The notes under the pieces are model-generated. The model saw nothing but the letters and a program-made list of their open reading frames with translations, had not been told where the DNA came from and did not search any database. The translations under genes were made by a program, and so were the position numbers. A DNA stretch of 64,000 nt from Microlunatus panaciterrae. Lineage in GTDB: Bacteria; Actinomycetota; Actinomycetes; Propionibacteriales; Propionibacteriaceae. How positions within the stretch are numbered: the stretch's first letter is position 1; each line of letters begins with the position of its first letter. Below, piece after piece: positions 1-64,000 of the stretch. The stretch spans positions 3,534,001 through 3,598,000 of the forward strand of contig NZ_JAFBCF010000001.1 in the NCBI RefSeq assembly GCF_016907535.1. The letters are read 5' to 3'.

Positions 1-5
1 TGGAG

Positions 6-476
6 GTGAACTTGACGGACTGGCTCGGTGACAATGCGTGGGCGCTCTGGTTGAGTATCGCCTTCCTGCTGGCGATCGCCGAGATCCTGTCGCTCGACCT
101 GGTGTTGATCATGCTCGCCGCCGGCGCTCTGGCCGGGGCCGGGGTCGCGGTCCTCGCCCCTGGACTGTGGTGGCTGCAGGTCCTGGTGGCCGCTGCGGTG
201 GCCGTCGGGATGCTGATGCTGCTTCGGCCGACGGTGATGCGCAGGGTCCGCAACATGCCCGGCTACCGTTCGTCCACCGCCAAGATGGTGGGCAGCACCG
301 GCATCGCCACCTCCGACATCACCCGCAGCGGCGGCGAGATCAAGGTCGACGGTCAGCTCTGGTCCGCGCGTGCTTTCGACCCCAGTGCGGAGATCGCCGC
401 CGGTGACGAGGTCGAGGTGTACGAGATCGACGGCGCTATCGCCGTGGTCTACCCCAAGCACGAACAGCTGCCCTGA
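6..476 (+). CDS. NfeD-like membrane protein
   Basis: A 156-residue protein with two or three hydrophobic segments in residues 10-75 and a soluble C-terminal domain (about 92-156) of the OB-fold type found in short NfeD proteins. Such proteins act beside SPFH/stomatin proteins in membrane microdomains and protein quality control. The SPFH gene starts 17 bases downstream, which supports the pairing. The GTG start at 6 lies at the window edge, directly after a GGAGG sequence that would be too close for a good ribosome site, so a start further upstream outside the window cannot be excluded. Confidence 0.85.
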   Translation: MNLTDWLGDNAWALWLSIAFLLAIAEILSLDLVLIMLAAGALAGAGVAVLAPGLWWLQVLVAAAVAVGMLMLLRPTVMRRVRNMPGYRSSTAKMVGSTGIATSDITRSGGEIKVDGQLWSARAFDPSAEIAAGDEVEVYEIDGAIAVVYPKHEQLP

Positions 477-493
477 AACATGGGAAACGACAG

Positions 494-1678
494 ATGGGAA
501 ACGACGTGAACCCCGCAGGTCTCATCGCGCTCTTGATCGCGATCCTCGCGCTGGCCTTCTTCCTCGGCAGTGCCATCCGGGTGATCAGACAGCAGCGTGT
601 CGGGGTGGTCGAGCGCCTGGGCAAGTTCAACCGGATGCTCGAGCCAGGCCCCCATCTGCTGGTGCCGATCGTCGACAAGGTGCGCTACAACATCGACATG
701 CGCGAGGCGGTGGTGCCGTTCCCGCCGCAGGGCGTGATCACCGAGGACAACCTGATGGTCAACATCGACTCGGTAATCTACTTCCAGGTGATCGACCCGG
801 TCCGCGCCGCCTACGAGGCGCAGGACTACATCAAGGCGATCGAGCAACTGACCATGACGACGCTGCGCAACATCATCGGTGGCCTGGACCTGGAGCAGGC
901 ACTGGTCAGCCGGGAGGAGATCAACCAGAAGCTGCGGGTGGTGCTGGACGAGGCGACCGGGAAGTGGGGCATCAAGGTCAACCGGGTCGAGCTGCGCGCC
1001 ATCGATCCGCCGGCGACGATCCGGGACGCGATGGAGAAGGGTGCCCGGGCCGAGCGGGACAAGCGGGCCGCGATCCTGATCGCCGAGGGCCAGCGGCAGT
1101 CCCAGATCCTGTCGGCCGGCGGTGACCGTGAGTCGGCCATCCTGCGGGCCCAGGGTGAGCGGGAGTCCCAGGTGCTGCGGGCGCAGGCCGACCGGCAGGC
1201 CCAGATGCTGCGGGCCGAGGGCGAGGCTCAGGCGATCACCACCGTGTTCAACGCGATCCACGCCGGCCAGCCCGACCAGGCGCTGCTGGCCTACCAGTAC
1301 ATGCAGATGCTGCCCAGCATCGCCCGCGGCGACGCCAACAAGGTGTGGATCGTGCCGAGCGAGCTGAACAAGGCGCTGGAGGGTCTCGGAAGTGCCGTCA
1401 GCGGCATCTCCTCGGCGATCCCGGCTGCGGCGAAGGGAACGTTCCAGGCACCGGAGAAGATCGACGTCCAGGCCGAGATCGCCACCCAGAAGGACGAAGA
1501 GGCCGAGGCGACCGAACGGACCGTGCAGGCGGCCATCGCGGCGGCGGCCGAGCTGGAGAAGAACCCGCTGATCGGTGGCCGGCGGACGACGCCGGCGTCG
1601 CTGTCAGCCGGGGCACCCGCCGCCCCGCAGGCCGACACAGTCGAGGGCACGGCGCACGAGAGCACCCCTGGTTCGTGA
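494..1678 (+). CDS. SPFH/band 7 (stomatin/QmcA-like) membrane protein
   Basis: Residues 8-27 form an N-terminal membrane anchor, residues about 30-190 the SPFH (PHB) domain, and residues about 180-260 a long charged coiled coil with repeating RAQGERES / RAQADRQA units. The C-terminal 120 residues are Ala/Glu rich. The length (394) fits paraslipin/QmcA proteins, which oligomerise on the cytoplasmic membrane and modulate membrane proteases and lipid microdomains. It forms an operon with the NfeD gene upstream; its stop overlaps the GTG of the next permease gene. Family assignment is firm; the exact client is unknown. Confidence 0.92.
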   Translation: MGNDVNPAGLIALLIAILALAFFLGSAIRVIRQQRVGVVERLGKFNRMLEPGPHLLVPIVDKVRYNIDMREAVVPFPPQGVITEDNLMVNIDSVIYFQVIDPVRAAYEAQDYIKAIEQLTMTTLRNIIGGLDLEQALVSREEINQKLRVVLDEATGKWGIKVNRVELRAIDPPATIRDAMEKGARAERDKRAAILIAEGQRQSQILSAGGDRESAILRAQGERESQVLRAQADRQAQMLRAEGEAQAITTVFNAIHAGQPDQALLAYQYMQMLPSIARGDANKVWIVPSELNKALEGLGSAVSGISSAIPAAAKGTFQAPEKIDVQAEIATQKDEEAEATERTVQAAIAAAAELEKNPLIGGRRTTPASLSAGAPAAPQADTVEGTAHESTPGS

Positions 1679-2445
1679 GCCTCTGGGAGCTGCTGGCGCT
1701 GCTGGGCGCCGGTACGGCCGCGGGCCTGATCAACACCGTGGTGGGCTCGGGCACCCTGGTGACGTTTCCGACCCTGCTGGCGCTCGGCGTGCCACCGGTG
1801 ATCGCCAACGTGTCCAACACCGTCGGTCTGGCACCGGGGTCGCTGTCGGGCGCCTGGTCGATGCGAGACGAGCTCAAGGGCCAGCGCAGCCGGGTGCTGC
1901 GACTGGGCCTGGCCTCGCTGATCGGCGGCATCGTCGGGGCGCTGCTGCTGCTGAGGCTGCCGTCCTCGGCCTTCGACGCGATCGTGCCGGTACTGATCGG
2001 GCTCGGCTGCCTGTTGGTGATCATCCAGCCCCGGCTGTCCCGGATGGTCACCGCCCGCCGAGAGCGCCAGGGCATCCAGGTGGACCCTCCGCACGGCTCG
2101 CTGCCGATGTGGCTGGGGGTGGCCGGTACCGGCGTCTACGGCGGCTACTTCGGCGCGGCCCAGGGTGTGCTGCTGCTGGCTGTGATGGGGATCGGGCTGG
2201 ACGAGACGCTGCCGAGGATCAACGCCGTCAAGAACGTGCTCGCCTTCATCGTCAACGGCATCGCCGCGGTGATCTTCATCGCCATCTCCGACGTCAACTG
2301 GTGGGCCGCCGGGGCCATCGCCGTCGGCGCTGTCGTCGGTGCCCAGGTCGGCGGCCGGGTCGGACGCCGGTTGCCGCCGACGGTGTACCGGGTGATCATC
2401 GTCACAGTCGGGGTGGCTGCGATCATCAGCCTCTTGTCCAGCTGA
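1675..2445 (+). CDS. TSUP family (TauE/SafE) permease
   Basis: A 256-residue polytopic membrane protein with the TSUP signature near the N terminus (AAGLINTVVGSGTLVTFPTL) and a repeated, related segment after the central loop (GVYGGYFGAAQGVLLL). Members move sulfite, sulfonates or other organic anions across the membrane. The GTG at 1675 overlaps the stop of the SPFH gene (GTGA), so translational coupling is likely; an open frame continues upstream to 1345 but only as antisense-like shadow of the SPFH gene. Substrate cannot be read from sequence. A second, diverged TSUP gene lies at 35229. Confidence 0.88.
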   Translation: MSLWELLALLGAGTAAGLINTVVGSGTLVTFPTLLALGVPPVIANVSNTVGLAPGSLSGAWSMRDELKGQRSRVLRLGLASLIGGIVGALLLLRLPSSAFDAIVPVLIGLGCLLVIIQPRLSRMVTARRERQGIQVDPPHGSLPMWLGVAGTGVYGGYFGAAQGVLLLAVMGIGLDETLPRINAVKNVLAFIVNGIAAVIFIAISDVNWWAAGAIAVGAVVGAQVGGRVGRRLPPTVYRVIIVTVGVAAIISLLSS

Positions 2446-2560
2446 TGGAATGTGTGCCCGCCGCGGCCTAGCCGGAGCGAGGACGGTGCCCTGATCTGCA
2501 AGGCTGTAGGTCGCGCCCAACGCGCGTGAACACCATCCTCACCAGTTCCCGGAGTGCTGA

Positions 2561-5500
2561 ATGCATAGTGACCGTATCCAGATCGAGCGACGCCTCGACC
2601 GCATCCTCAACGAGCGACTGAAGCCGGCGGTGTATCCCGAGTCGGTGCCGCTGACGGTGGGCCGCTGGGACGCCCCGGGCGAACCGGTCCCGGTCAGCGA
2701 GGGCCTGGCGGCACCGTTCAAGCCGGCCGCGGTCGGCGATGCGTGGGGCGCCCCCTGGGGCACCACCTGGCTCGAGCTCACGGCCGAGGTGCCGGCCGAC
2801 TGGGCCGGCCGCACCCTGGAGTGCGTCATCGACCTCGGTTTCGCCGGCACCGGCCCCGGGTTCGCCGCCGAAGGTCTGGCGTACCGCCCGGATGGCACCG
2901 TGGTCAAGGGCCTGCACCCGTACAACACCTGGCTGCCGGTGGACGCGGGAAGCACCGAGGTGCACTACTTCGTGGAGGCCGCCTCCAACCCGCAGATCAC
3001 CATGCGGGTGCCGACCGATATCGGCGACGTCCAGACGGCACCCAGGCAGCCGATCTACACCCTCAGCCGGTTCGACCTCGCCGTGGTCGACCTGGAGGTC
3101 CGCGAGCTGGTCAGCGACCTCGACGTGCTCGGCCAGCTGGCTGCACAGGTCGACCCCGACCAACCTCGGGGACACCAGATCCGGGCCGCGATCTCGGACG
3201 CGCTGGACGCCATCGACCTGCACGACATCGCCGGCACCGCAGCCGCCGCCCGCGCCATACTGGCCCCGATGCTGGCCAGCCCCGCCCACGCCAGCGCCCA
3301 CCGGCTGAGCGCCGTCGGGCACGCGCACATCGACTCGGCCTGGCTCTGGCCGCTGCGCGAGACCGTGCGCAAGGTGGCCCGGACCTGCTCCAATGTGACC
3401 CAGCTGATGGACGACCACCCGGAGCTGGTGTTCGCCATGTCGCAGGCGCAGCAGCTGGCCTGGATCTCCGAACACCGCCCGGAGGTGTTCACCCGGGTGA
3501 AGGAGAAGATCGAGGCCGGCCAGTTCATCCCGGTCGGCGGCATGTGGGTCGAGTCCGACACCAACATGCCCGGCGGCGAGGCGATGGCCCGCCAGTTCAT
3601 CCACGGGAAGCGCTACTTCCTGGAGGAGTTCGGCATCGACACGCCGGAGGTCTGGCTGCCCGACACCTTCGGCTACTCGGCCGCGCTGCCGCAGCTGATC
3701 GCGCTGTCCGGCTCGCGCTGGTTCCTGACCCAGAAGATCTCCTGGAACAAGACCAACGTGTTCCCGCACCACACCTTCTGGTGGGAGGGGATCGACGGCA
3801 CCCGGATCTTCACCCACTTCCCGCCGGTCGACACCTACAACTCCGACCTGTCCGGGGCGGAGCTGGCCCTCGCCAGCCGGCAGTTCGCCGACAAGGCCCG
3901 GGCCAACCACTCGCTGGTGCCGTTCGGCTACGGCGACGGTGGCGGCGGCCCGACCCGGGAGATGATCGCCCGGGCACAGCGCACGGCCGACCTGGAGGGA
4001 TCCCCGCGGGTGACGATCGAGACCCCGGCCAGCTTCTTCCAGAAGGCGGAGGAGGACTACGCCGATGCGCCCGTCTGGTGGGGCGAGCTCTACCTCGAGA
4101 TCCACCGCGGCACGTACACCTCCAACGCCAAGATCAAGCAGGGGAACCGGCGCAGCGAGCACCTGCTCCGCGAGGCCGAGCTGTGGTCGACGCTGGCCAC
4201 CCTCCGGCACGGCGCCGAGTACCCGTACGCGACGCTGGACCGGCTGTGGAAGACGGTGCTGCTGCACCAGTTCCACGACATCCTGCCCGGGTCGTCGATC
4301 GCCTGGGTGAACCGCGAGGCACGCGACACCTACGCCGCGGTGGCGGCCGAGCTGGAGCAGCTGATCGCCGAGGCGCTGGCCGTGCTGGCCGCAGACGGCG
4401 ACCGGGAGCTGGTGTTCAACGCCAACCCGCACGCCCGTAACGGGGTGCCGGCACTCGGCGCCGGCCCGGTTGCGGTCGCCGCGGCCGGCACGCTGACGCC
4501 GGCGGACGGGGGCTTCGTGCTCGACAACGGCGTGGTCACGGCCACCCTGGACGTCGAGGGTCTGCTGACCAGTGTCGTCGACCGGTCCAGCGGCCGGGAC
4601 GCAATCGCCCCCGGGGAGGTCGGCAACCTGCTGCAGCTGCACCAGGACGTGCCGAACGATTGGGACGCCTGGGATGTCGACTCGTTCTATCGGCACACCG
4701 TGACGGACCTGCGGACCGCGGAGACAGTCGAACCGGCCGACCTCGGTGACGGGGCGGTCGGGGTCCGGATCATCCGGCGTCACGGCGCGTCGACGTTCAG
4801 CACCGTGGTGGCGCTGCGGCCGGGCTCGGCCAGCCTCGACATCGAGCTCGACGTCGACTGGCAGGAGCGCGAGACCTTCCTGAAGGCCGGTTTCGGTCTC
4901 GACGTCCGCGCCGAGGACTCCAGCTCGGAGACCCAGTTCGGCCACGTCAAGCGCGCCACCCACCAGAACACCACCTGGGAGGCGGCGAAGTTCGAGATCT
5001 GCGCGCACCGGTTCCTCCATGTGGCCGAGCCGGGCTTCGGTGTCGCGCTGGTCAACGACTCCACCTACGGCCACGACGTGACCCGCGACATCCGCGCCGA
5101 CGGCGGCACCACAACGACGGTCCGGCTGTCCCTGCTCCGCTCACCACGCTGGCCGGACCCGGAGACGGACCTCGGCCGGCACGTGCTGCGTTACGGCATC
5201 GTGCCCGGCGCCGAGATCGGAGACGCCGTCCGGGAGGGCTACGACATCAACCTGCCGGAGCGCACCGTCACCGGCGGTGCGACCGAGGTCGATCCGGTGG
5301 TGTCGGTGGACACGCCGGACGTGGTGGTCGAGGCGGTCAAGCTGGCCGAGGACCAGAGCGGGGATGTGGTGGTGCGGCTGTACGCGGCCACCGGCGGCCG
5401 GGCCACGGCCACGGTCCGGTCCGGATTCGAGGCGGCCTCGGTGCAGTCGGTCGACCTGCTCGAGCGGCCGCTGGACATCGGGCAGAGCTGGGACGACCCG

Positions 5501-5563
5501 GCCGCGGTGACGATCCGCTTCCGGCCGTTCCAGATCGTGACGCTGCGCTACCTGCGCGGCTGA
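2561..5563 (+). CDS. Alpha-mannosidase, glycoside hydrolase family 38
   Basis: A 1000-residue cytosolic-type GH38 enzyme with no signal peptide. Zinc-site motif H254-x-H256-x-D258 lies at the start of the catalytic domain, the nucleophile region WLPDTFGYS places the catalytic Asp at about residue 368, and YGDGGGGPT follows near 465. After the three-helix middle domain come the C-terminal beta-sandwich domains. The overall style resembles the MAN2C1 / fungal cytosolic mannosidase branch, which trims free alpha-mannosides. ATG at 2561 is the first good start; the gene stands alone between a permease and a convergent YbaK gene, so its substrate source is not indicated by context. Confidence 0.93.
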   Translation: MHSDRIQIERRLDRILNERLKPAVYPESVPLTVGRWDAPGEPVPVSEGLAAPFKPAAVGDAWGAPWGTTWLELTAEVPADWAGRTLECVIDLGFAGTGPGFAAEGLAYRPDGTVVKGLHPYNTWLPVDAGSTEVHYFVEAASNPQITMRVPTDIGDVQTAPRQPIYTLSRFDLAVVDLEVRELVSDLDVLGQLAAQVDPDQPRGHQIRAAISDALDAIDLHDIAGTAAAARAILAPMLASPAHASAHRLSAVGHAHIDSAWLWPLRETVRKVARTCSNVTQLMDDHPELVFAMSQAQQLAWISEHRPEVFTRVKEKIEAGQFIPVGGMWVESDTNMPGGEAMARQFIHGKRYFLEEFGIDTPEVWLPDTFGYSAALPQLIALSGSRWFLTQKISWNKTNVFPHHTFWWEGIDGTRIFTHFPPVDTYNSDLSGAELALASRQFADKARANHSLVPFGYGDGGGGPTREMIARAQRTADLEGSPRVTIETPASFFQKAEEDYADAPVWWGELYLEIHRGTYTSNAKIKQGNRRSEHLLREAELWSTLATLRHGAEYPYATLDRLWKTVLLHQFHDILPGSSIAWVNREARDTYAAVAAELEQLIAEALAVLAADGDRELVFNANPHARNGVPALGAGPVAVAAAGTLTPADGGFVLDNGVVTATLDVEGLLTSVVDRSSGRDAIAPGEVGNLLQLHQDVPNDWDAWDVDSFYRHTVTDLRTAETVEPADLGDGAVGVRIIRRHGASTFSTVVALRPGSASLDIELDVDWQERETFLKAGFGLDVRAEDSSSETQFGHVKRATHQNTTWEAAKFEICAHRFLHVAEPGFGVALVNDSTYGHDVTRDIRADGGTTTTVRLSLLRSPRWPDPETDLGRHVLRYGIVPGAEIGDAVREGYDINLPERTVTGGATEVDPVVSVDTPDVVVEAVKLAEDQSGDVVVRLYAATGGRATATVRSGFEAASVQSVDLLERPLDIGQSWDDPAAVTIRFRPFQIVTLRYLRG

Positions 5564-5572
5564 CCGTTGGGG

Positions 5573-6121
5573 CTAGCCCCGCTGCGCCAGGTCCAGCACC
5601 TGCGCAGCGGGCAGCCTTGCGGTGGCGGCTCCGCGGATCGCGATCTTGCTGCCGCGGATGCCGCTGCCGACCACGACCCACTCGCTGTCGGTGACGGCGG
5701 TGTCGACCAGCAGCGGCCAGTCGGCCGGTAGCCCGATCGGGGTGATCCCGCCGTACTCCATCGAGGTCCGGGCCACCGCCTCCGTCATTGCTGCGAAGGA
5801 GATCTTGCGTACGTCCAGGTGGCGGCGGACCGTCTTGTTGACGTCGGCCCGGTCGGTGGCGAGCACCAGGCAGGCGGCCAGCGTGGAGACCTCGCCTCGG
5901 CGGCCGGCGACGACGACACAGTTGGCCGACACCTGCAGTGGCACTGCGTACGCCTCGCAGAAGGCGGCGGTGTCGGCCAGGTCGGGGTCGATCGGAGCCA
6001 CGAACGCATCCGGCACCGAGGCGACCGCGCCGGCGACCGGAGCCGCCAACAGCTCCGGGTGGTCGACCGCCGGCAGCCAGCGCAGCGTGCCGATCTCGGG
6101 TGGGGCAGAGAAGTCGGACAT
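5573..6121 (-). CDS. YbaK/EbsC-type aminoacyl-tRNA deacylase domain protein
   Basis: A 182-residue single-domain protein of the YbaK/ProX/INS superfamily, which hydrolyses mischarged aminoacyl-tRNAs in trans. The family-typical core is visible: VNKTVRRHLDVRKISFA with the conserved Lys, then TSMEYGGITPIGLP and a C-terminal VVVGSGIRGSKIAI strand/loop. It ends 9 bases from the stop of the convergent mannosidase gene and is preceded by the SatD/membrane gene pair on the same strand, separated by only nine bases. Which tRNA is edited cannot be told. Confidence 0.87.
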   Translation of the reverse strand: MSDFSAPPEIGTLRWLPAVDHPELLAAPVAGAVASVPDAFVAPIDPDLADTAAFCEAYAVPLQVSANCVVVAGRRGEVSTLAACLVLATDRADVNKTVRRHLDVRKISFAAMTEAVARTSMEYGGITPIGLPADWPLLVDTAVTDSEWVVVGSGIRGSKIAIRGAATARLPAAQVLDLAQRG

Positions 6122-6130
6122 CTGGCCAGG

Positions 6131-6697
6131 CTAGCGCCACACCACCAGGGCGACGCCGGCACAGGCCGCCGCCCAGCCGATGCTGGCGAAGGTGCCGATG
6201 ATGAACCGCTCGGCGGCGCCGGTGCTCTGGAAGGTCTTCAGCTCCGGGTAGCGGGCGAGCCCCTTGACGGCCAGGATGACGGCGATGCCGTCCGGCCAGC
6301 CGGCCAACAGCGAGGCGACGATCCCGACCCGTTCCAGTGCGCCGATCCAGGTCCCACCGCGCAGCACGTTGCGTTGCACCCGCTGCGGGGTGGGCCGCGA
6401 CGCGGCGTCGGCCAGACCCAGCACCGAGGTGGTGAAGGCGCCGCCGGTCAGTACCGCAGCCAGGCAGCTCACCCCGACGGTCAGCCAGGACCAGACTCCC
6501 TCGGTGCCGTTGCCCCACCGGCCGAGCAGGGCGATCGCCGTAGTGGCGACAACCAGGACGACGATGACCGCGATCAGTGCCGTGGTCCGGGCGAACAGCG
6601 GCCTGGCCTGCCGTGGCCGAGGTGGCAGCCAGACGACGATGCTGGCCAGGCTCAGCAGCAGCCAGCAGAGCAGGGCCAGCAGGGTCGATGCCGTCAC
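6131..6697 (-). CDS. Hypothetical integral membrane protein paired with SatD
   Basis: A 188-residue protein with four evident hydrophobic segments (about residues 4-22, 32-52, 62-85 and 160-187). GTG at 6697 overlaps the stop of the SatD-family gene by four bases, so the two are translationally coupled. The segment following the third helix (about residues 95-155) is hydrophilic with a conserved-looking KGLARYPELKTF stretch ahead of the last helix. I recognise no named family with certainty. Context makes it the membrane partner of the DNA-binding-like SatD protein. Confidence 0.82.
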   Translation of the reverse strand: MTASTLLALLCWLLLSLASIVVWLPPRPRQARPLFARTTALIAVIVVLVVATTAIALLGRWGNGTEGVWSWLTVGVSCLAAVLTGGAFTTSVLGLADAASRPTPQRVQRNVLRGGTWIGALERVGIVASLLAGWPDGIAVILAVKGLARYPELKTFQSTGAAERFIIGTFASIGWAAACAGVALVVWR

Positions 6698-7326
6698 CGG
6701 CCGGCCCCTCCGGTGGCGGCCTTCCTGCCGGTGGAGATCGCCTCGGCCCGATCCAACAGTCGGGCCAGCACCGGGAGGGCGTCGCTCTCCACCGCCCAGT
6801 TGGCGGCCGCCAGTCGCTGTCCCACCGCCTGCCGGCTGATCTTCAGCGTCTCGGCCACCTCCGCCATGGTGGCACCGGCGTTCATCAGGTCGACCGCGTC
6901 CCACCCCTGCTCGGAGCGTCGCTCCCGGATCGTGGCCAGCAGCTGGAGCACCACCTCGGCGTCCCGGGTCGCCTCCTCGGCCGGTGGGGCTCCGACGAAG
7001 CTGACATGGGTGACCTCCCGCTTGGCCTGGTCGACGGCCGTCCGGGCCGCGACGAAGGCCGGTCCACGTCCGGAACGGGTGTCGGCGGGCAATGGGGTGT
7101 CGACCGGGCCGATCCCCAGCCCGATGTGCCACTGGTTGCTGCGCATGAGCTCCAGCATGGCGGTGACGACCGACAGCGGGTCGTCCAACAGCCCCTGGAA
7201 CTCGTCGCCGATGGTGCGCTCGAATCCGAGCAGGGTGTCCAGAGTGGACAGCGCGGCCATGGCTTCGTCGACGGCATCGGGCAGGTTCCTGCTGTCGCGC
7301 TGGTCGACGGTCAGAACGTACGGCAT
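6694..7326 (-). CDS. SatD-family protein with C-terminal helix-turn-helix
   Basis: A 210-residue protein. The N-terminal part (1-130) resembles SatD-family proteins (TVDQRDSRN start, GDEFQGLLDDP, HIGLGIGPVDTPLP), and residues about 145-175 carry a helix-turn-helix-like segment (GATMAEVAETLKISRQAVGQ). The ATG at 7326 lies six bases after a TATCCT element, so it is probably read from a leaderless mRNA. It forms a two-gene operon with the downstream membrane protein. The family's biochemical role is not established; regulation of, or signalling with, the membrane partner is an inference. Confidence 0.78.
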   Translation of the reverse strand: MPYVLTVDQRDSRNLPDAVDEAMAALSTLDTLLGFERTIGDEFQGLLDDPLSVVTAMLELMRSNQWHIGLGIGPVDTPLPADTRSGRGPAFVAARTAVDQAKREVTHVSFVGAPPAEEATRDAEVVLQLLATIRERRSEQGWDAVDLMNAGATMAEVAETLKISRQAVGQRLAAANWAVESDALPVLARLLDRAEAISTGRKAATGGAGR

Positions 7327-7332
7327 AGGGCA

Positions 7333-7362
7333 AGGATAGAAACTTTCTGTGGTAGAGAACAA
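7333..7362 (-). promoter_or_regulatory. Candidate promoter of the SatD operon
   Basis: On the minus strand TTGTTC (7357-7362) and TATCCT (7333-7338) are separated by 18 bases. The expected transcription start coincides with the ATG at 7326, giving a leaderless transcript. Confidence 0.5.
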
Positions 7363-7412
7363 GGGGTGAGGCTTGCATCCACCATCTGGACGGGCCGCGG
7401 CGGCCGGACCGC

Positions 7413-7904
7413 ATGGCCGAGGATGGGCGGGTGAGCACCGCCGAGCCCTACCTCTCCGGACTGCAGCTGGCAGGCCGACGCGTCGTCGTGCTCGGCGGCG
7501 GCTCGGTGGCCCAGCGGCGCCTTCCTCGACTGCTGGAGGCCGGCGCGGACATCCGGCTGGTCTCCCCGGCGGTGACCCCGGCCATCGCCGAGCTCGCCCG
7601 TACCCGGCAGATCGTCTGGCATCGCCGCCGCTACGCGATCGGTGACCTGGCCGAGGCCTGGTACGTGTTGGTCGCGACGGACGATGAGACCAGCAACCGG
7701 GCCGCCTCGGTGGAGGCCGAGGCCAACCGGACCTTCTGTGTCCGTGCCGACCGTGCCGACCAGGCGACCGCCTGGACACCGGCCACCGGGCAGGTCGACG
7801 GCGTCCAGGTGGGGGTGCTGGCCGGCGGCGACCCGCGCCGGTCCCGTCAGGTGCGTGACCTGCTGGTGGACCGGCTGCACCGGCTGCGCCGGCTGGCCGC
7901 CTGA
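7413..7904 (+). CDS. Precorrin-2 dehydrogenase / sirohydrochlorin ferrochelatase-like protein
   Basis: A 163-residue protein with an N-terminal NAD-binding Rossmann motif (VVVLGGGSVAQRRL, about residues 24-37) and the CysG N-domain/Met8 layout (LLEAGADIRLVSP, VLVATDDETSN). These enzymes oxidise precorrin-2 to sirohydrochlorin in siroheme synthesis. It is shorter than Met8p (about 210 residues) and carries little of the C-terminal dimerisation/chelatase domain, so it may be dehydrogenase only. GTG at 7431 is an alternative start. The next gene begins three bases after its stop. Confidence 0.85.
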   Translation: MAEDGRVSTAEPYLSGLQLAGRRVVVLGGGSVAQRRLPRLLEAGADIRLVSPAVTPAIAELARTRQIVWHRRRYAIGDLAEAWYVLVATDDETSNRAASVEAEANRTFCVRADRADQATAWTPATGQVDGVQVGVLAGGDPRRSRQVRDLLVDRLHRLRRLAA

Positions 7905-7906
7905 CG

Positions 7907-8728
7907 GTGCTGGCCAGGGACCAGCGGGTCGCCGTCGAGTCGGCCGACGACCCCCGGCTCGGCGACTACGTCCGGCTCCGGGACGTGGCCCTGCGGCGGC
8001 ATCTGGAGAGCGATCGCGGGCTGTTCATCGCCGAAGGGGAGAAGGTCATCCGCCGCGCCGTCGACGCGGGCTACCGGCCGCGCTCGTTCCTGCTGGCCGA
8101 GCGCTGGCTGGCGTCGCTGGCCGACGTCCTCGCCCGGCACCCGAGCGTCCCGGTCTACGTCGTCACCGAGGCTCTGGCCGAGCAGGTCACCGGCTTCCAC
8201 GTGCACCGCGGTGCGCTGGCGTCGCTGCACCGGGAGGATCGGGACACCGAGGCCGGGCTGCTGTCGTCGGCTCGTCGGCTGGTCGTACTGGAGGACATCG
8301 TCGACCACACGAACGTCGGCGCCATCCTGCGCTCGGCCGCCGGCCTCGGCTGGGACGGCGCTCTGCTGGCGCCGCGGTCGGCCGACCCGCTCTACCGTCG
8401 CTCCATCAAGGTCAGCATGGGTGCGGTGTTCAGCCTGCCGTGGGCCCGGCTGGGCGACTGGGCTGGCGCCGTCGACCTGCTGAAGCGGTCCGGCTTCCTC
8501 ACGGTTGCGCTGGCCCTGACCGACGATGCGGTCGATCTGCGGCTGGTGCAGGAGGAGCTCCGGGCGGCCCCACGGAAGGTGGCGGTACTGCTCGGAACCG
8601 AGGGGTCCGGGCTGTCCGGGCGCTGGGTCGCCGAGGCCGACCGGGTCGCCGCCATCCCGATGCAGGCGGGGATCGACTCGCTCAACGTCGCCGCGGCCGC
8701 GGCCATCGCCTGCTGGTCGCTGGCCTGA
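7907..8728 (+). CDS. TrmH/SpoU-family RNA 2'-O-methyltransferase
   Basis: A 273-residue SPOUT methyltransferase with a substrate-binding N-terminal domain (residues 20-110) and a knotted C-terminal domain. Motif 1 (VVLEDIVDHTNVGAILRSA), motif 2 (VAVLLGTEGSGLS) and motif 3 (IPMQAGIDSLNVAAAAAI) are all present, so it should be an active AdoMet-dependent ribose methylase of rRNA or tRNA. GTG at 7907 follows the previous stop by two bases, indicating a two-gene operon. The target nucleotide is not evident. Confidence 0.92.
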   Translation: MLARDQRVAVESADDPRLGDYVRLRDVALRRHLESDRGLFIAEGEKVIRRAVDAGYRPRSFLLAERWLASLADVLARHPSVPVYVVTEALAEQVTGFHVHRGALASLHREDRDTEAGLLSSARRLVVLEDIVDHTNVGAILRSAAGLGWDGALLAPRSADPLYRRSIKVSMGAVFSLPWARLGDWAGAVDLLKRSGFLTVALALTDDAVDLRLVQEELRAAPRKVAVLLGTEGSGLSGRWVAEADRVAAIPMQAGIDSLNVAAAAAIACWSLA

Positions 8729-8750
8729 CCGGCCCCGGTCATCCCTCCCC

Positions 8751-9344
8751 TCAGTCATCCTCGTCGGGAACACGCGGCGAGACCGGCCAGTCGGCCGGGT
8801 AGTGGTCGGCGGCCGCCTCGTGCAGTGAGTACAGCTTCTTGCGGACCCGGCCGGCCAGCCGGTCACCGAAGACCACACCGTTGAGATGGTCGGTCTCGTG
8901 CTGCAGGCAACGCGCGAGCAGGCCGGTACCGCGCACCTCCACCGGGTTGCCGAACGCGTCGGTGCCGCGACAGACGGCGGTGTCCGGCCGGGACAGCGCG
9001 ACGTAGGCGCCGGGCAGCGACAGGCAGCCCTCCTCGGCGCTCTCCAGTCGGCGGTCCTTGCCCTCGGGCAGCTCGACCTCCGGATTGCAGACCACCCCCA
9101 CGTGCCGGACGTGGTCGTCGTCCGGGCAGTCGTAGACGAAGACGGCGAGGTCGACACCGACCTGGGTGGCCGCCAGACCGACACCCTCGGCCGCCTCCAT
9201 CGTCGCGAACATGTCGCGGACCAGCGCGTGCAGCGCAGCGCCGTACTCGGTCACCGGCTTGGTGCGGGCGTGCATCACCGGCGTTCCCCAGCGGGTGATG
9301 GGCAGCACGGTGCCGCCCTCGGTGAGCTCCTCCAGGGTGGTCAT
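8751..9344 (-). CDS. def: Peptide deformylase
   Basis: A 197-residue metal-dependent deformylase that removes the formyl group from nascent N-terminal fMet. All three signature motifs are present: [19 protein letters not shown], and the metal site QHETDHLNG (HExxH form). The start ATG overlaps the stop of the upstream amidohydrolase by four bases (ATGA), so the two are co-translated. The protein converges with the SpoU methyltransferase gene. Confidence 0.96.
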
Positions 9345-10606
9345 CGGCGGGTGAGTCCCTCGGTCCGCACACTGTACGGGTCCAGCGTCACACCCTCGCC
9401 GGTGGTCTCGTCGAAGGTGTACACCTCGCGCCCGGAGATGATCACCTGTCGGGCCCGGCTCATGATCTCCAGCGGGTCGCCGTCCCAGATCACCACATCA
9501 CCGTCCTTGCCGGCCTCCAGCGAGCCGACCCGGCCGTCCAGACCGAGGATCTCCGCCGGGTTGATGGTGATCGAGCGCAGTGCGGTGTCGCGGTCCAGGC
9601 CGTCCTTGATCGACAGGATGGCCTGGTAGACGAGGAAGTTGATCGGCACCACCGGGTGGTCGGTGGTGATGGCGATCTTCACTCCGGCGGACGCCAGCAG
9701 CCCCGGATTGCGCAGGTGGCGCTGGTTGACCTCGACCTTGCTGCGGGAGGTGAAGAGCGGCCCGATGATCACCGGGATGTCGCGCTCGGCCAGCACATCG
9801 GCCAGCAGGTGACCCTCGGTGCCGTGGTTGATGACCAGCCGGTAGCCGAACTCGTCCGCCAGCCGCAGTGCGGTGGCGATGTCGTCGGCCCGGTGGGTGT
9901 GCTGGCACCAGGGGACCTCGCGGTCCAGCACCCGGACCAGGATCTCGCTGTTGGAGTCCCGCTCGAACGGCTTCTGCTCCTGGGCGGCGTAGTCGCGCCT
10001 GGCCCGGTAGTCCTCGGCCTTGCGGAGAGCGTCGCGGATGACCGACGCGACCCCGAGCCGGGTCGAGGGGGTCTGCTTCTTCTCCCCGTACACCCGCTTG
10101 GGGTTCTCGCCCAGAGCGGATTTCACACTGCACGGCTGGGCGAAGACCATCTCGTCGACGATCCGACCCCACGACTTCACAGCGACCGTCTGACCGCCGA
10201 TCGGGTTTCCCGAGCCCGGCTTGACCACGACCGAGGTGACCCCACCGGAGAGCGCGTCGCGAAACCCCTCGTCGGCCGGGTTGATCGCATCCAGCGCCCG
10301 GAAACGGGCTCCGACCGGATCGGTCATCTCGTTGGTGTCCTGGCCGGCCCAGCCGTTGCCCTCCTCGTGGACACCGACATGACCATGGGCCTCGACGAAG
10401 CCCGGCAGCACCCATCGGCCGGTGGCGTCGATCGTCTCGATGCCCTCCGGCAGCTCCACATCCGAGCCGACCGCCTCGATCCGGCCGTCGATGATCAACA
10501 CGGTGCCGCCCTCGATGGACTCGCCGACCACCGGCACCACATAGCCGCCGACGATCGCCAGATCGGATCGGCTGCCGGCAGGGGTCTGCTGTCGATGTTC
10601 CGTCAC
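9341..10606 (-). CDS. Amidohydrolase (imidazolonepropionase-like)
   Basis: A 421-residue amidohydrolase-superfamily protein. The metal-site motif near the N terminus is AHGHVGVHE, followed by [15 protein letters not shown] and the late [10 protein letters not shown]; the TIM barrel is bracketed by the beta-sandwich composite domain ([14 protein letters not shown] at the N side, [13 protein letters not shown] at the C side). It belongs to the group often called imidazolonepropionase-like or secreted-type amidohydrolase, although no signal peptide is seen here. The substrate is unknown. Head of a two-gene unit with def. Confidence 0.88.
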
Positions 10607-10616
10607 GGCCGACAGG

Positions 10617-11696
10617 TTATCGCGCGGCCGCCTGGTCCGAACCAGCCACCGCAGTCAGCACGATGCAGGCCGGCGAGGGTGAGGGGATCTGGAAGTCCAG
10701 CCGCGGATCGGCCAGGTCGCCGGTCCGGTCGAAGACCGAGATGACGTGGTTGGCCTGGTTCGCGACCCAGGCATGATTCGGGCTGAGCACGAGGTCACGT
10801 GGCCACTGGCCGGCGGTGCCGAACTCGCCGACAGGGGTGAGGGTGCGGGCAGCCGGGTCCAGTGCGAACACGGCCACGGTGTCCGAACCGCGGTTGGCGA
10901 CGAAGACCTGCCGGCCGTCGGCGACCACTGCCGACGGGTAGATCCGGGCTGTCGTCTCCGCTGCGGAGCTGGGAACAGCCCGGCCGGGACCCCAGCCGCC
11001 GTCGCGTCGGGGCGCCACCCACAGCTCGGCGGACAGTTCGCAGGCCACCACCAGATGGTCGTCGACGACCACCAGATGTCGCGGTCCCGAGCCGGCCGGC
11101 AGCCGCACCGGCTCGCCGGCCGTGCTGATCATCCCGTGCTCGTCGACCCTGATCACGTGCACCTGGTCGGAGCCGAGGTCCGGCACCAGGATCGTGTCAC
11201 CGTCGCAGACCACCTGGTGGGCGTGTGCCGCCTCCTGCCGCTCCGGGTCGGGTCCCGAGCCGGTGAACCGCATCAGGTCGCTCACCTCGCCGAGCGACCC
11301 GTCAGCGCCGACCGCCAAGGTGGCCACCGACCCGGAGGTGTAGTGGGCGACCACAACGAACCTGCCGGTGGGGTCGAGGCACAGGTGGCAGCCGCCGTCG
11401 TCTCCGGAACCGACGGTGCTGAGCAGGCTGAGGGCGCCCGTCTCGTCGATCCGCAGGCTGCTGACCTGGCCCGGGTTGCCCTCGGACACGGCGTACAGCC
11501 AGGGCTGCGACGGGTGCCGGACCAGGTAGGTGGGGGAGACCAGCGGGGTCGGGTCGAGCTCGAGCAGCTCCACCTGGTCGTCGCTGGTCGTGGAGACGGC
11601 CAGACTGTGGATCCCGGCGGACTCGCCGTCCATCTCCGAGGTGTAGCCGCCGATGTAGATGTGGGAAACCTGCGTTGGGACGCCGTCTGTAGCCAT
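10617..11696 (-). CDS. Lactonase-family seven-bladed beta-propeller protein
   Basis: A 359-residue protein of the 6-phosphogluconolactonase (Pgl/YkgB) propeller family. Recurring blades are seen, for example YIGGYTSEMDGESAGI at the N terminus, CHLCLDPTGRFVVVAHYTSG in the middle and SAVVADGRQVFVANRGSDTV near residue 270. Family members hydrolyse 6-phosphogluconolactone or related lactones, but many have no tested function. The ATG at 11696 is chosen because the frame further upstream is only a shadow of xerC. It ends ten bases from the amidohydrolase gene start and is divergent from xerC. Confidence 0.85.
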   Translation of the reverse strand: MATDGVPTQVSHIYIGGYTSEMDGESAGIHSLAVSTTSDDQVELLELDPTPLVSPTYLVRHPSQPWLYAVSEGNPGQVSSLRIDETGALSLLSTVGSGDDGGCHLCLDPTGRFVVVAHYTSGSVATLAVGADGSLGEVSDLMRFTGSGPDPERQEAAHAHQVVCDGDTILVPDLGSDQVHVIRVDEHGMISTAGEPVRLPAGSGPRHLVVVDDHLVVACELSAELWVAPRRDGGWGPGRAVPSSAAETTARIYPSAVVADGRQVFVANRGSDTVAVFALDPAARTLTPVGEFGTAGQWPRDLVLSPNHAWVANQANHVISVFDRTGDLADPRLDFQIPSPSPACIVLTAVAGSDQAAAR

Positions 11697-11786
11697 GCCG
11701 TCCTGGATATCACGGGGCCGGACATCGCGGTCGGCGACCCGGTGCGGCGCCTTGCGCGGGACAGGGACTGCGGTCAGGGTGGGGCT

Positions 11787-12731
11787 GTGACCGATGCTGC
11801 CCAGGATCCGGACGAGCTCGGTGCCGCCTTCGACCGGCTGCTGGAGGACTACGTCCGCCACCTCACTCTGCGGCGTAACCTCTCCGAGCACACCATCCGC
11901 GCCTACCGCGGCGACATCGCCACCCTGCTGCGCCACCTCGAGCGGTTGGGGCACAGCAGCCTGGACGACGTCGACGTCCGGGCCGTGCGGAGCTGGCTGG
12001 CCAAGCAGCAGACGCTGGGACAGGCGCGCACCACCCTGCAACGGCGGGCCGCCGCTGCCAGGGTCTTCCTGAGCTGGGCGCACGAGACCCAGCGGGCGTC
12101 GCACGACCCGGGCGCCTCGCTGCGGTCCCCGAAGGCGGCCCGGCGGCTCCCGCCCACGCTGGAGCAGTCGGATGCGGACGCGATGCTGACCCGCGCCATC
12201 GCGGCCGTCGAGGATGGCGGCGGCGCGGTGGCCGAACGCGACGTCGCGATCCTCGAGCTGCTGTACGCCACCGGCATCCGGGTGTCCGAGCTGTGCGGGC
12301 TGAACCTGTCCGACGTGGACCAGGAGCGCCGGGTGATCCGGGTACTCGGCAAGGGGAACAAGGAGCGGACGGTGCCGCTCGGTGCCCCCGCACTGCGAGC
12401 GCTGACCGGCTGGCTCGACGGGGGGCGTGGTGAGCTGGCGGACGCCGGCTCCGGGGCGGCGGTGTTCGTCGGCGAACGCGGTCGGCGGATCGACCCACGG
12501 GTTGTCCGGCGGGTGGTGCACCGGGCCCTGGGGCTGGTGGAGGGTGCGCCAGACCTCGGACCGCACGGGCTCCGGCACGCGATGGCGACCCACCTGCTGG
12601 AGGGGGGCGCCGACCTGCGCAGTGTGCAGGAGCTGCTGGGGCACGCCTCGCTGGCGACCACCCAGATCTACACCCACGTCAGCAACGAGCGTCTCCGCCG
12701 CGCGTTCGAGCAGGCCCACCCGAGAGCCTGA
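11787..12731 (+). CDS. xerC: Site-specific tyrosine recombinase XerC
   Basis: A 314-residue recombinase with the N-terminal SAM-like core-binding domain ([20 protein letters not shown]) and the C-terminal catalytic domain. The catalytic set is complete: Arg in [11 protein letters not shown], Lys in [23 protein letters not shown] with HxxR, His in [11 protein letters not shown] and the nucleophile Tyr in IYTHVS. It resolves chromosome dimers at dif with XerD. The position just upstream of the M23-peptidase/rpsB block is the usual actinobacterial location of xerC. GTG at 11787 is the start; the longer open frame upstream is antisense to the lactonase gene. Confidence 0.93.
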
Positions 12732-12763
12732 CGGCACCGCCTCAGGACACAGCGGTCGGAGGC

Positions 12764-13777
12764 TCAGAACCACAGCAGCGGGTCCGTCAGTGCGCCGTCC
12801 AACCAGAGCATCAGGTGCAGATGACAGCCGGTGGACCAGCCGGTGCTGCCGACGTAGCCGATCAGCTGCCCCCGCCGGACCGTCACCCCGACCCCGACCG
12901 TGTAGCGCAGCGCATGGTTGTACCCGGTCACCACCCGTCGGCCGTCCACGCTGCCGTGGTCCAGCAGCAGCCGGTTCCCGTAGCCCGGGTTGGCCGACAC
13001 CTGGCTCACCCGACCGTCCGCAGCGGCGCGGATCGGCGTCCCGCAGCCGGCGGCGAAGTCGGTACCGTCGTGCAGCTTCCAGATCCCCGTCACCGGGTGC
13101 CGTCGCATGCCGTACCGCGAGGTCACCGCACCCGCCACCGGCAGGCTGAAGCCGTGCCGGCCCGCCGGGACCAGGTCAGCGGCTGCAGCGGCCGGCGCGG
13201 CCGCTGCCAGCACCGCACGTTGCACCGCCCGCCGTTGCGCCTCGCCGACGGCCGAGCGGGGGAGCAGCCGGACCCGGACGGGTCCCACCAGGGCCAACGG
13301 GTCGAGATAGCTGCCGTCCCTGATCAGGCCCCAGTGCAGACAGGACCGGAGCAGGCAGTGGTCGCCCGTCGTCAGGACGCCGAGCGCCGTCTGCGCCCGC
13401 ACCCGAGCGCCGACCGGAAGCAGCGGCGCGACCGGTTCGTAGGTGGTCCGGGCGGCACCATGGTCGACCACCACCACGCCGCGACCGGCGACCCGGCCGG
13501 CGAACGTGACCGTTCCGGCCGCGGCCGCGAGCACCGGGTCCCCGACGTCGGCGGCGAGGTCGACCCCGCGGTGTCCCGGCCCCCACCTCGAGGTCGGCGG
13601 ATCGAACCCGCGCAGCACCTGCGGACGGCCGGCCAACGGCCAGCCGGCAGGGGGCGGCAGCAGCGGCTCGGCCAGCGCCGGTACGGGATGCAGCCACGTC
13701 ATCAGCGCCAGCAGCAGGCTGATCAGCAGCCCGCCAGGCAGTCGGCCAGCGGGGGTGGCGGGCGGTCGCACGCTCAT
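12764..13777 (-). CDS. Secreted protein with two M23 (LytM) peptidase domains
   Basis: A 337-residue protein with a signal peptide (hydrophobic 16-29, cleavage after about ALA at 36). Domain 1 (about 65-160) has H69xxxD73 but C146-L-H148 where active enzymes have HxH. Domain 2 (about 205-337) has H236xxxD240 and H319-L-H321, a complete zinc site. M23 peptidases cut peptidoglycan cross-links. The CLHWG variant in domain 1 is familiar from the actinobacterial M23-like protein usually found beside rpsB; here it is fused to an apparently active LytM domain. It is convergent with xerC and divergent from rpsB. Confidence 0.88.
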
Positions 13778-13915
13778 GTTCTGATCCTGCGGGCGGAGGT
13801 CATGTCCTCACACTGCGGACGGCAGCAGGAACCGTGCGGGGGTCGACCGGATCTGTGGATGGCGCTCGGACTGCGGTGCGGCCTGTGGACGCCGCTTCGG
13901 CGGCCTCGGGGACGA

Positions 13916-13946
13916 TTGGCTTCAGGGGGCGAAAACCACGTAAACT
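13916..13946 (+). promoter_or_regulatory. Candidate promoter of rpsB operon
   Basis: TTGGCT (13916-13921) and TAAACT (13941-13946) with a 19-base spacer. It would give an mRNA leader of about 180 bases before rpsB. The same TAAACT hexamer is used by the candidate ylxR promoter at 40695. Confidence 0.5.
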
Positions 13947-13955
13947 CAGCCCTTG

Positions 13956-14077
13956 CACCCCTCGGGGTGACTTCGCATGCAGGCTCTTCTCCCGTACCGG
14001 GTGAGCAAGACGCACGGTCCAGGCCAGTTCTGGGGCGTCTTGCGTCTGCATCAGGCGGTACCGAAAGGCTCGGTACC
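13956..14077 (+). promoter_or_regulatory. Structured rpsB mRNA leader (three hairpins)
   Basis: Three inverted repeats lie between the promoter and the rpsB ribosome site: CACCC/GGGTG around a four-base loop (13956-13969), GCAAGACGC (14005-14013) pairing with GCGTCTTGC (14035-14043), and GGTACCGA (14057-14064) pairing with TCGGTACC (14070-14077). Ribosomal-protein leaders of this kind often bind the encoded protein to repress translation. That role here is inferred; no T-run is present that would make the last hairpin a simple terminator. Confidence 0.55.
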
Positions 14078-14131
14078 GGACAACCGTACGTCGGCGCGCC
14101 CAGCGGCGGTCGACACAAGGAGGACCCGGCC

Positions 14132-15082
14132 ATGGCCGTCGTAACCACCCGCCAGCTCCTCGAGAGCGGCGTCCACTTCGGACACCAGACCCGCCGTTGG
14201 AACCCGAAGATGAAGCGCTTCATCTTCACCGAGCGCAACGGCATCTACATCATCGACCTGCAGCAGTCGCTGTCCTACATCGACCAGGCGTACGCCTTCG
14301 TCAAGGACACCGTCTCCAAGGGCGGCCAGGTGCTGTTCATCGGCACCAAGAAGCAGGCCCAGGAGGCCATCGCCGAGCAGGCCACCAGGGTCGGAATGCC
14401 CTACGTCAACCACCGCTGGCTCGGCGGCATGCTGACCAACTTCCACACCATGGTCAAGCGGATCCAGCGCCTCAAGGAGCTGGAGGGCACGGACTTCGAC
14501 GACGTCGCTGGTTCGGGCCTGACCAAGAAGGAGCTGCTCGGCCTCCGCCGGGAGAAGGACAAGCTGGAGAAGACCCTGGGCGGCATCCGGGAGATGACCA
14601 GGACGCCGCAGGCGGTCTGGATCGTCGACACCAAGAAGGAGCACCTGGCCGTCGACGAGGCCCGCAAGCTGCGGATCCCGATCATCGGCATCCTGGACAC
14701 CAACTGCGACCCGGACGAGGTCGACTACGCCATCCCCGGCAACGACGACGCGATCCGCTCCGTCGCACTGCTCACCCGGGTGCTGGCCGACGCTGTCGCC
14801 GACGGCCTGCTGTCGCGCTCCGGTGGTTCCGCCGCCGAGGCCTCCGAGCCGATGCCCGACTGGGAGCGCGAGCTGCTCGGCGAGGCCCCGGCCGCTGCCG
14901 AGGCGCCCGCCGCCGCCGAGACTGAGACACCGGCTACCCAGGAGCCGGCCGCTGTTGAGGCCCCCGCCGCTGCCGAGGCTCCGACCGTTGTCGAGGAGCC
15001 CGCCCCGGTTCCCTCTGCTGAGGCAGCAGAGGTGGTCGCGGCGTCGGCCGACGCCGATGCCCCGGCCGAGGACGCCAAGTAA
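14132..15082 (+). CDS. rpsB: 30S ribosomal protein S2
   Basis: S2 of the small ribosomal subunit, starting [23 protein letters not shown] style with the family motifs ([23 protein letters not shown]). The ATG at 14132 is set by an AAGGAGGA ribosome site eight bases upstream. The protein is 316 residues, longer than usual, because residues about 245-316 form an Ala/Glu/Pro-rich tail without resemblance to the S2 core; such tails occur in actinobacterial S2. First gene of the rpsB-tsf-pyrH-frr-cdsA-rlmN series. Confidence 0.97.
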
Positions 15083-15121
15083 CCGTTTGACGAGAACGAC
15101 GAGACAGGACGAGGGATATAT

Positions 15122-15943
15122 ATGGCGACATTTGCCGCTGTCGATGTGAAGAAGCTCCGGGACGCCACCGGCGCCGGAATGATGGATGCGAAGAGGGCCC
15201 TGACCGAGGCCGACGGTGACTTCGACAAGGCGATCGAAGTGCTGCGGGTGAGCGGTCAGGCCAAGGCCGCCAAGCGGGGCGCCGAGCGCTCGGCCGCCAA
15301 CGGGCTGGTGGCCAGCGAGAACGGCGCGCTGATCCAGCTTGGCGCCGAGACCGACTTCGTGGCCAAGAATGACCAGTTCCAGGCCCTGGCCGGCGAGATC
15401 GTCAGCGCCGCAGCAGCCGGCAAGGTCGATGGTGTCGACGCGGTCAACGCCGTCGAGCTGCCGTCCGGCAAGACCGTTGCCGAGGCCATCAGCGGCCTGG
15501 CTGCGGTGATCGGGGAGAAGCTGGAGCTCAGCAACGCCGCCTACTTCGACGGCCAGACCGTGGTCTACCTGCACAAGCGGGCCTCGGACCTGCCACCGCA
15601 GGTGGGCGTGCTGGTGGAGTATGAGGGCGGCGACGAGTCCGCCGCCCGCGCAGCAGCGATGCAGATCGCCGCGATGCGGCCGCTGTACGTGACGCGCGAC
15701 GAGGTCCCCGCCGAGACGGTGGAGAACGAGCGTCGGATCGCCGAGGCCACCGCCAAGGAGGAGGGCAAGCCGGAGAAGGCGCTGCCCAAGATCATCGAGG
15801 GTCGGGTGAACGGCTTCTTCAAGGAGGTGGCGCTGCTCGATCAGCCGTCGGTCACCGACAGCAAGTCGACGGTCGGCAAGCAGCTCGAGGCCGCCGGGGT
15901 CACCGTCAAGCGTTTCGTGCGCTTCGAGGCGGCTGGCGCCTGA
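15122..15943 (+). CDS. tsf: Translation elongation factor Ts
   Basis: A 273-residue guanine-nucleotide exchange factor for EF-Tu. The N-terminal UBA-like domain holds the signature [16 protein letters not shown], and [11 protein letters not shown] marks the start of the core that contacts EF-Tu. Full length. It follows rpsB by 39 bases, with a GGACGAGGG stretch before the ATG. A strong hairpin lies between tsf and pyrH. Confidence 0.97.
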
Positions 15944-15961
15944 GCCGACCGGCCAGTGGTG

Positions 15962-15998
15962 GACATGCGCTACGAGCCGTAGATTCGTAGCGCATGTC
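15962..15998 (+). terminator. Perfect 14-bp hairpin between tsf and pyrH
   Basis: GACATGCGCTACGA (15962-15975) is exactly complementary to 15985-15998 across a nine-base loop. No T-run follows, so it may be an attenuator, an mRNA-stabilising element or a processing site as much as a terminator. It sits 48 bases before pyrH. Confidence 0.6.
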
Positions 15999-16046
15999 GC
16001 ATCTTCACCCGCAGTCATCCGACAGCACAGGTCAACGGAGGCAGAA

Positions 16047-16760
16047 ATGACCCATCCCTATCGACGAGTCCTGCTGAAGCTCTCCGGTGAGGCGTTCGGC
16101 GGCGGCAAGGTGGGCGTCGACCCCGACGTCGTGGCCAGTGTCGCCAAGCAGATCGCCGAGGTGGTGGCCACCGGCGTCCAGGTGGCCATCGTCGTCGGCG
16201 GCGGCAACTTCTTCCGTGGGGCCGAGCTGCAGCAGCGCGGGATGGAACGCGACCGGGCCGACTACATGGGCATGCTCGGCACGGTGATGAACTGTCTGGC
16301 GCTGCAGGACTTCTGCGAGAAGGCCGGCGTCCAGACCCGGGTGCAGACCGCGATCGCGATGGGCCAGGTGGCGGAGCCCTACATTCCGCGCCGGGCCGAG
16401 CGGCACCTGGAGAAGGGTCGGGTCGTGATCTTCGGCGCCGGCTCCGGCATGCCGTACTTCTCCACCGACACGGTGGCTGCTCAGCGCGCGCTGGAGATCG
16501 GGGCCGAGGTGCTGCTGATGGGCAAGCAGGGAACCGACGGGGTGTACGACTCCGACCCCGCGCACAACCCGGACGCGGTCAAGTTCGACGACCTGACCTA
16601 CGACGAGTATCTGGCACGGGACCTGAAGGTGGCCGACGCCACCGCCATCAGCATGGCCCGCGACTACTCGCTGCCGATGATCTTCTTCAGCCTGGACGAC
16701 GACGGCAACATCGGCCGGGCCGTCGCGGGTGAGAAGATCGGTACAACAGTCCACAACTGA
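16047..16760 (+). CDS. pyrH: UMP kinase
   Basis: A 237-residue hexameric uridylate kinase of the amino-acid-kinase fold, converting UMP to UDP. Recognised from [13 protein letters not shown] at the N terminus, the glycine-rich [23 protein letters not shown] (UMP site) and the [12 protein letters not shown]-site loop. ATG at 16047 is preceded by GGAGG. Full length; standard position between tsf and frr. Confidence 0.97.
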
Positions 16761-16820
16761 CGCGGGCCCGGATCGACCCGGGCTGCCGCCGGCACCAGCC
16801 ACGACCCAGAGAGGATCATC

Positions 16821-17378
16821 GTGATCTCCGACATCCTGCGCGACGCCGAATCCAAGATGGCCAACGCGATCGAGTACGCCAAAGAGGAGTTCGCGGCGAT
16901 CCGTACCGGCCGTGCACATCCGGCCATGTTCGCGAAGCTGACCGCCGACTACTACGGCACCCAGACCCCGCTCCAGCAGCTGGCCACCTTCCAGGTGCCG
17001 GAGGCTCGGATGGTCATCATCAGCCCGTTCGACAAGAACGCCACCAGCGCGATCGAGAAGTCGATCCGCGACTCCGACCTGGGCGCCAACCCGACCAACG
17101 ACGGCACCACGCTCCGGGTCAGCCTGCCCGAGCTGACCGAGGACCGGCGCAAGGAGTACATCAAGCTGGCCAAGACCAAGGCGGAGGACGCCCGGATCTC
17201 GATCCGCGGCGCCCGCCGGACCGCCAAGGAGGCCCTGGACAAGCTGGTCAAGGACAAGCAGGTCGGTGAGGACGAGGCGGTCCGGGCGGAGAAGCAGCTC
17301 GACGCTGCCACCAAGAAGCACACCGATGTCATCGACGACGTCCTCAAGCACAAGGAAGCCGAGCTCCTCGAGGTCTGA
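16821..17378 (+). CDS. frr: Ribosome recycling factor
   Basis: A 185-residue RRF, which with EF-G splits post-termination ribosomes. The domain-I helices are visible (AIEYAKEEFAAIRTGRAHPAMF and the C-terminal KLVKDKQVGEDEAVRAEKQL), with the domain-II beta segment between. GTG at 16821 follows an AGAGAGGA ribosome site. It lies 60 bases after pyrH and ends three bases before cdsA. Confidence 0.97.
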   Translation: MISDILRDAESKMANAIEYAKEEFAAIRTGRAHPAMFAKLTADYYGTQTPLQQLATFQVPEARMVIISPFDKNATSAIEKSIRDSDLGANPTNDGTTLRVSLPELTEDRRKEYIKLAKTKAEDARISIRGARRTAKEALDKLVKDKQVGEDEAVRAEKQLDAATKKHTDVIDDVLKHKEAELLEV

Positions 17379-17381
17379 TCT

Positions 17382-18272
17382 GTGACCGACACCCCCCCCG
17401 CCGAGGTCCCCTCGACCGCCCCGGTACAGCGACATGGTCGGGCCGGTCGCAACCTTCCGGTGGCGATCGCGGTCGGGGTGGGGCTGGGCGCCTACGTCGT
17501 GCTCACCCTGCTCTTCTTCAACTGGGGCTTCGTCGCCCTGGTGGCCCTCGCCCTCTGCCTCGGCTCGGTCGAGCTCTACCAGGCGCTGCAGCGCCAGGGC
17601 ATGAAGGCGGCCATCGTGCCGATCCTCATCGGCACCATCGCCATCGTGATCGGGTCGTACTTCGCCGGCCAGCAGGAGCCGGTGGTGTTCGCCACCAACT
17701 CCATCCTGCTGGCGTCGCTGGCCCTGACCGTGCTGGCCTGCCTGCTGTGGCGGATGCCGCAGGGGGCCCAGGGATTCGTCAAGGACGCGGCGGCCAGCCT
17801 GATGATCATCGGCTATGTGCCGCTGCTGGGTTCCTTCAGCGCACTGTTGCTGGCCGGTGAGAACGGCACCGTGAGGGTGGTCACGTTCCTGCTGGTGGTG
17901 GTGATGGGCGACACCGGCGGATATGTGCTGGGGGTGCTGTTCGGCAAGCACCCGATGGCGCCGCGGATCAGCCCGAAGAAGTCCTGGGAAGGGCTGGCCG
18001 GTTCGTTCCTGTTCGGAGTCGTCGCCGGCGTCCTGATGGCGATCTACGGTCTGCACGTCCCGTTCTGGGTCGGCCTGATCCTCGGTGTGTCACTGGTGGC
18101 GGTGGGCACCTGCGGTGACCTGGTCGAGTCGATGATCAAGCGCGATATGGGGATCAAGGACATGAGCTCCTTCATCCCCGGCCATGGCGGGGTGATGGAT
18201 CGTCTCGACTCGCTGCTGATCGCTGCTCCGGTAGCCTGGCTGATTATGTATGTACTGGTGCCCGGCGGATGA
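17382..18272 (+). CDS. cdsA: Phosphatidate cytidylyltransferase (CDP-diacylglycerol synthase)
   Basis: A 296-residue membrane protein with about eight helices that makes CDP-diacylglycerol from phosphatidate and CTP, the branch point of phospholipid synthesis. The C-terminal signature is intact: [16 protein letters not shown] followed by [13 protein letters not shown], which carries the Asp residues binding metal and CTP. GTG start three bases after frr; its stop overlaps the ATG of rlmN by four bases. Confidence 0.95.
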
Positions 18273-19384
18273 GCCGACAACTCCCGCTGGTGTTCGAGGC
18301 CCCGAGGCGCGGCCAGCCGCCCAGGCACTGGGCGGACCTGAGCGTGTCCGAACGCCGAGAGGCGATGGTGACCGCCGGCCAGAGCGCTTTTCGGGCGCGG
18401 CAGCTGTCGGTGCACTACTTCGAACGCCTGGCTGCCGACCCGGCTGACTGGACCGACATCCCGGCCGCTGTCCGGTCGCAGCTGAGCGAGCTGTTCCTGC
18501 CGCCGCTGCTGCACCCGGTGCACGTGCTGAGCTGCGACGGTGACACCACGGTCAAGACGCTGTGGAAGCTGCATGACGGTGCCCTGGTCGAGAGCGTGCT
18601 GATGCGCTACCCGGACCGGGTCACGATGTGCGTGTCCAGCCAGGCCGGCTGCGGGATGGCCTGCCCGTTCTGCGCCACCGGACAGGGCGGGCTGCAGCGC
18701 AACATGAGCACAGCCGAGATCGTCGAGCAGGTCCTCGACGGCGCCCGGAAGCTCGCCGCCGGTCAGGTGCCGGGTGGCATCGGCCGGGTCAACAACGTCG
18801 TCTTCATGGGCATGGGCGAGCCGCTGGCCAACTACAAGGCCGTGATCGGCGCCGTCCGGCAGCTGACCGCCCCCCAGCCGGACGGTCTGGGAATGAGCGC
18901 CCGCGGCATCACCGTCTCGACCGTCGGCCTGGTGCCGCGGATGCAGCAGCTGGCGACCGAAGGCATCCCGGTGACCCTGGCGCTGTCGCTGCACGCCCCC
19001 GATGACGAGCTGCGCGACGAGCTGGTGCCGATCAACACCCGGTGGAACGTCGACGAGGTCGTCGACGCGGCCTGGGAGTACGCCCGGACCACCAAGCGCC
19101 GGGTGTCGATCGAGTACATCCTGATCCGCGACATCAATGACCAGGCGTTCCGGGCCGACCTGCTGGCGAAGGTGCTGAAGCGGCGCGGCAACTGGGGCTG
19201 GGTGCATGTGAACCTGATCCCGCTGAACCCGACCCCCGGGTCGAAGTGGACGGCCTCGAGGCGGCGGGACGAGGAGGAGTTCGTGGCCCGGCTGAGGGCC
19301 AAGGGCGTCCCGGTGACCATCCGCGACACCCGCGGCCGTGAGATCGACGGTGCCTGCGGGCAGCTCGCGGCGCACGAGGCCTGA
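18269..19384 (+). CDS. rlmN: 23S rRNA/tRNA adenine-C2 methyltransferase RlmN
   Basis: A 371-residue radical-SAM enzyme that methylates A2503 of 23S rRNA and A37 of some tRNAs. The CxxxCxxC cluster motif is in [15 protein letters not shown]; the GEPLANY loop, the SAM-binding region and the C-terminal catalytic Cys (DGACGQLA) are present. ATG at 18269 overlaps the cdsA stop (ATGA). Last gene of the operon. Confidence 0.96.
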
Positions 19385-19414
19385 GACTCCGACCCGGTCT
19401 CACAGCGGCTGCGG

Positions 19415-19432
19415 CCCTTCGACGGGCTCAGG
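19415..19432. repeat. Short CCTTCGACGGGCTCAGG-type element
   Basis: This 18-base intergenic sequence resembles a short element (CTTCGACAAGCTCAGG type) that recurs in intergenic DNA of many bacteria. Only one copy was noticed in this window, so the call rests on recall alone. Confidence 0.3.
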
Positions 19433-19492
19433 CGCGGATGGCTCGGAGCGCGGTTTGGGTCTTCGGAGGTGCAGGGTGCAAAACTGGCACCT

Positions 19493-20365
19493 GTGACCAG
19501 CACCGACCACCTGACCGGCACCGGCCGGATCGCCTACCAGGGCGAGCCCGGATCGAACTCGCACATCATCTGCCAGCGCGCCTATCCTGACTGGCAGTCG
19601 GTGCCGTGCGCCTCGTTCGAGGACGTCTTCGCCGCCGTCTCCGGCGGCGTCGCGGAGCTGGCGATGATCCCGATCGACAACTCGATCGCCGGCCGGGTCG
19701 CAGACATCCACCACTTCCTGCCCACCTCGGACCTGCACATCATCGGTGAGCACTTCCTGCCGATCCAGTTCCAGCTGCTCGGCATCCCCGGCTCGTCACT
19801 GGAGACGATCAAGAGCGTGCACAGCCACGTGCACGCGTTGGGCCAGTGCCGCAAGATCATCCGCCGGTACGGCCTGACGCCGGTGATCTCCGGCGACACG
19901 GCCGGTTCGGCGCGGGAGGTGGCCGAGGCCGGTGACCCGACCATCGCCTCGCTGGCCACCCCGCTGGCCGCCGAGATCTACGGGCTGGTGACACTGGCTG
20001 CCGACGCCGAGGACGAGGATCACAACACCACCCGCTTCGTCACCCTGTCACGGGAACCGGTGATCGCCCCGGCCGGCAACGGACCGACCGTGACCAGCTT
20101 CATCTTCAACGTCCGCAACCTGCCGGCCGCGCTGTACAAGGCGTTGGGCGGCTTCGCCACCAACGGTGTCAACATGACCAAGCTGGAGAGCTACATGGTC
20201 GGTGGAGAGTTCACCGCCACGCAGTTCCTGGCCGAGGTGGACGGCCATCCCGAGGACACCCCGCTGAGGAACGCACTGGAGGAGCTGGCCTTCTTCACCA
20301 CCGATGTCAAGATCCTCGGCGTCTACCCGGCCGACCCGTACCGCCGGGCGGCTGCGGCCGGGTAG
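19493..20365 (+). CDS. pheA: Prephenate dehydratase, alphaproteobacterial-like type
   Basis: A 290-residue enzyme turning prephenate into phenylpyruvate for phenylalanine synthesis. The PDT domain (AYQGEPGSNSH, MIPIDNSIAGRVADIHHFLP, then DTAGSAREVAE and the catalytic NTTRF) is followed by an ACT regulatory domain (about 195-275). The ACT motif reads KLESYMVGG where most bacterial enzymes have ESRP. The whole sequence resembles alphaproteobacterial PheA as I recall it. GTG at 19493 is preferred over GTG at 19469, which directly abuts the GGAGG; an AAAACT element seven bases upstream suggests a leaderless start. Confidence 0.88.
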   Translation: MTSTDHLTGTGRIAYQGEPGSNSHIICQRAYPDWQSVPCASFEDVFAAVSGGVAELAMIPIDNSIAGRVADIHHFLPTSDLHIIGEHFLPIQFQLLGIPGSSLETIKSVHSHVHALGQCRKIIRRYGLTPVISGDTAGSAREVAEAGDPTIASLATPLAAEIYGLVTLAADAEDEDHNTTRFVTLSREPVIAPAGNGPTVTSFIFNVRNLPAALYKALGGFATNGVNMTKLESYMVGGEFTATQFLAEVDGHPEDTPLRNALEELAFFTTDVKILGVYPADPYRRAAAAG

Positions 20366-20397
20366 CCGCGGCGTCGGCCGCCCCGTTCTCGGTGCTG

Positions 20398-21399
20398 TCA
20401 GTGGGCGCGGGCATCCACCTCGTAGGCCGTGTTGATCGACTCGAAGAAGTTCACCAGCTGCAGGGTGTCATTGGCGGTCGCCATCCACTTGGCCGGATTC
20501 ACGGCGTGGAACGCCGGCGCGAACCCGAGCTCCTCCAGTCGGCGGTCGGCCAGGTAACGGACGTAGCCGTTGACATAGTCGGCGTTCAGCCCGAGGATCC
20601 CGGTCGGCAGCAGATCGTTGTTGTACCGCTCCTCCAGTGCCACCGCGTCCAAAATCATCTGGCGGATCTCGTCGGCGAACTCGTCGGTCTGCAGGTCCGG
20701 GTTCTCCTCCAGCACGGTCAGGACCAGGTTGATGCCGAACTTGAGGTGCAGGCTCTCGTCCCGGACGACCCAGTCGATCAGGGCACCGAAGTTGCGCAGC
20801 AGGTTCCGCTGCCTGAACGACAACGCCACCACGAAGCCGGAGTAGAACCAGATGCCCTCCAGGATCACGTTGTAGGCAACGAGGTTGCGGACGAAGTCCT
20901 GCTTGCCCTCGATGCTGGTGATGTCCAGCGTCTGCTCGGTCATCCGCCGCAGGTAGCTGATCTCGAACTGCTCCTTGGCGGCCATCGACGGCACCCCGAT
21001 GTGGGCGTCGTAGGCGGCTGCGCGGTCGATGGGGAAGGTCTCCAGGACGTACTCGAAGGCCATGCAGTGGTTGGCCTCCTCCCACATCTGCTTGGCCAGG
21101 TAGAGATGGCACTCGGCCGAGCGGAGGTAGGGGTAGACGCCGAACGCGAGCGCCTTGTTGACCAGCAGCTCGCTCGGGTTGAAATAGCTCAGCAGGAACG
21201 TCAACGCGTGCCGTTCCTGGTCGGTCATCCGGGCGAAGTCGGCCAGGTCCTCGCCCAGCTGGACCTCGTGCGGGAACCAGGTGTTGGCGACCGCCTGGTG
21301 GTAGAGCTCGTACGCCCAGGGGTAGCTGACCGGCTTGAGCAGCAGGCCCTCCTGGAGCCCGATACCGAGAATGCCGGTCTGGATGGTCGAGGTGCTCAT
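20398..21399 (-). CDS. nrdB: Class I ribonucleotide reductase small subunit, Phe at the radical site (class Ic-like)
   Basis: A 333-residue ferritin-like R2 subunit supplying the oxidising equivalent for NrdA. The metal ligands are E77, E108, H111, E181, E215 and H218 (WEEANH, LEGIWFY, RDESLH). The first ligand is Glu, not Asp, and residue 115, four after H111, is Phe where class Ia/Ib enzymes carry the radical Tyr. Both features match the Chlamydia-type class Ic enzyme with a Mn/Fe cofactor. ATG at 21399 follows nrdA by about 70 bases; the two form one operon. Cofactor identity is inferred. Confidence 0.93.
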   Translation of the reverse strand: MSTSTIQTGILGIGLQEGLLLKPVSYPWAYELYHQAVANTWFPHEVQLGEDLADFARMTDQERHALTFLLSYFNPSELLVNKALAFGVYPYLRSAECHLYLAKQMWEEANHCMAFEYVLETFPIDRAAAYDAHIGVPSMAAKEQFEISYLRRMTEQTLDITSIEGKQDFVRNLVAYNVILEGIWFYSGFVVALSFRQRNLLRNFGALIDWVVRDESLHLKFGINLVLTVLEENPDLQTDEFADEIRQMILDAVALEERYNNDLLPTGILGLNADYVNGYVRYLADRRLEELGFAPAFHAVNPAKWMATANDTLQLVNFFESINTAYEVDARAH

Positions 21400-21469
21400 G
21401 GCTTGCTCCTGTACGGCAGGGGAGAAGGGGCAGAAGGAAGTGAGGCAGTGGAGAGGAGGTCGGGGTCGG

Positions 21470-24058
21470 CTACTGGCAGGAGTCGCACTGCAACCTCTCC
21501 TGTGGGTCGATGGGGCAGGCGGCATCGCCGATCAGCTCGACGGCTGTGCTTAGAGCCTGACGCGGTGGCTCGTCGACAGTGTTGGTTCGGACCGGGGCGG
21601 GGCGACCGAAGCCGAAGCCGCGCCCGGTGCCGGCGGAACTGCGGAGCCCGGCCGCCTTGTTGACACTGACGGTGCTCTGCTCGGCCGTGTGGCGCTGCAT
21701 CATGTGCAGGTAGTAGGTGGTCTTGACTCCCCGCTCCCAGGCGGCGGTGTACAGCTCGACCATCTCAGAGACGTCCCGGCTGGCCAGGTAGATGTTCCGG
21801 CTGATCGCCTGGTCCACCCATTTCTGCGCCCGGGCCGCCACCTGCAGGTAGGCGTACGGCGACAGCTGGAACGAGGTCCGGTAGACCGACTTGAGGTGGT
21901 CCGGCACCATGGCCAGGCCGGACACGTCCCCCTGTGCCCGCAGCAGGTCCTCGCGCACCTCCTCCCACAGCCCCAGTCGCTTCAGGTCTTCGACCAGGTT
22001 GCGGTTGACCTCGAGGAACTTGCCGGACGAGGTGGCCCGGCTGAACAGCTGGCTGAACTGCGGGTCGAGCCCGGGCGTGGTGCCGGCCACCAGCCCGATC
22101 GAGGCGGTCGGTGCGATCGCCATCAGGGTGGCGTTGCGGATCCCGCCGCGGACCTTGTGCCGCAGCGCGTCCCAGTCCAGCCGGCTGGTCCGGTCCACCT
22201 GCACGGCCACGCCACGGTCCTGCTCGAGCAGGTCGAGGGTGTCGATCGGGACCAGCCCGCGGCTCCACGCAGACCCGGGGAAGTTGGTGTAGCTGCCGCG
22301 GTCCCGAGCCAGGTCGGCACTGGCGTCGATGGCGTGGTAGCTGACGAACTCGCAGATCTCGTCGGCGAGGGCGTAGGACTGCTCGCTCTCGTAGCTGAAG
22401 CCGAGCCGCTCGACCAGGTCCGTGAAGCCCATCACACCCAGACCGATCGCCCGGTTCCGCTCGTTGGACCGCTCCGACTCGGGCACCGAGGAGATGGTGA
22501 TGTCGATCAGGTTGTCGAGCTGACGGACGGCCAGCCGGGTGGACTGTCTGAGCTGGTCCCAGTCGATCCTGGCCTGTCCCTTCGAGCCGTGGAGGTGCCG
22601 GGACAGGTTGATCGACGCCAGGTTGCAGACCGCGACGTTGTCGCGGTCCTGTGGCAGGCAGATCTCGGTGCACAGGTTGGACAGGTGGATGGTGCCGGTG
22701 TTGTTGTTCAGCGCCCGGGTGTTGACGGTGTCCTTCCAGGTCAGCCAGGGGTGCGAGGTCGTCTGCAGGGAGATCAGGATGGCCCTGAACTGCTCGCGGG
22801 CCCGGATCCTGCTGAACCGGCGCAGCTCGCCGCGCTCGGCCTGCTCGACGTAATCGGCGTAGCGGGCCGAGAACTCCGCACCGTACAGCTCGGGCAGGTC
22901 AGCCACCTCGAGCGGGTCGAACAGATACCAGTCGTCGTCGGCGCGGACCCGCTTCATGAACTCGTCCGAGATCCAGACCGCGGTGTTGGCGGTCCTGGTC
23001 CGGCGGTAGGGGTCGCCGGCGTTCTGCCTCAGGTCCAGGAACTGGGCGAAGTCGAGGTGCCAGTTCTCCAGATAGAAGCACAACGCCCCGAACTTCTTGC
23101 CGCCCCGGGACACGGCCCGCAGCGTCGAGTCGATGGTGTGCATGAACGGGATCGGCCCGGTGGAGGTGGTGTTGTTGCTGCGGATGGGGGACCCCTCCGA
23201 GCGCAGCTTGGTGACGGACAGCCCGATGCCACCGGTGCCCTTGGTCAGCCACATGACGTCGCGGATGGACTTGGCGATGTGCTCGATATCGTCCTCCAGC
23301 TGCATCACGAAGCAGTTGGACAGCTGCGCGTACGCGGTGCCCGCGTTGACCAGGGTGGAGCCGGCGGCGAGGTACTCCAGCCGCGACATCTTGTCGTAGA
23401 ACTGCAGCGCGGCGGCGGTGGCGTCCGCCTCGTTCAGGGACAGGCCCATGGCGACCCGCATCCAGAAGAACTGCGGCACCTCGATCGGCTGCGCATCGGA
23501 ACCGTTCAGCAGGTAGCGGGTCCTCATCGTCTGCGCACCGATGTAGTGCAGCAGGTCGTCCCGGCCCGGGTCGAGCGCGGCCGCAAGCCTCGGCAGGTCG
23601 AACGCCCCCGGCAGCCTGTGGTCCAGCAGGCCCTGGTTGACACCTCGTTGGAGGTAGCCCTCGAACAGGTCGCGGTGCCGGCGCCGAAGCTGGTCCGGGT
23701 CGGCGCAGAACGCCGCGCCGGACTCCGCCGGTCGGGCGAGCACCTTCTTGTACAGGGTCTTCACCAGCAGCCGGCTGGCGATCGTGTCGAAGGCCGGGTC
23801 CTCCTTGACGTTCTGCAGGGCGACCTGGATGACGGACTCGTCGAGCTGCTCGCTGGTGATCCGGTCGAACAGGGTGATCTCCAGCTCGGACTGGATCTGG
23901 GTGGCACGGGTGACGGCGTCATCGAGACCGCGGGCGGCCTCCTCGATCGAGCGGGCGACCTGGTAGCCGTCGTAGGGCTCGATGCTGCCGTCACGCTTGA
24001 CGACGCTGACGTCCGCCGGGGTGATCGTTGGATGGTGGTGGGTGGGCTCTGACTGCAT
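21470..24058 (-). CDS. nrdA: Class I ribonucleotide reductase large subunit
   Basis: An 862-residue catalytic subunit reducing ribonucleoside diphosphates. An N-terminal ATP-cone (about 12-105, starting VVKRDGSIEPYDGYQVARSI) provides dATP/ATP activity control. Active-site cysteines are visible in QLSNCFV, LSNLCTEICLP and VAVCNLASINL, and the C-terminal tail ends in CDSC, the redox pair reduced by thioredoxin/glutaredoxin. The ATG at 24058 is chosen because the frame upstream belongs to the riboswitch leader. Transcription is expected to be controlled by the cobalamin riboswitch and two NrdR-like boxes upstream. Confidence 0.96.
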   Translation of the reverse strand: MQSEPTHHHPTITPADVSVVKRDGSIEPYDGYQVARSIEEAARGLDDAVTRATQIQSELEITLFDRITSEQLDESVIQVALQNVKEDPAFDTIASRLLVKTLYKKVLARPAESGAAFCADPDQLRRRHRDLFEGYLQRGVNQGLLDHRLPGAFDLPRLAAALDPGRDDLLHYIGAQTMRTRYLLNGSDAQPIEVPQFFWMRVAMGLSLNEADATAAALQFYDKMSRLEYLAAGSTLVNAGTAYAQLSNCFVMQLEDDIEHIAKSIRDVMWLTKGTGGIGLSVTKLRSEGSPIRSNNTTSTGPIPFMHTIDSTLRAVSRGGKKFGALCFYLENWHLDFAQFLDLRQNAGDPYRRTRTANTAVWISDEFMKRVRADDDWYLFDPLEVADLPELYGAEFSARYADYVEQAERGELRRFSRIRAREQFRAILISLQTTSHPWLTWKDTVNTRALNNNTGTIHLSNLCTEICLPQDRDNVAVCNLASINLSRHLHGSKGQARIDWDQLRQSTRLAVRQLDNLIDITISSVPESERSNERNRAIGLGVMGFTDLVERLGFSYESEQSYALADEICEFVSYHAIDASADLARDRGSYTNFPGSAWSRGLVPIDTLDLLEQDRGVAVQVDRTSRLDWDALRHKVRGGIRNATLMAIAPTASIGLVAGTTPGLDPQFSQLFSRATSSGKFLEVNRNLVEDLKRLGLWEEVREDLLRAQGDVSGLAMVPDHLKSVYRTSFQLSPYAYLQVAARAQKWVDQAISRNIYLASRDVSEMVELYTAAWERGVKTTYYLHMMQRHTAEQSTVSVNKAAGLRSSAGTGRGFGFGRPAPVRTNTVDEPPRQALSTAVELIGDAACPIDPQERLQCDSCQ

Positions 24059-24173
24059 GGGACATCCCTCGTGTCGCACTGACTGGTGCAGCCCGTGGTC
24101 TCTGGGAGGCAGGGAGGACCGACCGCCGAGACGGCGCGGCACGTCCCCTGGCTCTCCCACGGAGCCGCGGACC

Positions 24174-24197
24174 ATCTCCCGACTCTGCGCGGGAGAT
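24174..24197 (-). promoter_or_regulatory. Hairpin between the B12 riboswitch and nrdA
   Basis: ATCTCCCG (24174-24181) is exactly complementary to 24190-24197 over an eight-base loop. It sits immediately 3' of the riboswitch aptamer in the nrdA mRNA and is the best candidate for, or part of, the expression platform. There is no T-run after it, so control by translation or Rho is more likely than intrinsic termination. Confidence 0.5.
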
Positions 24198-24199
24198 GC

Positions 24200-24388
24200 G
24201 CTGGCAGGTCTTCGGACTCGCGAGCAGCCGATCGGGCTCGGCCGGGGATGATCACCGGTCGGGGCCGTCTCGGTGGCCTACTGGTCGTCGCTTCCCAGGT
24301 GTTCCCAGTGCATCTGACGACGTTCGTTCTCGCTCACCGCTGCGGGGCAGTTCCGGTCTCGCACCGGATTCCCTCTTGCGACACCCGC
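24200..24388 (-). ncRNA. Cobalamin (adenosylcobalamin) riboswitch
   Basis: On the minus strand the leader of nrdA contains the class hallmarks in order: GGGAATCCGGTG (24362-24373), then a CCGGAACTGCCCCGCA stretch and GCGGTGAGC, central CACTGGG and CCTGGGAAG segments, and finally the B12 box AGTCCGAAGACCTGCC (24203-24218). Spacing and order are typical. The riboswitch should switch off nrdAB when adenosylcobalamin is plentiful, as established for Streptomyces nrdABS, letting a B12-dependent class II reductase (not in this window) take over. Confidence 0.93.
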
Positions 24389-24418
24389 TCTGGCTGAGCG
24401 GATGAACCAGCTGCAAGA

Positions 24419-24434
24419 CCACCATATATGGAAA
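24419..24434 (-). promoter_or_regulatory. NrdR box 1 (candidate)
   Basis: The 16 bases centred on the palindrome CCATATATGG fit the NrdR consensus ACACWATATATWGTGT in its core. It lies 31 bases, three helical turns, from the second box, the spacing known for tandem NrdR boxes. Confidence 0.7.
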
Positions 24435-24449
24435 TGACACGAATGTAAC

Positions 24450-24465
24450 TACCTAGATCTAGTGG
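24450..24465 (-). promoter_or_regulatory. NrdR box 2 (candidate)
   Basis: CCACTAGATCTAGGTA on the minus strand, centred on CTAGATCTAG, resembles actinobacterial NrdR boxes. Together with box 1 it should allow NrdR, charged with dATP, to repress nrdAB. The likely nrdAB promoter overlaps this pair. Confidence 0.7.
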
Positions 24466-24537
24466 TTCTGGATCCAGGTCCACGAAACTGCCCTGGGAAA
24501 GGAGGCTCCCTAGGTCATCCACCGCTATCGTCAGACG

Positions 24538-25509
24538 GTGAGCACCACGAAGCAGGAACCGCTGACCGGCTCGTCGGCCGAGTCGTCGCAGGACAGCAGC
24601 ATGCTGACAGTGGTGATCGCCTTCGGCGCCAACCTGCTGATCGCGATCGCCAAGTCGGTGGCGGCCTTCCTGACCGGGTCGGCGTCCATGCTGGCCGAGG
24701 CGGCCCACTCCTGGGCTGACACCGGCAACGAGGTCTTACTGCTGGTCGCTGAGCGCAAGGGCGACCGCGGGCGGGACACCAAGCACCCGCTCGGCTACGG
24801 CCGAGAGTCCTACGTGTGGTCGATGATCGCCGCCTTCGGGCTGTTCACCGCCGGAGCAGTGGTGTCGATCATGCACGGCGTCCAGGCGCTGGTGGCGCCG
24901 GAGCCGGCGACGGACTACACGATCAACTACATCATTCTCGCGATCGCCTTCGTGCTGGAGGGCGTCTCGTTCACCCAGGCGTTCCTCCAGTCCCGCAAGT
25001 CGGCCCGCGCCCTCGACCGCGAGCTGCTGTCGCATGTGATGAAGACCTCCAACCCGACACTGCGAGCGGTGTTCTTCGAGGACTCGGCGGCGTTGCTCGG
25101 GCTGCTGATCGCCGCCGCCGGAATCGGCCTGCACCAGCTCACCGGCTCACCGGTGCCCGACGCCATCGGGTCGATCCTGGTCGGCCTCCTGCTGGGCGTG
25201 GTGGCTGTCGTCCTGATCGACCGGAACCGGCGTTTCCTGGTGGGACAGGCGGTCACGCCGGGCCTGCGGAGCCGGGTGCTGTCGCGGCTGCTGCAGCTCG
25301 ACGAGATCGAGCGCATCACCTACCTGCACCTTGAGTTCGTCGGACCGAGCCGGGTCTTCCTGGTGGCTGCGGTGGACATGACCGGCGACGACGCCGAGCA
25401 CGACCTGGCCGTCAGGCTGCGGGCGGTCGAGCGGGCGCTGGAGAAGGACGAGTTCGTCGAGGAGGCGGTACTGACACTGGCCACCGCGGATGAGCCCTCG
25501 TTGAGCTGA
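24538..25509 (+). CDS. Cation diffusion facilitator transporter
   Basis: A 323-residue CDF exporter with about six membrane helices and a cytosolic C-terminal domain (about 220-320). Helix 2 has the metal motif AEAAHSWADTGNE (HxxxD). In helix 5 the usual HxxxD is replaced by FFEDSAALLG, which I associate with the SLC30A9/ZnT9-like branch. Likely substrates are Zn2+, Mn2+, Fe2+ or Co2+; none can be picked. GTG at 24538 lies six bases after TATCGT, so a leaderless start is likely. Divergent from nrdAB. Confidence 0.88.
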   Translation: MSTTKQEPLTGSSAESSQDSSMLTVVIAFGANLLIAIAKSVAAFLTGSASMLAEAAHSWADTGNEVLLLVAERKGDRGRDTKHPLGYGRESYVWSMIAAFGLFTAGAVVSIMHGVQALVAPEPATDYTINYIILAIAFVLEGVSFTQAFLQSRKSARALDRELLSHVMKTSNPTLRAVFFEDSAALLGLLIAAAGIGLHQLTGSPVPDAIGSILVGLLLGVVAVVLIDRNRRFLVGQAVTPGLRSRVLSRLLQLDEIERITYLHLEFVGPSRVFLVAAVDMTGDDAEHDLAVRLRAVERALEKDEFVEEAVLTLATADEPSLS

Positions 25510-25566
25510 GCTCACCCGCGGTGGCCGGAGTCGTCCGTCCGAGGAGCCGTGGGACCTGACCGGGTG

Positions 25567-26127
25567 TCAGCGCGGGCCGCCGACCTCGATCACACCCTTC
25601 TGCACCGCCTTCGTCACCGCGTCCGCCTCGGCCCGGGTCAGCGTCCCGGCCTTGACCGCCGCGTCGAGCCTGCTCTTGAGTGCCGCGGCGCGCTCGGCCT
25701 GGGCGGCGGTCCGGATCTGGTCCAGTGCCGCCTTCACCTTGGCCTCGGGGATGCCGAGCTTCGCGGCCAGCTGCTTGGCCAGTGCAGCGTCGCGCGCCGC
25801 CGGTGTCGGGCGGTCGGTGCCGGCCGACGGCGGGGCGGTCGGCCTGTTCTCGTCCCTGATGGCCCGCAGTGCGGCGGTCACCTTGGCCTCGGTGACGCCG
25901 AGCTTGTCGGCCAGGCTCCTGGCGAGGTCATCCTGACGCTGCCCGTGCTCGCCGTGGAACCGGCCCGGCCGGTCGGTCCGGCGGTCGGGAGCGGCGCTGG
26001 ATGACGATGTCGCTGACGGGGTGGTGGTCGGGTCGGCCGAGGCGAGGCCGGCCACGCCGATGCCGGCACCGAGGGCCAGCAGGCCTCCGGTGATGGCGGC
26101 TGCTGTGGTCTTCTTTGATCGCATCAT
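25567..26127 (-). CDS. Secreted protein with two helical repeats, function unknown
   Basis: A 186-residue protein with a clear signal peptide (positive MMRSKK, hydrophobic 10-29, cleavage near ASA-D32). After a Ser/Thr/Pro linker there are two copies of a 24-residue amphipathic unit (68-91, LARSLADKLGVTEAKVTAAL; 116-139, LAKQLAAKLGIPEAKVKAAL), then a third helical segment with AGTLTRAEADAV. I do not recognise a named family; it is probably an exported helical protein. Convergent with the CDF gene. Confidence 0.75.
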   Translation of the reverse strand: MMRSKKTTAAAITGGLLALGAGIGVAGLASADPTTTPSATSSSSAAPDRRTDRPGRFHGEHGQRQDDLARSLADKLGVTEAKVTAALRAIRDENRPTAPPSAGTDRPTPAARDAALAKQLAAKLGIPEAKVKAALDQIRTAAQAERAAALKSRLDAAVKAGTLTRAEADAVTKAVQKGVIEVGGPR

Positions 26128-26193
26128 GTGGGCAACTGTGCCGGTCGATCCTGGCGCCCCGCTGGTGGCAACCTGGCAGGAACCTGTGGATCG

Positions 26194-27285
26194 CTATCCG
26201 AGCACGATCTCGGCGGCGGCGGCGATGTCCTCGACACAGTGGATGCTCGCCGCCATCGGGCGCCGATGGCCCAGCCGTTGCAGCAGCGGCCAGGCCGGGA
26301 ACTCCTCGGTCCAGTAGTCGCGACCCACCAGCACCATCGGGGTGACCTGGGTGTCGTCGGCGGCGTAGAAGTTCTCCGTGACGGCCTGGAATATCTCCTG
26401 GACGGTGCCGGCCGCTCCCGGCAGATAGATGATGCCGCCACCGCACCGCTGCAGCAGGCTGTCCTCGCGGAGCGCGTTGGTGAAGTACTTGGCGATCCTG
26501 GTGGCGAACGGGTTCGACGGTTCGTGCCCGTAGAACCAGGTGGGGATACCGATACTGGAGCCGGCCCGCGCCAGCGGCCAGCGGTCCCGGACCCGGAAGG
26601 CCTGGGCCGCCCAGGCGTCCACCCGTGGCCGGTAGCTGGGGATCTCGGCCAGGATGCCGAGCGCCTCGTCCAGCCGATCCGGCCAGGGGCTCAGGTAGGC
26701 GCCGAAGTTGGCGGCCTCCATCGCTCCGGGACCGCCGCCGGTGACGACGGTCTTGCCGGCCGTCGCCAGCCGGCAACCGAGCTGGGCCGCCAGTCGGTAG
26801 TCGGCACCGTCCCGCAGCAGGGTGTGGCCACCCATCACCCCGACGGCGTCGCCGGCCGGGATCCTGGCCATCTCCTCGTCCAGGGCGTCGGTGATCGCAT
26901 GGTCATGGAGGGCGGCGGCCAGGGTCCGGTCCAGGGTGTGCTGGCCCGACTGGGACCAGGCGTAGATGGCCGCGTCGACGCTCTCGGCGTACGGGCCGCC
27001 GCCGTACAGCTCGGCGGCGTCGTACAGTCCCGGCCGGTACGGGTCGAACGGCAGGTCGGGAAGCCGGGGGAACAGCATGGCCCCGCGGGTGCGGAGGTCG
27101 ACCGCCTGCGCATCGCTCAACTCGCAGCCGAGGAAGACCGCTCCGTGCGGGTCGACGGCCCGCAGCTCGGCCACCCGGCCCGTCAGGTCGACCGACTGGA
27201 TGAACCAGCCATGGAGCGACCGGGTGGCCGCCAGGTGCGCGTCGAAGTCGGCCAGCGACTCGATCTCCAGTGTCCGCCGTGTCAT
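26194..27285 (-). CDS. LOG-family (lysine decarboxylase-like) nucleotide-binding protein
   Basis: A 363-residue protein whose C-terminal half (about 145-360) carries the Rossmann-like LOG fold with VVTGGGPGAMEAANFGAYL and the PGxxGTxxE motif as IIYLPGAAGTVQEIFQAV. LOG enzymes release cytokinin-type bases from nucleoside monophosphates or act on other nucleotides. The extra N-terminal 140 residues are unlike simple 190-residue LOG proteins but occur in a larger actinobacterial group. Stands divergent from dxr; role not established. Confidence 0.82.
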   Translation of the reverse strand: MTRRTLEIESLADFDAHLAATRSLHGWFIQSVDLTGRVAELRAVDPHGAVFLGCELSDAQAVDLRTRGAMLFPRLPDLPFDPYRPGLYDAAELYGGGPYAESVDAAIYAWSQSGQHTLDRTLAAALHDHAITDALDEEMARIPAGDAVGVMGGHTLLRDGADYRLAAQLGCRLATAGKTVVTGGGPGAMEAANFGAYLSPWPDRLDEALGILAEIPSYRPRVDAWAAQAFRVRDRWPLARAGSSIGIPTWFYGHEPSNPFATRIAKYFTNALREDSLLQRCGGGIIYLPGAAGTVQEIFQAVTENFYAADDTQVTPMVLVGRDYWTEEFPAWPLLQRLGHRRPMAASIHCVEDIAAAAEIVLG

Positions 27286-27377
27286 GGTGGCTGTGAGTCT
27301 AGAAGGCGGCCCCCGGCAGAGAGGCGGCGCACGGGCGCGGCCGTAGCCTGTCGAGTGCGACCCGCACCTGCGAGGAT

Positions 27378-28655
27378 GTGCGGGTGCGTGACGTCGTCAT
27401 ATTGGGAAGCACCGGATCGATCGGCACCCAGGCCCTGGAGGTGATCTCCGCTCAGCCGGAGTCGTTCCGGGTGGTCGGGCTGGCTGCCGGCGGCGGCAAC
27501 ATCGAGCTGCTGGCCCGGCAGGTGCTCGACACCGGGGCCCGGCTGGTGGCGGTGACCCGGGCGTCGGCGGTGCAGGACCTGCAGCTGGCGTTGTACGCCG
27601 AGGCCAGCAAGCGCGGCTGGTCGTCGGGCGAGGTGATGCTGCCCAGGATCGTGGCCGGACCGGACGCTGCCGCGCAAGCCGCCGGCCATCCCTGCGACGT
27701 GGTGCTCAACGGCATCACCGGCTCGGCCGGGCTGGAGCCCACGCTGGCCGCCCTGCGGAGCGGCGCCCGGCTGGCGCTGGCCAACAAGGAGTCGTTGGTG
27801 ATCGGTGGCACGCTGGTCACCGGTGCGGCCGCCGAGGGGCAGCTGGTCGCCGTCGACTCCGAGCACTCCGCGCTCGCCCAGTGTCTCCGCGGCGGCACCC
27901 CGACCGAGGTGGACCGGCTGATCCTGACCGCCAGCGGCGGCCCGTTCCGCGGCCGCAGCCGGGCGCAGATGGCGGCCGTCACACCGGCTGAGGCGTTGGC
28001 CCACCCGACCTGGGACATGGGCCGGGTGATCACCACCAACTCGGCGACGCTCGTCAACAAGGGGCTGGAGCTGCTGGAGGCGTACCTGCTCTACGGCGTC
28101 GAGCTGGACCGGATCGATGTAGTGGTGCACCCGCAGTCCATCGTGCACTCGATGGTGCAGTTCGTCGACGGCTCGACCCTGGCGCAGTGCTCGCCGCCCG
28201 ACATGCGGCTGCCGATCGGGCTGGCGCTCAGCTGGCCGGACCGGATGGCCGGCGTTGCCGCCCCCTGCGACTGGAGCACGGCCAGCAGCTGGACCTTCGA
28301 GCCACTGGACAACGAGGCCTTCCCGGCCGTCGAGCTGGCGCGGCGGTCCGGCCGGCTCGGGGGCACCGCCCCGGCGGTCTTCAACGCCGCCAACGAGGAG
28401 TGCGTGGACGCCTTCCACGCGGGCCGGATCTCCTTCCTCGACATCCTCGACATCGTCCGCAGCGTGCTCGACGAGCACTGCGCACCGGGCGGACTGGCCG
28501 GGGCTTCCGTCCCGGACGTAGGCTCTAGATTGGTCAGTTCGGCCGACATGGATGTGCCGAGCGTGCTGGCAGCGGACTCCTGGGCCCGTGCGCGGGCGCG
28601 GGAGCTGACCGTCAGGAACCCAGGCGTCGACGGGCAGATGGAGCGGACTCTCTAG
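27378..28655 (+). CDS. dxr: 1-deoxy-D-xylulose-5-phosphate reductoisomerase
   Basis: A 425-residue NADPH-dependent enzyme of the MEP isoprenoid pathway, giving MEP from DXP. NADPH motif [17 protein letters not shown] at the N terminus; [13 protein letters not shown] and the substrate-site [12 protein letters not shown] and [12 protein letters not shown] follow. GTG at 27378 is used; GTG at 27384 is an equally good alternative. Forms the conserved dxr-rip1-ispG-GNAT cluster known from mycobacteria; the next gene starts directly at its stop. Confidence 0.96.
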
Positions 28656-29957
28656 ATGGACATCGTGATCTACATCCTCGGGGCGGTGTTGTTCTTCGCC
28701 CTGGTGATGGCCTCGATCGCGCTGCACGAGGTCGGCCACCTGGTGCCGGGCAAGCTCTTCGGCGTCAAGACGACCCAGTACTTCGTCGGCTTCGGCAAGA
28801 CCCTGTGGGCGCGCCGGTTCGGCGAGACCGAGTTCGGCGTCAAGGCCCTGCCGCTCGGCGGCTACGTCCGGTTCGTCGGCATGTACCCTCCGTCGAAGGA
28901 GGCGCCGACCAAGGTGATGGCCGCCCGCACCGGGATCTTCCAGTCGCTGGCCGACCAGGCCCGCTCGGCGGAGTGGGAGGACATCACGCCCGAGGACGAG
29001 GGTCGGCTGTTCTACCAGAAGAAGACCTGGCAGAAGCTCATCATCATGGCCGGCGGACCGGCGATGAACATCTTGCTGGCTTTCCTGATCCTGCTTGCCG
29101 TCACCGGTCTGTACGGCATGCCGAGGACCCAGCTCACCGTCTCGCACGTCAGCGAGTGCATCGTCCCGGCCAGCCGCGCCGACCAGACCTGCCGCGCCGG
29201 GGACCCCAAGACGCCCGCCTTCCAGGCCGGCGTCCGGCCGGGCGACAAGATCGTGGCCTTCAACGGGCAGCGGATCACCTCCTGGGACCAGATGTCGGAG
29301 CTGATCCGGGCCAACCTCGACCATCGTGCCGTGGTGACCGTCGAGCGTTCCGGCCAGCGGGTCGACCTCGCTCCGGTCAACACGGTGATCACCGGCGTAC
29401 CGCACAAGTGGGACCCGTCGCGGACGGTCCAGGCCGGCTTCTTCGGTGTCTCGCCCGACCAGGCGCTCGAGCGCGGCGGCCCGATCGTGGTCCTGCAGGA
29501 CATGTGGCGGATGACCAGGCAGACCGGGTATGCGCTGGTCCGGTTCCCGGCGAAGGTCTACTTCACCGCCGCCAACCTGGTCACCGGCAAGCCGCGGGAC
29601 GTCTACGGGCCGATGAGCATCGTCGGCGCCAGCCGGGTGGCCGGCGAGGTGGCCGCCACCGACAAGATCAACGCTGCGGACAAGGTGGCCACCCTGTTCA
29701 GCCTGCTCGGCTCGGTGAACCTGTTCGTCGCATTGTTCAACTTCGTCCCGCTGCTGCCGCTGGACGGCGGACACATCGCGGGCGCCCTCTATGAGGGACT
29801 GAGGCGCTGGTTGGCGAAGCTGCTCGGCCGCCCCGACCCGGGGCACGTCGATACGGCCAAGATGCTGCCGGTCGCCTATGTTGTAGGAGGGATCATCGCG
29901 CTCTCGGGCGCGGTGCTGATCCTGGCCGACATCATCGACCCGATCAAGCTGCTCTAG
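28656..29957 (+). CDS. Site-2 intramembrane metalloprotease (RseP/Rip1-like)
   Basis: A 433-residue M50 protease. Zinc motif ALHEVGHLVPGK in the first helix (residues about 24-35), a periplasmic PDZ domain (about 190-265, containing GVRPGDKIVAFNG) and the second active-site motif LPLDGGHIAGALYE near 370. Such proteases cleave anti-sigma factors and other membrane proteins. It lies between dxr and ispG, as in Mycobacterium (Rip1). Starts one base after the dxr stop. Confidence 0.94.
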   Translation: MDIVIYILGAVLFFALVMASIALHEVGHLVPGKLFGVKTTQYFVGFGKTLWARRFGETEFGVKALPLGGYVRFVGMYPPSKEAPTKVMAARTGIFQSLADQARSAEWEDITPEDEGRLFYQKKTWQKLIIMAGGPAMNILLAFLILLAVTGLYGMPRTQLTVSHVSECIVPASRADQTCRAGDPKTPAFQAGVRPGDKIVAFNGQRITSWDQMSELIRANLDHRAVVTVERSGQRVDLAPVNTVITGVPHKWDPSRTVQAGFFGVSPDQALERGGPIVVLQDMWRMTRQTGYALVRFPAKVYFTAANLVTGKPRDVYGPMSIVGASRVAGEVAATDKINAADKVATLFSLLGSVNLFVALFNFVPLLPLDGGHIAGALYEGLRRWLAKLLGRPDPGHVDTAKMLPVAYVVGGIIALSGAVLILADIIDPIKLL

Positions 29958-30017
29958 CTCGACCGTTCGTTGAGCACGACCACCACGACCCGATCACCGA
30001 CGGCAAAGAAAGTCACG

Positions 30018-31163
30018 ATGGACATCGACCTGGGCATGCCAGCACTCCCACCCGAGACCCTGGCGCCGCGACGCAAGACCCGCAAGATCAAGGTAGGCAA
30101 GGTCTCGGTCGGGGGCGACGCCCCGATCAGTGTGCAGTCGATGACCACGACACTGACCTCCGACATCAACGCCACCCTGCAGCAGATCGCCGAGCTGACC
30201 GCAACCGGCTGCGACATCGTCCGGGTCGCCGTACCGAGCCAGGACGACGCCGAGGCGCTGCCGGCGATCGCGAAGAAGAGCCAGATCCCGGTGATCGCCG
30301 ACATCCACTTCCAGCCCAAGTACGTGTTCGCGGCGATCGACGCCGGCTGCGCCGCGGTCCGGGTGAACCCGGGCAATATCCGGGCCTTCGACGACCAGGT
30401 GAAGGAGATCGCCCGGGCGGCCAGCGACGCCGGGGTCTCGATCCGGATCGGGGTCAACGCCGGGTCGCTGGACAAGCGGCTGCTGGCCAAGTACGGCAAG
30501 GCGACCCCGGAGGCGTTGGTCGAGTCGGCCGTCTGGGAGGCCTCGCTGTTCGAGGAGCACGACTTCCACGACTTCAAGATCTCGGTCAAGCACAACGACC
30601 CGGTGGTGATGATCCGCGCCTACGAGATGCTGTCCGAGCGGGGGGACTGGCCGCTGCACCTGGGCGTGACCGAGGCCGGACCCGCCTTCCAGGGCACCAT
30701 CAAGTCCGCCGTCGCCTTCGGTTCGCTGCTGTCCCGCGGCATCGGCGACACCATCCGGGTGTCGCTGTCCGCGCCGCCGGTCGAGGAGGTCAAGGTCGGC
30801 CTGAAGATCCTGGAGTCGCTGAACCTGCGGCCGCGGAAGCTGGAGATCGTCTCCTGCCCGTCCTGCGGGCGGGCCCAGGTCGACGTGTACAAGCTGGCCG
30901 ACGCCGTCACGGCGGGGCTGGAGGGCCTGGAGGTGCCGCTCCGGGTGGCGGTGATGGGCTGTGTCGTGAACGGGCCGGGCGAGGCGCGGGAGGCCGATCT
31001 CGGGGTCGCGTCAGGCAACGGCAAGGGCCAGATCTTCGTCCGCGGTCAGGTGATCAAAACGGTCAAGGAGAGCGACATCGTCGAGACGCTGATCGAGGAG
31101 GCGATGCGGCTGGCCGAGGAGATGCCGGCCGGCGAGGGCGCCCCTCAGGTGAGCGTGGGCTGA
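30018..31163 (+). CDS. ispG: 4-hydroxy-3-methylbut-2-enyl-diphosphate synthase
   Basis: A 381-residue iron-sulfur enzyme producing HMBPP in the MEP pathway. TIM barrel begins [13 protein letters not shown]; the [4Fe-4S] ligands lie in CPSCGRAQ and [14 protein letters not shown] at 30018 is chosen because family alignment starts there; the frame is open back to TTG 29970, which would add 16 Ser/Thr-rich residues. Shares the cluster with dxr, separated by the site-2 protease. Confidence 0.95.
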
Positions 31164-31165
31164 CC

Positions 31166-32044
31166 GTGGGGGAGGCGGCGGTGTCGGGACGCACCGGCGG
31201 CTCGACCGTCGGCAGCGTCCGGGTGCTGACCCAGCGCGACCTGGCCGCCGCCGTCAGCATCGTCTCCGCCAACCCGATCGAGAACGTGTTCGTCGCCTCC
31301 CGGATCCGCACCGCCGGAGTCGACGCGGCCAACCTGGGCTGCCCGATCTGGGGGTACGAGAGCGGCGGACTGCTCCGCTCGATCTGCCACGCCGGCTCGA
31401 ACATGGTGCCGGTGAACGCCGACGCTGCCGCTGTCGAGGCCTTCGCCGAGTTCGCCGGCCGGGAACGGATCTGCTCCTCCATCATCGGCCCGGCCGAGGT
31501 GGCGATGAGCCTCTGGCGGCGGTTGTCCGAGCGCTGGGGCGCCAGCTGGTCACGGGTCCGGGAGACGCGCCCGCACCAACCGGTGATGGCGATCAGTGCA
31601 GACCCGGTGGTGGCCGCCGACCCGCGGGTGCGCCGGGTGACGCTGGAGCACTGGGACGCCTACTACGAGGCGGCGGTGAAGATGTACACCGAGGAGGTGG
31701 GCGTCTCGCCGCTGCTCGGCAACCCGGCCGGCTATCGCTTCTACGTCCGGCAGCTGATCACCTCCGGTCGCGCGTTCGGCATCTTCGAGGGCGACCGGGT
31801 GCTGTTCAAGGCCGACCTCGGCTCGGTCTCCGGCAGCGTCAGCCAGGTGCAGGGCGTCTGGCTCGAGCCTGAGCTGCGGGGCCGTGGCCTGGCCGCACCG
31901 GCGATGGCCGGGGTGGTGCGGCTGGCCCGGACGGTGGTCCCGACCGTCTCGCTCTACGTGAACGACTTCAACCTGCCGGCCCGGGCCACCTACGCCCGGG
32001 TCGGGTTCACCGACGTCGGCGAGTTCGCCACCATCCTGTACTGA
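31166..32044 (+). CDS. GNAT N-acetyltransferase (Rv2867c-like)
   Basis: A 292-residue protein with an N-terminal domain of the DUF4081 type (about 15-130) and a C-terminal GNAT domain (about 150-292) with the acetyl-CoA loop region GVWLEPELRGRGLAAPAM and a final NDFNLPARATYARVGF strand-helix unit. Mycobacterial Rv2867c occupies the same place after ispG. Its substrate is unknown. GTG start two bases after the ispG stop, so it is co-transcribed. Confidence 0.88.
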   Translation: MGEAAVSGRTGGSTVGSVRVLTQRDLAAAVSIVSANPIENVFVASRIRTAGVDAANLGCPIWGYESGGLLRSICHAGSNMVPVNADAAAVEAFAEFAGRERICSSIIGPAEVAMSLWRRLSERWGASWSRVRETRPHQPVMAISADPVVAADPRVRRVTLEHWDAYYEAAVKMYTEEVGVSPLLGNPAGYRFYVRQLITSGRAFGIFEGDRVLFKADLGSVSGSVSQVQGVWLEPELRGRGLAAPAMAGVVRLARTVVPTVSLYVNDFNLPARATYARVGFTDVGEFATILY

Positions 32045-32046
32045 TC

Positions 32047-33336
32047 GTGGCTCGGCTACCGCGTCCCCGGAAACTGTCACCCTACGTCTGCGCGGTGGCG
32101 CTGCTGGCTACTCTGGTCGGCTGCGGAACGATCCCGGAGCCGGGCGCCCGCACATCGGCGCCGAACCCATCCCCGTCGGCGGCCCAGTCCGCGCCTGGCC
32201 AGACCCCGCCAGCCCGGACCCCACCAGCCCAGTCCTCGTCGAACAGCCGGACGCCGTCGGCGGCCGGACGCCCGAGCAGCACGCCGTCGAAGACGCCGGC
32301 ACCAGCCTCGGGGAGCGTGACGGTGGTGATGAACGGTGACCTGCTCTGGCACAACACGCTGTGGTCCAGCGCCGCCGAGGATGCCCGGGCTCGCGGTCGC
32401 AGCGGCTACGACTTCGCACCCCTGCTGGCGGGCCTGAAGCCGGTGGTGTCCACCGCCGACCTGGCCATCTGCCATGAGGAGGTGCCGCTGGCACCGAAGG
32501 GCGGCCCGTTCTCGAACTACCCGCAGTTCGCCGCCCCACCGCAGGTGGTCGCCGGCATCAGGGCGACCGGCTACGACCTGTGCACCACCGCCTCCAACCA
32601 CAGCGTGGATGGCGGCTTCGCCGGGATCGTCCGGACGCTCGAGGATCTCGACCGGGCGAAGATCCTGCATGCGGGAACGGCGCGCAGCGCGGCGGAGGAG
32701 CGCACGCCTGAGCTGTTCACCACCCGTCAGGGGGTCCGGATCGCCGTCGTCGCCGGCACCTACGGGTTGAACGGGCTCCCGGTGCCCCGCGGCCGACCCT
32801 GGTCGGTGGACCAGCTGGACGTGCCGGCCATGCTGGCCCGGGCGAAGCGGGCGCGCCGGGCCGGCGCCGACATCGTGCTGGCGGCCATCCACGCCGGTGA
32901 CGAGTACTCCCCGAAGGAGAACGCCCAGCAGCGCCAGGTCGCCCGGGCTCTGACGGCCTCGCCCGACATCGACCTCGTCTACGGCCATCACGCGCACGTG
33001 GTCCAGCCCTGGACCAGGATCAACGGCAAGTGGGTCGTCTTCGGCCTGGGCAACACCGTCGCCCAGCATCGCACACCGGTGGCCCGCAGCTATGAGGGTG
33101 TGACGGCACGGTTCACCTTCACCCGCACGGCGAACGGGCGCTTCCGGGTGAGCAGGGCCGAGTACATCCCGACCCTCGTGACGCACTACGAGCCCGGCCA
33201 TCCGGCCCGGGTGCTGGTGGTCTCCCAGGCCCTGCGCCACCCGGGTGCCGTCTCGCGGCACAGGCTGCTGCTGGCCCAGCGGCGGACCTCGGCTGTGGTG
33301 CTGAGCCATCACGTCAAGGGCCTGACCCGGGGCTGA
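32047..33336 (+). CDS. CapA-family lipoprotein
   Basis: A 429-residue lipoprotein: signal segment 10-25 ends in the lipobox LVGC, then a 60-residue Ser/Pro/Thr linker. The CapA (PgsA-like metallophosphoesterase) domain follows with MNGDLLWHN, CHEEVPLAP, TTASNHSVDGGF, AIHAGDEY and YGHHAHVVQPWTRIN. CapA proteins take part in poly-gamma-glutamate or capsule synthesis, but many actinobacterial copies have no assigned role. GTG start two bases after the GNAT stop extends the operon. Confidence 0.87.
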   Translation: MARLPRPRKLSPYVCAVALLATLVGCGTIPEPGARTSAPNPSPSAAQSAPGQTPPARTPPAQSSSNSRTPSAAGRPSSTPSKTPAPASGSVTVVMNGDLLWHNTLWSSAAEDARARGRSGYDFAPLLAGLKPVVSTADLAICHEEVPLAPKGGPFSNYPQFAAPPQVVAGIRATGYDLCTTASNHSVDGGFAGIVRTLEDLDRAKILHAGTARSAAEERTPELFTTRQGVRIAVVAGTYGLNGLPVPRGRPWSVDQLDVPAMLARAKRARRAGADIVLAAIHAGDEYSPKENAQQRQVARALTASPDIDLVYGHHAHVVQPWTRINGKWVVFGLGNTVAQHRTPVARSYEGVTARFTFTRTANGRFRVSRAEYIPTLVTHYEPGHPARVLVVSQALRHPGAVSRHRLLLAQRRTSAVVLSHHVKGLTRG

Positions 33337-33458
33337 GGCGAAGGTTGCACCCCGCCCCTCGAGTGGCTCCGGCGGCATAACCGGGTCGCCGTCGGCGGCC
33401 CCGCGCCGATAGTGTGCGCAGAGCACCATTGGCCCACCAGAGAGGCGACCCAGCCGTG

Positions 33459-35228
33459 ATGACCCGGATGTCCGAACTGTTCGTACGCACCCTGCGTGAC
33501 GACCCGGCGGATGCCGAGGTCCCCAGTCACCGGTGGCTGGTGCGTGCGGGTTACATCCGGCGGGCCGCCCCGGGCATCTACTCCTGGCTGCCGCTCGGCT
33601 ACCGGGTGCTCCGCAACGTGGAGAAGATCGTCCGCGAGGAGATGGAGGCGATCGGCGCGCAGGAGGTGCACTTCCCGGCCCTGCTGCCGAGAGAGCCGTT
33701 CGAGGCGACCGGCCGCTGGACCGAGTACGGCGACAGCCTGTTCCGGCTCAAGGACCGCAAGGACGGTGACTATCTGCTCGGTCCGACCCACGAGGAGATG
33801 TTCACGCTGCTGGTCAAGGACCTGTACTCCTCCTACAAGGACCTGCCGCTGTCGCTCTATCAGATCCAGACGAAGTACCGCGACGAGGCGCGGCCACGGG
33901 CGGGCATTCTGCGGGGCCGCGAGTTCGTGATGAAGGACTCGTACTCCTTCGACATCGACGACGCCGGCCTGCAGGTCTCCTACGAGGCGCACCGCCAGGC
34001 CTATATCAGGATCTTCGACCGGCTGGGCTTCGACTATGTGATCGTGGCTGCCACCTCCGGAGCCATGGGTGGGTCCCGCAGCGAGGAGTTCCTGGCGATC
34101 GCGGAGAACGGCGAGGACACCTTCGTCCGCTCCCCGGGCGGCTATGCGGCCAATGTCGAGGCGGTCCAGGTCGCTGTACCGGACCCGCTGCCGTACGACG
34201 ACGCGCCGGCCGCGCACGTCGAGGACACTCCCGACACCCCGACCATCGAGTCGCTGGTGACGCTGGCGAACGCCCGCTTCCCCCGGGCCGACCGGCAGTG
34301 GCAGGCAGCCGACACGTTGAAGAACGTCGTGGTGAACTTCCGCCATCCCGACGGCAAGCGCGAGCCGGTCGTGATCGGCCTGCCGGGCGACCGCGAGGTG
34401 GACCTGAAGCGGCTGGAGGGCCAGCTCGAGCCGATCGAGGTGGAGCCGTTCACCGATGCCGACTTCGCCGAGCATCCCGGTCTGGTGAAGGGCTACATCG
34501 GGCCGCAGGCCCTGGGCAGCACGTCGGCCACCGGCCTGCGCTACCTCGTCGACCCCCGGGTGGTGGAGGGGACCCGTTGGCTGACCGGCGCGAACGAGCC
34601 GGGGCGGCACGTCTTCGACCTGGTGGTCGGGCGTGACTTCACCCCGGACGGCACCATCGAGGCGGCCGAGATCCGGGCCGGGGACCCCGCGCCGGACGGC
34701 TCGGGGCCGCTCGAGCTGGCCCGCGGGATCGAGATGGGCCACATCTTCCAGCTCGGCCGCAAGTACGCCGACGCGCTCGGCCTGAAGGTGCTCGACCAGA
34801 ACGGCAAGCTGGTCACCGTGACGATGGGATCCTACGGTGTCGGGGTGTCCCGGGCCGTCGCCGCCGTAGCCGAGGGGACCTGTGACGACAAGGGGCTCTG
34901 CTGGCCGCGTGAGCTGGCCCCCTTCGACGTCCAGATCCTGGCCACCGGCAAGGACGCCGCTGTCGCCCAGGCGGCCGAGGACCTGGCCGCCTCGTTGTCC
35001 GCGGCCGGTGTCCAGGTGCTGCTCGACGACCGTAAGGCCAGCCCGGGGGTGAAGTTCGCCGACTCGGAGATCCTCGGGATGCCGACCATCGTGGTCGTCG
35101 GTCGGGGACTCGCCGACGGCAAGATCGAGGTCCGCGACCGTCGGTCCGGGGAGCGGGTGGACGTCGACGTCGCCGCTGCCCATGACCACGTGCTGGGCGT
35201 CCTGCGGGGCACCCCGATCGCTCCGTAG
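33459..35228 (+). CDS. proS: Prolyl-tRNA synthetase
   Basis: A 589-residue class II synthetase of the bacterial type. Motif 1 region [20 protein letters not shown], motif 2 [20 protein letters not shown], an editing INS domain in the middle (about 225-400) and motif 3 [13 protein letters not shown], then an anticodon-binding domain. ATG at 33459 matches the MTRMS start of relatives; GTG 33456 and ATG 33468 are in frame. An AGAGAGG ribosome site lies upstream. Confidence 0.95.
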
Positions 35229-36023
35229 TTGACCGGCCTGGAGATCACCACCGCCACGGTGGTGCTGCTGATGCTGGCCGCCTTCGCCGCCGGCTGGGTG
35301 GATGCGGTGGTCGGCGGAGGCGGTCTGATCCAGCTGCCCGCTCTCCTGATCGGGCTGCCGGACTCGACCGCGCCGGCGTCCATCCTCGGCACCAACAAGA
35401 TCTCCTCGGTGTGGGGGACGTTGACCAGCTCGATCACGTACGCGATCAAGATCAGACCGGACTGGCGGACGATCATCCCGCTGGTGGTCTGTTCGGCGAC
35501 CGGGTCGGCGCTGGGGGCCCACGCGGCCAGGTTCCTGCCGAAGGAGTACTTCACCCCCATCGTGCTGGTGGCGCTGGTGGGGGTCGGCATCTACACCTGG
35601 CGGCGGCCCGAGCTCGGCCTGACCACCGAGATCAAGCACTCCGGCGGCCACCACTACCTCCGGGCGGCTGGGATCGGCCTCGGGGTCGGGGCCTACGACG
35701 GCATCCTCGGACCCGGCACCGGGTCGTTCTTCGTGATCCTGCTGGTCGCCGTGCTCGGCTACGGCTTCCTGGAAGCCAGTGCCAAGGCCAAGATCGCCAA
35801 CCTAGTGACCAACCTGGCCGCCATCGCGGTGTTCGGGTTGAGTGGATCGGTGATCTGGAAGCTCGGGCTCCTGATGGGCGGAGCGAATCTGCTGGGCGGC
35901 TTCCTGGGGGCGCGGATGGCGCTGACCCGTGGCAACGGGTTCGTCCGCAAGGTCTACCTGCTGGTGATCGCGGGGCTGGTGGTCAAGCTCGGCTGGGACG
36001 TCGTCGGCCAGTTCACCGGCTGA
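35229..36023 (+). CDS. TSUP family (TauE/SafE) permease
   Basis: A 264-residue membrane protein with eight likely helices and duplicated TSUP motifs: AAGWVDAVVGGGGLIQLPAL near the start and GVGAYDGILGPGTGSFFVIL after the middle loop. A TTG codon directly after the proS stop is the apparent start, so it is translated with proS. Substrate is probably an organic or sulfur-containing anion. It is only distantly similar to the TSUP gene at 1675. Confidence 0.87.
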   Translation: MTGLEITTATVVLLMLAAFAAGWVDAVVGGGGLIQLPALLIGLPDSTAPASILGTNKISSVWGTLTSSITYAIKIRPDWRTIIPLVVCSATGSALGAHAARFLPKEYFTPIVLVALVGVGIYTWRRPELGLTTEIKHSGGHHYLRAAGIGLGVGAYDGILGPGTGSFFVILLVAVLGYGFLEASAKAKIANLVTNLAAIAVFGLSGSVIWKLGLLMGGANLLGGFLGARMALTRGNGFVRKVYLLVIAGLVVKLGWDVVGQFTG

Positions 36024-36035
36024 CCACCTGCGCGG

Positions 36036-37070
36036 TCAGCTGGGCCAGCCGGGCCAGTCCTGCAGGGCCGCGCCCCAGGCCCGCGCAGACAGCGTCGCCG
36101 CGCTCAGCTCGTCCAGGGCCAGGGAACGCGTCGGGCCGGTCGCGGCGGCCGCCACCCACTGTCCGACGAACGGCAGGAAGCGGGTCTCCATCAACCGGAG
36201 CAGGACGACGGCGCGGCTGGCGTTGGAGACCTCGATCGGGGGCACATAGGCAGGCTCGGCCGCCGGAACGTCGGCGCTCCGCTCGTTCAGCAGGTCGACC
36301 AGCCTGTCCCGCAGAACCCGGTGCTGGGCCAGCCGGCCGGCCGCGCGGTCGGCCCTGGCTCCGGACAGCTTGCCGAGCGCGAGCTGGTAGCCGTAGACCA
36401 TGGCGTGGGACTGCCGGAGCAGGGCCTGGATGGCCTCGAGGTCGGTTACCGGGACCAGCGGCCTGCGCTGTTGGGGCTTCGGTGGCGCCGCCGTACGGGC
36501 TCCGCTCTCCAGGGCGTCGGCGTATTGGCCGGCGGCCGCGGCCAGCGACCCCCACAGCAGACAGGTGTAGCCGCTGGTGGCGTCCGCGGCGGCTCGGTGC
36601 AGCCGGGCCGCGGCCCGCTCACCGGCAACCAACCGGCGGAGCGCGGTCGCCGCCTTGCCGGCGCCGGTGCCGGGGCTCGTCCGGGTCGTCGGCGAGGGGG
36701 AGCCGGTGGGTACCGGCCGGCTGGTGGGCTGTGGGCTGCGGAGGGCGACGACGTGGTCGCGGTGATCCGCGAGTACCAGCCCGACCAGCATCCGCACCTG
36801 GGCGCCGAGCCGGGCGGCGTCCCGGCTGTCGAGCACTGCCGTGGCGAGCCGGGCCAACGCCTGCTCGGTGTCGGCTCCGGCAGCCGAGCCGGGTAGGGAG
36901 GGTGTCGGGCTGGGCGTCGGAATCGGCCGGGGCTTGAGGCCGGAGGTGTCGATCCGGGGGTCGGTGAGGCTGCAGCCGGCGGCGGTGGAGGTGACCACCA
37001 GGCCCAGTCCGAAGGCGCCGAGCAGGAAGCCGCGCCGGCCTGGTGCAGGGCGCTGCCTCTCCGATGCCAC
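36036..37070 (-). CDS. Probable Tat-exported lipoprotein, DUF4439 type
   Basis: A 344-residue protein with a twin-arginine-like start (GRRGFLLGAFG) and lipobox TAAGC, a Pro/Thr/Ser linker (50-75 and 110-135), and a helical C-terminal domain (about 195-340) of the ferritin-like DUF4439 type. A gene of this kind typically sits divergently upstream of rimP in actinobacteria, as here. No function is known. It converges with the permease gene, 12 bases between the stops. Confidence 0.83.
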   Translation of the reverse strand: MASERQRPAPGRRGFLLGAFGLGLVVTSTAAGCSLTDPRIDTSGLKPRPIPTPSPTPSLPGSAAGADTEQALARLATAVLDSRDAARLGAQVRMLVGLVLADHRDHVVALRSPQPTSRPVPTGSPSPTTRTSPGTGAGKAATALRRLVAGERAAARLHRAAADATSGYTCLLWGSLAAAAGQYADALESGARTAAPPKPQQRRPLVPVTDLEAIQALLRQSHAMVYGYQLALGKLSGARADRAAGRLAQHRVLRDRLVDLLNERSADVPAAEPAYVPPIEVSNASRAVVLLRLMETRFLPFVGQWVAAAATGPTRSLALDELSAATLSARAWGAALQDWPGWPS

Positions 37071-37196
37071 CCGGAGACGTTATCTCACCGCGTGCGACAA
37101 TGCCGCTAGCGGTAACGTGCTTGGAAGGGCTGATCCGCCGACGCCTGCGAGGGCGGCCGACAACTGCACTTCACAATCGGATCGAGGGATGGCCAG

Positions 37197-37685
37197 ATGA
37201 AAGAAAGTCAGATCGTGTCGTTGCTGACTCCAGTCCTGGCCCAGTTCGATCTCGAGCTCGAGGCCGTGGATCTGGTGCCAGCGGGCAAGCGCAGCCTGCT
37301 GCGGGTGGTGGTGGACGGTGACGGTCCGACCGGCCGCGGCCCGCTGCTGGATGACATCGCCGAGGCCACCAAGGCCATCTCGGTCGCCCTGGACGAGACC
37401 GACGTGACCGGGGCGAATCCGTACACCCTGGAGGTGTCCTCGCGTGGGGTCAGCCGGCCGCTGGCGCTGCCGCGGCACTGGCGCCGGAACGCCGGCCGAC
37501 TGGTGCAGGTCAGCCTCACCGGCGGGGAGACGTTCACCGGGCGGATCATGAAGAGCACCGAGGAGAGCGCGACGTTGGAGGTCGACCAGACAACACGCAC
37601 GGTGCCGTTCGCCGAGGTCGCGAAGGCGCTGATCCAGGTCGAGCTGAACCGCCAGCAGGCCGATGACGAGGAGAGGGACGACTGA
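37197..37685 (+). CDS. rimP: Ribosome maturation factor RimP
   Basis: A 162-residue factor for 30S subunit assembly. N-terminal alpha/beta domain ([26 protein letters not shown]) and C-terminal SH3-like domain after the conserved [11 protein letters not shown] segment. The ATG is preceded by GAGGGATGG. First gene of the rimP-nusA unit; nusA starts one base after its stop. Confidence 0.94.
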
Positions 37686-37686
37686 C

Positions 37687-38670
37687 GTGGACATCGACAT
37701 CGCGGTGCTGAGGGTGTTGGAACGGGAGAAGGACCTGCCGTTCGAGGTGCTGGCCCGGGCCATCGAGGAGGCGCTGCTGTCGGCGTACGAGAAGACCGAC
37801 CATGCGGTCGCGGGTGCGCGGGTCGAGCTGAACCGCAAGTCCGGCCACGTCAGCGTGCTGGTGCCCGAGCTCGACGAGGAAGGCCACAAGATCGGGGAGT
37901 ACGACAACACCCCCGAGGGCTTCGGCCGGGTGGCCGCCTCGACGGCGCGCCAGGTGATCATGCAGCGGCTGCGGGACGCTGAGGACGAGCAGAAGTTCGG
38001 CCACTTCGCCGGCGTCGAGGGTGACATCGTCTCCGGCGTCGTCCAGCAGGGCAGCGACTCACGGACCGTGCTGGTCGACCTCGGCAAGATCGAGGCGATC
38101 ATGCCGCTGGCCGAGCAGGTGCCGGGGGAGTCGTACACCCATGGGAAGCGGCTCCGGGTGTACGTGGTCTCGGTGCGCAGGGAGCTCCGGGGACCGCAGG
38201 TCGTGGTCTCCCGGACCCATCCGCAGCTGGTGGAGAAGCTGTTCCGGCTGGAGGTGCCCGAGATCGCCGACGGCACGGTCGAGGTGAAGGCGGTGGCCCG
38301 CGAGGCGGGGCACCGGAGCAAGATTGCCGTTGTCAGCCACAACCCGGACGTCAGCGCCAAGGGTGCGTGCATCGGACCGATGGGCCAGCGGGTCCGCGCC
38401 GTCATGCACGAGCTGAACGAGGAGAAGATCGACATCATCGACTACTCGCCCGACCCGGCGACCTTCGTCGGCCAGGCGCTCTCCCCGGCCAAGGTCTCGT
38501 CGGTGACGGTTGTGGACGCGGCCGCCCGCGCCGCCCGGGTCGTGGTGCCCGACTACCAGCTGTCCCTGGCGATCGGGCGAGAGGGTCAGAACGCCCGCCT
38601 CGCCGCCCGGCTGACCGGCTGGCGGATCGACATCCGTTCCGACACCGAGGTCCCTGCCCCCGAGGCCTGA
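37687..38670 (+). CDS. nusA: Transcription termination/antitermination protein NusA
   Basis: A 327-residue NusA: N-terminal RNA-polymerase-binding domain (1-125), S1 domain (about 130-195) and two KH domains (about 200-320, with [20 protein letters not shown] and [17 protein letters not shown]). As in other actinobacteria the C-terminal acidic repeats of E. coli NusA are missing. GTG at 37687 is placed just after rimP. In most relatives ylxR follows directly; here 2 kb of repeats and a nuclease-like gene intervene. Confidence 0.95.
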
Positions 38671-38682
38671 CCTCCGACCTCC

Positions 38683-38828
38683 CGTCCTTTCCACCCCAGC
38701 GGGTCGCTCTCGCCCCCGGCGTCCTTTCCTCCCCAGCCGGTCGCCCCGGCCCGCGCGTCCTTTCCTCCCCAGCCGGTCGCCCCGGCCCGCGCGTCCTTTC
38801 CTCCCCAGCCGGTCGCCCTCGCCCGCTC
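38683..38828. repeat. Tandem 36-bp repeat, four copies
   Basis: Copies start with GTCCTTTCC at 38684, 38721, 38757 and 38793, with periods of 37, 36 and 36. The unit continues TCCCCAGCCGGTCGCC and is nearly identical in the last three copies; the first is diverged. It begins 13 bases after the nusA stop. The pyrimidine-rich strand is the coding-strand sense of nusA. Confidence 0.85.
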
Positions 38829-38962
38829 GATCCGGTTCGGCCCTATCCCTCCCGCCCTTTGTCCGTCCTCCGCTCCTTTCCGTCTGAACCGGTCCGTCCC
38901 TAGCCCTTCCGCCCCTAGCCCTTCCGCCCCTGGGCCTCTGCCCTGGTGACGCCACCTGTTCG

Positions 38963-39250
38963 AAAACTCATCAGAACGCGAGTTCTAGGCTCGGATCTGG
39001 CCATTTGGGGTCGAGAACTCATCAGAACGCGAGTTCTAGGGCGCGATCTGGCCGTTTCGGGGTCGAGAACTCATCAGAACGCAAGTTCTAGGCTCGGGTC
39101 TGGCCGTTTGGGGTCGAGAACTCATCAGAACGCGAGTTCTGGCGCGCGATCTGGGCGGGTGTGCTTCGAGAACTCGGCAGAACGCGACTTCTGGGACGCC
39201 TGCTTTGGCGGCTCTGGCCCGAGAACTCATCACGACGCGAGATTCCCCGG
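38963..39250 (+). repeat. Repeat array A, six ~51-bp units
   Basis: Six units share the core CTCATCAGAACGCGAG (or close variants), with the TCAG of the core at 38971, 39022, 39074, 39125, 39177 and 39230. Periods are 51-53. Each core is bounded by AGAACTC and GAGTTCT, an imperfect inverted repeat. The ~28 bases between cores are also alike (CTGGCCGTTTGGGGTC). The last two units are the most diverged. The nuclease-like gene follows. Confidence 0.9.
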
Positions 39251-39329
39251 CGCCAATCGCAGGTCCGAGTTATCCACAAATCTCGTTCAGTGGGCCTGCG
39301 AGCCGTTCCCATGGCCGGAGCCTGGGTAC

Positions 39330-40271
39330 ATGCGCCGCGTTCCACGTCAGGTCCCGCCGTTCGACACCCGGTCACCGTTCTTCCGCTATGAGGCGCTCGC
39401 TGCCGGGCTGACCGATGTCGATCTCCGGGGTGAGCGTTTCCGACGGATCTTCCAGGGCATCTATGTCAACTTCTCGACACCCGTTGACGTGAGAACCCGA
39501 GCCCGAGCGGCTCTGCGCGTCATGCCGTCCGGGTCCCACATCAGCCACTGCACGGCCGTTGAGCTCTGGGGCGGTGTCTCGCCCGACAGTTCTCAGACCC
39601 ACATCAGCGTGGTCTCGGGCAGCGTCCGCTCCGTACGGCAGGGGATCAAGTCCCATCTCGCTCTGCCCGGTGCGGCGATCGTCGCTCTCGGGGGGATGCC
39701 GGTGGCCTCGCCGACGCAGGCGTTTCTGGAGCTGGCGACGATGGGAGCCAGCCTGGTCGACCTGGTCATCGCCGGCGACTCCCTGGTGAAGTCTGCGAAC
39801 GTGGGCCCAGAGGACTTCGTGAGCGCAGCGAAGCAATGGCGTGGTCGGGGGGCCAGGCTGGCCCGTCGGGCGGCACGTCTCGTACGCCCTGGTGTTGACT
39901 CACCGATGGAGACGAGACTCCGCCTGCTGGTTGTCTTTGCCGGTCTGCCGGAGCCCAGAATCAACTGGATCATCCGGAACGACGAGGGCGGCTGGCGACT
40001 GAGGTTCGACCTGGCGTACCCGGAGCTGAAGCTGATCATCGAATACGACGGACGACAGCACGCGGACAGTGATCGGCAGTGGCTCCGCGACATCGGACGA
40101 CGCGAAGAGCTCGATGAGATGGGCTGGCGCATCATCGTGGTCACATCTCAGGGCATCTACTCCGAGCCGGACGCGACATTGAAGAGGATCCAGAAGGCCC
40201 TGGTCGAGCGGGGAGCGGTCGGGGTGCCGCGAAGGCTCAGCTCTGAGTGGACCCGGCACTTCAGTCAATAG
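39330..40271 (+). CDS. Predicted DUF559/Vsr-like endonuclease-fold protein
   Basis: A 313-residue protein. Residues 1-180 resemble the AbiEi-like N-terminal region often joined to DUF559 domains (HCTAVELWGG, LPSPTQAFLEL style). Residues 190-295 look like a PD-(D/E)XK-type fold: S-P-M-E194, RFDLAYP with D227, IIEYDG with E238 and D240, QWLRD, then GWRIIVV. Catalysis is inferred, not known. ATG at 39330 is used; the frame stays open upstream only through repeat array A. Its codon use is less extremely GC-biased than its neighbours. Flanked by oppositely oriented repeat arrays and inserted between nusA and ylxR. Confidence 0.8.
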   Translation: MRRVPRQVPPFDTRSPFFRYEALAAGLTDVDLRGERFRRIFQGIYVNFSTPVDVRTRARAALRVMPSGSHISHCTAVELWGGVSPDSSQTHISVVSGSVRSVRQGIKSHLALPGAAIVALGGMPVASPTQAFLELATMGASLVDLVIAGDSLVKSANVGPEDFVSAAKQWRGRGARLARRAARLVRPGVDSPMETRLRLLVVFAGLPEPRINWIIRNDEGGWRLRFDLAYPELKLIIEYDGRQHADSDRQWLRDIGRREELDEMGWRIIVVTSQGIYSEPDATLKRIQKALVERGAVGVPRRLSSEWTRHFSQ

Positions 40272-40278
40272 CGGTACT

Positions 40279-40560
40279 CGAGAAGTCGCGTTCTGATGAG
40301 TTTCGGGCGGGATCCGGTCGTGGGGCTGGGAGAAGTCGCGTTCTGATGAGTTTTGGGGCGGGATTCGGTCGTGGGGCCAGGGGAACTCGCGTTCTGATGA
40401 GTTTGGGGCGGGATTCGGTCGTGGGGCCAGGGGAACTCGCGTTCTGATGAGTTTTGGAGCGGGATTCGGCCGTGGGACTGGGAGAAGTCGCGTTCTGATG
40501 AGTTTTCGGGCGGGATCCGGCCTTGGGGCCCGGAAAACTCGCGTTCTGATGAGTTTTCGC
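40279..40560 (-). repeat. Repeat array B, six ~51-bp units, inverted relative to array A
   Basis: Six units carry the reverse complement of the array A core (CTCGCGTTCTGATGAG or GTCGCGTTCTGATGAG). The TCGCG positions are 40286, 40336, 40387, 40437, 40488 and 40539, a regular 50-51 period. The DNA between cores (GGGCGGGATTCGGTCGTGGG) is nearly constant within this array and differs from that of array A. It starts 8 bases after the nuclease-gene stop. Confidence 0.9.
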
Positions 40561-40672
40561 AGTCGGGGGGTGGCAAGGACGGGGCGTGGCCGGGGCGAGG
40601 GCGGGGCAGGGACCCGTGGGAAGGGCCAGGGCAGGGGCGGGCGGCGGTTCCGTACCCTGCGGCAGAGGCAGG

Positions 40673-40700
40673 TGCGACCGCTGGGTCAGCACGCTAAACT
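40673..40700 (+). promoter_or_regulatory. Candidate ylxR-infB promoter
   Basis: TGCGAC (40673-40678) and TAAACT (40695-40700), 16 bases apart, lie just upstream of ylxR. The start site would fall on the GTG at 40707, giving a leaderless message. It would restore expression of the translation genes downstream of the inserted repeats. Confidence 0.5.
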
Positions 40701-40706
40701 GGAGTC

Positions 40707-40985
40707 GTGAATCGCCACCACCTGCCGGTGCGCACCTGCGTCGGCTGTCGGGAGCGAGAGCAGAAATCCCATCTCGTCCGCTTGGTCTGGGCTGCGTCGA
40801 AGGTGGCGCTGGACCGGAACCAGGTGGCCCCGGGACGCGGTGCGTACCTGCACCGCCGACCGGAATGCCTCGAGCTGGCGATCCGTCGCCGAGCGGTGGG
40901 CCGGGCACTGCGGGTCACCGGGGTCAACTCAGACCAGGTCGCCCAGCTGCTCGAACCGGCGGTCGGTGCCGACACCTCGGCTTGA
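40707..40985 (+). CDS. YlxR family RNA-binding protein (RnpM-like)
   Basis: A 92-residue DUF448 protein. RTCVGCREREQKSHLVRLV and the PGRGAYLHRRPECLELA segment are the family marks. YlxR-type proteins bind RNA and in firmicutes modulate RNase P; the actinobacterial role is not settled. Normally directly downstream of nusA, here 2 kb away. GTG at 40707 is six bases after a TAAACT element. Confidence 0.9.
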   Translation: MNRHHLPVRTCVGCREREQKSHLVRLVWAASKVALDRNQVAPGRGAYLHRRPECLELAIRRRAVGRALRVTGVNSDQVAQLLEPAVGADTSA

Positions 40986-41206
40986 TCGGGGTGGGCGCTT
41001 AGGCGAATCGCCGGTGGTGGGCATAGAGTTCTCTACTGACATCGAACCGCTCCGGGGAGATGCGCGTACGCCTGTCCAACGTGGGCAGGTCAGGAAACCA
41101 GAAGGTGGGCTTAACGCTCATGACCACTCGATGAGTACACCTCAATGAGCATGCAAGACAACTAACTGGTCCAGGCTCGAGAAGGCCCGGACCTCAAGGG
41201 AGAGCA

Positions 41207-44173
41207 GTGGCAAAGGTCCGTGTCTACGAGCTGGCGAAAGAGCTCGGAGTCGAAAGCAAGGTCGTCCTCAGCACGCTGAGTGACATGGGAGAGTTCGTTC
41301 GGTCGGCGTCGTCGACCATTGAAGCCCCCGTCGTTCGACGGTTGCAGGAGAAACTCAACAACCAACAGAAGCCGGTCGCCAAGAAGGCCCCGGCCAACAG
41401 GCCTGCGCCCAGCGCGCCGGCCCAGGCACGGGTCGCCGAGGTCAAGGTGGAGGCGCCCCGGCCGCGTCCCACCGCTCCGGCGGAGCGGGCCGAGCAGGTC
41501 GCACCCCGGGTCGAGCAGGCCGCACCGGCACCCGCGGCTGAGGCTCCGGCGGTCGAGGCCCCTGCGGCCCAGGCTCCGGCCGTCCAGCCGCCGGCTGCCG
41601 AGGCACCGGCCTTCGAGGCACCGGCGGCCGAAGCGCGTCCGACCGAGTCGTCAGCACCCAGGGCGCCTGGCGTCCGGCCGGGTCCGACGGCACGGCCCGG
41701 TGCACGCCCCGGTCCGGTACCCAAGGTGCCCGGACGTCCGGCGTCCAGGGCCCCCGAGACCCGCGAGCAGCGCGAGCCACGCCAGGAGCGGCCCGGCGGC
41801 GGCCAGCCCTCAGGGCCACGGCCTCGTCCCGGCTCGACCGGTGGCCTGCCGGGCGCAACCCCGGCCCCGCCGCGTCGTGGCGGCGCCCCAAGGCCGGGCA
41901 ACAACCCGTTCGCCCCGTCTCAGGGGATGGGGACGCAGCCCCGCGGCCCGCGTCCCGGACAGGACGCTGCGCGTCCCGGCGGACCTCGTCCGCCGGCAGC
42001 CCGCACCCCGGGTGGCCCTGGCCGTCCCGGTGGCGTACCCGGAATGCCCCGGCCGAACCCGGCCATGATGCCCAAGCAGAGCTCCGGCCAGCTGGGCGGG
42101 GCCACCGGCCCCGGTACCCGTGGTCGGGGAGCGCCCGCCGGCGGTCGTGGCCGCGGTGGTGCTCCGGGCCGCGGTGGACCCGGTGGTCCCGGCGGCGGTC
42201 CGGGTGGGCCTCCTCCGAGCGGCCGCGGTGGTCGCGGCGGTCGCGGTGGAACCCAGGGCGCCTTCGGTCGTCCCGGTGGACCGTCGCGTCGTGGCCGCAA
42301 GTCCAAGAAGCAGCGTCGTCAAGAGTTCGACCAGATGGAGGCGCCGTCGATTGGTGGCGTGCGCGTCAAGCAGGGCGACGGGCAGAAGATCCGGCTGGCC
42401 CGTGGTGCTTCGCTGACCGACCTGGCCGAGAAGATCGGCGTCGACGCCGCATCGCTGGTGCAGGTGCTCTTCCACCTCGGTGAGATGGTCACTGCGACCC
42501 AGTCGGTCAGCGACGCCACCCTGCAGGTGATCGGCAACGAGCTCAACTACGACATCGAGGTCGTCTCGCCCGAGGACGAGGACCGCGAGCTGTTGGAGAG
42601 CTTCGACATCGAGTTCGGTGAGGACGAGGGTGGCGAGGCCGAGCTGGCGCCGAGGCCGCCGGCGGTGACCGTGATGGGTCACGTCGACCACGGCAAAACG
42701 AAGCTGCTGGACGCGCTCCGCAAGTCCAACGTGGCCGGCGGCGAGGCGGGTGGCATCACCCAGCACATCGGCGCCTACCAGGTGGCGACCGAGGTCGACG
42801 GCACCGAGCGCAAAATCACCTTCATCGACACCCCGGGTCACGAGGCCTTCACGGCCATGCGTGCTCGCGGTGCCAAGTCGACCGACATCGCCGTACTGGT
42901 GGTGGCCGCCGACGACGGTGTGATGCCGCAGACCATCGAGGCGCTCAACCACGCCATCGCTGCGGATGTGCCGGTCGTGGTGGCCGTCAACAAGGTGGAC
43001 AAGCCGGACGCCGACCCGACCAAGGTCCGCGGCCAGCTCACCGAGTACGGCCTGGTACCGGAGGAGTACGGCGGCGACACGATGTTCGTCGACGTCTCCG
43101 CCACCACCGGCCAGGGTCTGGACGAGCTGCTGGAGGCCATCGTGCTGACAGCTGACGCCGCCCTCGACCTGCGGGCCAACCCGGACATGGACGCCCAGGG
43201 TGTCGCCATCGAGGCGCACCTGGACAAGGGCCGCGGTCCGGTTGCGACCGTCCTGGTCCAGCGCGGCACGCTGCACGTCGGTGACTCGATCGTCGCCGGT
43301 CCGGCGTACGGCCGGGTCCGGGCGCTGCTCAACGACCTCGGCGAGACGGTGGACGAAGCTCCGCCGTCGATGCCGGTCCAGGTCCTCGGTCTGACCGCGG
43401 TTCCGGGCGCCGGCGACAGCTTCATCGTGGTCGAGGACGACCGGATGGCGCGTCAGATCGCCGAACGTCGTGCGGCCCGGTTGCGGATGGCAGCCCAGGC
43501 TGCCGGCACCCGGCGCAAGACCCTCGACCAGCTGTTCGAGCAGCTGGAGAAGGGCGAGACGCAGGAGCTGCTGCTCATCCTCAAGGGCGACGGGTCGGGC
43601 TCGGTCGAAGCACTCGAGGACGCCCTGTCGAAGATCGATGTCGGCGACGAGGTGTCGCTGCGGGTCATCGACCGCGGTGTCGGTGCCATCACCGAGACCA
43701 ACGTCAGCCTGGCGGCAGCGTCGGGCGCGGTGATCATCGGCTTCAACGTCCGGCCGCAGGGCAAGGCGACCGAGATGGCGGATCGAGAGAACGTCGACAT
43801 CCGCTACTACTCGGTCATCTACCAGGCCATCGACGAGATCGAGGCGGCGCTCAAGGGCATGCTCAAGCCGATCTACGAGGAGGTCCAGCTGGGCACCGCC
43901 GAGATCCGCGACGTGTTCCGCTCGTCCAAGGCCGGCACCATCGCCGGTTGTATGGTCACCAGCGGCCTGATGCGGCGCAACGCCAAGGCGCGGTTGCTGC
44001 GTGACGGCGTGGTGGTGACCGAATCCTCGATCAACTCGCTGCGTCGGATGAAGGATGACGCGACCGAGGTCAGGGAAGGTTTCGAGTGTGGTCTGACCCT
44101 CTCGAACTACTCCGACGTGAAGGTCGGCGACATCGTCGAGACGTACGAGATGAGGGAGAAGGCGCGGTCGTAG
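41207..44173 (+). CDS. infB: Translation initiation factor IF-2
   Basis: A 988-residue GTPase placing initiator tRNA on the 30S subunit. Residues 1-50 form the IF2-N domain ([19 protein letters not shown]), followed by a very long low-complexity linker (about 55-370) of Ala/Pro, then Gly/Arg/Pro repeats. The G domain begins near residue 487 with [24 protein letters not shown] and NKVDKPD follow, then domains II-IV. GTG start; a GGGAGAG ribosome site is close upstream. Long linkers of this type are usual in actinobacterial IF-2. Confidence 0.97.
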
Positions 44174-44182
44174 GCAGACCGG

Positions 44183-44225
44183 GCTGCTGGGCGAGGCTGT
44201 CGGCTACCGAACCTCGCCCAGCAGC
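44183..44225 (+). terminator. 14-bp hairpin between infB and rbfA
   Basis: GCTGCTGGGCGAGG (44183-44196) pairs exactly with 44212-44225 across a 15-base loop, nine bases after the infB stop. A second hairpin, CCCGCCC (44295-44301) with GGGCGGG (44317-44323), lies just before rbfA. Neither has a T-run; partial termination or mRNA processing is likely. Confidence 0.55.
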
Positions 44226-44349
44226 GCGGACGCGGGGCGGCCTCAGCGGTAACCCCGCCTCCGCGCTGCAACGCCGAGCCCGGTAGCCGAATTTCCCGCC
44301 CGCCCAGGTCTGGGAGGGGCGGGCTGACAGTGCAACGAAAGGGAACGTC

Positions 44350-44790
44350 ATGGCATCGCCACGGGTGTTGAAGCTGGCCGACCAGATCAAGGTGATCGTG
44401 GCCGAGATGCTGGAGCGGCGGATCAAGGATCCCCGGCTCGGTTTCATCACGGTGACCGATGTGTCGCTGACCGGCGACACCCGGGAGGCCACGGTCTTCT
44501 ACACCGTCTACGGCGATGACGAGGAGCAGGCGTTGACGGCGGTGGCTCTGGCGTCGGCGACCGGCCTGATCCGGTCCCAGGTCGGCAAGCAGCTGGGGCT
44601 CAAGTTCGCGCCGACGCTGGCGTTCATCCCGGACGCGGTGCCCAAGACGGCCCGCCAGATCGAGGATCTGCTGGCCGTCGCCAAGTCCGGTGACGCGGCC
44701 GTCGCCGAGCAGGCGGCCAAGGCTGCCTTCGCCGGTGAGGAGGACCCCTATCGCAAGCCGCGCGAGGCGGACGAGGACTCCGCTGACTGA
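44350..44790 (+). CDS. rbfA: Ribosome-binding factor A
   Basis: A 146-residue KH-like protein for late 30S maturation and 16S rRNA 5'-end processing. [20 protein letters not shown] and the [12 protein letters not shown] segment are typical; the C-terminal 30 residues are charged. The ATG follows an AACGAAAGGGA stretch. It ends four bases before the GTG of truB. Confidence 0.94.
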
Positions 44791-44794
44791 CCGG

Positions 44795-45691
44795 GTGACG
44801 GGCTCCGGCCTGCTGGTGGTCGACAAGCCGTCCGGCTGGACCTCGCATCAGGTCGTCGGGCGGGTACGTCGGCTGGCCGGCACCCGCAAGGTCGGCCATG
44901 CCGGCACCCTCGACCCGATGGCCACCGGCGTGCTGCTGGTGGGTCTCAACCGGGCCACCCGTCTGCTCGGGCACCTGATGCTGACCGAGAAGGAGTATCG
45001 GGCCACCATCCGGCTGGGGGTCGGCACTCTCACCGACGACGCCGAGGGCGAGGTCACCACTGCGCTCGGCGCCTCGGCTGTCACCGAGTCCGACGTGGCC
45101 GCTCTGCTGCCGCAGTTCCGCGGCGACATCCAGCAGGTGCCCACCGCCGTGTCAGCGATCAAGGTCAACGGAGTCCGCTCCTACGCCAGAGTGCGGGCCG
45201 GCGAGCAGGTGGAACTGGCGGCCCGGTCGGTCCGGGTCAGCCGCTACGACCTGGTCGACGTCCGCCGCTCCGGTCAGCCGGTCACGCCCGGCGAGATGGT
45301 CGACGTGCTCGACCTCGAGGTGCTGGTCGAGTGCTCGTCGGGCACCTACATCCGGGCCCTGGCCCGCGACCTCGGGGCAGCTCTCGGAGTCGGCGGCCAC
45401 CTCACCGCACTCCGCCGCACCCGGGTCGGACCCTTCGGCCTCGACCAGGCCAGCACGCTGGACCAGGCGGCCGTCGAGCTGGACCTGATCGACATCGACG
45501 ACGTGGCCCGGCGGTGCTTCCCGACCTGGACCTGCGACGAAGAACAGGCCTCCTGGGTCAGGCACGGCCGCCGGTTGCCCGAGGTGACGCTGCCGGCCGA
45601 GACCAGCGCCGTGATGACCGGGACAGGGGAGTTCCTGGCCCTCTACCGGCAGGTCGGGCCGAGCGCCGAGCCGGTCAGCGTGTTCGTCTGA
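44795..45691 (+). CDS. truB: tRNA pseudouridine(55) synthase
   Basis: A 298-residue enzyme making psi55 in the T loop of tRNAs. The catalytic Asp lies in GHAGTLDPMATGVLL; the N-terminal GLLVVDKPSGWTSHQVV and the later CSSGTYIRALARDLG segments are typical. A C-terminal PUA-like part follows. GTG at 44795 is chosen as the frame upstream is a shadow of rbfA. In operon with rbfA. Confidence 0.95.
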   Translation: MTGSGLLVVDKPSGWTSHQVVGRVRRLAGTRKVGHAGTLDPMATGVLLVGLNRATRLLGHLMLTEKEYRATIRLGVGTLTDDAEGEVTTALGASAVTESDVAALLPQFRGDIQQVPTAVSAIKVNGVRSYARVRAGEQVELAARSVRVSRYDLVDVRRSGQPVTPGEMVDVLDLEVLVECSSGTYIRALARDLGAALGVGGHLTALRRTRVGPFGLDQASTLDQAAVELDLIDIDDVARRCFPTWTCDEEQASWVRHGRRLPEVTLPAETSAVMTGTGEFLALYRQVGPSAEPVSVFV

Positions 45692-45818
45692 TCCGGAGCC
45701 CGCTTCGGATGCAGCCCCACTGCCCACAGTGCAGGATGGCTAAGATCGTCGGGGCACCATCGCAGACGCGCGCACACCGATCGGGACCGTCCTGACGGAG
45801 ACGAGGAAGAGGCAGCCG

Positions 45819-46739
45819 ATGACCAGTGAGGCTCCAGCGGCGCCATCCGTCGTCATCATCGGCAACTTCGACGGGGTCCACCGTGGCCACGTCGAGCTGG
45901 CCCACACGGCAGCCAGGTCGGAGCCAAACACCCGGCTGGTGGCCGTCACCTTCTGGCCGCATCCGATGTCAGTGATCCGACCCGACCGGGCCCCGTTGCT
46001 GCTGACGTCATTGCCGCGGCGCAAGGAGCTGCTCCACTCGGTGGGGGTCGACGAGGTGGTGGTGGTCGACTTCACCCCGGAGGTGGCCAACTGGAGTCCG
46101 GAGAAGTTCGTCGACGAGATCATCCGGCCGCTGAACCCGGTGCGGATCGTGGTCGGGCAGAACTTCAGGTTCGGCTTCCGGGCGGCCGGCACCGTGCAGA
46201 CGCTGAACGAGCTGAGCCACGGACAGTGGACCGTTCAGGCCCTTCCGCTGCTGACCGATGGCACCGTGCCGAGCTCGTCCACGCTGATCCGGCACGCGGT
46301 GGCCGAGGGTGACTTCGGCCGGGTCAGGGAGCTGACCGACCATGTCTTCCGCTATTCCGGCGTCGTCGTCAAGGGCGCGCAGCGCGGCCGGGAGATGGGC
46401 TTCCCGACCGCCAACGTCGACGTCGAGCCCGGGATGGCGGTGCCCGAGGACGGCGTCTACGCCGGTTGGGTCACCCGACAGGACAGTGCTGATGCCGAAC
46501 GCTGGCCGGCCGCCATCTCGGTCGGCAGCAACCCGACGTTCGCCGGCGAGTCCCGCCGGATCGAGGCGTACGTCCTCGACCGAGACGACCTGGAACTCTA
46601 CGGCGTGCCGATCGCGATCGACTTCTATCTGCGGCTCCGCGGGCAGGTCAAGTATGAGGGGATGCCCGCCCTGGTCCGTCAGATGCGTCTGGACGTCGAA
46701 CAGGCCCGCCACCTGCTGGCCGGGCTCGAGGAGCACTAA
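45819..46739 (+). CDS. ribF: Bifunctional riboflavin kinase / FAD synthetase
   Basis: A 306-residue enzyme making FMN and FAD. The N-terminal adenylyltransferase domain carries VVIIGNFDGVHRGHVELA; the C-terminal kinase domain (about 180-300) has GREMGFPTANVDVE and the SNPTF segment. ATG start is preceded by GACGAGGAAGAGGC. Usual neighbour of truB and rpsO in actinobacteria. Confidence 0.95.
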   Translation: MTSEAPAAPSVVIIGNFDGVHRGHVELAHTAARSEPNTRLVAVTFWPHPMSVIRPDRAPLLLTSLPRRKELLHSVGVDEVVVVDFTPEVANWSPEKFVDEIIRPLNPVRIVVGQNFRFGFRAAGTVQTLNELSHGQWTVQALPLLTDGTVPSSSTLIRHAVAEGDFGRVRELTDHVFRYSGVVVKGAQRGREMGFPTANVDVEPGMAVPEDGVYAGWVTRQDSADAERWPAAISVGSNPTFAGESRRIEAYVLDRDDLELYGVPIAIDFYLRLRGQVKYEGMPALVRQMRLDVEQARHLLAGLEEH

Positions 46740-46780
46740 CCCTGTTCTCCACGGTCGGCCCCGTCAGCCCGGTCGGCGCG

Positions 46781-47707
46781 TTACTCCCGGACGGCGACCA
46801 CCTGGCCGCGGAGGTCGGCGACAGCGGCCGGGTCGAACTGCCCCGGTCCCGGCACCAGCGCGTTGGCGACGCCGCACGCGGTCGCCAGCGCCAGACTCTC
46901 GGCGAGACTGCCTCCGGCGTCGAGGCTCGCCAGCAGGCCTCCCAGGAACGAGTCGCCGCTGCCGACCGGGAACCGTCCGCGCAGCGGCGGCAGGCCCACC
47001 CGCACCGCACCCTGGTCATCGACTCCGACCGCCCCACCGTCACCGTCGGTGAGCACCACCATGCCGCCGGTCCGCTCCCGGATCGCCTCGGCCATCCGCA
47101 CCAGTTCGGTCTCGACGGCCAGGCCGAGCAGATCGGCGGCCTCGGCGCGGTTGACCTTGACCAGGTCCGGCCCGGCGTCGACCGCGGCCGGCAGTGCCGC
47201 GCTGTGCGAGTCGACCGCGACCTTGACTCCGTGCCGCCGGCCCAACCGGACCAGCTCGGCGAGCGCGGTCGGGTGCAGCCCGCTGGGCGCACCTCCGGAG
47301 ACCGCCAGCCAGCCGGTCCGGCCAGCCAACGCCTCACCCGTCTGGGCGGCGAACCGCTGCCACACCGCGACGGGGATCTCCGGGGCGTACTCGTACACCT
47401 CGGTCAGCTCGCCGGTGTCGGCGGCAGCGATCGACACGCAGGTCCTGGTCTCGGCCGGAGTGTCGACTGCGACCACCTCGATCCCGGCGGCGGCGAGCGA
47501 GCGGGCCAGCCCGGTCCCGGTCTGTCCGCCGAGGATCGCGACCACGGTGACGTCGGCGCCGACTGCGGTCGCCGCCCGAGCCAGGTTGAGTGACTTGCCA
47601 CCGGCACAGCGCACCACCGACGTCGGCCGGTGGATGGCGCCGAGACGCAGGGACTCGACCAGGTAGGTGAGGTCCAGGGAGGGGCTGATGCCGGCAACCG
47701 TGATCAC
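46781..47707 (-). CDS. PfkB-family sugar kinase (1-phosphofructokinase-like)
   Basis: A 308-residue ribokinase-fold enzyme. The N-terminal pattern GGKSLNLARAATAVGADVTV and the C-terminal anion-hole motif VGSGDSFLGGLLASLDAGG, with the catalytic Asp, fit the hexose/tagatose-6-phosphate or 1-phosphofructokinase group (FruK/LacC). No PTS gene is adjacent, so the substrate is open. Convergent with ribF, divergent from rpsO; it interrupts the otherwise conserved translation block. Confidence 0.87.
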   Translation of the reverse strand: MITVAGISPSLDLTYLVESLRLGAIHRPTSVVRCAGGKSLNLARAATAVGADVTVVAILGGQTGTGLARSLAAAGIEVVAVDTPAETRTCVSIAAADTGELTEVYEYAPEIPVAVWQRFAAQTGEALAGRTGWLAVSGGAPSGLHPTALAELVRLGRRHGVKVAVDSHSAALPAAVDAGPDLVKVNRAEAADLLGLAVETELVRMAEAIRERTGGMVVLTDGDGGAVGVDDQGAVRVGLPPLRGRFPVGSGDSFLGGLLASLDAGGSLAESLALATACGVANALVPGPGQFDPAAVADLRGQVVAVRE

Positions 47708-47736
47708 AGCGCGAGACTATCGGGGCCGGCAGCCGA

Positions 47737-47766
47737 TTAGTCCGACAGGCGACCCGCTGGTAACCT
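47737..47766 (+). promoter_or_regulatory. Candidate rpsO promoter
   Basis: TTAGTC (47737-47742) and TAACCT (47761-47766), 18 bases apart, upstream of rpsO. The mRNA leader would be about 135 bases. S15 commonly represses its own mRNA through such leaders; no family-typical fold was identified here. Confidence 0.45.
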
Positions 47767-47908
47767 GACACTGCCGTCAGAACGGCCGCGGAAGCCCAAG
47801 AGCTCCCACCTCCGCACCTGTGGAATGCCGCAGGCACGAATCACACCGACTCGTACCAGGCACTGGGGAGCGCCGCGCAACGGGAAACCGAGAGGAGAGC
47901 ACGTCTCG

Positions 47909-48172
47909 ATGGATGCTGCTGAGAAGAAGAAGACAATCGAAGAGTACGGGACCACCGAGGGCGACACCGGCTCTCCCGAGGTCCAGGTCGCGCTGCTGAC
48001 CAAGCGGATCGCTCACCTGACCGAGCACCTCAAGGAACACAAGCACGACCACCACAGCCGTCGTGGCCTGATGCTGCTGGTCGGCCAGCGCCGCCGGCTG
48101 CTCAACTACGTGGCCAAGACCGATATCGAGCGGTACCGCTCGCTGATCGAGCGCCTCGGACTGCGCCGCTGA
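47909..48172 (+). CDS. rpsO: 30S ribosomal protein S15
   Basis: An 87-residue S15, the central-domain 16S rRNA binder. Typical segments are [40 protein letters not shown] and the final [16 protein letters not shown] at 47909 is preceded by GAGAGGAGAG. The longer open frame back to 47825 is not used. Confidence 0.96.
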
Positions 48173-48178
48173 GCCGAC

Positions 48179-48222
48179 GCGGAGCGGTGCCGCGACAGCA
48201 GTGTCGCGCGGTGCCGCTCCGC
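48179..48222 (+). terminator. Strong hairpin after rpsO
   Basis: GCGGAGCGG (48179-48187) pairs with CCGCTCCGC (48214-48222), and CGCGAC (48191-48196) with GTCGCG (48203-48208) inside it. It starts seven bases after the rpsO stop and likely ends or partly ends the rpsO message. No T-run. Confidence 0.6.
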
Positions 48223-48256
48223 ACCGACTCACCGGGCGCCGAACGCCCACCAGCCA

Positions 48257-48297
48257 CAACTCAATAGGTACAACTCAAGACGTCCAACTCAATACGG
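48257..48297. repeat. Three CAACTCAA direct repeats, 14-bp period
   Basis: CAACTCAA occurs at 48257, 48271 and 48285, with partial similarity in the six bases between (TAGGTA, GACGTC, TACGGA). It lies in the 420-base gap before pnp and could be a multi-site operator, or simply a small tandem duplication. Confidence 0.6.
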
Positions 48298-48318
48298 ACA
48301 TCGCAAGACAGAAAAGCC

Positions 48319-48339
48319 GTCCAGCCAACCTGGCTGGAC
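48319..48339 (+). promoter_or_regulatory. Hairpin in the pnp leader
   Basis: GTCCAGCC (48319-48326) pairs exactly with GGCTGGAC (48332-48339) across five bases. Polynucleotide phosphorylase mRNAs often have a 5' hairpin cut by RNase III that lets the enzyme control its own decay; that role is inferred. The rest of 48340-48593 shows nothing recognised. Confidence 0.45.
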
Positions 48340-48593
48340 ACCACCAGAGATTGCATCCACACGCTGCTGGCGCCAGGAGTGCCTCGGTCCTCGGTAGTGG
48401 TTTTCGGAAGGCCCGCAGGGTCACGCCGCAGACCTCGATCGAAGACCGGCCTCCACCCAGCAGCCGGATGGTGAGTGCGGATCAGATGAGAACCGCACCG
48501 CCCCTTCCCGCCGCAGCGCCACCATGGTCGAACCACCACAGGGCCGCCTGCCGGAGATGTGCGGAGGCAATCCGTCACAGAAAAGGAGATCCC

Positions 48594-50795
48594 GTGGAGG
48601 GACCTGACCTGCAGTTCACCGAAGCCGTCATCGACAACGGATCCTTCGGCACCCACACCGTTCGCTTCGAGTCGGGCCTGCTGGCCCGGCAGGCCGCCGG
48701 CTCGGCGACCGTCTACATCGACGGCGACACCATGTTGCTGTCCGCCACCACCGCGCAGAGCAAGCCGCGCGAGGGGATGGACTTCTTCCCGCTGACGGTC
48801 GACGTCGAGGAGCGGATGTACGCCGCGGGCCGCATCCCCGGCTCGTTCTTCCGCCGCGAGGGCCGCCCGTCCGAGGGAGCCATCCTCACCTGCCGCCTGA
48901 TCGACCGCCCGTTGCGCCCCTGCTTCGTCAAGGGCCTGCGGAACGAGGTCCAGGTGGTGGTCACGGTGATGGCACTCAACCCGGACGTCGCCTACGACGT
49001 CGTCGCCATCAACGCCGCCTCGCTGTCCACCACGCTGGCAGGGCTGCCCTTCACCGGCCCGATCGGCGGCGTCCGTGTCGCCCTGATCGGCGACCAATGG
49101 GTCGGCTTCCCGACCGTGAGTCAGCTCGAGGACGCCAGCTTCGATATGGTCGTGGCCGGCCGGGTGCTCACCGACGGTGATGTCGCGATCATGATGGTCG
49201 AGGCCGAGTCCACCGAGCACACCTGGGACCTGGTCAACAGCGGCCGGACCGCCCCGACCGAGGATGTCGTCGCTGCCGGCCTGGAGGCGGCCAAGCCGTT
49301 CATCAAGGCACTCTGCGACGCGCAGGCCGAGCTCGCTGCCAAGTTCCCCAAGCCGACCGTCGAGTTCCCGGTCTTCCTCGACTACGCCGACGACGTGTAC
49401 GCCGCCGTCGAGCAGTCGGTGAGCGCCGAACTGGCCCAGGTGATGAGCATCGCCGACAAGCAGACCCGCGAGGAGTCCACCGAGACCCTCAAGGACAAGC
49501 TGGTGGCCGAGCTCTCCGGGCAGTTCGAGGGCCGGGAGAAGGAGATCACCGGCGCCTTCCGGGCACTGACCAAGAAGCTGGTCCGGCAGAAGGTGCTGAA
49601 GGAGAAGATCCGCATCGACGGCCGCGGTCTGGCCGACATCCGGACCCTGTCGGCCGAGGTCGGCGTGGTGCCGCGGGTGCACGGCTCGGCGCTGTTCCAG
49701 CGTGGCGAGACCCAGATCCTGGGCATCACCACCCTCAACATGCTGGGCATGGAGCAGAAGCTCGACACCCTCGCGCCGGAGACGTCGAAGCGCTACATGC
49801 ACAACTACAACTTCCCGCCCTACTCCACCGGTGAGACCGGCCGGGTCGGCTCCCCGAAGCGGCGCGAGATCGGCCACGGCGCACTCGCCGAGCGGGCGCT
49901 GGTTCCGGTGCTGCCGACGCGGGAGGAGTTCCCGTACGCCATCCGGCAGGTGTCGGAGGCGCTCGGCTCAAACGGCTCCACCTCGATGGGGTCGGTCTGC
50001 GCCTCAACCCTGGCGCTGCTCAACGCCGGTGTGCCGCTGCGGGCACCGGTCGCCGGCATCGCGATGGGCCTGATCTCCGACACCGTCGACGGTGAGACCT
50101 CCTATGTCGCGCTGACCGACATCCTCGGGGCCGAGGACGCGTACGGCGACATGGACTTCAAGGTCGCCGGCACCCGTGACTTCATCACCGCGCTGCAGCT
50201 GGACACCAAGCTCGACGGCATCCCCGCCTCGGTGCTGGCCGGGGCGCTGACCCAGGCCAAGGACGCGCGCAACACGCTCCTCGACGTGATGTCGGAGGCC
50301 ATCGACCGCCCGGACGAGATGAGCCTCTACGCGCCGCGCATCATCACCATCAAGATCCCGGTCGACAAGATCGGCGAGGTGATCGGGCCCAAGGGCAAGG
50401 TCATCAACCAGATCCAGGACGACACTGGCGCCGAGATCAGCATCGAGGACGACGGCACGATCTATGTCGGAGCCGACAGTGGCGACAAGGCCGAGGCAGC
50501 TCGCGCCTTGATCAACGCCATCGCCAACCCGACGATGCCGGAGAAGGGTGAGCGCTACCTCGGTACCGTCGTCAAGATCACCCCGTTCGGCGCCTTCGTC
50601 TCGCTGCTGCCGGGCAAGGACGGGCTGCTGCACATCTCCAAGCTGCGGCCGCTCGCCGGTGGCGGACGGGTCGAGAACGTCGAGGACGTGGTCAGCGTCG
50701 GCCAGAAGATCCAGGTTGAGATCAACGACATCGACGACCGCGGCAAGCTGTCCCTGGTGCCGGTCGTCGAGGACGTGGCGGCAGCCGAGAGCTGA
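48594..50795 (+). CDS. pnp: Polyribonucleotide nucleotidyltransferase (PNPase)
   Basis: A 733-residue 3'-5' phosphorolytic exoribonuclease. Two RNase PH domains (about 5-215 and 340-560) enclose a helical linker; then a KH domain ([20 protein letters not shown]) and an S1 domain ([20 protein letters not shown]). GTG at 48594 is set by the AAAAGGAGA ribosome site; the open frame back to 48201 has no protein-like sequence. Full length for actinobacteria. Confidence 0.96.
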
Positions 50796-50822
50796 TCGAA
50801 CCGTTCTGTCGGTAGGAAACCT

Positions 50823-52926
<2,104 letters not shown>

Positions 52927-52927
52927 G

Positions 52928-53641
52928 GTGCACCGCCGCCGCCCAGCCCGGTCAGCGATGGTGCTGCTGCTGGTCGCGGTGCTGGTCTGTGCTGCGACAG
53001 TGGCCGGCGACCGCCTGCTGCACGGGTACGCCGAGAACCGGGTCACGGCCGAGCTGCAGCGCTCGCTCGGCACCGTCGAGCCGCCCACGGTGGACATCGC
53101 CGGCGACTGGTTCCTGCCCCAGGTGGTGGGCCGACGCTTCAGCGAAGTGCACATCGTCGCCTCCGGTGTCTCCCCGCCCGGGGGAGGCCCCGACCTGGAA
53201 CAGCTGGATCTCAGAATGGCCGACGTCGCCGCCACGCACGGCTACCGGACGTTCACCGCTGCCACGGTGCAGGGCTCTGCCCGGGTGGGCTATGCGGCGC
53301 TGTCGACGTACTCCGGGCGAAAACTGAGCTACGCCGGCGACGGCCAACGCGTCCGGCTGACTGTGCAGACCACGGTGCTCGGGGTGTCGATGACGGCGAA
53401 GGTCACCGGCAAGCTGGGGCTGGATGTCCGGGCCCAGACGGTGGACCTGGTGGACCCCGAGATCAGCGTCGCCGGGCTCGAGCTGCCGGCCGCGGTCACC
53501 GAGCAGCTGCTCGCCCGCGTGCTCAAGCCCATCGCTGTCGATGGGCTGCCGCTCGGCCTGCGGTTGAGCAGCATCACCGCCGGGCCCGACGGCGTCGACT
53601 GCGGGCTCGGCGCCAGGGGCGTCGTGGTGGCCCAGCTGTAA
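52928..53641 (+). CDS. DUF2993 (LmeA-like) exported protein
   Basis: A 237-residue protein with an N-terminal membrane or signal segment (about 11-27) and an LmeA/DUF2993-like lipid-binding beta-rich body with paired ADVAATHGYRTF and VRLTVQTTVLGVSM stretches. Mycobacterial LmeA is involved in lipomannan/cell-envelope maturation; here the role is not known. GTG at 52928 comes two bases after the dapB stop; TTG 52919 is an alternative. Confidence 0.78.
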   Translation: MHRRRPARSAMVLLLVAVLVCAATVAGDRLLHGYAENRVTAELQRSLGTVEPPTVDIAGDWFLPQVVGRRFSEVHIVASGVSPPGGGPDLEQLDLRMADVAATHGYRTFTAATVQGSARVGYAALSTYSGRKLSYAGDGQRVRLTVQTTVLGVSMTAKVTGKLGLDVRAQTVDLVDPEISVAGLELPAAVTEQLLARVLKPIAVDGLPLGLRLSSITAGPDGVDCGLGARGVVVAQL

Positions 53642-53662
53642 GCGTCGGCCGGACCGGGTGGC

Positions 53663-54235
53663 TCAGTCGCTGATGTCGGTGTGCATCCGCACCTGCTTGA
53701 TCCGCACCGACTCGTCGTCGGGGCCGATCTCGCGATGACTGCCGTCTGGTGCCCAGCCGGCCCCGGTCAGGAACGCGCGGCTGACATCGTCGGTGGAGCT
53801 GAGCCAGCGGGTGGCCCGGGAGAAGCCGTCGGCGCGCAGCGTGTCCACGCAGGCGTTCAGCAGCCGGGAGCCGTGGCCGCGGCGCTGGGCGGGCGGGTCG
53901 ATCAGGAACTCGTCGATGAGACCGTCGTTCCGGGCGTCGGCGTCCGGGTCGGGGCTCGGGATCGTACTGGCGAAACCGACCACGCGTCTATCCGCGACCG
54001 CAACCAGGACGCGGAAGCGGGCCTCGGGCGGTCGGTGGATCGCCTGTTCCCAGGCTTCGGTCATGGCGACCAGGTCCACCTCAGCCAGCAGCCCCTGTAC
54101 CAGCTCCGCCGGGAGCTGGGCCGACCAGCTCCGTCGCTGAAGTTCGGCGATCGCCCGCGCCTCGGAGGCCAGCGCGAGCCGGACCGAGTCGGCCAGCCGG
54201 CCGGCGCTGTCGGGTGCGGAGTCGGGGGTGGTCAC
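53663..54235 (-). CDS. GNAT-family N-acetyltransferase
   Basis: A 190-residue GNAT protein. The acetyl-CoA loop is visible as IDPPAQRRGHGSRLLNACVD (about 112-131), preceded by the beta-strand VAVADRRVVGFAS and followed by GFSRATRWLSSTDDVSRAFL. The substrate is unknown. A CRP-type palindrome lies 68 bases upstream of the start and may regulate it. Convergent with the DUF2993 gene. Confidence 0.85.
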   Translation of the reverse strand: MTTPDSAPDSAGRLADSVRLALASEARAIAELQRRSWSAQLPAELVQGLLAEVDLVAMTEAWEQAIHRPPEARFRVLVAVADRRVVGFASTIPSPDPDADARNDGLIDEFLIDPPAQRRGHGSRLLNACVDTLRADGFSRATRWLSSTDDVSRAFLTGAGWAPDGSHREIGPDDESVRIKQVRMHTDISD

Positions 54236-54302
54236 GAGGATCGATGCTACCGCCCCGTGGCCGGCGACTGATCGGCAGCATGATCAAGCGCCCACCACGT
54301 TA

Positions 54303-54318
54303 TGTGACACAGGTCACC
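54303..54318. promoter_or_regulatory. CRP/GlxR-type binding site
   Basis: TGTGACACAGGTCACC matches the TGTGA-N6-TCACA consensus except the last base and holds the perfect inverted repeat GTGAC-N4-GTCAC. It lies between the minus-strand GNAT gene and the structured element at 54368. Confidence 0.6.
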
Positions 54319-54367
54319 TCGAGGTACCTGTAACGTTTCGGCACGCTGCAACGATTACCTCTATGAA

Positions 54368-54407
54368 GTCCGTGGTCACCTGAACCCCCGAGCAGGCGGC
54401 CACGGAC
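54368..54407 (+). ncRNA. Candidate structured RNA element
   Basis: GTCCGTGG (54368-54375) pairs exactly with CCACGGAC (54400-54407), with CCTG/CAGG pairing inside the loop, flanked by ATGAA and TTCAT that can extend the stem. No protein frame fits. With the CRP-type site 50 bases upstream it could be the core of a small RNA; it could also be a lone terminator. Low certainty. Confidence 0.3.
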
Positions 54408-54501
54408 CTCTTTCATGTCCAGGCCCTGCCGCGCTCGAAAACGACCCGAGCCAGCTCCAGGCCGGTGATCGGATTACGAGCCGCCTCAGGGCGTCCAGGG
54501 T

Positions 54502-54985
54502 CGAAAACTCATCAGAACGCGAGTTCTGGGCCCGGATCTGGCCGTTCGGGCGGCGAAATGTCATCAGAACGCGAGTTTTCCTGGCGCCACTGGCCGTTCG
54601 GGGTCGAAAGCTCACAGAACGCGGGTTCTGGCCCGAGTCTGGCCGTTCAGGATCGAAATCTCGACAGAACGCGAGTTCTGGGCCCCAGTCTGGCCGTTCG
54701 GGCGGCGAAATGTCATCAGAACGCGAGTGTTCCTGGCACCGCCGGCCGTTCAGGGCCGAAATCTCAACAGAACACGAGTTCTCGGCCCGGGTCGTTCGCG
54801 GTCAGGCAGCGAGAGCTCTGCGGGCCACTCCCATACGGGCCGATCTCGCCACAAGTCGCGTTCTGGTGAGTTCTCGGCTCCCCAACTGGCCGGACCGACG
54901 ATAGATGTCGCGTTCTGACGAGTTTTCCACCCCTCACTGGCCGGATCGTCGGACAAATGTCGCGTTCTGACGAGTTTTCGACTCT
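54502..54985. repeat. Repeat array C, six forward and three inverted units, no gene between
   Basis: Forward cores sit at 54512, 54564, 54614, 54664, 54716 and 54767 (periods 50-52), then inverted cores (GTCGCGTTCTG) at 54856, 54908 and 54960. The cores match arrays A and B; the DNA between forward cores has CTGGCCGTTCGGG. Units 3, 4 and 6 are degenerate. The 70-base centre (about 54785-54850) has no gene. Confidence 0.87.
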
Positions 54986-55144
54986 TAAGGGGCAGGCCAG
55001 GCAGGGGGCAGGCGGGCTTGGGCGCGGGCCAGGGGGCAGGCGAGCTCAGCGCTGGAGTTGGGGCCGAGTGGGGCGGAGATACCCACCTGCTCGAGGCTGG
55101 TCTCACGACCACCCTCACGGCCTCGGCGCGATAGCCTTTCAGCC

Positions 55145-56830
55145 GTGTCGGCTACCAGATTGAGCGCGCCACCGGACCTCCCGCCGGAGACGCTGCGGAT
55201 CACCCCGCTGGGCGGGCTCGGTGACATCGGGCGCAATATGGCGGTGCTCGAGATCGACGGCAAGCTGCTGCTGATCGACTGCGGGGTGCTCTTCCCGGAA
55301 GACGACCACCCCGGTGTCGACCTGATCCTGCCCGGCTTCGATGTGATCGCCGATCGGCTGGACGATGTCGTCGGCCTGGTCCTGACCCATGGCCACGAGG
55401 ACCACATCGGCGCCGTGCCCTATCTGCTGCGGCAGCGCTCCGACATCGAGCTGATCGGCTCCGAGCTCACCCTGGCGCTGGTGGCCGAGAAGATCCGCGA
55501 GCACCGGATCCGGGGGACCGTGAGCCGAGTCGTCACCGATGGTGACCGGTTCCGCGTCGGCGGCTTCGACCTGGAGTTCATCGCCGTCAACCACTCGATC
55601 CCCGACGCGCTTGCGGTGGCCGTACGCACCGACGCCGGCACCGTGCTGCACACCGGTGACTTCAAGCTGGACCAGCTTCCGCTCGACGGCCGGATCACGG
55701 ATCTGCGCGCGTTCGCTCGGCTCGGCGAGGAGGGCGTCGACCTGCTGATGATCGACTCCACGAACGCGGAGGTGCCCGGCTTCAACACCTCCGAGCGGGA
55801 CATCTCGCCGGTGCTGGAGCGGATCTTCCACAAGAGCGACCAGCGGGTCATCGTGGCCTGCTTCGCCTCGCACGTGCACCGGGTCCAGCAGGTGCTGGAC
55901 GCCGCCGTCGCTGACGGCCGCAAGGTGGTCTACGTCGGCCGTTCGATGCTGCGCAATATGGGGGTGGCCCGCGACCTCGGCTACCTGCACGTACCGGCCG
56001 ACACTCTGATCGAGCTCCGCGACATCGACAACTACCGGCCGGACGAGGTGGTGATCATCTCGACCGGCTCGCAGGGGGAGCCGCTGTCGGCGCTGTCGCG
56101 GATCGCCAACCGGGAGCATCCGGTCGTCCAGCTGGAGCGCGGCGATACCGTTGTGCTGGCCAGCTCGCTCATCCCCGGCAACGAGAACGCGGTCTACCGG
56201 GTGATCAACGGCCTGAGCCGGCTCGGCGCCCAGGTGGTGCACAAGGGCAATGCCCTGGTGCACGTGTCCGGACACGCCAGCGCAGGGGAGCTGCTGTTCT
56301 GCTACAACATCATCAAGCCGCGCAACGTGATGCCGGTGCACGGTGAGGCGCGCCACCTGATCGCCAACGCCGACCTGGCAGTGGCCACCGGCGTACCGGC
56401 GGAGTGCACGATTCTCGCCGAGGACGGGATGGTGGTGGACCTGCATCGGGGCCGGGCGAGAGTGGTCGGCAAGGTCGACTGCGGCTACATCTTCGTCGAC
56501 GGTTCCACTGTCGGCGACATCAGCGAGTCCGCCCTGACCGACCGCAAGATCCTGGGTGAGGAGGGGTTCATCTCCGTCATCGCGGTGGTCAACACCCAGT
56601 CGCGCAAGATCCTCAGCGGTCCGGACGTGCATGCCCGCGGCTTCGTCGAGGACGACCGAGCCTTCGATGCGGTACTGCCGCGAATCACCGAGGCTCTGGA
56701 GTCGGCGCTGCTGGAGGGGGTGGAGGACCCGCACCGGCTGCAGCAGGTGATCCGCCGTCAGCTCGGTCGATGGGTCAGCGACAGCTTCCGGCGCCGTCCG
56801 ATGATCATTCCGGTTGTCATCGACGGCTGA
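55145..56830 (+). CDS. rnj: Ribonuclease J
   Basis: A 561-residue metallo-beta-lactamase/beta-CASP ribonuclease with 5'-3' exo and endo activity. Metal motif LTHGHEDHIG (HxHxDH), later DSTNAEVPG, and the beta-CASP core with HVSGHASAGE and MPVHGEARHL; a C-terminal domain follows. GTG at 55145 lies seven bases after TAGCCT, so the message is probably leaderless. Usually found near dapA in actinobacteria. Confidence 0.95.
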   Translation: MSATRLSAPPDLPPETLRITPLGGLGDIGRNMAVLEIDGKLLLIDCGVLFPEDDHPGVDLILPGFDVIADRLDDVVGLVLTHGHEDHIGAVPYLLRQRSDIELIGSELTLALVAEKIREHRIRGTVSRVVTDGDRFRVGGFDLEFIAVNHSIPDALAVAVRTDAGTVLHTGDFKLDQLPLDGRITDLRAFARLGEEGVDLLMIDSTNAEVPGFNTSERDISPVLERIFHKSDQRVIVACFASHVHRVQQVLDAAVADGRKVVYVGRSMLRNMGVARDLGYLHVPADTLIELRDIDNYRPDEVVIISTGSQGEPLSALSRIANREHPVVQLERGDTVVLASSLIPGNENAVYRVINGLSRLGAQVVHKGNALVHVSGHASAGELLFCYNIIKPRNVMPVHGEARHLIANADLAVATGVPAECTILAEDGMVVDLHRGRARVVGKVDCGYIFVDGSTVGDISESALTDRKILGEEGFISVIAVVNTQSRKILSGPDVHARGFVEDDRAFDAVLPRITEALESALLEGVEDPHRLQQVIRRQLGRWVSDSFRRRPMIIPVVIDG

Positions 56831-56920
56831 GCGACGCGGCCCTGCCTCGTCACCGCGTCCCGGGCGTGATCACGTCCACTGGCCGTACCAACAGGCAGGG
56901 TCAACAGAGCAGCGGGCAAA

Positions 56921-56955
56921 CAAAAAGACCCGTCCACAGGGGACGGGTCCTCTTT
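56921..56955. terminator. Bidirectional terminator between rnj and rpmB
   Basis: GACCCGTCC (56927-56935) pairs with GGACGGGTC (56941-56949), loop of five. On the minus strand the hairpin is followed by TTTTTG, a good intrinsic terminator for rpmB; on the plus strand only CTCTTT follows. Confidence 0.85.
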
Positions 56956-56968
56956 GGGGTCGGTGAGG

Positions 56969-57154
56969 TCAGCGAGTGACCTTGCCCGCCTTGAGGCAGG
57001 AGGTGCAGACATTGAGCCGCTTCGGGCTGCCCGACACCATCGCCCGCACGCGCTGGATGTTCGGGTTCCAGCGACGCTTGGTCTTCTTCTTCGACCAAGG
57101 CACATTGTGGCCGAAGCCCGGTCCCTTGGCGCAAACGTCACATACGGCAGCCAC
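56969..57154 (-). CDS. rpmB: 50S ribosomal protein L28, zinc-ribbon form
   Basis: A 61-residue L28. It keeps both zinc pairs, VCDVC and VCTSC, so it is the zinc-binding (C+) form rather than the Zur-regulated cysteine-less paralogue. GTG at 57154 gives the usual start (AAVCDVCAKGPGFGHNV); the frame upstream is not L28-like. The terminator at 56921 lies directly downstream. Confidence 0.94.
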   Translation of the reverse strand: MAAVCDVCAKGPGFGHNVPWSKKKTKRRWNPNIQRVRAMVSGSPKRLNVCTSCLKAGKVTR

Positions 57155-57296
57155 TGGAGCTCTCCCATTACTCAGGACCCGCACCGAGGCGGGCATCATG
57201 TCTCAACTGGTCATTGGTCCCCGACGGGGAACCGGTCAAGAGTACCCGAGCCGGGCCGCTGAAGGCCAATCGACTGCCCATCCCCGTCGAGCCGGG

Positions 57297-57623
57297 TCAG
57301 CTGGAGGCGACCAGGCCTGCCCTCAGGTCCGCCGACACCGTGTGCCGTTGGGAGCGGGCAGCCTGCCGCGGCAGCCGCCGCCGTTGCTGAGCCTCCCGCA
57401 CCAGCTGGGCGCGTTCGACCCAGCGCGCATAACGTCGGTGGGCCGCCGAACCTGACGGCTGCACGGAGTCGTCTGCCACGGTGGCGTGCTGCCAGATGGC
57501 TGAGGGGGTATGCGTCACGGCCCAGTACAGAGCGTCCATGATGTCCTCCGAGTTACCTGAAGCGGATGCTTCACACATCTGAAGGTACGCCTTCAGAATC
57601 GATACGTCAAGCACATGCTTCAT
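57297..57623 (-). CDS. Hypothetical protein
   Basis: A 108-residue protein with no recognised family: an N-terminal helical half (VLDVSILKAYLQMCEASASG, MDALYWAVTHTPSAIW) and a basic, Arg-rich C-terminal half (HRRYARWVERAQLV...). ATG at 57623 is chosen over 57683, which would overlap the divergent regulator gene. Its first codons contain inverted repeats (57560-57625). Divergent from an ArsR-like gene, so it may be its target. Moderately sure it is real. Confidence 0.55.
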   Translation of the reverse strand: MKHVLDVSILKAYLQMCEASASGNSEDIMDALYWAVTHTPSAIWQHATVADDSVQPSGSAAHRRYARWVERAQLVREAQQRRRLPRQAARSQRHTVSADLRAGLVASS

Positions 57624-57625
57624 AA
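57569..57625. promoter_or_regulatory. Inverted repeats at the divergent ArsR-like regulator promoter
   Basis: GAAGC-GGAT-GCTTC, then TCTGAAGG-TACG-CCTTCAGA, and AAGCACATGCTT (near 57609-57620) lie within about 65 bases upstream of the regulator start. The last overlaps the presumed -35 region of the regulator. They also fall in the first codons of the divergent hypothetical gene. Operator function is inferred from position and symmetry. Confidence 0.45.
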
Positions 57626-57652
57626 CTGCGGCGAGATTGTTAGGCTGGCCGC

Positions 57653-58354
57653 ATGACGGCCGCGGAGAAGGGCACGCCGGCACCCAGCGAGGGTTCTGCG
57701 GTGCCGATGACCCAGCTGCAGCGCGACCTGCAGGCGCGCTGGGAGAAGGCGACCGGGACCAGGGTCAACGAGGTCGAGATCCGCGACGCGCGTGCCATCC
57801 GGGCTCTCGCGCATGAGGCGCGGCAACGGGTCATCGACGTGTTGTACGCCGAGCAGAGACCCTTCACCTCGACCGAGCTGGCGAAGCTGACGGGGTTGTC
57901 GCCCAGTGCGATGAGCTATCACCTGCGGGCCCTGGAGCGGTGGGGCGTGGTTGAGCGGGTGCCCGAGTCGGCAGACGCACGGGAGCGACCGTGGCGTGCC
58001 GCCGGGACGGGCATCCGCATCGTCACCGAGGGAGCAGGCGGCCAGGCGGCGGCCGAGGCGTTGCGGTCCCGCTCGTTCGCCGAGCTCACCCGTCGCTCCC
58101 GGGCCCTGCGCGACCTGCCGCCCGAACGCCGGGCCGTGTTCATCGGGATGGCCAAGGCCGAGCTGTGGCTGACCGACGAGCAGGCCGACTTCGTCGCCCA
58201 GTCGGTCGACCGGGCGATCCTGGAGCTGGCCGAGGGCGGCTGGTCCAACGAGCCGGGACCCGGGCGCACCAGAGTCGCCACCTTCTGGTCGATCATGCCG
58301 GAGGTGCCGCCGCCGGGAGCGGTGGACGACGTCTCCGGTCCTCACCCGTCGTGA
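57653..58354 (+). CDS. ArsR-type winged-helix transcriptional regulator
   Basis: A 233-residue protein with a winged helix-turn-helix at about residues 45-100 (IRALAHEARQRVIDVLYAEQ, then FTSTELAKLTGLSPSAMSYH and LRALERWGVVERV). The C-terminal 120 residues form a helical domain without metal-site cysteines, so it is unlikely to be a classical metal sensor. ATG at 57653 is six bases after TAGGCT, consistent with a leaderless message and autoregulation through the inverted repeats just upstream. Confidence 0.85.
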   Translation: MTAAEKGTPAPSEGSAVPMTQLQRDLQARWEKATGTRVNEVEIRDARAIRALAHEARQRVIDVLYAEQRPFTSTELAKLTGLSPSAMSYHLRALERWGVVERVPESADARERPWRAAGTGIRIVTEGAGGQAAAEALRSRSFAELTRRSRALRDLPPERRAVFIGMAKAELWLTDEQADFVAQSVDRAILELAEGGWSNEPGPGRTRVATFWSIMPEVPPPGAVDDVSGPHPS

Positions 58355-58439
58355 CCAGGCGTCGTCACAGGGAGGGTTGACCGTGCCGACCGACCGCGGC
58401 AACGACCGGACCTCCTCCTTCTCCTACTAGGCTGATCCG

Positions 58440-60038
58440 GTGCCAACCGATCACGCCGCTGGCGGGCGGCCGCTCACCTTGTGGGCCGCCTGCGATGCCT
58501 GGCTGCGACGGGCCAGCGAGGTGATCGGTGACTCCGCCGACGCGCTGAACGCGATGAACGTCTTCCCGGTCTCCGACTCCGACACCGGCTCCAACCTGAA
58601 GCTCACGCTGGCCGGCGTGGCGCGCGCGGTGCCGCACTTCACCAGGGAGGCACTCGACGACGTGGTCCAGGCGGCCATCCTGTCGGCGCATGGCAACTCC
58701 GGCGCGATCGTGGCCGAGATGTTCACCAGCATCTGCCGGTCCCTCGAGCACCGCGGCGACCGGCTCCGGCTGGTGCCGCCCGGCGGTGTGATAGCCGCCC
58801 TGCTGCGGACCGTCGCCGCCGCAGCCACCCAGGCCGTCGCCCGGCCGGTGGCCGGGACCATCCTGACCGTTGCCGACGAGGCCGCCCGCAGCGCCGAGGA
58901 AGCGGCAGCGGCGGCGCCGGCCGATGCGCTCGCCGTCGCCGTGGCCGCCCAGAACGGGGCCAGGTTGGCGCTGGAGCGAACGCCGGAGCAGCTGGAGGTG
59001 CTGCGTCGGGCCGGTGTCGTCGACGCCGGCGGGCAGGCGTACGTGCTGCTGCTCGACGTCCTGGTGGAGGTGCTCGGCGGCCCCCGGGCTGAGCCGCTGG
59101 CCGGCCTGCCGGTCGCCGCACCTGTCCACCGCCCGGTGCTGCGCGAGCTCGAGTACGAGGTGATGTACGCGCTGCGCGGCGCCGGCCGGGCGGCGCTCGA
59201 CGAGCTCCGGCGGCTGCTGTCCGAGCTGGGTAACAGCGTCGTCATCGTCGGTGACCACGCCGTGGCGCAGGTGCACGTACACCTCGCTCAGCCGGGCGCT
59301 GCCATCGAGGCCGCACTGGGGCGCGGCCGGCTGAGCCGGATCCGGGTCACCGCACTGGCCGGCAGCGCTGCGGTACCGGCCGGCAGCCGTACCGTGATCT
59401 CCATCGTGGCCGGTGAGGGGCTGGCTGAGGCCGTGACCGGGCTCGGTGGGACGCCGCTGCTGCTGGCCCGCGGCCCGGTCACCGTCGACCAGTTGGCGCA
59501 GGTGCTGGAGCAGAGCTCGGGCGAGATCGTCATCCTGCCGAACGACATGGAGAACCTGGAGATCGCCAGGCACCTGGCGACCGAGTTCAGGAGCAGGGAC
59601 CGGCGGATCGCCGTCATCCCGACCGTGGCCCAGGTGCAGGGCCTGGCGGCGATCGCCGTGCACGAGCCGTCGGCCGAGTTCGAGTCGGCGGTGGTGGCGA
59701 TGAGCTCGGCCGCCGGACACGCCCGGCACGGCGCCGTGACCATCGCCGAGTCGCCTGCGATGACGATGGCGGGGCGGTGCGAGGTGGGTGACGTGCTCGG
59801 TGTCGTCGACGGCGACTTCGTGGTGATCGGCGACTCGGTCAGCGCTGTGGCCCTTGAGGTGGTCGAGCGGCTGCTCAGCGCCGGCGGGGAGCTGCTGACG
59901 CTGATCACCGGCGCCGGTGCCGACCCGGAGCTGGCGAAGACGGTGGAGACGGCGGTGCGGCGCGGCCACGACGGCGTCGACGTGGAGACGCTGGACGGCC
60001 ACCAGCAGCGCTACCTGCTTCTGGTGGGGGTCGAGTGA
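58440..60038 (+). CDS. DAK2-domain (FakA/YloV-like) protein
   Basis: A 532-residue protein. The N-terminal DhaL/Dak2 domain has NVFPVSDSDTGSNLKLT, which binds ATP-Mg, and SAHGNSGAIVAEMF; the C-terminal half matches the YloV/FakA body. In firmicutes FakA phosphorylates fatty acids held by FakB; no FakB is adjacent here. It is the usual gene before recG in actinobacteria. GTG at 58440 is six bases after TAGGCT. Its last four bases overlap the recG start. Confidence 0.9.
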   Translation: MPTDHAAGGRPLTLWAACDAWLRRASEVIGDSADALNAMNVFPVSDSDTGSNLKLTLAGVARAVPHFTREALDDVVQAAILSAHGNSGAIVAEMFTSICRSLEHRGDRLRLVPPGGVIAALLRTVAAAATQAVARPVAGTILTVADEAARSAEEAAAAAPADALAVAVAAQNGARLALERTPEQLEVLRRAGVVDAGGQAYVLLLDVLVEVLGGPRAEPLAGLPVAAPVHRPVLRELEYEVMYALRGAGRAALDELRRLLSELGNSVVIVGDHAVAQVHVHLAQPGAAIEAALGRGRLSRIRVTALAGSAAVPAGSRTVISIVAGEGLAEAVTGLGGTPLLLARGPVTVDQLAQVLEQSSGEIVILPNDMENLEIARHLATEFRSRDRRIAVIPTVAQVQGLAAIAVHEPSAEFESAVVAMSSAAGHARHGAVTIAESPAMTMAGRCEVGDVLGVVDGDFVVIGDSVSAVALEVVERLLSAGGELLTLITGAGADPELAKTVETAVRRGHDGVDVETLDGHQQRYLLLVGVE

Positions 60039-62303
60039 GCGCCCCGGCAGGCGGCTGGCGGACCGAGACGTACCGTCGGCTCGGCACCGGCCTCGACCGG
60101 GTGCTGGGCGCCCGTACCGCCAAGTACTTCGAGGCGCTCAAGCTGGCGACAGTCGGTGACCTGATGCATCACCTGCCGCGGCGCTACCAGTCCGGGACCG
60201 AGCTCAGCGACCTGTCCGCACTGCAGGTCGGCGAGGAGGTGGCCGTGATGGCTGAGGTGGTCCGCTGCGTCGTGCATGGGCCGGCCCGCCAGCGGGGGAG
60301 GATGGGGCAAGAACGCGCCGCGGCTGCGGATCGAGGCCACCATCACCGACCATCGCGGCTATCTAACGCTTGCCTTCTTCGGTCCGAGTGGCCGGATCGA
60401 CTGGTGGGAGAAGCAGCTCACCACCGGAACCAGAGGGATCTTCGCCGGCAAGGTGGGCGAGTTCAACGGCAAGCTGCAGCTGGCCCACCCGGACTTCGTC
60501 ATCCTGGACGAGCAGGGGCAGGTGTCGGGCGGCGCGAAGCGCAACCTGGCGATGGCCAACGTCTCCCAGACGGACTCCCTGATCGGCCTCTACCCGGCCA
60601 CCGGCAAGCTGCGGACCTGGACCATCGCCGAGTCCGCTGGCATCGCCCTCGACTTCCTCGGCGACCTGGCCGACCCGTTGCCACAGTGGATCAGGGCCGA
60701 GGCCGGCGTGGTCGAGCTCAGCCGTGCCTTCCACGACATCCACCGCCCGCACGACCGGGCCGCCGCCGAGCTCGGCATCGACCGGCTTCGCTTCGACGAG
60801 GCGTTCGGGATGCAGCTGACGATGGCGTACCGCCGCGCTGACGCGGCCCGGCACGGCGCGGTCGCCCGGCCGCGCCGACCCGGTGGACTGCTGGACGCGT
60901 TCGACGCGCGACTGCCCTTCACCCTCACCCGGGGCCAGCAGCAGGTGAGCGAGGAGATCTTCACCGAGCTCGCCCGGCCGGTGCCGATGCAGCGGCTGCT
61001 GCAGGGTGAGGTCGGCTCGGGCAAGACCCTCGTCGCGTTGCGGGCGATGCTGGCCGTCATCGACGCCGGCGGCCAGGCGGCGCTGCTGGCCCCGACCGAG
61101 GTGCTCGCCGGACAGCACTTCCAGAGCATCAGCGCCCTGCTGGGCGACCTCGGGCAGGGTGGACTGCTGGCCGGCACCGACGAGTCCACCGAGATCACCC
61201 TGCTGACCGGGTCGATGAGCGCGGCGCAGAAGCGGGCAGCCACTCTCAAGGCCGCCTCCGGTGCCGCCGGCATCGTCATCGGGACCCACGCCCTGCTGGC
61301 CGAGCATGTCCAGTTCGCTGAGCTCGGGCTGGTCGTGGTGGACGAGCAGCACCGGTTCGGCGTCGAGCAGCGGGCCGCGCTGAGCGCCAAGGCCGAGGCA
61401 CGGCCACATGTGCTGGTGATGACCGCCACCCCGATCCCACGCTCGGTCGCGATGACGGTGTTCGGTGATCTGGAGGTGTCCACCCTGCGCGAGCTGCCGG
61501 CCGGACGGGCCGAGGTCAGCACGGTCGTCGTCGACGCCCGACGCAACCCGAAGTGGGTCGACCGCGGCTGGCAACGGGTGGTCGAGGAGGTGCGTCAGGG
61601 CCGGCAGGCCTATGTCGTCTGCGCCCGGATCTCGTCCGCCGACAAGCCGGGCAGCAAGCCCGAGGAGAACCTGGACGAGGGCGACGCGCCCGAGCCGGCG
61701 ACCGCGGTCGAGGACCTGTTCGCCGAGCTGAGCGCCGGTCCACTGTCGGCGGTCCGGGTGGAGATGCTGCACGGACAGTTGGCGGCCGAGGAGAAAGACG
61801 CGGTGATGCGCCGGTTCTCGGCCGGGGAGACCGACGTGATCGTCTCCACCACAGTGATCGAGGTCGGCGTCGACGTCCCGAACGCCTCGGTGATGGTCAT
61901 TTGCGACGCCGACCGCTTCGGCATCTCGCAGCTGCATCAGCTGCGCGGCCGGATCGGCCGGGGTGGGCATCCGGGGGTCTGCCTGCTGCTGACGAGGACC
62001 CCCGACGGCAGCCTGGCCCGGCAGCGACTGGACGCCGTCGCCGCCACCCGGGACGGGTTCGCACTGGCCGACGTCGACCTCGAGCAGCGGCGCGAGGGTG
62101 ACGTACTTGGTGCCAGCCAGTCCGGGGTCCGGTCCAGCCTGCGGCTGCTGCGGGTGCTGAGCGACGCCGACCTGATCGCCGAGGCTCGGGTGCTGGCCGA
62201 GCGCTGTGTGCAGCAGGACCCGGACCTGCGCGACGCGGGACTCGCCGACACCGTCGGCCAGATCGAGCTGCAGGCCGCCGGTGAGTGGCTGGAGCGGACG
62301 TGA
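60035..62303 (+). pseudogene. recG: ATP-dependent DNA helicase RecG, frameshifted as given
   Basis: The N-terminal part (from GTG 60035: wedge/OB start, DLMHHLPRRYQSGTELSDL) is in one frame and the rest (from about 60299: RIEATITDHRGYLTLAFFG to the end) in another. The total, 2269 bases, is one more than a multiple of three. The G5 run at 60294-60298 is the likeliest site; four Gs would join RQRGGWGKNAPRL smoothly into a 755-residue RecG. The helicase motifs GEVGSGKT, DEQHRFG, TATPIPRS and LRGRIGRG are intact, so either the gene is newly broken or the base is a sequencing error. RecG reverses stalled forks. Confidence 0.88.
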
Positions 62304-62887
62304 GCCGGATCATCGCGGGATCCCGCGGCGGTCGCCGGCTGACGATGCCGGCCACCGACCGGACCCGACCGACCACCGACCGGGTGCGGGAGGCGTTGTT
62401 CTCCGCGGTCGCCTCCTGGGCCGGTACGGCCGCCGGGGCGGCGGAGCAGTCACTGGCCGGGCTGGCGCTGTGTGACCTTTTCGCCGGCTCCGGCGCGGTC
62501 GGACTCGAGGCAGCCAGTCGGGGAGCCGATCCGGTGGTGCTGGTGGAGGCGGATCGGCGGACGGCGGAGGTGGCCAGGGCGAACGTCAAGACGCTGGGTC
62601 TGCCGGTGTCGGTCCAGCAGGTGCGGGCGGAGCAGTATCTGCGCGGCACACCGACACAACGCTTCGACGTCGTCTTCCTCGACCCGCCGTACGATCTGGC
62701 AACCGACCAGGTGGATATGCTGCTGGCGTCCATCGTGGACGGCGGCTGGCTGCTGGACGACGGTCTGATCGTGGTCGAGCGGTCGGTCCGGTCCGAGCCG
62801 GTGACCTGGCCAGCGGCGTTCGCCGAGAGCTGGCAGAAGCGCTACGGCGAGACGACCCTCTACTACGCCACCCGAGGAGCACCATGA
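62300..62887 (+). CDS. rsmD: 16S rRNA guanine(966)-N2-methyltransferase
   Basis: A 195-residue class I methyltransferase of 16S rRNA. SRIIAGSRGGRRL at the start, the SAM loop ALCDLFAGSGAVGLEA, and the catalytic DPPY as VFLDPPYD. GTG at 62300 overlaps the recG stop by four bases (GTGA), better than the upstream 62285. In turn its stop overlaps the coaD start. Confidence 0.93.
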   Translation: MSRIIAGSRGGRRLTMPATDRTRPTTDRVREALFSAVASWAGTAAGAAEQSLAGLALCDLFAGSGAVGLEAASRGADPVVLVEADRRTAEVARANVKTLGLPVSVQQVRAEQYLRGTPTQRFDVVFLDPPYDLATDQVDMLLASIVDGGWLLDDGLIVVERSVRSEPVTWPAAFAESWQKRYGETTLYYATRGAP

Positions 62888-63378
62888 GCCGAGCCGTCTG
62901 CCCGGGATCGTTCGACCCGGTGACGCACGGGCATCTCGACATCATCGAGCGGACCGCCAACATGTTCGACGAGGTGATCGTCGCGGTCGGCAAGAACCGG
63001 TCGAAGAACGCCCTGTTCGAACCGGCCGAACGGGTGGAGATGCTGAGTGAGGCGTGCAGCGAGTGGCCCGGGGTCCGGGTGCAGCTGTTCGAAGGGCTGC
63101 TGGTGGACTTCTGCAGCGCGAACCGGGTGGATGTCATCGTCAAGGGCCTGCGGTTCGTCTCCGACTTCGACTACGAGCTGCAGATGGCGCAGATGAACCA
63201 TCAGCTGACCGGCATCGACACCGTGTTCATGCCGGCCGCGGCGGCCTGGTCGTACGTGTCGTCCAGCCTGGTGCGCGAGGTGGCGACGCTGGGCGGCGAT
63301 GTCGAGCAGTTCCTGCCGCCGAGCATCGCCAGACTGACCGCGGAGCGCATCGCGGCCCGTCTGACCGGCAGCAGCTGA
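62884..63378 (+). CDS. coaD: Phosphopantetheine adenylyltransferase
   Basis: A 164-residue enzyme making dephospho-CoA from 4'-phosphopantetheine and ATP. Nucleotidyltransferase motif CPGSFDPVTHGHLDII, FDYELQMAQMNHQL and SSSLVREVATLGGDV are all intact. ATG overlaps the rsmD stop (ATGA). Confidence 0.96.
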   Translation: MSRAVCPGSFDPVTHGHLDIIERTANMFDEVIVAVGKNRSKNALFEPAERVEMLSEACSEWPGVRVQLFEGLLVDFCSANRVDVIVKGLRFVSDFDYELQMAQMNHQLTGIDTVFMPAAAAWSYVSSSLVREVATLGGDVEQFLPPSIARLTAERIAARLTGSS

Positions 63379-63460
63379 CGGCTGGCCGAGGAGGCTCCGT
63401 CGCGCTGGACTCGAGGGGCTTCGACCTGCTCGAGTGAAAGAGGGCTGGGAGCAGATGAGC

Positions 63461-63490
63461 TTTGGTGCCGGTCAGCCGAGCGACTAGATT
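63461..63490 (+). promoter_or_regulatory. Candidate promoter of the SepIVA-like gene
   Basis: TTTGGT (63461-63466) and TAGATT (63485-63490), spacer 18, followed by a leader of about 80 bases and an AAGGAGAG ribosome site (63561-63568). Confidence 0.5.
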
Positions 63491-63577
63491 CTTCGTGACA
63501 GTGCCGGTCCGGCTGGATCGGGCAACGCACGTGAGCTGTTTCACGGTGGTCGTGGCGGAGAAGGAGAGACGTTGAGC

Positions 63578-64000
63578 ATGGAAGACGGGCACGGGCCGGC
63601 GGAGGAGAAGCTGGCGCGGCTGCGCGAACTGATCGCCAACGCACGGGCGATGCCGATGTCGGCGTCCTGCGTGATCAACCGGGGCGACGTGCTGGCGGCG
63701 ATCGACGACGTGATCGAGCACCTGCCGGGGGAGATCGCCAGGGCTCAGGGCGTGATCGACGAGTCCCGCGCCAAGGTCGCCGAAGGTGAGGCCGAGGCGG
63801 GCCGGATCCTCGGTGAGGCCCGTGAGCACGCCACCAGGCTGGCTCAGCACAGCGAGGTCGTCCGGGTCGCGGAGGAGCTGGCAGCCAAGATCCGGGCGGA
63901 CGCCGAGGAGGAGGCCGCGGCACTCCGCAAGGAGACCGACACCTTCATCGACTCGCGGATGGCCAGCTTCGAGTCCGTACTGCACAAGACGGCCAGCCAG
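63578..64000 (+). CDS. SepIVA/DivIVA-like coiled-coil protein, partial (runs off the window)
   Basis: The first 141 codons are open to the window end. The protein starts MEDGHGPAEEKLARLRELI; residues 20-45 carry an AMPMSASCVINRGDVLAAID segment and the rest is charged coiled coil (EGEAEAGRILGEAREHATRL, ADAEEEAAALRKETDTF), typical of DivIVA-domain-like proteins such as mycobacterial SepIVA, which direct envelope growth and division. Such genes precede the DUF177-rpmF-rnc genes in actinobacteria. ATG at 63578 fits the AAGGAGAG site; TTG 63572 is in frame. Confidence 0.85.
   Translation, partial: MEDGHGPAEEKLARLRELIANARAMPMSASCVINRGDVLAAIDDVIEHLPGEIARAQGVIDESRAKVAEGEAEAGRILGEAREHATRLAQHSEVVRVAEELAAKIRADAEEEAAALRKETDTFIDSRMASFESVLHKTASQ

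Follow-up and report, generated by a model that had tools for sequence, protein, structure and literature searches.

In the REP/RAYT systems (REPtrons, REPINs, and BIMEs), as described in the excerpts of the reports available to us, copies of a short palindromic repeat lie in opposite orientations on the two sides of a gene and are also strewn over the intergenic DNA, and the repeat changes along with the enzyme as the two diverge (PMC3116915, PMC3733652, PMC8266576). The locus described here lies in the window, by which we mean the whole stretch of 64,000 nucleotides of Microlunatus panaciterrae DNA that was analyzed, and it shares this layout, including the species-specific dispersal of the repeats and the association of one gene with many scattered copies. 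It departs from REP/RAYT in its enzyme, which is a probable AbiEi-EDxHD nuclease rather than a Y1 HUH transposase, in a core consensus in which no GTAG can be read, in core arms that lack covariation, and in a 51–52 bp lattice within long arrays.

The protein also has parts in common with other described systems. I-Bth0305I resembles it in catalytic fold and in the conserved E/D/H/D residues, and the accessible portion of the report on that enzyme states that it forms a dimer on a target nearly 60 bp long (PMC3943268). Unlike I-Bth0305I, the gene here lies outside any intron or intein, is joined to an AbiEi-like region, and is accompanied by dispersed arrays. AbiEi antitoxins and Rv2827c, of type IV toxin-antitoxin systems, resemble the N-terminal fold, and AbiEi is described in the available text as binding two 23-bp inverted repeats and bending DNA (PMC7319586). 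Here, in contrast, no toxin partner is adjacent, a nuclease is joined to the fold, and there are many sites across the genome. The C-terminal domain corresponds to DUF559 (PF04480) and to the MTES_1575 Vsr-type restriction endonuclease family (PF18741), names that are silent on repeats. The titles and abstract openings of the papers listed for DUF559 do not mention such repeats, and full-text searches of an open-access library found no description of DUF559 or AbiEi nucleases with repeats.

A nuclease gene between inverted repeat arrays

The block lies between nusA (37663–38670, + strand; Pfam KH_5 and NusA_N) and ylxR (40707–40985, + strand; PF04296), with rimP and infB as the outer neighbors of the pair according to Pfam. 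Array A (38960–39252, + strand) is composed of six cores that start at 38965, 39016, 39068, 39119, 39171, and 39224, giving steps of 51, 52, 51, 52, and 53 bp; the last two are degenerate. The core, AACTCATCAGAACGCGAGTT, has near-palindromic arms and an asymmetric center. The nuclease gene (39330–40271, + strand) is an intact open frame of 313 amino acids, for which the ATG at 39330 was chosen as the start within a longer in-frame open frame (38946–40271). Array B (40280–40560, − strand) contains six cores starting at 40283, 40333, 40384, 40434, 40485, and 40536, in steps of 50, 51, 50, 51, and 51 bp, and its intercore DNA is unlike that of array A while being alike within the array, as is also the case for array A. 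A sequence-only reading of the window had described the two oppositely oriented six-unit arrays, the homogeneity of the intercore DNA within each, and the position between nusA and ylxR, and all of this is borne out, with both flanking gene names confirmed by Pfam. By analogy with the pair of loci L217 and L219 described below, the whole element is inferred to extend from outer core to outer core (38960–40560, no strand assigned).

In the 64-kb window, 20 core matches with at most three mismatches were found, against 0.01 expected. The window also contains a second array of the same repeat family without a gene inside (54501–54982, also given as 54506–54976, no strand assigned), from which five F and three R cores (F and R denoting the two core orientations) were recovered and which is placed between a − strand gene and an RNase J gene. 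The same reading had placed a fresh promoter before ylxR, and here it did not hold: a scan for the σ70 consensus, the one promoter type within its reach, found no promoter-like site in 38650–40760. No terminator-like site was found in that interval, and there was no Rfam match in 38600–41000. No AbiEii nucleotidyltransferase gene is adjacent; the neighbors are nusA and ylxR by Pfam, and between the arrays there is no other recognizable gene.

The arrays belong to a dispersed intergenic family

The block seen by the sequence-only reading is one member, the one that carries the gene, of a repeat family spread over the genome. The genome is a single contig of 4.07 Mb that contains the exact 11-mer TCAGAACGCGA 58 times, and 106 core units with at most five mismatches were located at 20 loci (the fetched loci together with the window). 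Spacings are 51 or 52 bp in 34 of 38 F-F steps, 50–53 bp in 30 of 33 R-R steps, and 50–52 bp in 9 of 11 F-R steps, and because the three kinds of step are alike, the lattice is nearly independent of core orientation. Wherever both orientations are present, F comes first and R last (11 of 11 loci); the only two R-to-F steps, of 92 bp each, join tandem F-R pairs in one locus (L032). Judged against genes called with a simple GC3-based method, the arrays are intergenic at all 19 loci that lack the DUF559 gene, in 8 convergent, 8 tandem, and 3 divergent gaps, with one array overlapping a called start by 18 bp. The DUF559 gene is found inside one of the 20 core loci. Another locus, L026, carries an IS30-type transposase gene (2556–3878; HTH_38 and rve, the type assigned by reading) between its F and R cores, and 18 loci have neither gene.

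The seven other DUF559 genes found in this genome have no window core within 1.5 kb. Two of these loci, L014 (inverted score 29, direct 33) and L016 (direct 37.5), also have matching flanks that do not contain the window core. A two-core pattern scan of the named genomes except this one returned 49 stretches, none of which had the full 20-base core with at most three mismatches or two copies with at most five, and the core family was thus not found elsewhere by the scan. In Providencia rustigianii (L088, 3532–3991) a 10-mer resembling part of the core recurs in regular 51-base steps inside long open frames; it is not the core of the window family.

The protein is a probable AbiEi-like DNA-binding nuclease

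In Pfam, DUF559 scores above its cut-off, while MTES_1575 has the better E-value but falls below its own cut-off; no transposase family in Pfam matches the protein. The PADLOC AbiEi profile covers residues 35–173, and among the 48 aligned members 37 match a single PADLOC AbiEi model. A profile search returned 3hrl (E 3e-5); its hit to the homing endonuclease 3r3p was weak (E 0.04). The predicted structure of the window protein (pLDDT 95.6) aligns with the I-Bth0305I catalytic domain (Z 11.9, 2.4 Å, 95 residues), 3hrl (Z 11.0), and Vsr (Z 9.1), and with AbiEi (6y8q; Z 10.2, 5.8 Å, 173 residues) and Rv2827c (1zel; Z 8.0); such lists of structural neighbors are no proof against additional folds. 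The model suggests a protein with an AbiEi-like DNA-binding region (approximately residues 8–186) joined to an EDxHD/Vsr-fold nuclease (approximately residues 190–296), probably a DNA cutter.

Three residues, E194, E238, and D254, are the same in all 48 aligned members, and conservation is at least 90% at D227 and H244; among the first 33 members, H244 is invariant as well and D227 is present in 32. These residues would constitute the EDxHD active site, with the residue-to-motif assignment made by reading. The most conserved part is residues 190–240, and the DNA-binding part is more variable, though at a resolution too coarse to name specificity residues. A bridge between two cores 51 bp apart would fit what is published on the DNA binding of AbiEi and I-Bth0305I, as given above.

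The layout recurs around homologs in other genomes

We compared the left and right 600-bp flanks of homologs in 20 genomes of the genus, using a threshold score of 18. The homolog search gave 92 matches, some of them pieces of one gene, from which 70 loci were fetched; together with six DUF559 loci of the window's own genome and L110 these make 77, and 75 were scored (L127 and L136 are without one flank). Own-genome locus L011, which the query missed, was not included. The flanks match in inverted orientation at 30 of 75 homologs, compared with 0 of 30 HNH-family loci (for which a notional 940-bp gene was centered on the match in place of true gene ends) and 0 of 103 random places. For direct matches the counts are 21 of 75 homologs, 0 of 30 HNH-family loci, and 2 of 103 random places. 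Either kind is present at 36 of 75 homologs; 45 fall below the threshold for inverted matches, and 39 when direct matches also count. When the left flank of one gene was paired with the right flank of another, 9 of 1500 pairings reached the threshold.

The layout extends beyond the genus. Elsewhere in the order, 15 of the 23 best-scoring loci outside the genus have inverted matches, and among the best-scoring 28 loci of a phylum-wide draw the match is inverted in 11 and of either kind in 19. Both sets are the best loci and not a random sample, and the controls are those at genus level; in the phylum-wide draw flanks begin 20 bp beyond the match, and L259, which is cut off and has an artifactual direct score, was dropped. 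At 374 bits, the homolog L242, from a distant family within the phylum (genome G528, family f36), outscores most class-level matches by a wide margin, and its flanks have a 51-bp period and match in direct rather than inverted orientation; horizontal transfer is possible for this homolog. No protein match was found among 50,697 phage records, and 4 matches (27–37% identity) were found among 72,556 plasmid records.

The nusA-ylxR interval is itself a repeated setting for the gene. We located nusA in 19 of 20 genus genomes, and a nuclease homolog occupies the gap in 5 of these 19 (G000, G004, G013, G014, and G017); in the four relatives among them, the homolog is enclosed by what can be read as other repeats in inverted copies. 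Where relatives are without the gene, the nusA-ylxR gap differs in length and content, so that the comparison suggested by the sequence-only reading showed differing gaps but did not yield the exact insertion point. In one relative (L114, genome G003) this gap contains repeats of 50-bp period in direct and inverted copies and no DUF559 homolog.

Each tested core is multicopy where its own gene is found

Flank repeats are shared by gene pairs in 6 of 6 cases at 70% protein identity or above, 2 of 36 at 55–70%, and 5 of 2103 below 55%, where some of the close protein pairs also occupy the same site. The core pattern of the window's own genome, CATCAGAACGCGA, has 49 matches there and one match in each of 3 of the 19 other genus genomes. 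TCGTTTGTGRCCCG occurs 32 times in G009 and CGTCTTCAGACCGG 21 times in G001, each with no match in the 19 other genomes, and AGTCGYGACAACWCGAST occurs 22 times in G003 and 11 times in G004, with none in the remaining 18. The genes of G003 and G004 are sisters in the tree, and the G004 gene flanked by its own cognate core has an in-frame stop. All four tested patterns are thus multicopy only where the genome carries a gene flanked by that core. Searching related genomes for the window core, as had been suggested, accordingly recovered little beyond the host genome, while the layout itself recurs with other cores, and the block is one case of this recurring layout. The sequence-only reading had held that repeats found mostly without a nearby DUF559 gene would argue for chance association; 19 of 20 loci are indeed without the gene, yet chance association is not borne out, since other species pair different cores with their own gene copies and the four cores are multicopy only there.

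The period is more constant than the sequence. Self-match scores of at least 15 at any lag were found in 63 of 152 flanks (shuffled flanks have their 95% point at 13 and a highest score of 17), with the best lag at 51 or 52 in 26 and at 100–103 in 6; among HNH control flanks 11 of 60 reach 15, one of them with lag 51 (score 19). In a close subfamily the 51–52 bp lattice was found by a fixed rule in 17 of 18 loci despite differing cores, the exception, L118, having two cores 52 bp apart. These 18 were hand-picked from 22, leaving out L156, L157, L162, and L164 (partial, broken, or lower matches), of which L162 alone has lag 51; with partial and lower matches included the lattice is present in 18 of 22. 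Among F-F or R-R steps, 49 of 59 in G009 are exactly 52 bp, and 16 of 16 in G001 are 51 or 52 bp. Arrays without the gene in G009 have a single orientation except for one R-F pair, opposite to the F-then-R order, and G001 has three mixed-orientation arrays, all F then R.

Signs of possible movement, and selection on homologs

The four nusA-ylxR genes placed on the tree are non-monophyletic, with 4 changes, at least 3 of them forced by well-supported branches, and in G017 the copy groups as sister with a different locus of that genome. The gene is on the + strand at this site in G000, G013, and G014 and on the − strand in G004 and G017. This non-monophyly is only suggestive of homing, and gene conversion between copies could also be its source. 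In L217 and L219, from two genomes, the flanks are collinear (85% and 91%) and the element is inverted, with both ends of the inverted segment no more than 2 bp from the outer repeat edges. Two element copies at two loci of G009 are 80% alike over 1.27 kb. The dN/dS ratio is 0.12–0.35 in 7 of 7 homolog pairs, indicating purifying selection; no pair includes the window gene, which is without a close relative. The G013 copy at nusA-ylxR is broken.

Proposed mechanism and alternative explanations

The best reading of these results is a REPtron-like element with a homing-type nuclease that recognizes double-stranded cores, and they point to a selfish or genome-shaping DNA element of an undescribed kind. 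The AbiEi-type domain would recognize the core of approximately 20–28 bp in double-stranded DNA. Two protomers would bridge two cores with centers 51–52 bp apart, a step suggested by that spacing by itself, and the homing-type EDxHD nuclease would cut or nick in or beside the core lattice. Repair is then predicted to copy array DNA into the break, which could add or remove whole units, keep the intercore DNA alike within one array, and allow arrays to seed new intergenic places. We propose that the gene persists because two arrays of its own substrate, inverted relative to each other, enclose it. We know of no strand-transfer chemistry for a nuclease of the EDxHD/Vsr fold alone, so spread to unrelated sites would need host repair, and cutting of the flanking arrays would be dangerous to the cell unless the activity is conditional. 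Neither a filled and an empty version of a site within one species, nor a target duplication, nor an excision product was observed. The layout, the cognate pairing, the period, and the dispersal are established by the comparisons. That the block is a gene-bearing autonomous copy of a REP-like intragenomic repeat family, maintained through cutting and copying by a nuclease and not by a transposase, we regard as rather probable. The broader proposal is one to which we give slightly less than an even chance: a class of transposase-free, nuclease-driven selfish elements in Actinomycetota, in which the AbiEi-EDxHD dimer is a 51–52 bp ruler that cuts at cognate cores, arrays grow, homogenize, and spread by host repair, and the gene sits between inverted substrate arrays.

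A RAYT as the driver was rejected: no Y1 HUH transposase (PF01797) was found in any of the 20 genus genomes, the family being found in 5 of 14 control genomes, and the protein model has a Vsr-fold nuclease domain. A further rival is that the repeats act folded, as RNA or as single-stranded DNA, in the manner of a terminator, an mRNA stabilizer, or a REPIN-like hairpin transposed single-stranded. The near-palindromic arms suit such a model, F-R pairs fold as single-stranded DNA (z −9.18 in L027 and −4.35 in L017), and a stretch of array A containing three cores is somewhat more stable when folded than its shuffles (z −2.96). Three single cores, however, fold weakly (z −0.75, −1.65, and −1.69), and the bases at core positions 2 and 17 (C or G at either) are independent (32/33/17/18, Fisher p 1.0, in 101 distinct own-genome units with one unit carrying A uncounted), while the outer pair −1/20 tends away from pairing (p 0.06). 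REPINs are reported, in the part of the source available, with compensatory changes (PMC3116915). The arrays also occur in the 3 divergent gaps, and the terminator and Rfam searches of the block were negative over the intervals given above. Selection for a hairpin in the core arms is not supported, and the model as a whole appears improbable. The missing arm covariation and the failure to find a Y1 transposase in any of the 20 genomes place the system outside REP/RAYT, though it is laid out alike. For the self-contained unit imagined by the sequence-only reading, the association of nuclease and repeats is strongly supported by the comparisons, while transcripts folding back on themselves as a selected function are not favored, since the core arms are without covariation and Rfam has no match.

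Of the remaining rivals, the one to be taken most seriously, though still unlikely, is that the protein is a defense or restriction nuclease or a regulator whose arrays are operators or binding sinks (autoregulation, titration, or self-marking) and not a mobile substrate. The PADLOC match to 37 of 48 members and the position of array A directly upstream of the gene speak for it, as does the repression by AbiEi proteins of their own promoters via inverted repeats; the same report, in the part available, describes two AbiEi-type promoters with two and four sites and not genome-spread 51-bp arrays (PMC7319586). Against it, array B is downstream of the gene, the neighbors are nusA and ylxR rather than an AbiEii toxin gene, and the 19 further arrays of the genome are at other places than the gene, with convergent, tandem, and divergent gaps all represented. 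We judge it a little less likely again that the repeats spread otherwise, by slippage, another transposase, or recombination, with the gene a passenger in the arrays like the IS30-like element at L026. That transposase-like gene within one array, and the 18 of 20 loci with neither gene, would be explained in this way. A passenger, however, is not expected beside its own core each time, and the gene-core pairing is specific and mostly inverted, with flanks that match at genus, order, and phylum level while their sequences change; the Y1 transposase, the only transposase family surveyed in the genus, is absent from 20 of 20 genomes. Chance adjacency of tandem repeats and a nuclease gene, for which the 19 of 20 loci without the gene might be cited, was rejected and has a negligible probability given the 0.01 core matches expected in the window, the flank matches relative to the HNH, random, and mismatched-pair controls, the cognate cores, and the lattice.

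If the preferred reading of a nuclease-driven element is true, it would explain in a second, independent way how bacterial genomes come to contain short palindromic repeats, with a built-in length ruler and a chemistry unlike that of the RAYT transposases, to which the literature, in the excerpts available, ties such repeats. It would suggest a possible role for the large group of AbiEi-DUF559 proteins in Actinomycetota and provide, in its many natural combinations of a nuclease with its recognition sequence, material for studying the evolution of DNA specificity, and its mechanism could be tested with small purified parts.

Other repeats in the window

Four copies of a 36-bp tandem repeat, unrelated to the core, lie right after nusA (38683–38826), and an AT-rich 14-nt tandem repeat, ACAACTCAATACGT, is present in approximately three copies at 48256–48300.
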